From a virus, in IMG/VR virus record IMGVR_UViG_3300047551_000531, positions 1-41,868 of that record: a stretch of DNA of 41,868 nt; one strand, written 5' to 3'. The notes under the pieces are model-generated. The model worked only from the letters and a program-made list of their open reading frames with translations, was not told the DNA's origin and made no database searches. The position numbers were made by a program, and so were the translations under genes. Each line of letters begins with the position of its first letter. Position 1 is the stretch's first letter. Positions 1-41,868 of the stretch are shown here, piece by piece.

Positions 1-127
1 AGATGATCTTGGTGTACGACGCCCAGTTGAACTTATCCTGTACCTTGGAGCTGGTTGAGTTGGCGGTAACGCGAGTGACTTTGATGTCAACCGGAAACGC
101 GCCATCCAGGTCGATCTGATAGTCGCG
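1..127. repeat. Direct terminal repeat, left copy (circular-assembly overlap)
   Basis: Bases 1-127 are identical to bases 41742-41868. The repeat lies inside the J coding sequence, and the reading frame continues through the join. It is therefore most simply an assembly overlap of a circular or circularly permuted molecule. A length of exactly 127 is a common assembler k-mer, which supports this over a biological terminal repeat. The unique genome is then 41,741 bp. Confidence 0.93.
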
Positions 128-571
128 GTTGTATGGATCTAGCGATTTGCCGTTGACGATGTCATTGTGAATGACTTCGTAAGATCCGCCGCTGTAGCGC
201 CTAGAGATCTGGATCTGCACCTTTGTCCCCTTGTTGCCGCTGTCGCTGTACAACACAGGGAACTGCAGCGTGATCCGCACTGCATCGACGTTGTTGTCCG
301 CAATGGTGCGCACCACCGGATTGGCTGCGTCAACAGTGACGCCAACCGTTCGCTCTTCTGAGATGGTGTCGCCATACTTCAACGGCGACTGAGCCTGTGT
401 GCCCTTGGCAGTTGCGTCTACCTCGACGCCTTGGAAGTTCAGACGATTGCCAGCATCACGCAGCGGTGTGTTGTCTAGGAAGATCGACTGCTCGCCATTG
501 ACCAGCCCCTCGATTTCGCCTTCGCTGATCAGGTCAACGATCTGGGTGTATTGCGTCGATTGCAGCGTCAT
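1..571 (-). CDS. J: Tail tip attachment protein J, N-terminal part (continues at window end)
   Basis: This is the first 190 codons of the lambda gpJ-like central tail-tip protein, which binds the host receptor. The ATG at 571 overlaps the stop of the upstream I-like gene as ATGA. The protein begins MTLQSTQYTQIVDLISEGEI; the phrase DLISEGEIEGL is typical of gpJ N-termini. The frame stays open to position 1 and continues at 41741 in the same frame (codon 191 uses bases 1, 41741 and 41740). Joined with the part ending at 38986, it gives 1108 aa. It is the last gene of the lambda-order series Z-U-V-G/GT-H-M-L-K-I-J. The family assignment is strong; receptor specificity cannot be read. Confidence 0.9.
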   Translation of the reverse strand, partial: MTLQSTQYTQIVDLISEGEIEGLVNGEQSIFLDNTPLRDAGNRLNFQGVEVDATAKGTQAQSPLKYGDTISEERTVGVTVDAANPVVRTIADNNVDAVRITLQFPVLYSDSGNKGTKVQIQISRRYSGGSYEVIHNDIVNGKSLDPYNRDYQIDLDGAFPVDIKVTRVTANSTSSKVQDKFNWASYTKII

Positions 572-1119
572 GCCTTCACCTGCACAGTGTCAATGCCGGC
601 ACTGACGACAACCGATCCGACGATCACCTCGCCATAGACGATCGGCACCGGTACGCCAGCTCTTGCGGTATTCTGCACACCGTTAAAGCTGAAGTTAGAC
701 CGCGGGTCGTTCTGCGTGCTGGATGATGCCGACACACCTAACTGCGGTGTTTTGCTTTGCAGTTGGCTTGATAGGTACTGAAGGCCAACGGAAACACCGA
801 TCGCTAGCAGCGATGGTGCTGCTGCGGTCACTGCGCTAACAGCGGTGTTAATGACATCACCAATGAAATCAAAGATCTCCCCACTAAACGCAGGGATAAT
901 CCGCAGTTCTTGGCAACCGATCGGATGGCTCAGCTCGTCAGCAGTCAGTAGATGATCGCCAACCGCAATGCAGTAACGCTGATTCGCTAGGTGTTGACGC
1001 AACCCAGGGAAGTTGGCATGAAGAAACCGCAGCGCTTCAGCAGCAGTATCGACAATAGCTTCAAAGACACGACGCCCGAGGAACTCAGCTAGCGGCCCAT
1101 ACACTCGGATGGTATTCAT
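568..1119 (-). CDS. I: Tail assembly protein I-like (TapI)
   Basis: This 183-aa protein sits where lambda gpI lies, between K and J, and is probably needed for tail-tip assembly. The N-terminal half (NTIRVYGPLAEFLG onward) is the ubiquitin-like part of the family. A hydrophobic Ala/Val-rich stretch follows around residues 90-125, then a C-terminal segment (GVPVPIVYGEVIVGS) usual in the family. I chose the ATG at 1119. An upstream TTG at 1146 would add nine residues, but neither start has a good ribosome site. The start overlaps the end of K, and the stop overlaps J as ATGA, so translation is probably coupled. Confidence 0.83.
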   Translation of the reverse strand: MNTIRVYGPLAEFLGRRVFEAIVDTAAEALRFLHANFPGLRQHLANQRYCIAVGDHLLTADELSHPIGCQELRIIPAFSGEIFDFIGDVINTAVSAVTAAAPSLLAIGVSVGLQYLSSQLQSKTPQLGVSASSSTQNDPRSNFSFNGVQNTARAGVPVPIVYGEVIVGSVVVSAGIDTVQVKA

Positions 1120-1417
1120 CAGACCATTGCTCGGTGCGTGGATCAATGATAAACCAGCTAAGGCCGCTCAATTTGATGCCTCTAATGTCCATTCTAGACG
1201 GCTCCAGCGGTCCGCCAGGATGGCTATGGATGACCGCTAACACCTTGCCGGCATCTTCTGCTGCTGCATAGTCCAGCGGATGAAGGACAAACTCCTGCCC
1301 GCTGTTGGCGATGTTCCTGCATGGCCAATACGTCAGATCATCTAGCTGCACCAGCAGCCCGCACGACTCCTTTGGGTCCTGCTGCTTGGCGTGCAACATG
1401 GCCTGGTCACGCCACAT
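1085..1417 (-). CDS. K: Tail assembly protein K-like, JAB/MPN metallopeptidase domain only
   Basis: This 110-aa protein has the JAB/MPN signature: a Glu near residue 17 followed by SCGLL, then HSHPGG with a downstream Ser and Asp (S-R-M-D). These are the expected zinc ligands and catalytic Glu of the fold. Lambda gpK has this domain followed by an NlpC/P60 peptidase. Here the second domain is absent and the protein ends soon after the JAB core. It lies between L and I, overlapping both by a few codons, in the usual tail-tip order. Its role is inferred as tail-tip maturation or wall processing. Confidence 0.85.
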   Translation of the reverse strand: MWRDQAMLHAKQQDPKESCGLLVQLDDLTYWPCRNIANSGQEFVLHPLDYAAAEDAGKVLAVIHSHPGGPLEPSRMDIRGIKLSGLSWFIIDPRTEQWSDEYHPSVWAAS

Positions 1418-2891
1418 AGCTGCTCACACCAGGGAATGACCCGAAGTTCAGGATGCCATCCGTACGAAACACATAGCCGCGATCTGGTGCGGTGAACGTG
1501 TAGGTCGCAGATGATTGGGCCTGCACCTCGTAGAAGCTGTAGCTGCCGGTGCTGTTGGTGATCTTGGCATTGAATGACACCAGCACACGCTTAAGGGTGC
1601 CGCTGTTGCCGAGGATGCCGGTCACCGTTGCGGTGTCGGCCTCTGCGATGGTGGGACCGATGACGTACTGACCCAGTGCGATGCTCGTCGTATTGGGCAC
1701 CACGATCACATCACCAACAGGGTCCGGGTCGCGTGGGTTGGCGGCGTAGCCAAATGCCTGCTGCTTCAGGTAGCTGCTGGTCTTGGTTGTGATCAGTGTG
1801 GCTACATTCAACCAAGGCAACTGCTGGCTCAACGTGACGGTAGTAGCGCCAACGGACTCGACTGTCACTGACACACCTGCCGGGATGCCTCCGCCTGTGA
1901 CGGTCATGCCAACCGCTAGCCCGCTGGTGTTGATGCCGGTGATGGTGGTGCGGTTGGTGCTTAGCGTGCCGGTTTTGCTGATGGTGGTCGTTGCTGTTGC
2001 GTTGGCGCTCATCGTGATGGTGGCACCTGCAACGCTTGACACTGTGGTGCCGCTTGGCACGGCAAACCCTTTGACCGGCAGCCCTACCTTCACGTTGACC
2101 GCCGACTCTAGGACCAGTTGGTTACTGCCGCTGGTGACGCTGCCGGTGCCGACGATCTGCGCAAACCGCCGCTCGCAACTGCTCAGCCGTTTGCCGCAGA
2201 CATCCTCCGCCAACGTGGCGACAGGCACGTCATCCTCGTCGAAATACAGATCGCCGCTGTAGCCGCATTCGGTCGAGCGGTACTCCCATTGGCAGAATGC
2301 ACTGAGGCATTGCCGCTTTGGACCGCGCACGCCGAACAGGTCAAACGCGCTGGCTAGCTCAAACTCGACAACGTCCCTGGTCTCAGCCGCCTTGCGGTCG
2401 ATGTAGAACACCTGCCGCGGGAACTCAGCCGTCGGGTCTGGACTGTAAGGGCTAACGCCACCAGGGAAGTTGTCCGCATCGAGGTAACGCCCGAGCGTGC
2501 GGATGCGGGTCACCTTGGCACCTTCCAATCCACGCGGCAGGCTGAGCATCAACCCGGTGATGGTGCCAAGCAGATTGCTCATCCGCAGCGTTGGCCGCGG
2601 CAGTTGGCCGTTACCGCTTAGCTCAAAGCCATCTGCTTGGATCGGGAACCACGAATAGCTGTTACCGTTCCAGATCAGACCGCCGATCTCTTGGGCGATC
2701 ATGTCGCCATTCTCGAAGAGCAGCAGATCATTGTCTTCTGCGATCAGCAGCCCGCCAGCTTGCAGGTTGACGCCCGAGTGGAATCGGTAGACATCCGTAA
2801 CGCCATGCTGCGCGGTGTTTAGCTGCAGCTCGAACAGCTCAATGACGGCGCCAGGGTTGATCTCCTGCAGCGCTGAGACCGGTACAGCCAT
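1407..2891 (-). CDS. L: Minor tail protein L-like with iron-sulfur-type cysteines and a large insertion
   Basis: This 494-aa protein resembles lambda gpL, a tail-tip component whose C-terminal domain binds an iron-sulfur cluster. Residues 1-245 are the recognisable part, with cysteines at 195, 200, 209, 232 and 239 (QCLSAFC, TECGY, VCGKRLSSCERRF). Normally CxxRF is followed closely by a FGGFPG-type ending. Here the matching NFGSFPGV lies at the extreme C-terminus, and about 220 residues of Ser/Thr/Val/Gly-rich beta repeats come between. The repeats contain phrases such as GIPAGVSVTVESVG. It sits between M and K, as in lambda. Cluster binding is inferred from family and cysteines only. Confidence 0.85.
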   Translation of the reverse strand: MAVPVSALQEINPGAVIELFELQLNTAQHGVTDVYRFHSGVNLQAGGLLIAEDNDLLLFENGDMIAQEIGGLIWNGNSYSWFPIQADGFELSGNGQLPRPTLRMSNLLGTITGLMLSLPRGLEGAKVTRIRTLGRYLDADNFPGGVSPYSPDPTAEFPRQVFYIDRKAAETRDVVEFELASAFDLFGVRGPKRQCLSAFCQWEYRSTECGYSGDLYFDEDDVPVATLAEDVCGKRLSSCERRFAQIVGTGSVTSGSNQLVLESAVNVKVGLPVKGFAVPSGTTVSSVAGATITMSANATATTTISKTGTLSTNRTTITGINTSGLAVGMTVTGGGIPAGVSVTVESVGATTVTLSQQLPWLNVATLITTKTSSYLKQQAFGYAANPRDPDPVGDVIVVPNTTSIALGQYVIGPTIAEADTATVTGILGNSGTLKRVLVSFNAKITNSTGSYSFYEVQAQSSATYTFTAPDRGYVFRTDGILNFGSFPGVSSYVA

Positions 2892-3235
2892 CAGGGTTCA
2901 AATACCTGCCGGAACGTGGCGGTGATCACCGCTCTGCCGGTGTACGGAATCGACTTGGTCCAGCTACTGCACACCCAGTCGTAGGCCGTTGTTTCATCTG
3001 GCGGCGTCCAGCCAAAGGAAGCGCCATCAGCAGCGCGAGCATCAAGGAAGGTCTCAATCGTATCTGCATTGGCTTCGGTGATGTTGTTCCAAGTCAGTGA
3101 CCATTCCCTTGGGTTTTGATTCAGGCCAAAGGTCAACCGGTGCTCGTAGCCATCACCAAACTGCACAACTCGTTGCCGCGGTGCGCTGCGCTTTTCAGCG
3201 CCATAGGCAGGTGTGATCGCTGGGAAGGTAGCCAT
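2891..3235 (-). CDS. M: Minor tail protein M-like
   Basis: This 114-aa protein matches the lambda gpM family by length, position and pattern. It has an early QRVVQFGDGYEHR, then a conserved W(S/T)L(T)W segment and FGWTPPDE, and it ends with a beta-rich TATFRQVFEP. It lies immediately downstream of the tape measure gene (ATG at 3235 overlaps the tape measure stop) and upstream of L. In lambda, M joins the initiator complex at the tail tip. Biochemical role here is by analogy. Confidence 0.85.
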   Translation of the reverse strand: MATFPAITPAYGAEKRSAPRQRVVQFGDGYEHRLTFGLNQNPREWSLTWNNITEANADTIETFLDARAADGASFGWTPPDETTAYDWVCSSWTKSIPYTGRAVITATFRQVFEP

Positions 3236-5433
3236 TATGCGAGCAATCCTCCGGGGCGTTTTTGCTTGACGATCTCTTGCTGCACTGCGACAGACACGAT
3301 CCTGCCAAGCTGATTGGCCCGCTGGTCGTCACCTTGCACGCTACTGCCGCTGGCGTCAACGTTGACGACCACATTAACGCCACCGCCAAAGCTGCCGGTC
3401 GGTGCGATGCCGCCGCTACGACCTGGCATGAACAGCTCAGGACCACGCTCGCCGACCAGGTACGGCTGACCAGCGCGGACACTGCCGCCCATGGCGCGCT
3501 TGCCAAACAAACCGCCGAGCAAGCCACCGCCGGATCCAGTGCCAGACATCTCGCCGAACAGCGCCATGTTGATGGCTACGTCGAGCAGCTTGTTGGCGAT
3601 GTTGCGCAGCACCTGCGATGCCACGTCACCTAGCGACTTGGTGCCATCAATCGCACCTTGAATTGCGTCAACGATGCCGGACTTCAGTGACATGCCGATG
3701 TCGGCATAGAGGCTCTTAAGGCCACTGCTTGCGTTTCTGATCTGTGCCGTTGCGGTCAGGATCTTGCGCAGTTGATCAAGTTGACTCTGTGTCAGGTTCA
3801 GCTTGGCGATCTCTTCTGATTTCAGGTACTGCTCAATCTGCAACAGATCCCGCTTGAGCGGATCTGTCTGCTTCAGCAGATCCAGCTCGCTTTGCTTGTC
3901 AACCAACAATTGCGTGCCATCCTTGATGCGCTGTTGGTCGATTGCGGCCAGTTCGCGCTCGATGTCACGCTGGTTGGCGACAAGTTTTTCGTTGCCGTCG
4001 TTGATGATTGACTGTTGCGCCCTGACGTCCTTCTCCTGCGCTAACGCCTGCGCGTAGAGATATTGGATGTCAAGCTCCCTCTCCTGCCCTTTCAACCGTG
4101 CGACAAGTTGCTTGTCGCCGATCGCCTCTGCGGCAGCGATCTTGTCCTGCAGGCCAGACTTGATTCGGGTCATCTGCGTTTCCGCAGTCCGGTCGCGGAT
4201 CACCTGCGCAACGCGTTTTTGCTCCTCAGCAGCAGCCTTTGCTGCGCGCTCGGCTTCCTTGGCAGCTCTCCTGGCCCCAGCGTCGCCGGCGCCACTGGGG
4301 GACAGCAATGCTGGAACGTCAAAGACTTTGTTGGTTTTTGTCGATTGCTGATTGAGCTGTTTTTGAGCTGCAATATTTTGGTTGATCTTGTTCAAGATCA
4401 CGCCTTGAAGCTGAACCGCTCTATTTGCGTTTGGATCATCAGGGCCAACACTTTGCAGCAGTCTTTGGTACTGCTGCAGCGCTTGCAGATTTTGCTGAAT
4501 GCCTGTCTTGTTGCGTTGGGAGCCAACCTGGCTGATGCCTTTGGCGATATTGTCAACGGCTTGCGAAGTTGCTCCAATGTTCAAAAGTTGCCTTGCGCCG
4601 CCAACGCTGCGCGTAAAACCCCCGCCCCTGCCTGCTGACAATGCGGCGTTAATTGCATCAACAACTGATATTGCTTGATTAAAGATTGCTTTCAGTACAG
4701 GCGTAAGTACTTGACCAATGCGCCTTGCTAGTGATTCGACACCATCCTGCAGCGTTGACAGTTTGCCATTCAACGTGTCGCTCTGCGCGATGGCGCCGTT
4801 GGCGTACTTACCGCCAGCGCTTGTCAGTCGCTGCAGCGCTACCTCAACAGCTTTGGCGCTGATCTGACCTTTGCTCAGAGCTTTAGAAAACTCTTCGCCG
4901 GTCATCCCATACATCTTGCGCAGCTCTTGCTGCAACGCAATGCCACGCTCCTGGAACTGCAGCAGCTCTTCGCCCTGCAGCCTGCCCTTAGAGATGACCT
5001 GTCCGTAGGCAGTGGTCAGCTCGCCAAGGTTCGCGCCGGTTGCTCCAGCAGCATCGCCTAAGCGGCTTGTCGTTTCAACGATCTTGCTGCTTTCAACGCC
5101 AAATGCCTGCAGGCGTTTTGCCGCGTCGATCAGCTCGCTGCTTGTGAATGGCGTTACCGCTCCAAGCTGCTGCAGTTCTTGGACGATCTGCTTTGCCTGT
5201 TGCGCACTGCCGGTCAATACCTGCAGGCTGCGGGTTTGGCTTTCAATCTCTGCGGTCTTGACAAATACAAAGCGCGCCGCCTGAATGGCTGCAAAGGATC
5301 CGGCAAGTTTGCCGATGGTGCCTTGTAACTTGCTGATTGCAGAGTCAGTCTGAGCTGACGCTCGGTTGACATCACGCAGCGCATTAACCGCCTGCCGCGA
5401 GTCAACCCTTAGCTCGACGTTTGAGACTGCCAT
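3235..5433 (-). CDS. H: Tape measure protein
   Basis: This 732-aa protein sets tail length and starts 9 nt after the frameshifted GT stop, as expected for the tape measure. The N-terminal region (residues 1-250) has the tape-measure core, with phrases such as VLTGSAQQAKQIVQELQ and GRLQGEELLQFQERG. The middle (roughly 380-560) is Lys/Glu/Gln/Ala-rich and probably coiled coil. The C-terminus has the frequent GGSVRAGQPYLVGERGPELF motif and a Gly-rich tail. Hydrophobic stretches near residues 245-265 and 600-640 may cross the host membrane at DNA entry. By lambda proportions the tail is slightly shorter than lambda's (lambda H is about 853 aa). Confidence 0.93.
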   Translation of the reverse strand: MAVSNVELRVDSRQAVNALRDVNRASAQTDSAISKLQGTIGKLAGSFAAIQAARFVFVKTAEIESQTRSLQVLTGSAQQAKQIVQELQQLGAVTPFTSSELIDAAKRLQAFGVESSKIVETTSRLGDAAGATGANLGELTTAYGQVISKGRLQGEELLQFQERGIALQQELRKMYGMTGEEFSKALSKGQISAKAVEVALQRLTSAGGKYANGAIAQSDTLNGKLSTLQDGVESLARRIGQVLTPVLKAIFNQAISVVDAINAALSAGRGGGFTRSVGGARQLLNIGATSQAVDNIAKGISQVGSQRNKTGIQQNLQALQQYQRLLQSVGPDDPNANRAVQLQGVILNKINQNIAAQKQLNQQSTKTNKVFDVPALLSPSGAGDAGARRAAKEAERAAKAAAEEQKRVAQVIRDRTAETQMTRIKSGLQDKIAAAEAIGDKQLVARLKGQERELDIQYLYAQALAQEKDVRAQQSIINDGNEKLVANQRDIERELAAIDQQRIKDGTQLLVDKQSELDLLKQTDPLKRDLLQIEQYLKSEEIAKLNLTQSQLDQLRKILTATAQIRNASSGLKSLYADIGMSLKSGIVDAIQGAIDGTKSLGDVASQVLRNIANKLLDVAINMALFGEMSGTGSGGGLLGGLFGKRAMGGSVRAGQPYLVGERGPELFMPGRSGGIAPTGSFGGGVNVVVNVDASGSSVQGDDQRANQLGRIVSVAVQQEIVKQKRPGGLLA

Positions 5434-5442
5434 GGCACCATT

Positions 5443-5957
5443 CTACCGAGGTCGTGCCTTGTCCTCGCGTTCTTTTCTGGTCTGGTAGTACGCCGCAAAG
5501 TGCACGAACTCAGCATCGGTCAGCTCAGTTCGCAACCGGCTGACCGTCATGCCTAGTTCAGTAGCCAGGAAAAACTCGAAGAAGAGCCAGTTATCCTGGC
5601 TCAGTCTTTTTTTGCTTCTTCTAGGCCAGCATCATCACCAAGGCCGAACAGGAACAGCTCCAGCTCGTTCAGCACGCGCTCAGGCAGCTCGCGTTGCAGC
5701 TTGGCTGCATCAGCCGGTGCAAATGCCTTGGTGCCGTTCTCTAGCTCAGCGATCTGGCACAGCATCTGTGTGCTGACATCCAGTGCCTCATCAGACCCCG
5801 CCAGCGCTGTGGCGCGCTTACGGTCTGCGCGGGTGATCGGCTTAAAGTAAAGATCCAGCACCGTATCACCAGCATCATTCTTGATGCTGAACTTACGGCG
5901 CTGGTTCAGGTCAAATGCACCGGCGAGCAGATCAACCGGGCGTTGTGAGGTAGGCAT
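5443..5957 (-). CDS. GT: Tail assembly chaperone GT, product of -1 frameshift (171 aa)
   Basis: The first 117 codons of G are read in frame 0. A slip of -1 on the A7 run (5607-5613) then gives ...EAKK-RLSQDNWLFFEFFLATEL and continues for 54 residues to a TAG at 5443-5445. This second frame has no start of its own at the right place. It carries a classic T-domain sequence rich in aromatic residues (NWLFFEFF, FVHFAAYYQTRKERED). The architecture copies lambda G/GT, in which both products chaperone the tape measure. I reconstructed the join by hand; the location directly before the tape measure makes it very likely. The ratio of the two products is unknown. Confidence 0.9.
5601..5957 (-). CDS. 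G: Tail assembly chaperone G (unshifted product)
   Basis: This 118-aa protein is made without frameshifting, ending GLEEAKKD. It lies between the tail-tube gene and the tape measure, the fixed location of gpG-type chaperones. The start ATG at 5957 overlaps the tail-tube stop (TGATG), indicating coupled translation. The protein is acidic towards the C-terminus and has the phrase DLYFKPITRADR found in this chaperone group. It is expected to bind the tape measure during tail assembly and not to be part of the virion. Confidence 0.9.
   Translation of the reverse strand: MPTSQRPVDLLAGAFDLNQRRKFSIKNDAGDTVLDLYFKPITRADRKRATALAGSDEALDVSTQMLCQIAELENGTKAFAPADAAKLQRELPERVLNELELFLFGLGDDAGLEEAKKD
5607..5613 (-). 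promoter_or_regulatory. Slippery heptamer A_AAA_AAA for -1 programmed frameshift
   Basis: On the minus strand the frame-0 codons read GCA AAA AAA GAC TGA. Both P-site and A-site tRNAs can re-pair after a -1 slip. The frame-0 stop follows two codons later. The -1 frame is open for 55 codons and encodes the T domain. I did not identify a clear downstream pseudoknot, though a CCAG...CTGG stem-loop just 3' of the site (around 5583-5599) could act as a stimulator. Confidence 0.87.
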
Positions 5958-6376
5958 CAGATGCTAAGCGTGAGGGTTCCGCTGGAGACGAAGTTGATCG
6001 TGATGATCTCGATCTCGCCAACAGTAGCTGAGTACTCGGTGCTTGTCACCACGATAGTGCCGGTGATCTTCTTACCGCCGGTCTCGTCCAGATACAGCTC
6101 AACCGCTGCATCTGCTTCGTCAGTGGCCTGGTTGGCATCCTTGATCAGGTCCAGCTTGTCACCGGCGCCAGGGGCGTCGTACATCACCTCAATGGTGCCT
6201 GATCCACTGATCAGGCCGCCGATGTTAGCGCGGTAGGTAGCACCATGAGCAGTGGCGTCGTAGGACTCCTTCTCAACGGTCATCGACCATGACCGCACTG
6301 CAGCGATCTCGGACAGACCGCCGCTGCCAGCCTTGTCAAAAAAGACTGTCCCTTGTTGCCCGCGATAGAAAGCCAT
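5957..6376 (-). CDS. Major tail tube protein, second paralogue
   Basis: This 139-aa protein begins MAFYRGQQGTVFF and is homologous along its whole length to the protein encoded just upstream. Shared phrases include RSWSMTVEKES, GATYRAN(I/V)GGLISGSGT and the C-terminal EYSATVGEIE(I/V)IT(I/V)NFV. It lacks the extra Ig-like domain of lambda V. Position after the tail terminator and before the G/GT chaperones identifies the pair as tail-tube proteins. The loop around residues 65-95 differs most between copies. Which copy forms most of the tube is not visible; one may be a minor or tail-end variant. Confidence 0.87.
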   Translation of the reverse strand: MAFYRGQQGTVFFDKAGSGGLSEIAAVRSWSMTVEKESYDATAHGATYRANIGGLISGSGTIEVMYDAPGAGDKLDLIKDANQATDEADAAVELYLDETGGKKITGTIVVTSTEYSATVGEIEIITINFVSSGTLTLSI

Positions 6377-6378
6377 GA

Positions 6379-6795
6379 TCAGATGTCGAGGGTGATGGTT
6401 CCGTTGGTCACGAAGTTGACCGTGATCACTTCGATCTCGCCCACTGTTGCAGAGTACTCAGCCGATGTGATCACACCGTCAAAGCTGATCTTCTTGGTGC
6501 CGCTTGTATCCAGGAACAGCTCGAACAGTGCCTCACCTTGATCGGTAGCGGTGTTGGCGTGCTCGATGAACACGTTGGTCTCATCAGCGCTAGTGGCGGT
6601 GTACATCAGCTCAACAGTGCCGCTGCCACTGATCAGACCGCCTACGTTTGCCCGATAGGTTGCGCCTAGGGCGGTGGTGTCGAGTGATTCCTTCTCGACG
6701 GTCATCGACCAGGAGCGGGTGCTGACAATGGTGACGCCGGTAGCGCCAGCATCATCGAACTTGACGCTGCCTTGCTGCCCTCGGTAAAAAGCCAT
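6379..6795 (-). CDS. Major tail tube protein, first paralogue
   Basis: This 138-aa tail-tube protein begins MAFYRGQQGSVKFDDAG and has the same start, core and end motifs as the copy downstream, from which it is separated by 2 nt. The fold expected for this family is a beta-sandwich ring subunit that stacks into the tail tube. Tandem duplication is direct from the sequence. The function is inferred from gene order (tail terminator - tube - chaperone - tape measure). Confidence 0.87.
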   Translation of the reverse strand: MAFYRGQQGSVKFDDAGATGVTIVSTRSWSMTVEKESLDTTALGATYRANVGGLISGSGTVELMYTATSADETNVFIEHANTATDQGEALFELFLDTSGTKKISFDGVITSAEYSATVGEIEVITVNFVTNGTITLDI

Positions 6796-6797
6796 GG

Positions 6798-7223
6798 CTA
6801 GAGATCCTCGAAGGTTTCAAAGGTCAGTCTGACCTGTGTTTGGAAGAAACCCTCCGGCGCCGGCGCAGCCACTACCTCGGGTCCGATCGGCGGGTCAAAA
6901 TGAACACCGCTGACTATGACCCTATTGTAAAGGTCCCTGATCCGTTTGCCGATCGTTAGGTTAGCGCCAGGACCAACACCTAACGGCGTAAAGATGTTGA
7001 TCGCAATCACGCCGATCACGCTATTGCTGCTGCCTGTAGTGCCGCCCATGGTGAGGTACTCATTGGCGCCAAAGCTGACCAGGCATTGCACCCATGAGCT
7101 GTTAGGTGTCGGCACATAGGGCTGGTTGTGAAACACCACCGGGATAGCCGGCGACAGCGCCAACTCAGTTGCAAGCCGGGCTTCAATGCTGCTGCGGACG
7201 GTGTTGAGGTTGACCGCAGCCAT
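6798..7223 (-). CDS. Tail terminator protein (gpU-like)
   Basis: This 141-aa protein resembles phage tail-terminator-like proteins (DUF4128/gpU type). An N-terminal helix (TVRSSIEARLATEL) is followed by VVFHNQP and a WVQCLVSFG strand. The C-terminus is RLTFETFEDL. It lies between the gp10-like connector and the tail tube, where the tail terminator belongs, and probably caps the tube and joins it to the head. The start ATG overlaps the stop of the preceding gene. Confidence 0.78.
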   Translation of the reverse strand: MAAVNLNTVRSSIEARLATELALSPAIPVVFHNQPYVPTPNSSWVQCLVSFGANEYLTMGGTTGSSNSVIGVIAINIFTPLGVGPGANLTIGKRIRDLYNRVIVSGVHFDPPIGPEVVAAPAPEGFFQTQVRLTFETFEDL

Positions 7224-7666
7224 CAGCCTTGCCTCCTGATGCGCTCCCAGTTTTGGTCTACGAAACGCTGCATCTCACGAGCGGTAAGGTCCACCCATCC
7301 TGCCGGCGCTTGTGAGCTGTGTCCCTGTGCCAATGGCTCCGCGTATGGCAGGTTGTTGTGGATGCTGTAGACATTGCCCAGCTTCTCGAATGTTGGCGTG
7401 TAATTCACGCCCCGAGCCAACGGGGGCGCCGGGCTTGCTGGTGGTGATGTGCGCGTCTTGCTGCCTGGGTCAGACGGCTGCTGCGGGCCAGCATCATAGA
7501 AACCGGTGGTGTTTTCGCCGATCTGCCAACTGAAGCGAAACCGTCCCGTATCGACAGGGCTGCGCTCTTTGAGCTTGCGATCGGTTGCCAGCACTGTTGC
7601 ACGCAGCAACTGTTCGACCTGCCGCTCGCAGTAGTTGCCAATATCGCGGATGGGCAGGTTGCTCAT
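7223..7666 (-). CDS. HK97 gp10-like neck/tail completion protein
   Basis: This 147-aa protein contains the phrase ERSPVDTGRFRFSWQ, a hallmark of gp10-like/minor tail Z-type proteins (SPVDTGxLRxSW). The middle (residues 60-85) is Pro/Ser-rich with SPPASPAPP and looks like a flexible loop. It is encoded between the head-closure and tail-terminator genes. The likely role is joining head and tail. Confidence 0.8.
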   Translation of the reverse strand: MSNLPIRDIGNYCERQVEQLLRATVLATDRKLKERSPVDTGRFRFSWQIGENTTGFYDAGPQQPSDPGSKTRTSPPASPAPPLARGVNYTPTFEKLGNVYSIHNNLPYAEPLAQGHSSQAPAGWVDLTAREMQRFVDQNWERIRRQG

Positions 7667-8019
7667 GCTCTTAGGATCAGCTCGTAGGTGATCGCGGTGT
7701 TGTCCTGCTCGATCGTGGTCACCCGGATGATCTGATGCACCACGCTGCTGATCAGCACCTTATCAACCGTGGTCGGTGCCAGCGCTAGGTCAGATGCAGC
7801 GACGATTAGCTTCTTGTCGCCAGCTTGCACCAGCTCGTTTACCTCGCGGGCGTTGACCTGGTCCAGCACACCATTGACCACAGCATCGCTAGTGGTCTCG
7901 GCAATGGCGCCGGTAGTGGTGTTGTAGGCACCAGCAGACACCGTGCGGATGGTCACAGCACCGCCAAGCTCTGCCATCAGCTTGCTAGCAACCTTCCGCA
8001 GCGGTTTGGCTAGGCTCAT
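7663..8019 (-). CDS. Head closure / head-tail adaptor-like protein
   Basis: This 118-aa beta-rich protein (KLMAELGGAVTIRTVSAGAYN, later KVLISSVVHQIIRVTTIEQDN) sits between two small connector genes and the gp10-like gene. That is the place of lambda FII / SPP1 gp16-type head-closure proteins. The fold assignment comes from length, strand pattern and position. No catalytic motif is expected or seen. It overlaps both neighbours by 4 nt (ATGA). Confidence 0.65.
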   Translation of the reverse strand: MSLAKPLRKVASKLMAELGGAVTIRTVSAGAYNTTTGAIAETTSDAVVNGVLDQVNAREVNELVQAGDKKLIVAASDLALAPTTVDKVLISSVVHQIIRVTTIEQDNTAITYELILRA

Positions 8020-8225
8020 GCAGCCTCCAGTTGCATCTTGTCGCCGTCTTCGTACAGCAGCCGGTCAAGGTCCTCTGTAGCGATGAACTCGAGCACCTGC
8101 GTGCCGATCGTTGGCGCCAGCTTCAGCTCACCGTCAAGCCCGATGACGAATGTGTCATTGCCATAGATCTGCAACAGGTCGATGCCTTGCAGGATCTGAC
8201 CAGTAGCAACATCTAGGCGCGTCAT
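8016..8225 (-). CDS. Small conserved-looking head-tail region protein, 69 aa
   Basis: This is a short acidic protein (starts MTRLDVATGQILQ, ends KMQLEAA) of unknown function. It overlaps the next gene by 4 nt and follows the 68-aa gene by 2 nt, so it belongs to the connector operon. It shows no membrane segment or cysteine motif. I do not recognise the family. Location suggests a minor head-tail or decoration component. Confidence 0.65.
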   Translation of the reverse strand: MTRLDVATGQILQGIDLLQIYGNDTFVIGLDGELKLAPTIGTQVLEFIATEDLDRLLYEDGDKMQLEAA

Positions 8226-8227
8226 CG

Positions 8228-8434
8228 TCAGCTCCTGGTAACGGTCAGCAGATTGTCGTTGGCGTCGTAGGTCATGGTCAGCGTGGCGACCAGCTTGCCG
8301 CCGGATCCGCCGCGGTAGTACTCGACCTCGGTTAGGTTGCCGCTGCCGTCGTAGGTATTGCTGATGTAGTCATGCGTCGGGATCTCAAGCCCTGCGCGCA
8401 TTACTGCATCACCACCGCCTAGGAAATAGCTCAT
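8228..8434 (-). CDS. Small connector-region protein, 68 aa
   Basis: The C-terminal half, DYISNTYDGSGNLTEVEYYRGGSGG..LTMTYDANDN, is an RHS/YD-like beta-hairpin pattern often found in small phage structural proteins. It describes a strand-turn-strand unit rather than an enzyme. The ATG overlaps the stop of the 187-aa connector gene (ATGA). It is probably a small virion or assembly factor. Confidence 0.65.
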   Translation of the reverse strand: MSYFLGGGDAVMRAGLEIPTHDYISNTYDGSGNLTEVEYYRGGSGGKLVATLTMTYDANDNLLTVTRS

Positions 8435-8994
8435 GACCGTCGGATTGCAATGTTGCCAGGTCCACTCAGTCTAAGCCCTGTCAGGTAACGCTCCATCAAC
8501 GGCGGCACCTTATCGGCACCCACGGCGCCGTAGCCGTTGCTGGGTGTTACATCAATGCTGCCGATCTTCACATTCTTGTAGTCTTCCAAGCCGCTCAGCC
8601 CCAGTGCGTCGGTGTTGTTGTTCAGGTACACCGCCAGCACGACCTCGGCATATTGCACCTGCACTGGAATCTCGTTGTCGTCGAAGTAGTCCGTCGTGAT
8701 GCGAAACGGGAACCCGACGGCGTAGGTGTTGATGTAGGTGTCAGGCCGCCTCACTCCAGTCCGCGGCCACTGCAGCGCTTGGGTGTCGGTGCTGCGTGCA
8801 CCCAGGAACCGCTCACGGTCGAGCCGTTGCGTTGCAGTGAACAACGCCCGGTTCTTCTGGTCCGTCGTTGCAGATGCCCATGCGGTGACGTCATCGTCTT
8901 GGACAAAGCCGTCAACGATCGCCTGCGCTGCTGCCAGGGTCAGGTAGCTGTTGGCGTTTACGCCGCCCACTGTTGCGTCGATTGTTACTGCCAT
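8431..8994 (-). CDS. Head-tail connector, DnaT-like domain type
   Basis: This 187-aa protein resembles the phage connector family annotated as putative DnaT-like. It has an N-terminal GGVNANSYLTLAAAQAIV and a helical QKNRALFTATQRLDRERF, then ALQWPRTGV in the middle. Such proteins lie directly after the capsid gene and form the adaptor ring under the portal. The start codon lies inside the end of the 58-aa gene upstream. The adaptor role is inferred from family and location. Confidence 0.75.
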   Translation of the reverse strand: MAVTIDATVGGVNANSYLTLAAAQAIVDGFVQDDDVTAWASATTDQKNRALFTATQRLDRERFLGARSTDTQALQWPRTGVRRPDTYINTYAVGFPFRITTDYFDDNEIPVQVQYAEVVLAVYLNNNTDALGLSGLEDYKNVKIGSIDVTPSNGYGAVGADKVPPLMERYLTGLRLSGPGNIAIRRS

Positions 8995-9088
8995 CTTCTT
9001 GCACCTGTGGTGTCAAAGTAGGAAGAGAGGCCACCTCCGTAGAGGCAGCCTCCCGTTCACGCAGTCGCCGAAAAGCGAACAGACCCAT
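8912..9088 (-). CDS. Small basic protein, 58 aa, between decoration and connector genes
   Basis: The ATG at 9088 overlaps the stop of the preceding gene as TAATG, which supports translational coupling. The protein begins MGLFAFRRLREREAAS and ends in an Arg/Gln/Ser-rich tail. The last 83 nt overlap the start of the connector gene in another frame, a larger overlap than elsewhere in this genome, so the true extent is uncertain. I do not recognise a function. It fills a 93-nt interval that would otherwise be empty in a tightly packed operon. Confidence 0.5.
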   Translation of the reverse strand: MGLFAFRRLREREAASTEVASLPTLTPQVQEDGSNNRRNSGRRKRQQLPDPGSSAGDR

Positions 9089-9501
9089 TAACCACCTTTG
9101 CGATACACCGTGAAGGCTGGGGTGCCAACAGCAGTGCAAACGAAAACGTAGGTGGCGCTGGTTGCCGCAGCGATGGTGGCCATGCCAGCCACGCCGCCCA
9201 GGGTGATGCCAGAAGCGGCAGCAGTCAGGGTGATGGCATGGGTAGCGGCTGCCACGTTGATGACAGTCAGCTCGAAGCTGGTGCCGATCTCAAGCGGACC
9301 ACCGAAGTAGTCCTTGAGCAGTGCACCGGTAGGTGTGGTCAGAGCACGACCCGTGGTAGGGGTCATGGTGACAACACCTTGAACGCATTGCGCAGCCGTG
9401 AGAGTAGTAGCAGCGTCGCTAGCGGCTGTGACTGTCTTCTGTGTAGCGCTGACGTTTGAAACCGCAAGGTCAGAAGTCAGCTCAAAGATGGATGAAGGCA
9501 T
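9088..9501 (-). CDS. Head decoration-like protein
   Basis: This 137-aa protein is rich in Ala, Thr, Val and Gly. It has repeated strand-like segments (TGRALTTPTGALLKDYFGGP, ITLTAAASGITLGG) and no charged clusters. It lies 11 nt after the major capsid gene, a common position for head decoration or fibre proteins. Composition and beta pattern fit a capsid-surface protein, but I cannot assign a family. Confidence 0.65.
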   Translation of the reverse strand: MPSSIFELTSDLAVSNVSATQKTVTAASDAATTLTAAQCVQGVVTMTPTTGRALTTPTGALLKDYFGGPLEIGTSFELTVINVAAATHAITLTAAASGITLGGVAGMATIAAATSATYVFVCTAVGTPAFTVYRKGG

Positions 9502-9512
9502 GACTAGTTACC

Positions 9513-10511
9513 TCAGTAGTCAGAAGTACAAGTGGCACGCACGATACCAATGTTCTTGGTCTCGTACACCTTCGTCCAGTTGCCAATCGTCGCCAGTTGT
9601 GCCTGGGTGGGGTTGACAGTGCCGACAGTCCACTTAGCGCCAACCGGGTGGTAGCAGTAGTGCAGGTCGATCGACATGGCATCGCTCTTGGCGAGGATGT
9701 CACGATCGGTTTCGGTCTGCATTGCCATCTGCTCACCGCTGGCGATAGCGCCGGCAGTGAAGAAGTACACCGGATAGTTGGTGCTGGTAGGCGCCAGGTC
9801 GTCCGAGACGATGACGCGCAGACCCATGTAGGTCGGAACGCTCACCTCGCCGAAGGCAGCAGCAATCGAACCGCCCGATTGGGTGGTACTCGTGCCGCGT
9901 GCGTCGGTAGTGGCGACATAGTCGATCGCCTTACGCTCGACCAGAGAGTAGTAGATCGCCGAGTGCATAGCAACGGCGGTCAGCTTGTCGCCTTGATCGC
10001 CCAGCTTGGCGCGAACCTTCGCAACAGTGCGAGGGCTCAGTGTGCTCATGCCGCTGGTGTCAACGCGCAGATCAGTGAACGCAGGGCTATCGGAACCGGT
10101 GAGGCTACCGAAGACACCTTCGAGGCACTTGATCAGGTCCTTCTGCCGCTGGTTGGCAACATAGTCAGCCACCTTGGCGCCAATGGCAGCCATAGGGTCA
10201 GCGCCAGCAGCCAGGGCTGCCAGATCGCGGGCTTCCCATGCACGGCCGCGGTGCAGGATCACGCCAACTTGCTTGTCAGCGGTGATCTTGCTAGGCGACA
10301 GGCTGGTGCTATCGGACAGCACCTCGAAGTCGCCAGTCAGGTTAGCCTTCCAAAAAGGGACATTGATATAGTCACCACCCTCTGAAGCGTCCAGCTCAGC
10401 CATCGGTTGCACCACACCGCTAGCCAGGAAGGCGTCGCGCTGGGTGGTTTGCTCGATGACGTAAGGCGTAAAAACCTCAGGGATGATGATGTCAGAGCGA
10501 AGAGTCGCCAT
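9513..10511 (-). CDS. Major capsid protein
   Basis: This 332-aa protein follows the scaffold gene and precedes decoration and connector genes. The start ATLRSDIIIPEVFTPYVIEQT, the GGDYINVPFWKAN loop and the later SVPTYMGLRVIVSDDL and YFFTAGAIASG are typical of HK97-fold coat proteins of this group. No long N-terminal delta domain is present, in keeping with a separate scaffold. It is expected to be the most abundant virion protein. The intergenic hairpin just upstream may help its expression. Confidence 0.92.
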   Translation of the reverse strand: MATLRSDIIIPEVFTPYVIEQTTQRDAFLASGVVQPMAELDASEGGDYINVPFWKANLTGDFEVLSDSTSLSPSKITADKQVGVILHRGRAWEARDLAALAAGADPMAAIGAKVADYVANQRQKDLIKCLEGVFGSLTGSDSPAFTDLRVDTSGMSTLSPRTVAKVRAKLGDQGDKLTAVAMHSAIYYSLVERKAIDYVATTDARGTSTTQSGGSIAAAFGEVSVPTYMGLRVIVSDDLAPTSTNYPVYFFTAGAIASGEQMAMQTETDRDILAKSDAMSIDLHYCYHPVGAKWTVGTVNPTQAQLATIGNWTKVYETKNIGIVRATCTSDY

Positions 10512-10535
10512 GATGAATCACCAGAAATGGTTTAC

Positions 10536-10559
10536 GGTGTGGGCGCAGCCCGTATCACC
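10536..10559 (-). promoter_or_regulatory. Imperfect hairpin in the capsid leader
   Basis: The 70-nt gap between scaffold and capsid genes holds GGTG-T-GGGC-gca-GCCC-gtat-CACC: a perfect 4-bp GC stem closed by a second 4-bp stem across a bulge. No T-run follows, so it is not a typical terminator. It could stabilise the capsid mRNA or be an attenuator or processing site. This is a weak, structure-only call. Confidence 0.35.
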
Positions 10560-10581
10560 AGCGCAGCCGGTTAGTTGCAGC

Positions 10582-11244
10582 TTAGCGGTTAGCGGTTGCC
10601 TTCATGCGCTCGTACAAATCACGATCAGTGCGGAATAGTCTGGCCTGCTCAGTCAGGTTGAACGATTCACGGCTGAACGGGTTTGACATGCCAGTTGGGA
10701 TGCCGCTGCTGACACCACCAGATGGCGCGCCACTACCTTGCGGCTTGGGTTGCTTTTGCATCCATGCCGGCAACGTCTTGGCCCATTCCTGCACTGGTGT
10801 GCGCTGGTAGCCATCGACCACGACAACAGTGCCATCAGGATCGCGTTCGATCTGATCGGCACTCAGCTTGGTCTTGAGCACCATGTCTGGATCGTGCACG
10901 ATGTCAGCCAATGCCGTTACGGCTGGTGTGACCAGCTCCAGCTCGCGCACTCTGGCCTCAAGTGACGCAATGCGCTGGTCCTTCTCCGCCGTCGCCTCAC
11001 GGAACTGCTGCTTCAGAGCCTGCCTGGCTTCTTGGTACTTGCCTTGCGACTCAAGCTGCTGCTGCTCGTAGTTGCGTTTGAACTCCAGTAGTTCATTAAC
11101 GTCTACGCCATCAGGGACAGCAGGCGCTTTCTTTGCAGCGCGCAGTTCAGCGATCAGTTCTTTGTTCTTGCGTTCTAATGCTTCAACGCTTCGTTGCAAA
11201 TCCTCAGTCGCCGCAGGCTCCTGGGTTTGTGTTTCATCCGACAT
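10582..11244 (-). CDS. Capsid scaffolding protein
   Basis: This 220-aa protein is highly charged. Residues 15-105 are a long Glu/Lys/Gln/Arg coiled coil (ALERKNKELIAELRAAKK, later EKDQRIASLEARVRELEL). A Gly/Ser/Pro-rich linker (about 165-185) and a basic C-terminal helix (DLYERMKATANR) follow. This is the standard build of scaffold proteins encoded immediately before the coat protein. No protease domain is visible. Confidence 0.85.
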   Translation of the reverse strand: MSDETQTQEPAATEDLQRSVEALERKNKELIAELRAAKKAPAVPDGVDVNELLEFKRNYEQQQLESQGKYQEARQALKQQFREATAEKDQRIASLEARVRELELVTPAVTALADIVHDPDMVLKTKLSADQIERDPDGTVVVVDGYQRTPVQEWAKTLPAWMQKQPKPQGSGAPSGGVSSGIPTGMSNPFSRESFNLTEQARLFRTDRDLYERMKATANR

Positions 11245-11248
11245 GAAT

Positions 11249-11261
11249 AACCCGCAGGGTT
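11249..11261 (-). promoter_or_regulatory. Small perfect hairpin just upstream of the scaffold start
   Basis: AACCC-TGC-GGGTT forms a 5-bp stem with a 3-nt loop ending 5 nt from the scaffold ATG. It also lies between two divergently read genes. It may affect translation initiation of the scaffold or be a short operator. It is also short enough to be chance. Confidence 0.3.
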
Positions 11262-11293
11262 AAGTACGCTGCCATCGTATCAGCTAGACGGCA

Positions 11294-11557
11294 ATGGCAC
11301 GGGAATGGGATACACCAATCCGTGAACCGTGGAACCCGCTGATCAAGGCGTGCCTTGAAGCGATCGACCGCCATGAGCACCTGTACCGCAGCACCAGCAA
11401 CGGCTGGCACGCAGCCAAAGCGCATGAGCTGCGGCGGTATGTGTCCGAGCTGAAGGATTGGATTCACCAGCAGGAATCAGCTACCACTTCACCTTGTCAG
11501 CCCAGAATGCCGGCGACATCTTCCCGCGAGCAATGTTACTGGCGTGCCTTGCCTTGA
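11294..11557 (+). CDS. Small protein on the opposite strand within the head operon, 87 aa
   Basis: This is the only non-intein gene on the plus strand between 1 and 22.3 kb. Residues 1-62 look like a real small helical protein (EWDTPIREPWNPLIKACLEA, then HLYRSTSNGWHAAKAHELRR) with many Trp, His and Glu. The last 25 residues overlap the convergent 90-aa gene and look like antisense read-through. It starts 49 nt from the divergent scaffold start. The function is unknown. A plus-strand promoter would have to lie in the 49-nt gap or inside the scaffold gene. Confidence 0.6.
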   Translation: MAREWDTPIREPWNPLIKACLEAIDRHEHLYRSTSNGWHAAKAHELRRYVSELKDWIHQQESATTSPCQPRMPATSSREQCYWRALP

Positions 11558-11753
11558 ACGATGCCCTCCTGGCCTTAGCTGCTGCTGATTCGCCTTCACG
11601 CGGCGGACTGCCGCTGACGCCTTGCTGCCCAAACCGGATCAGCTTGACAGTCTCACCTTCCTTGGCGAGCACTGCATGGGACTTGGTCGGATGCCCTGGT
11701 GTCCGCTTGGGTTTGTTGTAACCCTCGAACTGCTCGCCGCGGTAGGTGATCAT
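11481..11753 (-). CDS. DUF6321-like basic protein, 90 aa
   Basis: The pattern SHAVLAKEGETVKLIRFGQQG, then RRASFKARHASNIARGKMSPAFWADKVKW, matches a widespread phage family of small basic proteins (DUF6321-like) found near portal and head genes. The Trp-Lys-Trp end and Arg/Lys-rich centre suggest nucleic-acid or capsid-interior binding, which is an inference. The start overlaps the preceding 54-aa gene as ATGA. Its 3' end overlaps a convergent plus-strand gene. Confidence 0.75.
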   Translation of the reverse strand: MITYRGEQFEGYNKPKRTPGHPTKSHAVLAKEGETVKLIRFGQQGVSGSPPREGESAAAKARRASFKARHASNIARGKMSPAFWADKVKW

Positions 11754-11914
11754 TTCTTTGGCTTGCGCTTCTTAGCGGTCTTTGCCGCAGCCTTGAACGC
11801 TGCAGCAGTAGGTCTACCTGGTTCACCCTTGCGTGCCATGCGCTCGTTGCTGCCAGCTTCGATGCGCTCGCGTTTGGCGTGGATGTTGGCGTAGAGGCCA
11901 GGCTTCTTTGCCAT
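11750..11914 (-). CDS. Small Lys/Arg-rich protein, 54 aa
   Basis: Translation gives MAKKPGLYANIHAKRERIEA, then GSNERMARKGEPGRPTAAAF, ending in a Lys/Ala/Arg tail. The KKPGLYANIHAKRERI pattern is frequent in small phage proteins next to DUF6321-type genes. The stop overlaps the next start as ATGA. A second ATG two codons upstream (11920) is possible. The very basic composition suggests DNA association inside the capsid, but that is inference. Confidence 0.75.
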   Translation of the reverse strand: MAKKPGLYANIHAKRERIEAGSNERMARKGEPGRPTAAAFKAAAKTAKKRKPKK

Positions 11915-11916
11915 GA

Positions 11917-12057
11917 TCATTTACCTTTGGGTTTACGGGATTTGCCGGCCTTGGACAACGCAATGGCAACCGCTTGCTTTTGCGGCTTGCCGGCCTTCAT
12001 CTCGGTTTTGATGTTGGCCGAGATGGTCTTCTGGGAGCTACCTTTCTTTAACGGCAC
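11917..12057 (-). CDS. Small basic protein, 46 aa, GTG start
   Basis: Reading from a GTG at 12057 gives (M)[19 protein letters not shown], then [20 protein letters not shown] and a Lys-rich end. I recognise this as a very common small phage/bacterial family ([33 protein letters not shown]) of unknown function. Its first 20 nt overlap the end of the MuF gene. With the 54-aa and 90-aa genes it forms a cluster of three basic proteins between the MuF and scaffold genes. Confidence 0.8.
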
Positions 12058-14119
12058 CGTACCTAGCGCGCAACTGATTTAAGGTTAGCTCTGACCCATC
12101 ATCACGGACCAGTTTTGTGATCGCTGCGCTAGGGCCGTACTTCTCAGACAGCTTATCAAAGTAAGCCACCTTGCCAGCGCCGAGGGCTTTTGCTTTGACC
12201 GTCAGCGGTTGCTTGGCTAGCCACTCGCCGTAGGTGGTGTCAGCCGGCACCTGTCCGCCGGCACTAGCGCGGGTGCCTTCTGGTGGTGGCGTGAACCCGA
12301 GGCCCTCGTAGTCGATCACCGGCACTGTCGTACTGCGGCAATTATGGGTTAAGATGGCATCTGCGCAGTACGTCCCGCCTTCCGTCTCGAAGTTGTACAC
12401 ATGCCCGCTAAATGGCAGCCGGCCGATCCAGCAGACATCGGCTTGATCGTATCCCTGTTTGATCAAGGCATCGGCGTTCGCGGCATCGCGGAGCGCTTCG
12501 GCGTCTCGCCACGTCCCATAGAGCGAATCATCTTGGAATCTGGTCGCAAGCTGCGGAACAGGAGCGAGCAACAATTCGCCCGCATGGCCCGCGCTACCGC
12601 TGCTGAACGCAAGGCCTTGGCTTCTGCTGCCCATGCCGCAAAGCGCGGTGTTCCCAACAGCGAGCAGACCATGCTCAAAATGGCTGCCGCTCGATGCCGC
12701 AGGGTTGGCCCCCTGGAAGCCGAAGTCAAGCAATGCCTTGAGCAAGCCGGGATTGACTGCGAGGAGCAATTTCCGATCGGCAAGTACAACTGCGACTTGC
12801 TCTGCACTCTTGCCGCTCGCCGCGTCGCCGTGGAAGTCTGGAGCGGTGGTTGGCACTTCTACGGAGAACACCGCAGGAGATTCTCTGAACGCACGAAATA
12901 CATCCTCAGCAGTGGTTGCAGCATTGTCTTTTTGGTTGTCTGCAATGGATTTCGATGGAATGACATTGCTCGTAAAAACCTTGTCGCCAACTTGTACGAG
13001 ATTGGCAGGCTTCCAGCCGTTCGCCGTCAGTACAGGATGGTTTGGGGTGACTCTGAGCATGTGACCATTGGAGGTCTCAATGAGATAGAGATCGCCCTCG
13101 TAAAGCCGACGGTAAACCGCCGCGATCCTGCCACTGGTCGATACATGAGCGAAGCCAGGTAAGCAGTTGAAATGCTGCGGCGGCATTGGCCCTTTGCCGT
13201 ATGGGAACTCCTTTCCATCAAGCGCCCGGCAGATCGCGCTGGTCCTGGTGTCAAGTGTGGCGACGTAGCGGTATTTGTTGGTGATGTCTGGGTTGGCTTC
13301 GTACACCTGTTGGCTAGCGGTGTTGGCCACCTGGTTGATGCTCGTGCGGACGAGGGCGGTGATCTGGTTGTCGGTTACAGAGGTCAGCTCACCACCAGCG
13401 GCAATGATCTTTTGAAGTGTTTTGCTGATTCTTGGTGGTGCTTGGCCAAACACTAAACGTTGGCCGCTGCCTTCCAAGGTGCCGATCAGCCGTTTGGCAA
13501 TGGCTGGCGTTGGCTCACCCGTCAGCAGCCCCTGCCGGACCACCTGCGAGAACCGCTCGGCCTGATCCACCGCAATGCCCCTGAACGCCTTTTCGACGGT
13601 GCGGCCATTGGGCAGCGTGATCGTTGCACCCTTGGCCGCGGTGAGGCTGAACGTGCCAGTGCCAGCCTGCTGCGCTAGGGCATCTGCGCCATAGACCGAC
13701 TTGAACAGGTCATCCGACAATGCAACCACATTGAGCTGCGTCGGATCGGTCGTGACAACGCTCTGCGCGAACTGCGGGCTAATCTCAACGGTGCGCACCG
13801 CATCCCGGGCACCAGCAGGTAGCGCACGCCGCAACTGATCGGTCACAAACTCAGACTGCAACTGCGCGATGCCTTGCAGCTCGGTCGCCGTTAGCTCGGT
13901 CGCATCACCTGCCCAGGTGCCGAGGCTGTCCTTCAGTTGCGCTAGGATCGCCCGCAACCGTGCCGCCTTGACCGGCGCTGCTAGCTCATCAATGGTGCGC
14001 AGTTGGTTGACAGCATCGATGATGATGTCGTTATAGGCATTGATGATGCGCCGCGCAACGCTGTTGCTGTAGCGGTTCAGGTCAATTGCGTTGCGGTATA
14101 GCGCTTCTGGTGTACTCAT
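12038..14119 (-). CDS. MuF-type minor head protein interrupted by an intein
   Basis: The 693-aa precursor is a phage Mu F-like head morphogenesis protein. The N-extein is residues 1-318 and the C-extein residues 594-693. The N-extein includes a long helical region and [20 protein letters not shown], then [20 protein letters not shown] and PMPPQHFN. The C-extein starts [11 protein letters not shown]. Together they rebuild the diagnostic MuF motif PPxHxNCRST, split exactly between N318 and C594. Spliced, the protein is 418 aa, normal for the family. MuF proteins bind the portal and are often injected or help DNA ejection. The start ATG at 14119 overlaps the preceding stop (ATGA). The intein is described separately. 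Confidence 0.92.
12341..13165 (-). other. Intein (275 residues) in the MuF protein
   Basis: The segment has the splicing blocks of a class 1 intein. Cys319 is the first residue (CLPGFAHV, block A). Block B contains [17 protein letters not shown] with the TxxH motif (T-P-N-H). Block F/G reads [19 protein letters not shown] then THN, ending in penultimate His592 and Asn593, followed by Cys594 as +1 nucleophile. All residues for N-S shift, transesterification and Asn cyclisation are present, so splicing is expected. Residues about 385-560 contain no LAGLIDADG or HNH motif. That part is the antisense of the nuclease core and HTH of an oppositely oriented gene. Confidence 0.93.
12401..13162 (+). 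CDS. Putative homing endonuclease (HTH + Vsr/EDxHD-like nuclease) antisense to the intein
   Basis: This 253-aa protein lies wholly inside the intein DNA on the other strand. Residues 16-45 look like a helix-turn-helix ([19 protein letters not shown]). Residues 104-185 look like the Vsr/EDxHD branch of PD-(D/E)XK nucleases: [13 protein letters not shown] with E106/E108, Q123 in [11 protein letters not shown]132, [11 protein letters not shown] with E145 and H152, then [15 protein letters not shown]. The C-terminus has RDPATGRYM, a phrase of the kind seen in DNA-binding tails of homing nucleases. The stop TAA faces Leu320, the second intein residue; the ATG faces His573. Codons on both strands are in the same register. 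The ribosome site is weak. Activity is inferred, not shown. Confidence 0.8.
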   Translation: MPAKWQPADPADIGLIVSLFDQGIGVRGIAERFGVSPRPIERIILESGRKLRNRSEQQFARMARATAAERKALASAAHAAKRGVPNSEQTMLKMAAARCRRVGPLEAEVKQCLEQAGIDCEEQFPIGKYNCDLLCTLAARRVAVEVWSGGWHFYGEHRRRFSERTKYILSSGCSIVFLVVCNGFRWNDIARKNLVANLYEIGRLPAVRRQYRMVWGDSEHVTIGGLNEIEIALVKPTVNRRDPATGRYMSEAR

Positions 14120-14436
14120 GAAATGATGCCAAGATGCTCGGGTCTGTACTGCGACCTGATGCTGACATTAGCGCCGCGGTTCAATGCACCCTGCACCGCT
14201 GCAGCGAAGGCGTCGTAACCGTTCTGGCCGTCTTCCATGATGCGCAGCTCGTCTACCTCATCAGCCTTGCCGTCCTTGTACCAGGTCAGACGGACGACAG
14301 CCAAGATCTCATCAGGAAGGTTGCATATCGTATAGTCCAGCTCCTGCTTCCTCGGCTTCTTCGGCTCTATCCATATCATCAGATCCACTAGCCAGTCTGT
14401 CAGCCGGTCCAGCAGACTGTAGATCAAGGCCCGCAT
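14116..14436 (-). CDS. Conserved-looking protein between portal and MuF, 106 aa
   Basis: The protein begins MRALIYSLLDRLTDWLVDLM and continues with ELDYTICNLPDEILAVVRLT and GYDAFAAAVQGALNRGANVS. It is a mixed hydrophobic/acidic protein that I do not recognise by domain. I chose the ATG at 14436; an earlier ATG at 14469 would increase the overlap with the portal gene end (already about 125 nt). The stop overlaps the MuF start as ATGA, supporting a real, coupled gene. Function is unknown; a head or portal accessory role is suggested by position only. Confidence 0.65.
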   Translation of the reverse strand: MRALIYSLLDRLTDWLVDLMIWIEPKKPRKQELDYTICNLPDEILAVVRLTWYKDGKADEVDELRIMEDGQNGYDAFAAAVQGALNRGANVSIRSQYRPEHLGIIS

Positions 14437-15781
14437 TAGAGGTCGCCTCCAGCTCTTCATCCACATCAAAGTTATCGCCCAGCACGTCGCCTTCGGCTAG
14501 CTCACGCAGCAAGGTCTCTTGGCTGATGACGCCTGCCACATACAGATCCCGGAGGCTGTTGATGTCTGCGGGCTCAAGGCGTGCGCCAAGGAAGTCGCGG
14601 TTGACGTAGCTGCTGCCTGCGGCTGCGGCATTACCCAGGTAGGTGGCGTGCCACTGCAGGCAGTTGTCGATCATGTCCTGCATGTTCTGCGCGATCACCA
14701 TCATGGTGCTGTCGCCTTGGCTGCGGTCGATGCGCTTTGCCTCGGCGGTCTCAGCGCTCAACTTCTGGCCTAGCACTGCTGACAGGCCCAGCTCGTTAAT
14801 CTGCATCGCAAGCTGCTCAAGCCTGCGAAACTGTGATTCAAAGCTCTTGCCTGCCGGCTCGATGTACTCGGCACGTCCCTCGGCCGGGAACGCGATCGCC
14901 TCGCCCGGCCCTGCTGATACCTCCTCAGCGCTTGACGGGAACCCGTAGAACGCCAGCATCGGCACCGCCGAGATGTGAAGCTGGTTGTCCAGGTCAGACT
15001 GCACCTGATAGGTCTTCAGGTTCAGCTCGGCGATGTCCTCCAGCGGCGGCCGCGACTCCATGAACGCATGGCGCTGGGCGTAGGCGATCGTGAATGGGAT
15101 CTCGCTCAGGCTGGTGCGACCCTCATCGACGACGGTGAAGTCGCCGTTGTCCTGTTTGCGGTGGATCCGGTACTCGCCAGGTGTCAGCACCCTGATCTGC
15201 TCGACAGCCTTCTCGCCGAACTCGCCATCAGGCACGGTGACCACTTCGGCCAGCCGTAGCTGCGTCAGTACTTGCTTGCCTTCTTGCGTCTCGGTGCGCC
15301 AGCCAAGGATCTGCCGCGGCGTGTAGGTCACCCAGTAGGGTCTACCCCCAGTAGCAGGTGCATCCACCAGTGTGCCAACGTGGCCATAACGGACCATCTT
15401 GCGGGCTGCTTCATAGGTCCAAACGTTGAGGTCATTCCCTTGGAGATCGACATCGAATAGTTGCTCACGGATCACATCGGCAGTGTCATCCAATCGCACG
15501 GGCTTACGAGTCAACATGCCAGCCAGCATCCGCTCAAGGCGGATGTAGTAGGGCGGGCAGACGCTACGGGCTAGGCGGTTGTCGTAGGACTCATCCTGCT
15601 CGCGTGGCTCCTGCGGCAGGTAGCGGCGATGCTTCTTGCGCATCCCGTAGGTGCCCTGCAGCAGATCCTCGATCAGGATCCAATGCGGCTCTTGCGCGAA
15701 CCAAGTCGTGTTCGGGTCGTTGACCTTGGTGACGGTGCGCTGTGCTAGCGGCCGGTCGTATGCGTTAAAGCCTGTGTACAC
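14312..15781 (-). CDS. Portal protein (DUF4055 type)
   Basis: This 489-aa protein matches the DUF4055 portal family. Features include WILIEDLLQGTYGMRKKHRR near residue 35, RLERMLAGMLTRKPVRL, and a central QSDLDNQLHISAVPMLAFYG. The stem-helix region is LGQKLSAETAEAKRIDRSQG. The C-terminus is acidic. Twelve copies form the vertex through which DNA is packaged. It lies between terminase and MuF genes as usual. The start ATG at 15781 follows a 29-nt gap after a small membrane-protein gene. Confidence 0.9.
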   Translation of the reverse strand: MYTGFNAYDRPLAQRTVTKVNDPNTTWFAQEPHWILIEDLLQGTYGMRKKHRRYLPQEPREQDESYDNRLARSVCPPYYIRLERMLAGMLTRKPVRLDDTADVIREQLFDVDLQGNDLNVWTYEAARKMVRYGHVGTLVDAPATGGRPYWVTYTPRQILGWRTETQEGKQVLTQLRLAEVVTVPDGEFGEKAVEQIRVLTPGEYRIHRKQDNGDFTVVDEGRTSLSEIPFTIAYAQRHAFMESRPPLEDIAELNLKTYQVQSDLDNQLHISAVPMLAFYGFPSSAEEVSAGPGEAIAFPAEGRAEYIEPAGKSFESQFRRLEQLAMQINELGLSAVLGQKLSAETAEAKRIDRSQGDSTMMVIAQNMQDMIDNCLQWHATYLGNAAAAGSSYVNRDFLGARLEPADINSLRDLYVAGVISQETLLRELAEGDVLGDNFDVDEELEATSNAGLDLQSAGPADRLASGSDDMDRAEEAEEAGAGLYDMQPS

Positions 15782-15810
15782 GACCGCTAGCTAGTGACAA
15801 TGGTGTCAGT

Positions 15811-15954
15811 TTACGGCTTCAGTCCCTGATGACAGGCCGGGTGGTTGTGATGCGCTTGTACGACCTGATCACGGCCCATGCTGACGCCAACGGCGTAGAT
15901 CATGAACAGAAGGACTAGGGATGCGATGCGGTTGATCATGGTGTTGGTGGTCAT
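15811..15954 (-). CDS. Small single-span membrane protein, 47 aa
   Basis: Translation gives MTTNTMINRIASLVLLFMIY followed by AVGVSMGRDQVVQAHHNHPA and a short end. One hydrophobic segment (about residues 9-24) follows a short polar N-terminus; the remainder is His/Gln-rich. It lies between a 60-aa gene and the portal gene in the same direction. The function is unknown; inner-membrane location is inferred from the helix. A role in lysis timing or superinfection control is possible but unsupported. Confidence 0.65.
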   Translation of the reverse strand: MTTNTMINRIASLVLLFMIYAVGVSMGRDQVVQAHHNHPACHQGLKP

Positions 15955-15982
15955 GGTTGGGATGGTAGGAGCCCCGAAGGGC

Positions 15983-16165
15983 TTAGGCGGGTTTCTTGGC
16001 GCGGGTGACAGCCCGATTGCCGAGGTACATGATCGCCTCGTTCAGGGTGCAACGGCGGCCACAGATGACCAACATTCCCTCAGGCGTAACCGTCAAGCCG
16101 TCGTGCCACATGGTGGTGCCGGTCTCGATGGCCATGCGCTTGAGCTGAAGGACTGAAGTGTGCAC
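15983..16165 (-). CDS. Small hypothetical protein, 60 aa
   Basis: The protein contains MAIETGTTMWHDGLTVTPEG then MLVICGRRCTLNEAIMYLGN and a basic tail. It may start at an internal ATG (16135), giving 50 aa. It lies in the 480-nt interval between TerL and portal, in the same direction as its neighbours. No family is recognised. The balanced composition argues for a real gene, but there is no strong ribosome site. The 97 nt between it and TerL hold nothing I can name. Confidence 0.5.
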   Translation of the reverse strand: MHTSVLQLKRMAIETGTTMWHDGLTVTPEGMLVICGRRCTLNEAIMYLGNRAVTRAKKPA

Positions 16166-16262
16166 CTGAAGCGCAGCCTCTGGGCTGCCGAGTGGAGGAC
16201 CGTTGCCCCCGATGCACTGATCCTACACCATGGTCAGCCGTGGTGCGCCTTTGTTGCAAACC

Positions 16263-17612
16263 TCAATACAGCCTCACCCCAGTGCCGCGGCCAGCGCCAG
16301 CGTGTAGCGGGTTGAACTCACGCCAGACCAAATACCCGAGCGCATCGTTCATGTGGTCGAACCCTGCGTCCTTGTCCGGCTCGCCCTTGTCGCTGTAGCA
16401 CTGCAGCTCCAGGCACTCGATCACGCGACGGCAGCCAGCAGCTACCTGCAACCGAACCTGCCCTTTGCCGTTCTCCAGCAGCGCCTGCACGGCTGCGACT
16501 CGGTCACGCACTGGCGGGTTGCTGCGTGGTGACTGGTTCGACATGCCGTAGGACTCAAGGATCTGGATATCGGTCTGGCTTGCGTTGGTGCTGCGGCTGC
16601 CACCGCTCGCGTCGGGGTAGGCGTAGATCTGCTGCTGCGGGTACCGGCGGCGGATTTCCTGCGCTAGGGCGTCGGTGTCATGCGCACCGGCAATCTCGTC
16701 GATCACCAGCAGGCCATTGCCAAGCCGTACAGCGATCACCGCAGACATATTGCCAACGTTGAAGTCCACGCCAATGCGCAGCGGTTCCTTGCTGATGTCA
16801 GGCACCGCGGTGGTGACGTGCTTTGCCCGGTCGAACCGGTCATACACCTGCCCAGTGGTCAGGTTGACGAACTCACCGTCGAGGTACGCCCGCAGCAGGC
16901 TTGGGTCGTAGTTGGCTTCCAGCCGCTCGATGAAGTCCGGCGGCAGGTGCGGGTTGTCTGCCGTGCGCATCTTGATCAGGTGCCGGTCTGGCCGCGCCTT
17001 GGCTTCATCACTGCCGAACGTATTCCACATCCAGCGGAACCCCTCGGGTGTCGATGCCGCACCAAACTGCCGGACATTGCCGCTGCGCAGTCGGCCAAGG
17101 ATCTTAGGAAATGCCTTGTTGGCAATGCTCGGCGTCACCGTGTCGATCTCATCAGCGAGCACCCATGCAAGGTTCAAGCCGATGATGCGGCTCCAGTTCT
17201 CAAAGCTGCGGCACAGGATCTTGGTGTCACCGCCAGGCAGGTGCAGCATGTACTCCGGCAACGGGCTGGCACGGAACGTGTATGGGATGCCATAGGCATC
17301 AAGGAAGTCATCAAAGTCCGTCTGCCAGATGTCGCGGATCAGCGGCCCGGTCGGCTCCATCACCGCACCGATGTAACCCTGATTGGCCGCGGCCAGCATC
17401 ACCGCTTTGGCGCATAGCGCCCTGGTCTTGCCAGCGCCGTAGCCAGCACTGATGCCAATGATCTGCGTTGCGGTGTCATCCACAAACGCAAGCTGCCCAG
17501 GGTGCAGGTCGCTGCGGATGCGGTCGATCAGGTCAGCGGTGTCCTCAGGCGTCTGCTGCTGCAGGAATGACAACAGCGGCACATCTTCGCAGATGCCTGA
17601 CAGCAGGCTCAT
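16263..17612 (-). CDS. terL: Terminase large subunit
   Basis: This 449-aa packaging motor has an N-terminal ATPase with Walker A GYGAGKTR (residues 57-64), Walker B AWVLADEID (149-157) and coupling motif GAASTPEG (184-191). The C-terminal RNase H-like nuclease has Asp283 in IGVDFNVG, the PDASGG segment (333-338) and FDHMNDALGYL (418-428). The protein docks on the portal and cuts concatemeric DNA. Its start overlaps the TerS stop (ATGA). Whether packaging is headful or cos-type cannot be read here. Confidence 0.95.
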   Translation of the reverse strand: MSLLSGICEDVPLLSFLQQQTPEDTADLIDRIRSDLHPGQLAFVDDTATQIIGISAGYGAGKTRALCAKAVMLAAANQGYIGAVMEPTGPLIRDIWQTDFDDFLDAYGIPYTFRASPLPEYMLHLPGGDTKILCRSFENWSRIIGLNLAWVLADEIDTVTPSIANKAFPKILGRLRSGNVRQFGAASTPEGFRWMWNTFGSDEAKARPDRHLIKMRTADNPHLPPDFIERLEANYDPSLLRAYLDGEFVNLTTGQVYDRFDRAKHVTTAVPDISKEPLRIGVDFNVGNMSAVIAVRLGNGLLVIDEIAGAHDTDALAQEIRRRYPQQQIYAYPDASGGSRSTNASQTDIQILESYGMSNQSPRSNPPVRDRVAAVQALLENGKGQVRLQVAAGCRRVIECLELQCYSDKGEPDKDAGFDHMNDALGYLVWREFNPLHAGAGRGTGVRLY

Positions 17613-17932
17613 GACATCTCAAACTGCAAAAGCCGAGCCTGCTTGTCCAAGGCAATCAGCGCAGTGTTGAGCTGATCCTTCTCAGATGCGCGGCGCTCGT
17701 AATCCATTGCCCTAGCAAGTGCGCCCTCTAGCCATGTTGGACGCAAGATTGCAGCATCTTTGGAAATAAACTCACGAGCACGAGCAATGTAAGCATCAGC
17801 CTGACGCTCACCGACCCCCCAGTTTTCTGCGGCAAATTGAATGATCTGCTTCCTGCTGTAAGCGCGCAAGAGCAAATCATAAACAGCATTTGTGCGCTGT
17901 TCAGACTCTGTGCCGTTGCACTTGCGCGCCAT
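17609..17932 (-). CDS. terS: Terminase small subunit-like protein
   Basis: This 107-aa protein lies directly before TerL with an ATGA overlap. It has an N-terminal HTH-like helical segment (TNAVYDLLLRAYSRKQIIQF, then GVGERQADAYIARAREFI), followed by a charged helical C-terminus. Size, DNA-binding look and position fit a TerS that recognises phage DNA for packaging. Sequence similarity to a named TerS family cannot be confirmed by eye. Confidence 0.78.
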   Translation of the reverse strand: MARKCNGTESEQRTNAVYDLLLRAYSRKQIIQFAAENWGVGERQADAYIARAREFISKDAAILRPTWLEGALARAMDYERRASEKDQLNTALIALDKQARLLQFEMS

Positions 17933-17936
17933 TGTA

Positions 17937-18977
17937 TTACTCCCTGATTTGAATTGGCATGATGAGGTATGTCTGCTCTGTCATGCTAGTCGGCGTCAAC
18001 ACCACTGGGGTTGTTGAGCTGTTGGCTGACAGTGTAACAGTCTCCGCCGAGCGCATGGCTTTCAGGCCATCGAGCAGGTAGTGCACGTTGAACGCCCAGG
18101 TGCCGGTTGCGGTGCCTTCGTAGGTGATCAGCTCTTTGCCGCTGTTGGCATCGGCTTCGGCGGTGATAGCCAGAGCGCCAGCAGCGGCTACCAGTTTGAC
18201 CACTGAGTTGTGCGCCTCAGCGATCAACGCGACGCGCTCTAGGCATCGGGTAAACCGGTGCCGGTCCATGGTCATGGCGTGCTGGAAGGACTTGGGCATC
18301 AATGCCACCACGTCGGGGTACTTGCCATCGAGGATGCGGCTGTACATGACGATGCCATCACCGGCGTCGATGACCGCCTGCCCCTTGGCCGCCGCTACTG
18401 TCACCATCCGATCCTGCAGCAGCTTCATGGTCGCTGCCGGCAGCACCAGATCAATGCCATCGGGCAACGCCACAGGCACACGCATGAGCCGATAACCGTC
18501 GGTGGACTCCATGAACCCAGCGGCGAGGTGAATGCCCTGCAGGATCTGCTTGCTGCTGTCGGTGCTGACGGCTGCCATGCAAGCACGCACACCAGCGGTG
18601 AGGTCCAGCTCAGCGCTAGGAGCCTCCACAGCAGGCAAATCGGGATAATCCGCCGCATCCTGCACAGCAAGGCCATAGGAGCCGCTGGAAGCCGTCACAG
18701 CGCCGTCTGACAGGGTCACAGGCTCGCCGTCGTCCATGCGGCTCACAAGGCCAGCCAGCAGCCGATACGGCAGCGCCACGGTGCCGGGTGTGTCAACGGC
18801 TGCGGGAACGGTGACCGTGATGCCGAGGTCCAGGTTGAAGCCGGTGACGGTCATGGTGCCACCACTGGCGGCTACCAGACAGCAGGACAGGATCGGATGG
18901 CTGTTGCTGGTGCTGATGGCCGGCGCAATGGTGCGCAAGGCATGGCTGAGATCAGCCTGTGTGGTGATGAGTTTCAT
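17937..18977 (-). CDS. dnaN: DNA polymerase III sliding clamp (beta subunit) homologue
   Basis: This 346-aa protein resembles bacterial DnaN (about 366 aa). It has LSHALRTIAPAISTSNSHPI at the start and VTGFNLDLGITVTVPA in domain I. Around residues 160-175 there is STDGYRLMRVPVALP. The pattern YPDVVALMPKSFQHAMTMDR then FTRCLERVALIAEAHNSVVK marks domain III, and the end YLIMPIQIRE matches the clamp C-terminus. It would give the host or phage replicase processivity or act as a loading platform. It is encoded just upstream of TerS (4-nt gap), an unusual place for a replication gene. No phage DNA polymerase is visible, so it probably works with host Pol III. Confidence 0.92.
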   Translation of the reverse strand: MKLITTQADLSHALRTIAPAISTSNSHPILSCCLVAASGGTMTVTGFNLDLGITVTVPAAVDTPGTVALPYRLLAGLVSRMDDGEPVTLSDGAVTASSGSYGLAVQDAADYPDLPAVEAPSAELDLTAGVRACMAAVSTDSSKQILQGIHLAAGFMESTDGYRLMRVPVALPDGIDLVLPAATMKLLQDRMVTVAAAKGQAVIDAGDGIVMYSRILDGKYPDVVALMPKSFQHAMTMDRHRFTRCLERVALIAEAHNSVVKLVAAAGALAITAEADANSGKELITYEGTATGTWAFNVHYLLDGLKAMRSAETVTLSANSSTTPVVLTPTSMTEQTYLIMPIQIRE

Positions 18978-19174
18978 GATGCAGCTTCGGTGAGGATTGA
19001 AACCAGCCGGTTGTAGTCGGCTTCAAATGACGCGACCAGTTCAGCAGGGATGGGCTGCTGATCGTCTTTGGCATTGTCGCGGATCGCGGCAGCATACGCA
19101 AGCGCACGCTCCATGGCGTCATGGAGCCGGTTGATCACGGGTTGCTGCTTGGCTGCGATGTTGATGAGATCCAT
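18974..19174 (-). CDS. Small helical protein, 66 aa
   Basis: The protein reads MDLINIAAKQQPVINRLHDA and continues as an Ala/Glu/Asp-rich amphipathic helix pair ending SILTEAAS. The stop overlaps the DnaN start as ATGA. The start lies 40 nt inside the preceding gene. The family is unknown; the position suggests a replication accessory role. Confidence 0.6.
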   Translation of the reverse strand: MDLINIAAKQQPVINRLHDAMERALAYAAAIRDNAKDDQQPIPAELVASFEADYNRLVSILTEAAS

Positions 19175-19407
19175 GTGAGGGTGAAAGCAACAAGCTGCTC
19201 AACCAGTCGCCGTGGGATGTCACCACGGACACTGGCGAGCGCATCTGACACTAGGCGGTGATAGCCAGCAACGGTAATGCCACCATTGCAATTCGCAACA
19301 AGCGCGCGACTGCGGATCAACTCTGCCCGACTGATACCTGCCGCTGCTGCGGCCTGGTCGAGCACTGCCAGGTCAGCGGGCTCAAAACGGACTTTGACTT
19401 CCTTCAT
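19135..19407 (-). CDS. Ribbon-helix-helix-like DNA-binding protein, 90 aa
   Basis: The N-terminal part, KEVKVRFEPADLAVLDQAAA then AGISRAELIRSRAL, has the strand-helix-helix pattern of CopG/Arc-type proteins (basic beta strand, then two helices with SRAELIR). It is the first gene downstream of the iteron-like gap and could bind those repeats as an autoregulator or origin factor, which is an inference. The C-terminal 45 residues are of unknown role. Confidence 0.7.
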   Translation of the reverse strand: MKEVKVRFEPADLAVLDQAAAAAGISRAELIRSRALVANCNGGITVAGYHRLVSDALASVRGDIPRRLVEQLVAFTLTWISSTSQPSSNP

Positions 19408-19654
19408 AACGGTCCGAACGGTCGCCTAACGGTGGGCGTTCGGCCGAGATCGCCCGCCACCACTGGGCTGAGGCCCTAACCTAACACTCCTAACGCTAAA
19501 AAAGACATATACATACAAGAAGAAGCATCCCACCTACCCACTTACCTACGCCTTCTCTCTTATAGGGGGGCTCTTCCGAAAAACCGTTAGGACCGTTAGG
19601 ACCGTTAGTTTCCAGTCATACCAACGGTTTTCAGCCGAACGCCTCCGAACGGTC
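19408..19654. repeat. Intergenic region with ACCGTTAGG iterons, candidate origin/operator
   Basis: This 245-nt gap is the largest in the genome. Three tandem 9-bp units ACCGTTAGG start at 19583, 19592 and 19601. An inverted copy (CCTAACGGT) lies at 19425-19433. Two copies of the related CCGAACGGTC, inverted, sit at 19414-19423 and 19645-19654. A C/T-rich tract (about 19528-19565) and an A/T-rich stretch (19495-19518) lie between. Iterons next to primase-helicase and clamp genes fit a replication origin or a repressor operator. A minus-strand promoter for the packaging operon could also lie here. Confidence 0.65.
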
Positions 19655-22112
19655 AGGCAGCCTCGAGCGGGATTTTAGTGGCTCGACTGTTACCGCCTGA
19701 ACCTTTAAACCAAATAACGCCCACCTTCTCCGCACCTGGCAAACGCGCCAGCACGGTGGACCAGCAGTTGCTCCAGGGAGTGTCCGAGAGGATGGCTGCA
19801 ATGGCGTTGGCGGTGTTGGACACGCAAATGGCGCCCTGCTCCGCCTTGATGCCATTGCGACCAAGGGTGGCAGTTGCGAGGTCTGCTGTGACATCAACAT
19901 CGTGACCATGATGCAGCGCCAGATCTACAAGTTCACCAATAGTCCTGGTGACAACCTTGCTGCCTTCAACGCGCATTTGATGCTGCAGGATGCGCTGTAG
20001 GCAACGCTTTTCATCTGGTATCTCAATCGACTGGGAGTAAGGTTCCCAGTTGTTCTGCTCAATCAATTGCCATGCTTGATCGCGGGTGACAACCTCACTG
20101 GACTGCAAAGACCATGCACCTGCTAACAGCGTGCCATATTGATCACCAAGCCGTTGGCTATCAAATGCGTCTGCTGCTGCACGGGTAAAGATACGAACGC
20201 TCTCCCTGATCACGGGTATCAACGCAATCGTGCGGGCCTGTAATCGCTGACCAATGGCTTGGGATATGTGCTTGTCAAGGTCACGATCGAGCGATTCCCA
20301 GTGCGCAATACGTTCAGCTTTTGGCATCTCATTCGGATTGCGCAAGGTGAGCTGAGCAAAGCGTGACTTGTCGGCACCTTGTTTCAGCGCCGTTGCAATA
20401 CTGCTCATCAGAAACATTGACCGGATCGTGTAACGCTGCGTATCGCCCTCAGGACTGCCCTTGAGTGTGTGCGCATTGGATTCGCTGCTGGCGACACGAG
20501 CAAGCCCGAGGATCGCCTGCATCCGCTGCTGATCAGTGCGTTCATTGGACTCGGCTTCATCAAAGACAACCGGCAGCGCATCAGCACGGAGCGCCTGCCG
20601 GATGCCGGGTTCGGTGGTGTTGCCACCAACGTTCAGGCCCATGTCACCTAGCAGTGGATGGACATAACGATCAAGGATGGCGGACTTACCAGAGCCTGCG
20701 CCTGCGGTCAACCAGGCATGTGGACGCCATTGCAGTGCACCGCAGATGGGCGCAAGGGTTACCCAACCGGCGAGCAGCAGTCCTGACGCTGGGACTTCCC
20801 ATCGAAACCGCTCGGCAATTTCAGCGATGATGTATGCCTCGGTGTCATCAAGTGGCTTGACGTCACCAGGGCCACGGAGCTTGGCAAGACGCTGGTAGAG
20901 GTAAGCACTGCCATCAACGCCAGCGCTGACATCACGGCTGATGCCATTGACGACAAGGCGATCACCTAGGTGCAGCACACTGCTTCGTTGATCCCACCAT
21001 GCGCCACGGCCACGGATGCGATCAGGGCTGTAGACGCCAACAGCAGCCTGCCGCTCAAACAAGCTGCTTGCCGCTGCAGTCCAGTTGACACCAGTCTTGG
21101 ACGGGTACAAGGTCTCCCAATAACCAAGAGGCGCGAGTGACACCAGATTGGTTCCGGTGTGGCTGCTGCGTGACAACCGGGTTACCTGGCCAGTGCTGTG
21201 CGGCTGGTAGTAGAAGCTGTCATTGTCAAAGCCAAGGCAGGTGAAACAACCATCAGCTTGTGGTATGGGATCTGGTTCAGCAACCGGATCAGCGGGCATC
21301 GGCTCAGGCAGCTCAACTGGCGCTGAGCGGTTGGACATGAGATGCGCTGCGGCTTGAGCTGCCGACCAATCGGCATCAGCAAGGTCCCATCCTTCAGGCA
21401 CACCATCTGGCGGGTGAACAATACGGACCTGCGCGGCACCAGCAGCCAGCAACCGCGGTGCGAGTTTGGCCATGGCTTCACGGCCTGGCATGTCGGCATC
21501 GGGCCATAGCACGCAACGGCGACCGGCGACCGGCGACCAGTCGGCTTTGTCAATGGCTTTGCAACCTGACGGCCATGTGGCTACGGCGTGACCGGTGAAC
21601 AGGGCAGCGGCTGCGTCGGCGGTCTTTTCGCCTTCAACGATCAACAGCGGCAGGTTGCTGTCACGCCGCGGCCAGTACAGAGGACGCGGTGCTGGCGGTG
21701 CCTTCCATCGCCATGCGTCGCCATCCCACCACAGCGGGCGGATGCGCTTGCCAGGAAACCGGCAGACGTAGAAGGTGTTGGTGTATCGCCAGACGTGATC
21801 AGCGCCAGCGGTCGGTGGCTCTGGTATCACGGTCAGATGCTGCTCAATCCGCTGCGCAGCTTCTGCGAACGACCAACCCATGCGCCGCATCAGCAGATCC
21901 ATGCCACTACCTGCGCCGCCTGTGCCGGACTTGCCGCCGCATTTGTTGCAGAACCAAGAGCCGGAGCCGTCTTGGTCATCAAAGCGGTAGCGGTCCTTGC
22001 CACCACAAAGCGGGCAGGGCTGGTGCTTATCGGTGAGCTGGTCTGGGGTCAGGCCACCAAGCTGCTGCAGCAGATCAGGCCACCTGCCGCGTGCTGCGTC
22101 GAGGATGGTCAT
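19653..22112 (-). CDS. Bifunctional DNA primase-helicase
   Basis: This 819-aa protein has three parts. First is a P4-type zinc-finger (C33, C36, C55, C58: CPLCGGKDRYRF...WFCNKCGG). A TOPRIM-like primase part follows around residues 153-260 (LLIVEGEKTADAAAALF, then VLWPDADMPGREA). The C-terminal helicase (DUF927-like) has Walker A TAGAGSGKSAI near 468-478 and acidic FDEAESNERTDQQRMQAI near 520. It would unwind and prime phage DNA. The ATG at 22112 overlaps the upstream gene stop (ATGA), and the stop borders the iteron region. Confidence 0.93.
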   Translation of the reverse strand: MTILDAARGRWPDLLQQLGGLTPDQLTDKHQPCPLCGGKDRYRFDDQDGSGSWFCNKCGGKSGTGGAGSGMDLLMRRMGWSFAEAAQRIEQHLTVIPEPPTAGADHVWRYTNTFYVCRFPGKRIRPLWWDGDAWRWKAPPAPRPLYWPRRDSNLPLLIVEGEKTADAAAALFTGHAVATWPSGCKAIDKADWSPVAGRRCVLWPDADMPGREAMAKLAPRLLAAGAAQVRIVHPPDGVPEGWDLADADWSAAQAAAHLMSNRSAPVELPEPMPADPVAEPDPIPQADGCFTCLGFDNDSFYYQPHSTGQVTRLSRSSHTGTNLVSLAPLGYWETLYPSKTGVNWTAAASSLFERQAAVGVYSPDRIRGRGAWWDQRSSVLHLGDRLVVNGISRDVSAGVDGSAYLYQRLAKLRGPGDVKPLDDTEAYIIAEIAERFRWEVPASGLLLAGWVTLAPICGALQWRPHAWLTAGAGSGKSAILDRYVHPLLGDMGLNVGGNTTEPGIRQALRADALPVVFDEAESNERTDQQRMQAILGLARVASSESNAHTLKGSPEGDTQRYTIRSMFLMSSIATALKQGADKSRFAQLTLRNPNEMPKAERIAHWESLDRDLDKHISQAIGQRLQARTIALIPVIRESVRIFTRAAADAFDSQRLGDQYGTLLAGAWSLQSSEVVTRDQAWQLIEQNNWEPYSQSIEIPDEKRCLQRILQHQMRVEGSKVVTRTIGELVDLALHHGHDVDVTADLATATLGRNGIKAEQGAICVSNTANAIAAILSDTPWSNCWSTVLARLPGAEKVGVIWFKGSGGNSRATKIPLEAA

Positions 22113-22324
22113 CGCTTAGTTGCTGGCAGGATGCCATCGCGGTGCAGGCGCATGGCTTCCTCGACCACAAGCCGTAATACTGCCGACCGTGACAGCCCAG
22201 CCACACGGCGGGAATCAAGCCAGGCAAGCTGCTCAGTCGTGAACTGGACAGCCAATGGATGCGATAAGGCCACGGTTCCTAGCGGTTGCTTGCGCAGTCT
22301 ACCGGATGCTGCTAGCGTTGCCAT
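22109..22324 (-). CDS. Ribbon-helix-helix-like protein, 71 aa
   Basis: From the ATG at 22324 the protein contains LAVQFTTEQLAWLDSRRVAG then LSRSAVLRLVVEEAMRLHRD, an RHH-like strand-helix-helix pattern (QFTxEQLxWLD...SRSAVLR). It starts back-to-back with the plus-strand helicase gene and ends in an ATGA overlap with primase. A longer reading from 22402 would extend into the divergent gene and is less likely. It may regulate the divergent junction; this is an inference. Confidence 0.7.
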   Translation of the reverse strand: MATLAASGRLRKQPLGTVALSHPLAVQFTTEQLAWLDSRRVAGLSRSAVLRLVVEEAMRLHRDGILPATKR

Positions 22325-22344
22325 GCCGCAACCGACACGAACAA

Positions 22345-23943
22345 GTGAATCAACAGCAGCAACCGCTCTGGCTGGCGATGGAACAGGCCGGCATGAACGC
22401 ACTTAGCACGCACCGCGGCGCCATCGCGGCCGAGATCCTGGCGATCAGGGACTGGCTTGATGAGGTATTTGCCGATGAGATTCCGGAGCAGCTTTACAAC
22501 CTGTTGACAACGCAATCGCTAGAGGCCGAACAGGTCGAGCCACCTGCGGCAACCGCCAGACCAGCGATGCTGCAGCTCACGGCCGACCAGCAGGCTGCGA
22601 TCGAGGGGATCCTCGAGGACATCACCAGACCCGGCGCGACCCCTGTGCTTTGCGGCTATGCCGGCACCGGCAAAACGGTCACCACTGCAGCGCTGGTCTC
22701 GCGGCTGGCTGATTTGGGCAAGCGGGTAGTGGTCGCCACGCCAACGCATAAGGCCCGTTCCCAAGTCGAACGCGCTCTGGACAACTGCGGCGCCCATGGA
22801 TTCGAGGCGGTGACAGTGGCTCGCTTACTTGGCTTGAAGCAGGTGCGCGATCGCGACACCGGCAAGGAGACGTTCAAGCCTGATCCTGCCGGCAAGAACA
22901 TGCTCAATAAGGAGAGCGAATGGGACGACGACGCAAAGGAGTTTGTCAAGATTCGCCGCATTGATGTTGTCATTGTTGACGAGACATCAATGCTCAACAG
23001 TGAGCTGTATGATCTGCTGCTGCAAGAGCTACAAGGTCGTCCCGTGGTGTTCGTCGGCGATGACCGCCAACTGCTGCCGGTGGGCGAGGATCAAGTCTGT
23101 AGGGCGTTCACCGAGGGCAGTTCGCTTTATCGGCTGACCGAAGTGTTGCGGCACGATGGCGCGATCCTGAACCTGGCCACTGCCACCAGGCTGATGCCAG
23201 TCGGCAGGGCTCGATTTGCGACGGCCGAAGGCGGCGGGTCGCGGGTAGTGGGCTACCGCAGTCGCGAGCAGTGGGGCACTGCCTTGCTGGAGATGGCGGC
23301 GTCAGAGCAAGCGATGAGCGATCCCGACTTCTGCCGGGCGCTTGCGTACACCAATAAGGCAGTGGATGAGATGAACTTGCGTATCCATCAGCGCCGCTAC
23401 GGATTGAACGCGCCGCAATTTGTAGAGGGAATGACATGTGTGACGGTTGATGCCATTCCTGATCCTATGGGGACTGGTTTATTGCTCAACAGCACGATGG
23501 ACGTACTAATTGAAGAGGCTGTGCGAGGCCCGCACCGCTTCACCGATTACGGCGACTTGCCGACAGATGAGCCATGGGACACCTGGGAGCTTACGGTCAC
23601 TGGTGACTTTTACATGGCGAAGACATTTCGCGTCATAGCCAAAGAGCACGAGCAACGTTGGAAAGAATCATTAAAAGAGATTGCCGACCAAGCCAAAGTT
23701 GCTAATGGGAAGGAGCGTTCTGAGTTGTGGAGAATGTATTTTTGTCGCAAGGACTGCGTTGGCAAGCTGCAGCCGGCCAGTGCCCTGACAATTCATAAGT
23801 CCCAGGGCAGCACGTTCCGGCATGTGTTTCTGCACTGGAGCATCGATGGCTGGGGATCGGCTCCAACTGCTCAGCAGAACCAATTAGCCTACGTCGGCAT
23901 CACCAGGGCCGCCGAAAGCCTGCACGTGGTGACAGACCGATGA
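22345..23943 (+). CDS. RecD/Dda-like SF1 helicase
   Basis: This is a protein of about 532 aa. It has LTADQQAAIEGILEDI before Walker A CGYAGTGKTVTTAAL (residues about 103-117), motif Ia ATPTHKAR, Walker B VVIVDETSM, and motif III VFVGDDRQLLPVGE. The C-terminal UvrD-like motifs are ALTIHKSQGSTF and LAYVGITRAAESLHVV. It is a 5'-3' SF1B-type helicase like Dda/RecD2, probably used in origin firing or recombination. The start is uncertain: GTG at 22345 or ATG at 22378. The first plausible codons face the divergent RHH gene. It is the first gene of the early plus-strand block. Confidence 0.9.
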   Translation: MNQQQQPLWLAMEQAGMNALSTHRGAIAAEILAIRDWLDEVFADEIPEQLYNLLTTQSLEAEQVEPPAATARPAMLQLTADQQAAIEGILEDITRPGATPVLCGYAGTGKTVTTAALVSRLADLGKRVVVATPTHKARSQVERALDNCGAHGFEAVTVARLLGLKQVRDRDTGKETFKPDPAGKNMLNKESEWDDDAKEFVKIRRIDVVIVDETSMLNSELYDLLLQELQGRPVVFVGDDRQLLPVGEDQVCRAFTEGSSLYRLTEVLRHDGAILNLATATRLMPVGRARFATAEGGGSRVVGYRSREQWGTALLEMAASEQAMSDPDFCRALAYTNKAVDEMNLRIHQRRYGLNAPQFVEGMTCVTVDAIPDPMGTGLLLNSTMDVLIEEAVRGPHRFTDYGDLPTDEPWDTWELTVTGDFYMAKTFRVIAKEHEQRWKESLKEIADQAKVANGKERSELWRMYFCRKDCVGKLQPASALTIHKSQGSTFRHVFLHWSIDGWGSAPTAQQNQLAYVGITRAAESLHVVTDR

Positions 23944-24191
23944 CCTGGACCTTACCGATTCGCAAGTTGCTGCAACTGCGGCAGCTGCATGGTGACCAGA
24001 AGGTGCTTGACCTGCTTGAGCTGTCGATGGCCGGCCCAGAAGGCATGGTGTCAACACAGGCGTTGATCGAGCGCTGGCAGGTGACACAACCGAACGTTAG
24101 TCGGCGTGTGGCAGCACTGCAGACCATTGGTTTGGTTGATGTAACCAGCGGTCACGGTGCCTACAGCGTGCACTGGACGGTGCTGCGATGA
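23940..24191 (+). CDS. Winged-helix DNA-binding protein, 83 aa
   Basis: The segment VSTQALIERWQVTQPNVSRR then VAALQTIGLVDVTSGHGAYS is a textbook winged helix (helix 2, recognition helix, beta wing), like MarR/GntR-type domains but without an effector domain. It overlaps both neighbours by 4 nt. It probably binds DNA as a small regulator within the early operon. The target is unknown. Confidence 0.78.
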   Translation: MTWTLPIRKLLQLRQLHGDQKVLDLLELSMAGPEGMVSTQALIERWQVTQPNVSRRVAALQTIGLVDVTSGHGAYSVHWTVLR

Positions 24192-24406
24192 AGGACAACA
24201 CACTGCTAGACCGCTGCACCGTGGCGCTCACCGAAGCGTTAATGCGCGAGACGCCGCCAACCATCGAGCAGCGACAATACGCCCGCCGCGCCGCTGGGGC
24301 GGTACTCGATCACTTGAGCTACGAGCTGGTCAGCTTGGCAGAACGCCGCCCTGGGATGACCGTTCACGCATTGGCAATGCTGCTGCGAGAGGAGGCAAAG
24401 CTATGA
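24188..24406 (+). CDS. Small helical protein, 72 aa
   Basis: This is an all-helical-looking protein (LLDRCTVALTEALMRETPPT then IEQRQYARRAAGAVLDHLSY) with no recognisable motif. It sits in an ATGA chain between the winged-helix gene and the DEAH helicase. A strong GAGGAGG at its 3' end serves the next gene. Function is unknown; an adaptor for the helicase is possible. Confidence 0.65.
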   Translation: MKDNTLLDRCTVALTEALMRETPPTIEQRQYARRAAGAVLDHLSYELVSLAERRPGMTVHALAMLLREEAKL

Positions 24407-25758
24407 ACCTCCGCCCCTACCAACAAAAGATGGTGGATGACATCCGCCTGCAATATCAAATGGGCAAGCGATCGGTGCTTGGCGTGCTTAGCACTGGCGG
24501 TGGCAAGACTTGCATATTCAGCTATATCGCCGAGTCAGCCGCCCGCAAGGGCAACCGGGTCTGCATCTTGGTGCACCGCGCCGAGCTGCTGGACCAGGCC
24601 AGCCGCAGTCTCACGGCTATGGGCGTCACCCATGGCCGCATCGCCGCCAACCGCAGCATGGACCTGAGCCATGCGGTGCAGGTAGCCTCGGTCCAGACCC
24701 TGGCCCGCAGGCTGCACAAGCTGCCGGCTGGGTTCTTCCAGTTGCTGGTGGTGGACGAGGCGCACCACACCAATGCAGGGCAATGGGCAACGGTGCTGCA
24801 GCACTTCCAGCAGGCACATGTCCTAGGCGTGACAGCGACGCCATGCCGCGGTGACGGCCGCGGCCTTGGTGATCACTATCAGGCCATGGTGCTCGGTCCG
24901 AGCGCTGCATGGCTGACCGATAACGGCTACCTCGCCAATGCACGGGTGCTGGCACCACCGGGCTTTGATGCAACCGGCCTGCGCAAGCGGATGGGTGACT
25001 TCGACACCAAAGACGCCGAGCAGCGCGTCACCACCATCATGGGCGACTGCTGCAGCCATTACCGGCAGCACCTGGCAGGGCAGACCGCAATCGCATTCTG
25101 CTGCAGCGTGGCACATGCCGAGGCAGTGGCCGCTCTATTCGTGTCGCAAGGCATCCCTGCCGCCAGCATCGACGGCACCATGACCACTGACCAGCGCAGG
25201 GACTTGTTGCAGGCACTCGGCACCGGCAGGATCAAGGTGCTGACCAGTTGCAGCTTGATCGGTGAGGGCGTGGACGTGCCCAGCGTCGGCGGGTGCATCC
25301 TGCTGCGGCCAACGCAGTCAGTCGGTCTGCATCTACAGATGATCGGTCGCTGCCTCAGGCCATCAGGCGACAAGGTGGCTGTGGTGCTGGACCACGTCGG
25401 CAACACGCTACGGCTGGGTCACCACCTGGAGGACCGCGACTGGACCTTGGACGGTGTGCGCAAACGCGACCGGGAGCAGGCGCCATCGGTCAAGGTATGC
25501 CCAGTGTGCTTCACCACCAGCATGAGCGCTGCGCAGGTGTGCCCCGGTTGTGGGCATGTGTTTGCACCACAGGAGCACCGTGAGCTGAAGGTGGTTGAGG
25601 GTGAGTTGCAGGAGCTGACCACACGCCAACGCAAACGCGAGCAAGGCAGTGCGCAGAGCCTCGAGGACCTCCGCAAACTGGCCCAGCAACGCGGCTACAA
25701 ACGCGGCTGGGCAGAGCGCGTCTACCAGGCTAGGTTGGCCAAGCGTCATGGGTTATGA
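24403..25758 (+). CDS. SF2 DEAH-box helicase with C-terminal zinc ribbon
   Basis: This 451-aa helicase starts MNLRPYQQKMVDDI at the ATG preceded by GAGGAGG. Motif I is STGGGKTC (30-37), motif II VVDEAHH, motif III VTATPCRGDGRG, and motif VI LQMIGRCLRPSGDK. A CPVC...CPGCGHVF zinc ribbon follows, with a charged tail. This is the phage UvsW/Rad25-like or ResIII-type helicase group. It could drive branch migration or recombination-dependent replication. A longer reading upstream overlaps the previous gene and is not supported. It is followed by methyltransferase-like and VRR-NUC genes with overlaps. Confidence 0.92.
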   Translation: MNLRPYQQKMVDDIRLQYQMGKRSVLGVLSTGGGKTCIFSYIAESAARKGNRVCILVHRAELLDQASRSLTAMGVTHGRIAANRSMDLSHAVQVASVQTLARRLHKLPAGFFQLLVVDEAHHTNAGQWATVLQHFQQAHVLGVTATPCRGDGRGLGDHYQAMVLGPSAAWLTDNGYLANARVLAPPGFDATGLRKRMGDFDTKDAEQRVTTIMGDCCSHYRQHLAGQTAIAFCCSVAHAEAVAALFVSQGIPAASIDGTMTTDQRRDLLQALGTGRIKVLTSCSLIGEGVDVPSVGGCILLRPTQSVGLHLQMIGRCLRPSGDKVAVVLDHVGNTLRLGHHLEDRDWTLDGVRKRDREQAPSVKVCPVCFTTSMSAAQVCPGCGHVFAPQEHRELKVVEGELQELTTRQRKREQGSAQSLEDLRKLAQQRGYKRGWAERVYQARLAKRHGL

Positions 25759-26348
25759 AAGTCCTCGTCGCCTGTGAGTACAGCGCCCGCGTGCGTGATG
25801 CGTTCCGCAGCCATGGCCACGATGCATGGAGCTGCGATCTGCTCAATTGCGAGGGCGATCAGCAATGGCACTTGCAAAAGCCGGTTGAGGAAGTGCTTGA
25901 CAATGGCTGGGATCTGATGATCGCCCATCCACCATGCACCCATCTGGCGGTGTCCGGCAGCAGGCACTTTCATCGCAAGCAACGTGAGCAGGCCGAGGCG
26001 CTCCATTTCGTGCGACTGCTTATGGCCGCACCTATAGACAGGTGGTGCATCGAGAACCCGGTCAGCATCATTAGCAGCGCCATTGCGCCACCATCTCAGA
26101 TCATCCAGCCGTGGCAGTTCGGACATGGCGAGACAAAGGCAACATGCCTCTGGCTCAAGAACCTGCCAAAGTTAAAGCCAACGCAGGTGGTCACCGGTCG
26201 TGAGGCACGCGTGCATCTGATGCCACCCGGTCCCGACCGCTGGAAAGAACGCAGCCGCACCTATCAAGGCGTTGCCGACGCTATGGCCGAACAGTGGGGG
26301 GCAGTTACGCTGCCACCACCGATGCGGCAGTTATCCCTTGTCATCTGA
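25755..26348 (+). CDS. Small cytosine-methyltransferase-like protein
   Basis: This 197-aa protein has the layout of a compact C5-cytosine methyltransferase. The SAM-site start KVLVACEYSARVRDAFRSHG is followed by D (SCDLL) and AHPPCTHLAVSG with the catalytic-type PPC (Cys near residue 60). ENPVS stands in place of the ENV motif. The end, WKERSRTYQGVADAMAEQWG, is typical for phage members. The long target-recognition domain of standard enzymes is missing. Specificity is unknown; it may protect phage DNA or have another modification role. It starts with ATGA coupling to the helicase and overlaps the nuclease gene. Confidence 0.82.
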   Translation: MKVLVACEYSARVRDAFRSHGHDAWSCDLLNCEGDQQWHLQKPVEEVLDNGWDLMIAHPPCTHLAVSGSRHFHRKQREQAEALHFVRLLMAAPIDRWCIENPVSIISSAIAPPSQIIQPWQFGHGETKATCLWLKNLPKLKPTQVVTGREARVHLMPPGPDRWKERSRTYQGVADAMAEQWGAVTLPPPMRQLSLVI

Positions 26349-26688
26349 ACAGCAGATCCAGCAGGAGATCCGGATTGCCTGCGGCACTGGCCCGGTGCGC
26401 CTGTTCCGCAACAACACCGGCACCCTGCGCGACCAGCATGGCCGCCCAGTGCAGTTCGGTCTATGCAAGGGCAGCGCTGACCTGATCGGCTGGCGCACGG
26501 TCACAGTGACACCTGACATGGTCGGCACCCAGGTGGCTGTGTTCCTCAGCATCGAGGTGAAGACGCCAACCGGCAGGCTGAGGCCCGAGCAGCAGCAGTG
26601 GCTCGATGCGGTGCAGGCTGCTGGTGGGATCGCTGGTGTGGCGCGGTCTGTGGATGATGCGTTACGCATTGTGACTGAGCACGCTTGA
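26338..26688 (+). CDS. VRR-NUC domain nuclease
   Basis: This 116-aa protein has the VRR-NUC pattern of small phage nucleases. LFRNNTGTLRD is followed by GLCKGSADLIGW (Asp), FLSIEVKTPTGRLRPEQQQW (E-x-K) and AAGGIAGVARSVDD. The E-V-K triad and upstream Asp are the PD-(D/E)XK active site. Such nucleases act on branched DNA. The best start is a TTG at 26338 (SSEQQIQQEI follows), overlapping the methyltransferase by 11 nt. An ATG at 26272 would add 22 unlikely residues read out of the overlap. Confidence 0.88.
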   Translation: MSSEQQIQQEIRIACGTGPVRLFRNNTGTLRDQHGRPVQFGLCKGSADLIGWRTVTVTPDMVGTQVAVFLSIEVKTPTGRLRPEQQQWLDAVQAAGGIAGVARSVDDALRIVTEHA

Positions 26689-26712
26689 CCACGGCGGCAC
26701 ATGGTGTAGGAT
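26685..26712 (+). promoter_or_regulatory. Candidate sigma-70-type promoter
   Basis: TTGACC (26685-26690), a 16-nt spacer and TAGGAT (26707-26712) lie in the only gap in the early gene chain (26689-26738), 26 nt before the next ATG. The -35 matches five of six consensus bases, the -10 four of six. It could give extra transcription of the small genes and RecE/RecT. Pattern only. Confidence 0.35.
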
Positions 26713-26738
26713 GTGGGGGTTCCAAACGGATTCCACCC

Positions 26739-26930
26739 ATGGCACTCACACACGCCCACGCCTTCTGCGAGCACAAGGTCACCATGGCGCCCGCCGATCG
26801 CCCTTGGGACACGATCGTGATCGAGCGCTTCAACGGCTACTACGCCGAGCGCGACGCCAAGCGCCTTGCCGACTCGCTGCAGGGCATCGAAAACGCCATC
26901 GTTCAGGTCTCCTGCGCCCAGTGCTGGTGA
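26739..26930 (+). CDS. Small hypothetical protein, 63 aa
   Basis: It starts at ATGGCACTC after the intergenic gap. The protein (MALTHAHAFCEHKVTMAPAD, then TIVIERFNGYYAERDAKRLA) is acidic/basic mixed with Cys10, Cys58 and Cys61 (CAQCW end). The ending CAQCW and an early CEH could bind a metal, but spacing is not diagnostic. The function is unknown. Confidence 0.6.
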   Translation: MALTHAHAFCEHKVTMAPADRPWDTIVIERFNGYYAERDAKRLADSLQGIENAIVQVSCAQCW

Positions 26931-26960
26931 CCCTCGCACCATTCCACCCGCGTTAACACC

Positions 26961-27140
26961 ATGACAACCACACTGACCGTGATCCTTGTCCTGTTGCTGC
27001 TGCCGTTGCTGCTGCTGCTGTGGGCGACAGAGTCAACCGAGCAGCGCGCTAAGCGGCTGCGTAGCTACGGCTGGTCGCAACGGCGCATTGCCGAGCATCT
27101 CGGCATCACACGCCATCGCGTCCGCGTAGCACTGGCATGA
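26961..27140 (+). CDS. Membrane-anchored small HTH protein, 59 aa
   Basis: Translation gives MTTTLTVILVLLLLPLLLLL then WATESTEQRAKRLRSYGWSQ and RRIAEHLGITRHRVRVALA. A strongly hydrophobic segment (residues 5-21) is followed by a basic region and a compact helix-turn-helix (YGWSQRRIAEHLGITRHRVR). The stop overlaps the next start as ATGA. A DNA-binding motif tethered to the membrane by an N-terminal anchor is unusual. It may bring phage DNA to the membrane or only resemble an HTH. Reading and size are direct; function is open. Confidence 0.7.
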   Translation: MTTTLTVILVLLLLPLLLLLWATESTEQRAKRLRSYGWSQRRIAEHLGITRHRVRVALA

Positions 27141-27382
27141 GAAAACAGGGCGGCCCATCACCGCCCTTCAATCCTCACAACACCATTCTACCTGTGACAT
27201 CAGACGATTTCTGGACCTTCCAGACCGCCAAGCAACACGGCGGCAGCTTCATCTCCCGCCTTGCTGATGCAGGGCTGGTGGCTGACCCAACTAACCGGCA
27301 GACGCTGTTCGAGGCATTCCCGCAACTGCTGCACTGCTTCGGACCGCAAACCCTGATCCACAAGCAACTGAGGCAAAGGTGA
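27137..27382 (+). CDS. Hypothetical protein, 81 aa
   Basis: The ATG overlaps the previous stop (ATGA), supporting this start over internal ones. The core, DDFWTFQTAKQHGGSFISRL then ADAGLVADPTNRQTLFEAFP, has a conserved feel, which I recall from small cyanophage proteins. No motif is assignable. Its stop overlaps the GTG of the RecE-like gene, so it belongs to the recombination operon. Confidence 0.68.
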   Translation: MRKQGGPSPPFNPHNTILPVTSDDFWTFQTAKQHGGSFISRLADAGLVADPTNRQTLFEAFPQLLHCFGPQTLIHKQLRQR

Positions 27383-28170
27383 CGATCACCAACGAGCAGT
27401 ACCACTCCGATCCGGCCGTCAGCGCCAGCCACCTCAAAGCGGTAATGCAATCGCCTTACCACTACTGGAGCCGGTTTGTTGATCCGAACCGCAGCCCGGT
27501 CGAACCGACTGCTGCGATGAAGCTGGGCAGCTTGGCTCACTGCGCCATCCTCGAACCCGACGAGCTGCTGCAGCGCTACGGCATCTGCGCACCGCGCAAC
27601 ACCAAAGCCGGTAAGGAACAGGCCGCAGCCATGGAAGCCGAAGGCATCGAGGTGGTCACCAGCAGCGACATGGCACTGGCCATGGGCATGGCAGCAGCAG
27701 TCCGTAACCACCGGGCAGCAGCAGCATTGCTGCAGCATGGCAAAGCTGAGCAGTCGTTCTGGTGGACTGATAACGCCACCAGCCTGCGCTGCAAATGCCG
27801 TCCTGACTGGTACTACGACAGCACTGTGGTGGACATCAAGACCACGACCGACGCCAGCCCGCAGGCATTCGCCCGTAGCGTGGCCACCTTCGGCTACCAC
27901 ATCCAGGCTGCGCATTACCTCGAAGGACTGTCAGACCGCTGCCAGCGGTTCGTGTTCGTTGCAGTCGAAAAGACTTACCCGCACGCCGTTGCGGTGTACG
28001 AGCTGGATGCTGCAGCCCTTGCTTTAGGGCGGACCATGCGTGACAATGGCATGGACGTGATTGCCGGATGCCATGCCGCAGGTGTGTGGCCCGGCTACGG
28101 CGACACGTTTATCCAGACCATCAGCCTGCCTAAGTGGGCGACAAATCCCATCGAAACTGAGACCTTCTGA
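27379..28170 (+). CDS. RecE-like 5'-3' exonuclease (PD-(D/E)XK, DUF3799/YqaJ type)
   Basis: This 263-aa protein has [20 protein letters not shown] at the start and [16 protein letters not shown] (His). The nuclease core [20 protein letters not shown] (D, then D-x-K) is followed by [18 protein letters not shown] with the Gln/Tyr motif. This is the RecE/exonuclease VIII C-terminal family. It resects double-stranded DNA for the annealing protein encoded next. The start is a GTG (GTGA with the previous stop); there is no closer ATG. It has a normal length for a phage RecE-type nuclease. Confidence 0.9.
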
Positions 28171-28901
28171 TGTCAACAGCAATCACCACCTGGACCCCTG
28201 ATCAGGTGCAACTGATCAGCAGCACCATTGCACCGGGCTGCACCAATGACGAGCTGCGGCTGTTTGCGTATGCCTGCCAGCGCACTGGGTTGGATCCGTT
28301 TAGCAGGCAGATCTACGCCATCAAGCGTGGCAACAAGCTGACCATCCAAGCCGGCATTGACGGTCTCCGTGCCATTGCCGAGCGCACCGGGCAGCTTGAT
28401 GGCTCCGAGACCTACTGGTGTGGCGAGGAGGGCGACTGGCGTGATGTGTGGCTGTCATCCAAGCCACCTGCCGCGGCCAAGACGATCGTGCACCGCAAGG
28501 GCAGCAACCATGCTTTTGTTGGCGTCGCCCGGTTCGCGGACTACAACGCCGGTCAGGGGCTGTGGTCCAAGATGCCTGCCGCGATGATCGCCAAGTGTTC
28601 CGAGGCCCTCGCGTTGCGCCGGGCCTTTCCTGCCAATCTCTCAGGCGTGTACAGCGCCGACGAGATGCAGCAGGCTGATGCCGAGCCTGTAACGGTCACC
28701 TCGTTGCCTGCCAAGGACACCAGCAAGTTCTTCACCGCTGGTGCTGCTGCCATCGCCAAGGCCAAGAGCCTGCAGGACCTCGAGGACCTGCAACCGCGCA
28801 TGGCGAAGCGGCTGGAAGATGGCGATCTGACGCAAGAGCAGCATGACAAGCTGCTGCAGCAGATGCTTGAAAAGGAGGCTGACCTTGTATCTGACGACTG
28901 A
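28170..28901 (+). CDS. bet: RecT/Bet single-strand annealing protein
   Basis: This 243-aa protein shows the Bet family pattern: [20 protein letters not shown] then [20 protein letters not shown], later [20 protein letters not shown] and [10 protein letters not shown]. It pairs complementary single strands after RecE resection and promotes strand exchange and replication restart. The C-terminal about 60 residues are helical and variable, as is usual. The gene overlaps the RecE stop by 1 nt. Confidence 0.94.
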
Positions 28902-29088
28902 ACAGCTAGCAGCGCGTTGGGGCTTGAAGCCAAGCAGCATCAAATCCCAACGGCTGCGAGGCCAAGGACCGGCTTACTACACAGTCCCGCGGTTCGGCTT
29001 GCCGTTAGGCGAGTCACGGGTCAGGTATCCCATAGCGGATGTCCTGGCCTTTGAAGAGTCCAATTCCATTACACCTGTCAATCCATGA
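28885..29088 (+). CDS. Small HTH/excisionase-like protein, 67 aa, TTG start
   Basis: AGGAGG at 28873-28878, 6 nt before TTG at 28885, decides the start. The protein begins (M)[19 protein letters not shown] then [20 protein letters not shown], the MerR/AlpA/Xis-like HTH with a wing. It ends [14 protein letters not shown], typical of this domain. In a phage with no visible integrase it may be a transcription regulator and not an excisionase. It overlaps the Bet gene end and the SSB start (ATGA). Confidence 0.8.
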
Positions 29089-29426
29089 GCCTTTATGCTT
29101 CCGGCGTCGTTCGTATTATTAGCGAACCGCAGATCAAGTTTTTTGATTCTGGTACTTGTGTTTGCAACTTTGGTGGTGGCATCAGCGAAGGCAAAGATAA
29201 GGACGGCAATTACATCAACAACGCCATCGACGTAGAAGTCTGGGGCAAAGGTGGTCAGATGATCGCCGACAACTGCAAAAAGCTCGACAGCATCATGGTG
29301 ACCGGCTCAATCCGCCGCCAAGACTGGGTAGACAAAGAAACCGGCGAAAAGCGCAGCAGGCATGTGCTGAACGTGCAGCGGTTTGAATACCTGCCGCGGA
29401 CCAAGGCTGAGGAGGCTGCGTTCTGA
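29085..29426 (+). CDS. ssb: Single-stranded DNA-binding protein
   Basis: This 113-aa OB-fold protein ([69 protein letters not shown]) is a short SSB. The C-terminal tail ends EEAAF. It keeps an acidic residue pair before Phe but lacks the full DDDIPF tip used for partner binding. It coats single-stranded DNA in the RecE/RecT pathway. It is in ATGA overlap with the upstream gene. Confidence 0.93.
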   Translation: MSLYASGVVRIISEPQIKFFDSGTCVCNFGGGISEGKDKDGNYINNAIDVEVWGKGGQMIADNCKKLDSIMVTGSIRRQDWVDKETGEKRSRHVLNVQRFEYLPRTKAEEAAF

Positions 29427-29569
29427 TGAACGAACCCGCCATCAAAGCAGCTTTTGTTGAGTGGTGGCGTGACAGCTACGGGGTGCCTCCGGGCACCCAT
29501 GCCGTCATGACCCATGTCGCCTTTGCTGCGTATGTACTCAAGCTGATGGAGCTAATGCAAGATGACTGA
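29426..29569 (+). CDS. Small hypothetical protein, 47 aa
   Basis: Translation is MNEPAIKAAFVEWWRDSYGV then PPGTHAVMTHVAFAAYVLKL and a short end. The WWRDSYGVPPGTHAVMTHVAFA pattern is recurrent in cyanophage small proteins as I recall. It overlaps the SSB stop by 1 nt and the next gene by 8 nt. It is a short helical protein of unknown function. Confidence 0.7.
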   Translation: MNEPAIKAAFVEWWRDSYGVPPGTHAVMTHVAFAAYVLKLMELMQDD

Positions 29570-30167
29570 TCACAAAGCAAGGCCCGAGCTGTGGCAGGCA
29601 GACGCTGCACGCTGGCTGGAGGCCATCCTCGAACTCCGCGCCAGGGTTGAACAGCTTGAGGCTGGACTAAAAGATGAAGCTGATTGCAATAAAACTTGTA
29701 CTTTCAACATTGTAGACAGAGTGAAAGCGCTGGAAGCTAAGTACGAGACCATGCGTTTGGCCACGCTGGAATGGGGCGAAGACGTGGACAAAGTGAAACG
29801 CTGGAGCGATCAGCACCTGCAGCGGATTGAAAAACTGGAAGGCACTCGACGCCCGGCTTCAAAGGTCTACGAGATCAGCGAGCCACTGCAACTGACCCCA
29901 GAGCAAGCGCAACATGTTGCGGCCCTGCTGGCGCCAAACTCCAAGCCATCTCCTAATTCCTCCCAAATTGGGAGTTCGTTGGTGGAGCGGGTGGCGCTTG
30001 CGATCAGTCGATGCGAGGACAGTTCTTCATGGGATGACGAAGCGATTAACTGGGCACCCGAAGCCCGCGCTGCGATCCGCGAGGTGGCGGCGTGGATGAC
30101 CAGCAATCCCGATGTCTACTTTCCACCTGCGCTTGTCTTTGCAATTGAACAGGAGACCGAGCGATGA
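29562..30167 (+). CDS. Coiled-coil hypothetical protein, 201 aa
   Basis: Residues 10-45 and 50-90 are amphipathic coiled-coil-like helices (LELRARVEQLEAGL, VKALEAKYETMRLATLEWGE). A low-complexity linker (PNSKPSPNSSQIGS) leads to a second helical part (ERVALAISRCEDSSSWDDEA, AAIREVAAWMTSNPDVYFPP). Modular small proteins of this kind are typical of cyanophages. Function is unknown. Confidence 0.7.
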   Translation: MTDHKARPELWQADAARWLEAILELRARVEQLEAGLKDEADCNKTCTFNIVDRVKALEAKYETMRLATLEWGEDVDKVKRWSDQHLQRIEKLEGTRRPASKVYEISEPLQLTPEQAQHVAALLAPNSKPSPNSSQIGSSLVERVALAISRCEDSSSWDDEAINWAPEARAAIREVAAWMTSNPDVYFPPALVFAIEQETER

Positions 30168-30520
30168 ACACTATCACCCCATCGCCAGAGCTGGTGCAGC
30201 AGTGGCTTGGCGAGTTCTTTGGCTGTATGGTCAGTGGCGAGCTGTCTGATTCAGAGCGTTTTCTTACAACCCGCGCCGCCCAATATGGCGCAGACCAAGA
30301 GCTGGAGGCGTGTTGTGAGTGGCTTCGCGAGAGTGTCTGTGAAGGAGGCTGGAGTCAGCATCTCCGCGCCGCCCGCCGCCCCAAGCCGATGAGCTTAAAA
30401 GAACAGGCGTTACAAGCACTTTCTGAAGCCGTCAAAATGGCCGATGACGTCCCGCCAGAGGGGATTTGCTCAAGCCAAGCAGACATTATCCGCCGCGCAC
30501 TGGAACAAATTGATGACTGA
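30164..30520 (+). CDS. Hypothetical protein with AQYGADQELEACCE module, 118 aa (paralogue A)
   Basis: It contains RAAQYGADQELEACCEWL then LRAARRPKPMSLKEQALQAL and a final RRALEQIDD. The same module is present in the protein encoded at 30710. At DNA level 47 bases are identical (30274-30320 and 30808-30854). The Cys-Cys pair in EACCE is conserved in both. The protein is probably helical. Function is unknown. Start and stop overlap neighbours. Confidence 0.72.
   Translation: MNTITPSPELVQQWLGEFFGCMVSGELSDSERFLTTRAAQYGADQELEACCEWLRESVCEGGWSQHLRAARRPKPMSLKEQALQALSEAVKMADDVPPEGICSSQADIIRRALEQIDD
30274..30320 (+). repeat. 47-bp direct repeat, copy 1
   Basis: It is identical to 30808-30854 and encodes the module AAQYGADQELEACCE. 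Identity is sharply limited to 47 bp while the flanking codons differ, which suggests recent recombination or conversion between the two small genes rather than simple shared descent. Confidence 0.95.
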
Positions 30521-30713
30521 CAAATATCCCATCACTTCACTTCCAAAGCTGGTCTACGTCGTGCGGGGACTTGACTGGCCAGAAACTCTCGGTGATTTCA
30601 CTCTTATGGGTCCAGTTAATAACAAGGGAGCTTGGCGCTGGTACGAACGCCATCATAATGGCACCGTTGAGCGTATCAAAGTCGATCACCAATTGCGTCC
30701 TATTTATCAATGA
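30513..30713 (+). CDS. Hypothetical protein, 66 aa
   Basis: The protein contains PITSLPKLVYVVRGLDWPET, then LMGPVNNKGAWRWYERHHNG and IKVDHQLRPIYQ. It is beta-rich and aromatic, looking like a small SH3-like or single-sheet domain, but I assign no family. The ATG at 30513 overlaps the previous stop. It separates the two paralogues with the EACCE module. Confidence 0.65.
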   Translation: MTDKYPITSLPKLVYVVRGLDWPETLGDFTLMGPVNNKGAWRWYERHHNGTVERIKVDHQLRPIYQ

Positions 30714-31045
30714 CAAACCAACACCCCATTGTCCCACCGCCGGACAAAATCCACAACTGGCTACAATTGGAGAAGATTGGCTACACCATCGAGCAAATTA
30801 TCACTGTCGCCGCCCAATATGGCGCAGACCAAGAGCTGGAGGCGTGTTGTGAGTATGTGTACGAGCGATTGAAGTTGACAACAGCTGCTCATATTGCACA
30901 AGATCTACGCACCTCTCGCCGCCCCAAGCCGCCGAGCTTGAAGGAGCAGGCGCTATTAGCCATTGATACCGCTGTTGCTGATGATCGCTTGTCAGCAGAT
31001 GTTGCTGCCGTTGTCCGCCGCGCACTGGAGGCCCTTCCCGAATGA
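30710..31045 (+). CDS. Hypothetical protein with AQYGADQELEACCE module, 111 aa (paralogue B)
   Basis: This is the paralogue of the gene at 30164. Shared blocks are AAQYGADQELEACCE and RPKPPSLKEQALLAI, and both end in VRRALE. The N-terminal 35 residues (HPIVPPPDKIHNWLQLEKIG) differ. Swapping of N-terminal segments around a fixed core is visible. Function is unknown. Confidence 0.7.
   Translation: MTNQHPIVPPPDKIHNWLQLEKIGYTIEQIITVAAQYGADQELEACCEYVYERLKLTTAAHIAQDLRTSRRPKPPSLKEQALLAIDTAVADDRLSADVAAVVRRALEALPE
30808..30854 (+). repeat. 47-bp direct repeat, copy 2
   Basis: It is identical to 30274-30320 and lies in the second paralogue at the same position of the shared module. See the first copy for interpretation. 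Confidence 0.95.
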
Positions 31046-31227
31046 TCAACATCGACTCCAATCAGGGCCACATCGGTGAGCTGTGGTGGATCAACTCTGA
31101 TCCATCAACGACGCATCGCGTTGCCGTTCCGTTTGCTGGCGCCCGTGTACATCTAGACCTGTATCGCTGGGGTACCTGCGGCTATGGCCGCGACATCCAC
31201 GTTGCAATGGAGCCTATCAATGACTGA
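31042..31227 (+). CDS. Small beta-rich protein, 61 aa
   Basis: The protein reads MINIDSNQGHIGELWWINSD then PSTTHRVAVPFAGARVHLDL and YRWGTCGYGRDIHVAMEPIND. It is short, aromatic and beta-strand-rich, without known motifs. It is coupled to both neighbours (ATGA upstream, 8-nt overlap downstream). Confidence 0.62.
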   Translation: MINIDSNQGHIGELWWINSDPSTTHRVAVPFAGARVHLDLYRWGTCGYGRDIHVAMEPIND

Positions 31228-31519
31228 CCATCTCACCTCCCGCGCTCAGCGCCTGATCGAAGAGTTCGAGGAAGGCAAGAGCGTGCGCCATGGCATTGCC
31301 AACGTGCTGACGCATCTGGTCGAGGCTTGGGGCGATTCCGAGAGCTGGTATGCAGTGCCGGCATCAACGCTGGAGCACCTGGCCACCGAACTCAGAGCCC
31401 CATGTCTGCTGACCCGCGCCTTAGCTGGCGACAAGGAAGCCGCCCGGCAGTTCCTGCATGAAGCTGGCTTCACCGATGAACACGGTAATCTTCACCCCCG
31501 GTACTGCTCTCATGATTGA
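31220..31519 (+). CDS. Hypothetical acidic protein, 99 aa
   Basis: It is helical in character: TSRAQRLIEEFEEGKSVRHG, VLTHLVEAWGDSESWYAVPA, LLTRALAGDKEAARQFLHEA. It has no recognised domain. The ATG at 31220 lies in the end of the upstream gene. It belongs to the run of small early genes of unknown role. Confidence 0.62.
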   Translation: MTDHLTSRAQRLIEEFEEGKSVRHGIANVLTHLVEAWGDSESWYAVPASTLEHLATELRAPCLLTRALAGDKEAARQFLHEAGFTDEHGNLHPRYCSHD

Positions 31520-31766
31520 CCTCTCCCCCGCCGCGCAGGCGGTGATGAAAGCCGCCGCCGCTGTTTATTGGGACAAGGAATACTGGGATGAGGAGTACGA
31601 AGTGGCATCTCCTATCGTCATTGCCGCCGCCGCCCTGCGAGCTGCTGCGGATCAGGTGGCTCCTGATGATGCAGTGGAGCCTCGCAACAACTTACCGATG
31701 GCGATGGAATGCCAGCGCATCCGCCGCGAACTCCTTGCCATCGCCGCCGAGCTGGAGGGCCAATGA
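31512..31766 (+). CDS. Hypothetical Ala-rich protein, 84 aa
   Basis: It contains SPAAQAVMKAAAAVYWDKEY and IVIAAAALRAAADQVAPDDA, then RIRRELLAIAAELEG. The Ala-rich helical pattern with AALRAAADQV resembles a common small phage protein type that I recall only loosely. It is coupled to the RlpA-like gene by an ATGA overlap. Confidence 0.65.
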   Translation: MIDLSPAAQAVMKAAAAVYWDKEYWDEEYEVASPIVIAAAALRAAADQVAPDDAVEPRNNLPMAMECQRIRRELLAIAAELEGQ

Positions 31767-32086
31767 TCCGCTTTGCATTGCTGCTGCTGCTCCAGGCTCC
31801 CGCCATGGCACAGCCCAGCAGATCCGTCACCGCCACGGTCTACGACGGCTGGTTTCATGGTCGGGTCACCTACTGCGGCCAGACGTACCAGCACTGGGGC
31901 GTCAGCGCTGCGCACCCATGGCTGAGCTGCGGCACTCGTGTCCGTGTCAGCCATCAGGGCCGCACGCTGGTGGTGCCGGTCACTGATCGCTGCGACTGCA
32001 GCAGCATTGACCTCAGCGCCGGTGCAGCGCACCGCTTAGGCGTGCCGCTTGACGGCATTGCAACTGTTCGCATCTCACACCAATGA
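31763..32086 (+). CDS. Secreted RlpA-like double-psi beta-barrel protein
   Basis: This 107-aa protein has a signal peptide (MIRFALLLLLQAPAMA, probable cleavage after Ala16) and a compact RlpA-like double-psi barrel. The barrel shows ATVYDGWFHGRVTYCGQTY, then SAAHPWLSCGTRVRVSHQGR, then VPVTDRCDCSSIDLSAGAAH and LG. His and Asp of the RlpA active-site region are kept (AAHP, TDR). The position that is usually Glu (GExF) is Gln here (GQTY). Four Cys residues suggest disulfides. It would act in the periplasm on the wall or on septal glycan strands. Its place in the early block, far from the lysis genes, is odd. Confidence 0.85.
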   Translation: MIRFALLLLLQAPAMAQPSRSVTATVYDGWFHGRVTYCGQTYQHWGVSAAHPWLSCGTRVRVSHQGRTLVVPVTDRCDCSSIDLSAGAAHRLGVPLDGIATVRISHQ

Positions 32087-32286
32087 ACGACCCAGTCAAC
32101 CACCCATCGCATTACACGCAAGGCGGCATCGAGTGCATCGAAGCCATCCAAGCAGCACTGACGCCAGAAGAGTTCAAAGGCTACTGCAAAGGCAATGTGC
32201 TGAAATATGTTTGGCGTGAACAGCACAAAGGCGGCACTGAGTCATTGCGCAAAGCCAACTGGTACATGCAATGGCTAATCAAGTAA
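32083..32286 (+). CDS. DUF3310 family protein, 67 aa
   Basis: The pattern NHPSHYTQGGIECIEAIQAA, then LTPEEFKGYCKGNVLKYVWR and LRKANWYMQWLI is diagnostic for DUF3310 (a phage SaV-like family, often called a putative nucleotide kinase, without firm function). It is in the nucleotide-metabolism end of the early block and overlaps the next gene. Confidence 0.93.
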   Translation: MNDPVNHPSHYTQGGIECIEAIQAALTPEEFKGYCKGNVLKYVWREQHKGGTESLRKANWYMQWLIK

Positions 32287-32507
32287 ACAAAGGCCGCAAC
32301 TTTACAGTCAACATCCGCATGAGCCGCGAAGAGATTGAAGCGGCTCGCAAGCTGGGCGATGGCAACATTAGTATGGGATTCCGTCATGCGATCCGTTATG
32401 CCTGTTGGAAGAACATGCGACCGATTAAGCTCAGCACCATGCTGCGTAGCGCAGCCGTCATGGCACAGGACCTAGAGGATGCCCGCGATTCAAATACAAT
32501 GCCCTAG
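32271..32507 (+). CDS. Small basic protein, 78 aa, possibly ribbon-helix-helix
   Basis: RNFTVNIRMSREEIEAARKL then GDGNISMGFRHAIRYACWKN has a strand followed by two helices, reminiscent of an RHH-like DNA binder. The match is partial. Rich in Arg, Lys and Met. It overlaps the DUF3310 end and the zinc-ribbon start. Confidence 0.6.
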   Translation: MANQVNKGRNFTVNIRMSREEIEAARKLGDGNISMGFRHAIRYACWKNMRPIKLSTMLRSAAVMAQDLEDARDSNTMP

Positions 32508-32703
32508 CTGCACATCCAGGCAGACATACATCGTCATGACCAATCAACTTGACGATGGCACTATCGTAAGGCGTCGTCATTGCAAAGCCTGCGATCACCG
32601 GTGGTACACACAGCAACCAGCCGAAGTGCAGGTGCCGCGCTGCCTATTGCAGTGGTCCAATAAAAAGCACATCATCGCTATTCGCAACAATGATTCTTTG
32701 TGA
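32479..32703 (+). CDS. Zinc-ribbon protein, 74 aa (NrdR/Ogr-like finger)
   Basis: CPSC (residues 8-11) and CKAC (35-38), with RRRHCKACDHRWYT, form a four-cysteine zinc ribbon very like the N-terminal finger of NrdR (CPxC...RRRxCxxCxxRFxT). There is no ATP-cone. It probably binds DNA or RNA. It lies next to dCTP deaminase, so a role in regulating nucleotide metabolism is plausible. Confidence 0.78.
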   Translation: MPAIQIQCPSCTSRQTYIVMTNQLDDGTIVRRRHCKACDHRWYTQQPAEVQVPRCLLQWSNKKHIIAIRNNDSL

Positions 32704-33241
32704 CACCGAGATCCACGACCTCATCCAGCAGGGCATGGTCAAGCACTACCAGCCGGAACTGATCAACCCTGCCAGCCTGGATCTGCGGCTTGGCAATCTG
32801 ATCATGCTGGAATCGGTGGAATCACACCAGATGATTCCGCTGTCGATCCAGGACTACACAGCCGAGCATCCGTACCAGTTGGTGCCAGGGCAGTTCATCC
32901 TTGCGCAGACAATCGAGACTTTTGTCATGCCAGAGGATGTCGCCGGGTTGTTCTTCCTGAAGTCAAGTCGTGCACGAGAGGGATATGAGAACCTGCACGC
33001 TGGCTACGCCGATCCGGGTTGGCATGGCAGCGCGCTAACGCTGGAGCTGAAGAATGCCCGGCAGTTGCAGCCGCTGCCGATCTACCCAGGGTTGAAGATC
33101 GGGCAGATGGTATTCTTCCGCATGAGCCAACGCCCGGTGTTGAGCTACGCGTTGACCGGCAGCTACAACAACGATCAGCTTGTGTCAGCTTCCAAGCAGT
33201 TCAGCAGCCGCGGCCAGATGCCACGGTTCAACGCTGCATGA
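32690..33241 (+). CDS. dcd: dCTP deaminase / dUTPase-fold enzyme
   Basis: This 183-aa protein has LINPASLDLRLGN at the start and the active-site block LKSSRAREGYENLHAGYADP then GWHGSALTLELKN. S-S-R-A-R and the Glu in LTLEL match catalytic and binding residues of Dcd. The C-terminal YPGLKIGQMVFFRM matches the trimer strand. It converts dCTP to dUTP, feeding dTTP synthesis. Dcd versus bifunctional Dcd-Dut cannot be told by eye. Confidence 0.92.
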   Translation: MILCDTEIHDLIQQGMVKHYQPELINPASLDLRLGNLIMLESVESHQMIPLSIQDYTAEHPYQLVPGQFILAQTIETFVMPEDVAGLFFLKSSRAREGYENLHAGYADPGWHGSALTLELKNARQLQPLPIYPGLKIGQMVFFRMSQRPVLSYALTGSYNNDQLVSASKQFSSRGQMPRFNAA

Positions 33242-33424
33242 GCGCATCGCTTCACGCACCAGCCAATGGATTTGCGACCGCTGGCTGGCCTCTTGCTCAG
33301 CCAGCAACAGCGCATACTCCAGCAATGCGTTGTAGTCCTTTGCTTCATGTAGCTCACGCAACATTTGGGCATTGGCTGCGCCGTGAAATTGTGCTTCCAT
33401 TGTGTGAACCAGCGGATTCATCAT
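33185..33424 (-). CDS. Small helical protein on the opposite strand, 79 aa
   Basis: Reading from 33424 gives MMNPLVHTMEAQFHGAANAQ, then MLRELHEAKDYNALLEYALL and AEQEASQRSQIHWLVREAMR. This looks like a true helical protein, not a shadow, and it fills the 181-nt interval between dcd and sigma genes. Its ATG interlocks with the sigma ATG on the other strand, and its end overlaps dcd by 57 nt. I recall similar sequences in cyanophages but cannot name a function. Alternatively the interval is a sigma leader. Confidence 0.55.
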   Translation of the reverse strand: MMNPLVHTMEAQFHGAANAQMLRELHEAKDYNALLEYALLLAEQEASQRSQIHWLVREAMRSCSVEPWHLAAAAELLGS

Positions 33425-34307
33425 GTCTGACAGCATCAAGGATTACCTCAACAGTATCGCCAAGTATCCGCTGTTGACACCGCAGCAAGAGATACAACTT
33501 GGCAGACGTGTGCAGCGGTTGCGTGAGCTGCAGTCATTGGGTCGTGCGCTGACCAATGCTGAGCAACGTGAAGTGCGCAGTGGTGAACGTGCCCGGCAAC
33601 GGTTCATCCAGTCCAACCTGCAACTGGTCGTGCATGTTGCTCGCAGGTACGACAAACGTAATAACAAGACTATGGAGCTGCTCGACCTGATCCAGGAGGG
33701 CAACATCGGCTTAGCTCGTGCTGTTGAGCTGTTCGATCCAAGCCGTGGGTACAAGTTCTCGACTTACGCCTACTGGTGGATCCGGCAGGGCATCACGCGT
33801 GCATTGATCAGCAGCGATGCCATCATCCGACTGCCGATTGGTGTGCATGAGACGATGTACAAAATCAACCGCACGATCCAAGATCTTAGCCATCAGCTTG
33901 GTCATCAGCCAAGCATCACCAGAGTGGCAGAAGAGATCAACATGGACCCTAGCGAGTTGTCTAATCTACTCCGGCAAACCTATACAGTTACCAGCATTGA
34001 CCAGCAGATTGGCAACTCAGAAGGCCATAGCATTGTTGACACCATTGCGGACCCTAATGCAATGGACAATGACATCAGTCAAGATGTGCAGATCATGCTG
34101 CGTTATGTTGATGAGTATCTGGACGACAGGACCAGAGCGGTAATAGAAGCCAGGTCCTGCTACCCGGTCGTCACATGGGCGCAGCTTGAACGCGAGCATG
34201 GCATCTCAAAGGCAACCCTTAACGACATCTACAAACGCGGCATCAATCGCATCCGTATGCTGATGAGCAACCCTCTGGCGGACACTCCCCTTGGAGCCAA
34301 CAATTAG
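33423..34307 (+). CDS. Host-like sigma-70 family RNA polymerase sigma factor
   Basis: This 294-aa protein resembles cyanobacterial group 2/3 sigma factors. Region 1.2 (residues 3-35) reads DYLNSIAKYPLLTPQQEIQL. Region 2 (55-130) includes LLDLIQEGNIGLARAVELFD and GYKFSTYAYWWIRQGITRAL, intact for core and -10 binding. Region 3 spans about 136-195. Region 4 (225-282) is divergent: the usual LSRERVRQIE helix is replaced by ISKATLNDIYKRGINRIRML. It would redirect host polymerase to promoters with normal -10 and altered -35, probably late phage promoters. It is the last gene of the early block, facing the late block. Confidence 0.93.
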   Translation: MSDSIKDYLNSIAKYPLLTPQQEIQLGRRVQRLRELQSLGRALTNAEQREVRSGERARQRFIQSNLQLVVHVARRYDKRNNKTMELLDLIQEGNIGLARAVELFDPSRGYKFSTYAYWWIRQGITRALISSDAIIRLPIGVHETMYKINRTIQDLSHQLGHQPSITRVAEEINMDPSELSNLLRQTYTVTSIDQQIGNSEGHSIVDTIADPNAMDNDISQDVQIMLRYVDEYLDDRTRAVIEARSCYPVVTWAQLEREHGISKATLNDIYKRGINRIRMLMSNPLADTPLGANN

Positions 34308-34378
34308 GCGACACGGTGACACATGGCGTGTCTGCATCAATGGCATGTGCCGTGATCATGCACAAGACTGGCAAGCGC
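34308..34378. other. Convergent junction between early and late blocks
   Basis: This 71-nt gap lies between the tail-to-tail sigma and HNH genes. It holds a small perfect hairpin, GACAC-atggc-GTGTC (34318-34332), and a second weak stem (GCATG...CATGC). Neither has a proper T-run in the right place. It is the expected site for a bidirectional terminator, but the sequence support is weak. Confidence 0.4.
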
Positions 34379-34699
34379 TTATTTTTTATCATCAAATGTT
34401 GAATCAATCAACCAATCCTGAATCTTTAATACGCGATCAACAGTCCATGAATCTTGACGACTGAACCATTCGCGCCATTCTTCGCTGCCTTTTCTGCGGT
34501 TGCAATTGCGGCACGCTGGCACCAAGTTAGTTGTAACCGTAGCGCCGCCTTTATGGCGTGGCTTGACATGGTCTAAGGTGTCGGCTGATGCGCTGCAGTA
34601 TGCGCATTGATGACCCCATGCCTCAAAGATCTGCTGCCTGAATTGATGCTTTGCACTGCGCTTAGAAACGAGGTTAGAGCCATCAATCGAGTGATCCAC
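34379..34699 (-). CDS. HNH endonuclease
   Basis: This 106-aa protein has CAYCSASADTLDHVKPRHKG then TNLVPACRNCNRRKG: Cys pairs C-x2-C and C-x2-C around the DH of the HNH motif, with N and the final N-x3-K. HNH enzymes near terminase can aid packaging, but this one lies at the far end of the late block, so it may be a free-standing homing enzyme. It is read in the lysis direction and overlaps the 61-aa gene. Confidence 0.92.
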   Translation of the reverse strand: MDHSIDGSNLVSKRSAKHQFRQQIFEAWGHQCAYCSASADTLDHVKPRHKGGATVTTNLVPACRNCNRRKGSEEWREWFSRQDSWTVDRVLKIQDWLIDSTFDDKK

Positions 34700-34868
34700 G
34701 CAATTCGGGGATTGGTAGCACCTGAAGACTTAACCCCAGGATGTGATCATTTGACGGCGCTAGCTCAGTGAGCCGCGCTGCAAAGTCGTCGGATACCTCT
34801 CCCGGATCATCGTTGTCACTCTCAACGACGATGGTGTACTCGATCTCTAGTACGTACTGCCGCATCAA
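34683..34868 (-). CDS. Small hypothetical protein, 61 aa
   Basis: The protein reads MMRQYVLEIEYTIVVESDND then DPGEVSDDFAARLTELAPSN, with a beta strand followed by an acidic helix. It overlaps the endolysin stop by 4 nt and the HNH start by 17 nt. The family is unknown. Confidence 0.62.
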   Translation of the reverse strand: MMRQYVLEIEYTIVVESDNDDPGEVSDDFAARLTELAPSNDHILGLSLQVLPIPELRGSLD

Positions 34869-35926
34869 TAGTCCCAGCGCACACGAGGCCGGCCTTTGCG
34901 GACGCCAAGGTGCACGAATCCTTTAGGTGCGCCATAGCCTAGGCTGTGCGGCCAGTTCTTGTCGCACCATGCCTGGACTGCGTTGATGTCTGCACCTTGG
35001 ATGTAGAAGTCCACTGCACCGACGCTTGGCGCGTCGTAGAGGTGCTCGCTGCTGCTGGCACCGCCAACCGAGCGGTTGATCGCTGCCGGCCTGTAGCCGC
35101 TGGTGATCACCACTGGCTTGCCGCCGAACGCGCCGCGCACCCGTTCGAGGAACGCTGCCAGCTCGGCTGCGGTGTCTATCTGGTACTGGTGGTCAAAACG
35201 TCGCGCCTCCTGCCCGAGCGCAAACTCGCCTAGGGTGATGTGTGGCGTGATCCGTGCCGTAAACAGGCTGTTTGGCGACAGCTTGGCGGTTTGCTGCTCG
35301 ATGCCCCACAGGCGGGCTTCAGCCTGGCGTCGGCGCAGCAGGCCGGCCTCAACATTGGTGCCAGGGTTGCGGTACAGCAACAACGCCTCGGGTACCGCTG
35401 CCCAGTCCTTGTCCTTCAGCCGTTTGCTGATCGTCTCGAATCCGGTGGTGCCATAGAACCCGCTGCCCAGGTTGTAAGCAAAGCTGATGAGCGCCGATTG
35501 CTTGTCGCCGGGCATGGCATTCCAGAACGGCACGGTCGCCCGCAGCTTCTCGGCGATACGCTCGATCTCAAGGTCTAGCAGCCTGTTGGCGTCGATGACC
35601 GTGATCTTGTCGCCGCGTTGTACCTTGCGGCCGTCGCTGTACTTGGTGGTGCCGTAGCCGATGGTCCATGGCTCGGCGCCGCTGAGCGGATCGGGATAGG
35701 CCGACAGGTGGCAGCCCTCAAACTCTTTGATCAGCTTGGCCGCAGCATCGTAGTTGTGTACCTTGCCGCCTTGGCTCCATGTCTGAAACCATGGCTGATC
35801 CCTATTAAACAAATCAGGCGCAACCTTTAACAGCTCAGCTTCCAATTCAACGATCGCCGCCTGTTGATGCGGCAATGCCCTCCAGTACCGGAACAGGTCA
35901 CTGGGTTTGATCGGTGCTTTAGCCAC
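34865..35926 (-). CDS. Bifunctional endolysin: GH24 lysozyme + M15 peptidase
   Basis: This 353-aa protein joins two wall-cutting domains. A T4-type lysozyme (about 55-210) has Glu70, Asp79 and Thr88 in EGCHLSAYPDP...WTIGYG. A Peptidase_M15-type zinc DD-peptidase (about 225-350) has SGYRPAAINRSVGGASSSEH with His295, AVDF with Asp306, and FVHL with His339. No signal peptide is present, so release depends on the holin-like proteins encoded just upstream. The start is a GTG at 35926, overlapping the 46-aa gene by 8 nt. It should cut both glycan and peptide bonds of cyanobacterial peptidoglycan. Confidence 0.92.
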   Translation of the reverse strand: MAKAPIKPSDLFRYWRALPHQQAAIVELEAELLKVAPDLFNRDQPWFQTWSQGGKVHNYDAAAKLIKEFEGCHLSAYPDPLSGAEPWTIGYGTTKYSDGRKVQRGDKITVIDANRLLDLEIERIAEKLRATVPFWNAMPGDKQSALISFAYNLGSGFYGTTGFETISKRLKDKDWAAVPEALLLYRNPGTNVEAGLLRRRQAEARLWGIEQQTAKLSPNSLFTARITPHITLGEFALGQEARRFDHQYQIDTAAELAAFLERVRGAFGGKPVVITSGYRPAAINRSVGGASSSEHLYDAPSVGAVDFYIQGADINAVQAWCDKNWPHSLGYGAPKGFVHLGVRKGRPRVRWDY

Positions 35927-36059
35927 GTTTGGGGAACATCAGCTTGAGTGCTTGCAGCAGGAGCTGGATCCAGCTATTGGACTTGAGTGGTGTCAGCGCG
36001 ATGATCTCACTGCCAGCAGCAAGGACAATGGCGACAACGGCAACAGTCTGGGCGTCCAT
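35919..36059 (-). CDS. Small membrane protein, holin candidate, 46 aa
   Basis: Translation is MDAQTVAVVAIVLAAGSEII then ALTPLKSNSWIQLLLQALKL and MFPKRG. There is one clear hydrophobic helix (residues 5-23), a short linker, an amphipathic helix and a basic end. This topology, with placement 8 nt into the endolysin gene, fits a small holin or pinholin-like protein. Assignment as holin is inferred; the upstream 82-aa protein is the other candidate. Confidence 0.7.
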   Translation of the reverse strand: MDAQTVAVVAIVLAAGSEIIALTPLKSNSWIQLLLQALKLMFPKRG

Positions 36060-36061
36060 GG

Positions 36062-36310
36062 TCAGCGGTGCGGGCGTGCCTCAAGCGTAGCGACGCGTTG
36101 CTCGACGCCATTGAGCCGCTTGAATGTCTCCTGGCGATCGGCGCGGATGTCGGTGTGGAGCACCTCCAGTTGTGTGGCGATGTGCTCCACTGCAGCGGTG
36201 AGCCTGATCACTGCGTCGCGGGCTTCATCGTTGCGGCGGCTGAACCCCATGGCGCCCATCGCTGCCACGCTGATGGATGCACCGGCAACAGCAGCGATCA
36301 GCTCGATCAT
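36062..36310 (-). CDS. Membrane protein with coiled coil, 82 aa (holin/spanin candidate)
   Basis: An N-terminal transmembrane segment (ELIAAVAGASISVAAMGAMG, residues 3-22) is followed by a long charged coiled coil (AVIRLTAAVEHIATQLEVLH, FKRLNGVEQRVATLEA). A single anchor plus periplasmic coiled coil resembles an i-spanin or a class of small phage holin-like proteins. No lipoprotein partner is seen. It is encoded 2 nt before the 46-aa membrane protein. Confidence 0.72.
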   Translation of the reverse strand: MIELIAAVAGASISVAAMGAMGFSRRNDEARDAVIRLTAAVEHIATQLEVLHTDIRADRQETFKRLNGVEQRVATLEARPHR

Positions 36311-36319
36311 GCCACTAGT

Positions 36320-36625
36320 CTAAGCAGCCCAGGGCAGCCCGCTGGCCTTGCTGGGATGGTGCTGCTCGTCGAGTTGGGCCTGCAGAGCAGCTTCGATCTG
36401 CTCGACGTCGAGTCGCTCCTTGACCCAACTCACCACCAGTTCCTCGGTCAGATCAGCGAAGGGGATCATCTCGCCTTCGGGGCGCTCCAGGCCGAGGCTG
36501 CCATAAGCGCCAGCCTTGTAGACGCCATCGCTGGCATCAACGGTGTAGTGAGCCGTGAAGACGTAGCCGTCAGCGGTCTCGCGCTCCAGTTGGGCGATGT
36601 GCCAAGTGAAAACGGTGTTGTACAT
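36320..36625 (-). CDS. DUF7936-like protein, 101 aa
   Basis: The pattern YNTVFTWHIAQLERETADGY, VFTAHYTVDASDGVYKAGAY then LTEELVVSWVKERL ending in LPWAA matches a small beta-rich protein family common in cyanophages (DUF7936, from memory). Function is unknown. It lies between tail fibre and lysis genes, so a virion or lysis accessory role is possible. Confidence 0.75.
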   Translation of the reverse strand: MYNTVFTWHIAQLERETADGYVFTAHYTVDASDGVYKAGAYGSLGLERPEGEMIPFADLTEELVVSWVKERLDVEQIEAALQAQLDEQHHPSKASGLPWAA

Positions 36626-36661
36626 GGTTAGTGAGTGACTGTGTAAGTGTAATGCGGGTGT

Positions 36662-38266
36662 CTACGCGCCCTCAAGGGCTGCAACTTTAGCTTCGAGGGT
36701 TTCGATGCGCTCCATTGCTTCTTGCAGCGCCTTGACTGCCTTCATGTAAAGGACTGACTGATTGACGCCCTTCGTAACCTCGCCTGTTTCGTTGCCGTTT
36801 TCATCGCGGTCAAGAATCTCAAATACAAGATTAGGACAAACCTGTTCAAGCTCTTGGGCAATCGGGCCAATTTGACGATGAGTTTGATGGCCGGTTTCTT
36901 CTTTGAAGTTCCAGTTGCGGATCTGAATTGCCTTCAGATCGTTCCACTGCGAACCTGCATCAACAATGTTTTCTTTTAATTTTTCGTCTGATATGCTGGT
37001 ATAGCTGCCATTTGTATTAGTAACGTCGCCATTGGTTGTCACTTGAAAAGAGACAGTACCAGTCAATGGAGCGCTAGCAGAATATGCGCCTCTAAACAAA
37101 TAGTTTGTATTGCCAGCAGCGCTAGAACTACTGGCAATAAAAGTATCAGGATTCGCGCTATAAACGCCGCTTTTGCCATCGCTACTAATCCTCATCCTCT
37201 CCGTCGGAGAAGACGCCCCATCGGCCGTAGTGGAGAACACTAGGCGGCCGGGCATGTCGTTAGCGCCGGGGGTGCCGTCTATGTAACACTCAATACCAGC
37301 AGCGGGAACCATCTCGCTGCCATCTGCTCCTTGAAATGAAACGATACCTAATTGATCATCTGCTTGCACAACTGTATTGCCACCGATTGATCCGCTTCTT
37401 TGGTGACACAAAAGCAGATTTGCACCGTTCACTCCTGCCGTAGACGATGTGAAAACTGCTTGCGCTGCTGAGGTTGTTTGAGATTCAACTTGAAAAAGCG
37501 CAGTATATGTTGTATTGAATAGATTAGTACGCGCACTAGACGTGCCAACTAACAGGCGGCCGGAGCTATCGATGCGGGCGCGTTCCGTGCTGTTTGTATT
37601 GAAGATGATCGGATTGGTTGTTGTATTTCCAATCGTTAATTGCGAATTGCAGATAAGGCCGTCGTAAGCAAGAGCCGTGTTAACGGCAACATTGTTGCTA
37701 TTGACACGAAGAACAGAAGCCAGGGAAGTATTGTTGTCGGAAACAACGTCAATTTTTACGCCAGGGCTCGTAGTGCCCACCCCTAGTCCAGTCGCCGTCC
37801 AAGCACCAATAAGGGCGCTATTCCTGAGAAATTTGAAATCGTAATTATCCAGAGTTCCAATATAAGCACCAGTGCTCGTATCGGACCCAAGCACGGCAAT
37901 TTGGGCGCCACTAACACTTGAAGTAATTTGACTAACGGACGCATCTCGGACGTCTAGCTTGTAACTGGGGCTGCTAGTGCCCACCCCTACGCGGCCTGAG
38001 GAGTCAACAAACAACCGCGCCGTGCCGCCGGTGCTGATGGCTACCTGGTCAGACCCAGGCCGGTAGATGCCGGTGTTGGGATCGCTTTCAAAGCCGATAC
38101 CGGGTGCAGCCGCGGTGCCGTCAGGTGCGCCGCGGAGCAGTTCCTCGATCGTGATGCGCTTGTTCTTGTTGGCGGCTGATGCCTCGCTGATGTCAACGAT
38201 CGGCAGGTAGTCGCCTGCAGCAGGCGCCGTAAGCGCTGTCAGGTCAGAGATCTTACGGTCAGCCAT
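36662..38266 (-). CDS. Tail fibre/spike with C-terminal S74 intramolecular chaperone
   Basis: This 534-aa protein has fibre-type phrases (NTGIYRPGSDQVAIST, RVGVGTSSPSYKLDV, GLGVGTTSPGVKIDV, ERARIDSSGRLLVGT) suggesting a trimeric beta fibre. It ends in a Peptidase_S74 domain (about 424-534): SISDEKLKENI, IQIRNWNFKEETG, RQIGPIAQELEQVCPNLV and a C-terminal coiled coil. S74 helps fibre trimerisation and then cleaves itself off. The fibre probably contacts the host. The gene is less GC-rich in the middle than its neighbours, which may mark module exchange. Confidence 0.9.
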   Translation of the reverse strand: MADRKISDLTALTAPAAGDYLPIVDISEASAANKNKRITIEELLRGAPDGTAAAPGIGFESDPNTGIYRPGSDQVAISTGGTARLFVDSSGRVGVGTSSPSYKLDVRDASVSQITSSVSGAQIAVLGSDTSTGAYIGTLDNYDFKFLRNSALIGAWTATGLGVGTTSPGVKIDVVSDNNTSLASVLRVNSNNVAVNTALAYDGLICNSQLTIGNTTTNPIIFNTNSTERARIDSSGRLLVGTSSARTNLFNTTYTALFQVESQTTSAAQAVFTSSTAGVNGANLLLCHQRSGSIGGNTVVQADDQLGIVSFQGADGSEMVPAAGIECYIDGTPGANDMPGRLVFSTTADGASSPTERMRISSDGKSGVYSANPDTFIASSSSAAGNTNYLFRGAYSASAPLTGTVSFQVTTNGDVTNTNGSYTSISDEKLKENIVDAGSQWNDLKAIQIRNWNFKEETGHQTHRQIGPIAQELEQVCPNLVFEILDRDENGNETGEVTKGVNQSVLYMKAVKALQEAMERIETLEAKVAALEGA

Positions 38267-38272
38267 GTGCTA

Positions 38273-38986
38273 TCAGGACTCGTACACTATGTTAACCGTA
38301 CCAGCGTCGAAGGTATCTGGCGTGTTAGTGCTAGTCAACCGCACTTGTGTCAACACTGCACCAAGGGTGGCATCACCGGCACCATAGGCGCTGGTTGTAG
38401 TACCTGAAACTGCAGCGCGCTTTACGTTTGATGTGTAAACCCAATTGTTGCCGTCAACCCTGATCATGTGCACTATGCCTGAGTGCAGATATGTGCTTAG
38501 AGTTGTGTTTGTAAGAAGAAACCCAGCGCTGCTGTATTGACTAGATGTAGCTGCGACGCTCTCCGAGTTGGAGTTGTAACCGCTTGTGACAAAGCCGCTA
38601 GCGGTGCCAAGCTGAACAATTAGCTCGTTGCTGCCGTTAGTGCTGACGCCATAGAGCATCATGGTGATCTGATTAGCCCAACTCGGGATGCTGCCAAATG
38701 TGATCGCCGTGCCAGACGTGGATGCCTGCGCGGTTGCGCGCCTGGTTTTCTTGAGTCCGAGGTTATCGAGCGTTGCATCACCGACCTCGATGTAGGCACT
38801 GTTGGCACCGTTGCGGATGTACAGCGTCGCCGGTGCATCGGTGTCAACGTGCCACTGGTAGGCAAACGTCGTGCTTGGCGCCGTGGTTCCGCTGTTGTTG
38901 GTCGCAATAGCCGACAGCGCATTGTTCAGGTCTGACCGAAATGCAGCGCCAGCTTGGTTGGCGATGTCGTAGTCGTGTTGCGCCAT
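38273..38986 (-). CDS. Tail fibre-associated protein, 237 aa
   Basis: The N-terminal part (MAQHDYDIANQAGAAFRSDL then NNALSAIATNNSG, YQWHVDTDAPATLYIRNGAN) is a common phage fibre-attachment module. The C-terminal 150 residues are Thr/Ser/Asn-rich and beta-like, a probable receptor-binding or fibre knob part. It starts as TAATG with the J stop, with a GGAG ribosome site just upstream at the end of J. It lies between J and the S74 fibre. Confidence 0.8.
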   Translation of the reverse strand: MAQHDYDIANQAGAAFRSDLNNALSAIATNNSGTTAPSTTFAYQWHVDTDAPATLYIRNGANSAYIEVGDATLDNLGLKKTRRATAQASTSGTAITFGSIPSWANQITMMLYGVSTNGSNELIVQLGTASGFVTSGYNSNSESVAATSSQYSSAGFLLTNTTLSTYLHSGIVHMIRVDGNNWVYTSNVKRAAVSGTTTSAYGAGDATLGAVLTQVRLTSTNTPDTFDAGTVNIVYES

Positions 38987-41868
38987 TAGGTGATCTCCTT
39001 GCCGTAACCAACGGCGGTGTATTGGAAGTTGCGTGCGACTGGCTTGTCGCTGTTGTCCTGGATCACAAGATCAACGCCAGTCCGGGATAGCGTATCCAGT
39101 GTATAGTAGTCGCCACTATCTGCGTCGAAGATGGTGATGCCCATCGTAGGCGACTGGTAAAAGTTGTCAACGAAGTCGATCAGGAACGGCCCAGCAGCGG
39201 TGCCGGTACCAGTGCCCGGTCCAGTTGCGGTGAACTTGGTGCCAGGATTGTTGTTGGCCGCGCCGATCAACGTGAAGTCCGTCGTACCTGCGGTCACGAT
39301 GGTGTAGTCCCTGCCAGCCTGGATCTCTGCTGCTGTGTTCAATGTGTCGCTTACATCAGAGATCTCGGCACGCTGTTGCATCTCGACGGCAACGCTGGCA
39401 TTAGTGACAACCGGCACCTGCGTCGCATCAGTTGTGCTGAGCACCACCTTGAACTGGAAGCCACGGCCGCGCACCGTCGCATTGGCAAACTCCCGCCAAT
39501 CGCCCCATGTCGGCGACCCTGATGGGTTGTCGGCGGTGGTGCGAACGTACATCAGCGCATTGGTGCGATCGCCCAAGTCGTCGATGGTGTTCCATGTGTC
39601 GATGTCACCGGTCCTGTCATCCCACAGCGCACCAGCAATGACCGTGTAGAACTCAAGTGTCCGCCTGACATTCACGTCATACACCTGATTCAAGTCAAGC
39701 GTTTGGTTGAACAGGTACTCGCCGGTCTCAAGTGCGCCGCCAATGTTGTCGATTGAATCCAGCGCGTCCCAGTCCCCGTCCAGCGCCATGTCGTCGATGT
39801 AGGTCTCATTAGCGATCGACAGTCCGTCGCCTGTAACCGCCTCAAAGAAGAAGGTATCGACGAACGTGCCGGTGAATGGCGGATGCGTGTAGGTCTGCAC
39901 TAGTAGTCGCGGCAATGGCGTCGGCAGATCAACAATGATGGATGCTGCCGTGACGCTGCGGTTGCCGGTGTCGTCCTCAAACTTGAGCAGGTAAGTGCCT
40001 TCCAGTAGTGGCACCTGCTTCTGTGTCTGGCCACCAGCCGCTGCAGCCACGATCTCCTGTGCGCTCTCCCATGCTGCGCCGGTCAGCACCGGCTGATGAC
40101 GGATCAGCACCTTGCCATTCAGGATCACGTCTAGCTCGGTGCTGCGATCCCAACTGATGACAGCCGATGCCTCGTCAATCGCAACCAGGCTCAGACCGGT
40201 CGGTGATGCAGGTGCGGCAGTCTTGCCCACTGCTTCAACCGATCCGATGGCTGCTGTTGCCGACAGTCGCCGGTTGACCGGATCGACGCTGTAGACCTCA
40301 ACCTGATACAGGCCAGCGACGGCAATGTCGATGTCATACGCGACGGTCTCCTGATCCGTCTCGACCCAGTTGCCGTCATCAACGCGCCAGCGCACGCGGT
40401 AGATGTCAATGCCGGTCACTGCTGACCATGCCACCTGCAACTGAGCCAAGACAATGCCGTTGCTTTCAAAGACACGCTCCTGCAGCGTCAACCCGCTAGG
40501 AGCAGATGGCACCTCATTCAGGTTAGTAATGTCACGGAACTGCAGCGGCACATCCCGCTCGATGTAGTCGTACTTGCTGCTGTTGTAGGCGACTGCGCTG
40601 ATGGTGTAGACGGCCTGCTCCGACTCGGCAATGCTGACGATCCGCCAGGTTGATGCCTCTAGGTCCTCAGTCTGATACAGCCAGATGCTGTTGACATTAG
40701 GCGCCGTCGAGTACGCACTGCTGACCGTGATCACACTGCCGACGATGGATGACACCGTTTTGGATTCAACCGCACCGGTCGGCAGGATCACCGACAGCGT
40801 CGGGCTGGTGCCAAGCACCAAGCCAGTAGCACTGTCAACAGTGATCGCTGTTGTCGTTGCGGATGTGATGCGCCCACCGCGGCGCTGACCGCTTCTGGTT
40901 GGATCGGACACCTCAACGATCTGCCCAGGTGTCAACACCACGCCAGCGTCAAGCGATGCACTGAACGTGATGACCTCGGTCTCGTACCGGTTGGAGTACA
41001 GCAGCCATTCGCCGAGGCGATGAGCTTGCCCGCGACTAGTGCAAGCAAATGCCTGGATCTCGGCCGTCTGGATGCCATACCGCTGGATGCCATCCTGGTC
41101 CTCAATCACCTCCTGTGCGATGTCACGAGTATCCATGTCGAAATAGGACACGATCGCAACGGTTGGCCTGCCCTTCAGGCTGCTGCCCTGATACGAGAAC
41201 CCGTCTTGAGTCACGTTGGCTAGCGTGAACAGGTGCGCGACGGTGTCTGGCGCATCCTGCGCGATGCTGAGTGCACCCTCGGACCAATACGGCATTGCCC
41301 GAAAGACCGAGCACATGTCACTGATCAGCTTGTAGGCATCGTCTGCTGATTGGATGTTGACGTTGCAGGAAAACCGCGGCTCAGCGCCACCGAAGCCATC
41401 CGGTACCAACGCGCTGCAATACTGCGACGCGGTAAAGAATGAAAACTTATCCAGTTGCGATGCTTGGATGTGATCGCCGAATCCATAGCGGCTGTCGACC
41501 AGCAGATCCCACAGCACCCATGCAGGGTCATTGGTCCATTGCTTGGTTGCGCTGAAATTGCCGCCCCATACAAAGCCAGCCGGATAAACGATCCGCCCGG
41601 TGCCAGGATCAACGGTGACGCCATCAGGGATTGCTACCTTGATGCCACGGATGCGGTAGCTGCGTTTAGGGATGCTGCCGATCTGCTTTGCATCTAGCCG
41701 CAAACCAATGACAGCGCTGTTGGGATACCGCAGCCTGCCATAGATGATCTTGGTGTACGACGCCCAGTTGAACTTATCCTGTACCTTGGAGCTGGTTGAG
41801 TTGGCGGTAACGCGAGTGACTTTGATGTCAACCGGAAACGCGCCATCCAGGTCGATCTGATAGTCGCG
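38986..41868 (-). CDS. J: Tail tip attachment protein J, main part (continues from position 571)
   Basis: This is the rest of the 1108-aa J protein. Bases 41742-41868 duplicate the window start. Reading through the join gives YGRLRYPNSAVIGLRLDAKQ, then RSYRIRGIKVAIPDG and WVLWDLLVDSRYGFGDHI, all typical of the gpJ core. Two fibronectin type III domains follow (about residues 600-790). A beta module DYTIVTAGTTDFTLIGAANN...TGPGTGTGTA lies near 995-1040. The C-terminus is the receptor-proximal part. An apparent TTG start at 41703 is not real; it is an internal Leu (residue 204). Confidence 0.93.
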   Translation of the reverse strand, partial: RDYQIDLDGAFPVDIKVTRVTANSTSSKVQDKFNWASYTKIIYGRLRYPNSAVIGLRLDAKQIGSIPKRSYRIRGIKVAIPDGVTVDPGTGRIVYPAGFVWGGNFSATKQWTNDPAWVLWDLLVDSRYGFGDHIQASQLDKFSFFTASQYCSALVPDGFGGAEPRFSCNVNIQSADDAYKLISDMCSVFRAMPYWSEGALSIAQDAPDTVAHLFTLANVTQDGFSYQGSSLKGRPTVAIVSYFDMDTRDIAQEVIEDQDGIQRYGIQTAEIQAFACTSRGQAHRLGEWLLYSNRYETEVITFSASLDAGVVLTPGQIVEVSDPTRSGQRRGGRITSATTTAITVDSATGLVLGTSPTLSVILPTGAVESKTVSSIVGSVITVSSAYSTAPNVNSIWLYQTEDLEASTWRIVSIAESEQAVYTISAVAYNSSKYDYIERDVPLQFRDITNLNEVPSAPSGLTLQERVFESNGIVLAQLQVAWSAVTGIDIYRVRWRVDDGNWVETDQETVAYDIDIAVAGLYQVEVYSVDPVNRRLSATAAIGSVEAVGKTAAPASPTGLSLVAIDEASAVISWDRSTELDVILNGKVLIRHQPVLTGAAWESAQEIVAAAAGGQTQKQVPLLEGTYLLKFEDDTGNRSVTAASIIVDLPTPLPRLLVQTYTHPPFTGTFVDTFFFEAVTGDGLSIANETYIDDMALDGDWDALDSIDNIGGALETGEYLFNQTLDLNQVYDVNVRRTLEFYTVIAGALWDDRTGDIDTWNTIDDLGDRTNALMYVRTTADNPSGSPTWGDWREFANATVRGRGFQFKVVLSTTDATQVPVVTNASVAVEMQQRAEISDVSDTLNTAAEIQAGRDYTIVTAGTTDFTLIGAANNNPGTKFTATGPGTGTGTAAGPFLIDFVDNFYQSPTMGITIFDADSGDYYTLDTLSRTGVDLVIQDNSDKPVARNFQYTAVGYGKEIT
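41742..41868. repeat. Direct terminal repeat, right copy
   Basis: It is identical to bases 1-127 and inside the J gene. It shows that the ends of the window meet, so the genome is complete. Confidence 0.93.

Follow-up and report, generated by a model that had tools for sequence, protein, structure and literature searches.

Sigma factor genes occur in 65 of 153 cyanophages (PMC10452541), and those of KBS-S-2A (published as RpoD; PMC3751600) and S-LBS1 (PMC6157547) have been reported individually. The initial annotation of the locus described here took a host-like sigma factor to be uncommon in siphoviruses, but S-CBS1, S-CBS2, S-CBS3, KBS-S-2A, P-SS2 and S-LBS1 each carry one; nor are T4-like cyanophages limited to a small late sigma factor, as it had supposed, since S-CREM2 and others also have a sigma70-like factor. 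As summarized in PMC10452541, citing Sawa 2019, the S-CBS3 and S-CBS2 factors changed growth and metabolism in Synechococcus elongatus 7942, which, as far as that summary goes, indicates that cyanophage sigma factors act in a cyanobacterium. Like the protein studied here, KBS-S-2A CPKG_00011, S-CBS1 gp27 and S-CBS3 gp29 ('group 2 sigma', rpsD4) are full-length cyanobacterial-type factors encoded at or near the end of a rightward block, and in these three phages and in S-LBS1 the gene lies close before a convergent lysozyme gene.

Among other phages, SPO1 encodes a late sigma pair, gp34 and gp33. This phage-encoded late-gene factor, whose gp34 component is described in PMC9429907, differs from the present one in host and in sequence family. 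In T4, a phage sigma-like factor (gp55) and a small protein (gp33) direct late transcription by the host polymerase (PMC7892883). The phage considered here resembles T4 in encoding a sigma factor together with a small protein, and also a sliding clamp, although the homology domain of gp55 is limited to region 2 and gp33 occupies the flap, whereas the present sigma factor has a region 4.

The window, which is the whole stretch of 41,868 nucleotides that was analysed, represents on its protein sequences a cyanosiphovirus related to KBS-S-2A, with TerL and capsid proteins 80% and 79% identical to those of that phage and an endolysin 69% identical to the S-CBS3 lysozyme. Most of the rightward genes between 22255 and 34464 have replication, recombination or nucleotide functions, including helicases, exonuclease VIII, a RecT-like protein, SSB and dCTP deaminase, and genes for HNH, endolysin and tail proteins are found in the leftward block that converges on them; we infer early and late blocks from this layout. 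The sigma gene had been described as ending its block, and it does lie at the end of the rightward genes, before the convergent lysis and structural genes, but an overlapping 57-residue ORF comes after it.

The conserved upstream neighbour is the dCTP deaminase gene (32690–33241, rightward; Pfam DCD, PHROG 1663 and synteny). Next in order, before the sigma gene, is a conserved leftward ORF of 78 residues (33185–33421), of unknown function and with no match in Pfam or PHROG, which is divergent from the sigma gene and has its start codon one base away from the sigma ATG, so that any promoter directly in front of one of the two genes has to sit in the coding sequence of the other. Among the matches listed, this ORF is present in every relative with enough flanking sequence, mostly at 70–98% identity, and at 53% in two of them (L048 and L050). 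Downstream, the first convergent gene encodes an HNH endonuclease (34379–34699, leftward; Pfam HNH, 5.6e-12, and synteny), its 3′ end being antisense to the small ORF, and is followed by the endolysin gene (34865–35926, leftward; lysozyme and peptidase M15), at the start of the lysis and tail block. Those relatives among the matches listed that have enough flank share this arrangement, from dcd through the divergent ORF, sigma, the small ORF and HNH to endolysin; a 60-residue ORF before the endolysin gene is absent from some subclades.

Elsewhere in the genome, a beta sliding clamp (Pfam DNA_pol3_beta) is encoded at 17937–18977 on the leftward strand and is found in all nine relatives for which larger sequences were fetched. 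A 245 bp non-coding stretch (19408–19652, leftward) between the primase gene and a ribbon-helix-helix gene (19135–19407, leftward) contains repeated CTAACGGTC/GTTAGG units and TATAAGA and is likely to be an operator or origin. One relative (G012) has another repeat, GTTACGG/GTAAC, in place of CTAACGGTC/GTTAGG, so the repeat and the ribbon-helix-helix protein may have evolved in step. A conserved GC-rich hairpin-like sequence with CCGTAAACCATT (10512–10581, leftward) precedes the capsid gene and is also present in KBS-S-2A.

The sigma gene is an intact ORF (33423–34307, rightward) whose 294-residue product is a sigma70-type factor by its translation and by Pfam, PHROG, PDB and AF2 comparisons, and its coordinates and the quoted segments LLDLIQEGNIGL, YKFSTYAYWWIRQGITRAL and ISKATLNDIYKRG are as first annotated. 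Region 1.2 (residues 2–36; 33426–33530, rightward; Sigma70_r1_2, 2e-11), region 2, with core-binding and −10 recognition functions (residues 57–130; 33591–33812, rightward; Sigma70_r2, 4e-20), and region 3 (about residues 134–216; 33822–34070, rightward; Sigma70_r3, 2e-14) all score above the Pfam cut-offs, and the same three regions are matched in 23 of 23 relatives; the earlier description of a cyanobacterial-type factor with intact core-binding and −10 regions is thus borne out. The protein belongs to PHROG 351 (RNA polymerase sigma factor) and matches SigA and RpoS structures in the PDB (E to 1e-46). An AlphaFold model built from 30 relatives (mean pLDDT 76) superimposes on Synechococcus 7942 SigA with a Z-score of 19, and the alignments of the model and of the profile with SigA and RpoS run over the full length.

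Relatives of this protein, at 57–100% identity, are encoded on at least 80 viral contigs. Among cellular proteins, the picocyanobacterial group-2-like factors of Synechococcus, Cyanobium and Prochlorococcus have the same order of regions, and region 2 is a median 65% identical to that of cyanobacterial factors; however, the best cellular match is only 41% identical over the full length, and region 4 identity is about 21% (the median against host region 4). When a tree was built without region 4, the family formed one clade (support 100/99), and a 92/91 branch placed it together with S-CBS1, KBS-S-2A and S-CBS3, apart from the cellular factors sampled, a grouping that long branches make tentative. 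Capture from a host had been suggested; a recent event of this kind finds no favour in either the cellular identity or the tree, and the phylogeny favours instead an old phage lineage shared with S-CBS1, S-CBS3 and KBS-S-2A. Picocyanobacterial-type sigma genes also appeared on Crocinitomicaceae and Blastopirellula MAG contigs (L152 and L161), which are probably contaminant contigs.

Region 4 (residues 222–283; 34086–34271, rightward) is where this protein departs from these other cyanophage and cyanobacterial factors. Overall identity to the S-CBS1, S-CBS3 and KBS-S-2A factors is 39–47%, with 57–66% in region 2 but only 11–19% in region 4, and these three proteins keep GVSRERVRQ or a close form together with an FGL-type turn, both of which the window protein lacks. 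No Pfam region 4 model matches the window protein, HTH_26 alone appearing, at 0.0026 and under its cut-off, whereas the S-CBS1 and KBS-S-2A factors match Sigma70_r4 at 2e-9. Eleven of 23 relatives do match Sigma70_r4 weakly (best 2e-5), which points to common descent with this domain; the profile of the window protein aligns through SigA region 4, and four helices are predicted at residues 220–232, 235–245, 252–259 and 263–282. An unrelated domain in the place of region 4 is rejected, given the weak Sigma70_r4 matches in relatives and the kept helices. The −35 recognition helix had been called replaced; its alteration is real, although replacement is a slightly too strong word for what is a heavily substituted region 4 helix.

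In an alignment with 15 cyanobacterial-type factors the FGL turn and neighbouring residues between 4.1 and 4.2 are deleted from the window protein, and ISKATLNDIYKRG sits residue by residue at the place of V(S)RERVRQIE. A host factor of about 306 residues (L188, in the RCC307 genome at G001:C1:1574880) also lacks the FGL turn and keeps SRERTRQ, so this deletion alone is not unique to the phage family. In sigma70, R584, E585 and R588 read the −35 element. The helix with its N-terminal turn (residues 261–282, ISKATLNDIYKRGINRIRMLMS; 34203–34268, rightward; from the position table and AF2) differs from that of E. coli by R584→K, E585→A, R586→T, R588→N and Q589→D, such that the three reading residues are K, A and N. 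Among the matches listed there are 53 distinct family sequences. None has an acidic residue in place of E585, where T, S, A, G, V, I or N occurs instead, and none has arginine in place of R588, the residues there being Q, C, Y, H, S or N, whereas all 15 cyanobacterial factors compared retain both the acidic residue and the arginine. The equivalents of K593, K597 and R599 are arginine in 53 of 53. Thus the helix stays basic and keeps its form while its base-reading set differs, and since this state is common to all 53 sequences it reflects neither chance nor a one-off error. The base-facing residues also vary from subclade to subclade. Median dN/dS is 0.08 in region 2 (0.08–0.28 across regions 1.2–3), 0.29 in region 4 and 0.40 in the 4.2 helix–turn–helix; region 4 is therefore under purifying selection, although 4.2 is the fastest part of the protein.

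The second component of the locus is an ORF that is newly described here. It encodes 57 residues (34291–34464, rightward), begins at TTG and overlaps the 3′ end of the sigma gene in the +1 frame; in some relatives it starts at ATG. It was detected by reading the other frames beyond the sigma stop codon in all relatives, and among the matches listed it is present in 77 of 77 with enough flank. In the literature searched, which covered few subscription papers, we found no earlier report of this overlapping ORF or of the altered region 4 helix. The small ORF is strongly constrained, with a dN/dS of 0.20 overall and 0.11 in codons that overlap neither the sigma gene nor the HNH gene. A separate viral search with the small ORF found a sigma gene directly upstream in 74 of 74 testable loci, none with an acidic residue at the E585 position, although these are largely the same contigs and not fully independent. 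The product belongs to phrog_36325, of unknown function, and its only homologues in 50,697 phage records are S-CBS1 gp25 and KBS-S-2A CPKG_00009. Each of these is encoded close downstream of the sigma gene without overlapping it; an opposite-strand ORF of 81 residues lies between the two genes in S-CBS1, and in KBS-S-2A an opposite-strand ORF overlaps the end of the sigma gene. Pfam gave no match to the 57-residue protein and Foldseek none that was significant; the S-CBS1 homologue matched DUF5680 at 0.002, under the cut-off. An AlphaFold model (pLDDT 80) has a beta-beta-beta-alpha-alpha fold, for which VIA-align gave an AP2 domain as its top row (Z 4.6, rmsd 3.4, 57 residues aligned) and also an integrase arm domain (Z 2.8, rmsd 2.0, 41 aligned); both matches are weak, and these modelled likenesses are a lead only.

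We favour, at a probability of roughly 0.55, the interpretation that the gene encodes a cyanobacterial-type sigma70 factor of a phage lineage that directs the host polymerase to later phage promoters. Regions 1.2, 2 and 3 would dock the protein onto the host core RNA polymerase, and the holoenzyme would melt ordinary −10 elements; with the canonical TTGACA-reading residues gone from region 4, reading of that hexamer would be lost. Encoded where the rightward block ends, the factor would most likely divert the polymerase to promoters whose −10 element is normal and whose −35 element is absent or different, and the early-to-late switch already suggested for it seems a likely role. Searches for such promoters gave nothing distinctive. 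Hard-EM searches, with and without a spacer, of stretches upstream of 14 leftward and 10 rightward genes found nothing over shuffled sequences, neither a −10/−35 pair nor a single motif in the 14 leftward stretches beating the shuffles; the stretches were hand-picked and partly overlap small coding ORFs, which makes this a weak negative. A scan with the sigma-70 consensus scored at chance level, and TATAAGA, a conserved sequence ahead of the terminase/clamp operon, has a single occurrence. This absence of a late motif from the stretches searched might also be expected if the factor were an auxiliary regulator that mainly redirects host metabolism or stress genes rather than phage late genes, as might its cyanobacterial type and the effect of the S-CBS2 and S-CBS3 factors, which, on the account in PMC10452541, when expressed by themselves increased both growth and acetyl-CoA in S. 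elongatus 7942. We consider such a role unlikely, however, because the residues with which host factors read the −35 element are gone and because the cassette holds a fixed place in the family, next to the convergent lysis genes, whereas repeated gain and loss would be expected of a purely auxiliary gene. Alternatively, region 4 might read no bases, serving only to hold the polymerase or contact the DNA backbone, with the factor using a −10 or extended −10 element alone. The variation of the base-contact positions among subclades beside invariant basic positions 272, 276 and 278 would suit this, and the variation is as compatible with little or no base reading as with retargeting; the deleted FGL turn, the peak of dN/dS in 4.2 and the failure to find a −35 motif in the stretches searched point the same way. 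Yet dN/dS in region 4 is still well under 1, its four-helix form is kept in the model and an enriched extended −10 was likewise not found, and we regard a region 4 without base reading as improbable.

What the small protein contributes bears on the cassette rather than on the sigma factor itself. Its direct co-encoding makes it a candidate accessory factor, and a cassette of sigma factor and partner is plausible from gene order and conservation. It is quite possible, though somewhat less likely than not, that the ORF is unrelated to transcription and overlaps the sigma gene through genome packing: it has no characterized homologue, and in KBS-S-2A and S-CBS1 it neither overlaps the sigma gene nor adjoins an altered one, and with region 4 canonical in those factors the ORF cannot have the specific task of making good its loss. 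Against packing alone, the ORF occurs in named phages only near sigma genes, and the constant upstream sigma gene in the separate search, mostly on the same contigs, also tells against it. A more elaborate arrangement would be a two-part promoter reader, in which region 2 reads the −10 element and the small protein, presumably in contact with the sigma factor, supplies or stabilizes the upstream recognition lost by region 4, perhaps as an AP2-like beta-sheet DNA reader; by analogy with T4, the co-encoded sliding clamp could link the factor to replication. We think this doubtful.

The present phage and KBS-S-2A, with capsid and terminase proteins about 80% identical, have −35 helices that nevertheless differ at nearly every base-contact position, and they form a natural pair for studying how promoter specificity changes in a sigma factor. 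Rules on length and start codon readily overlook the small overlapping ORF, which is a constant neighbour of the sigma gene across a large cyanophage family, and if it acts with the sigma factor the two would constitute another kind of two-part phage transcription factor.
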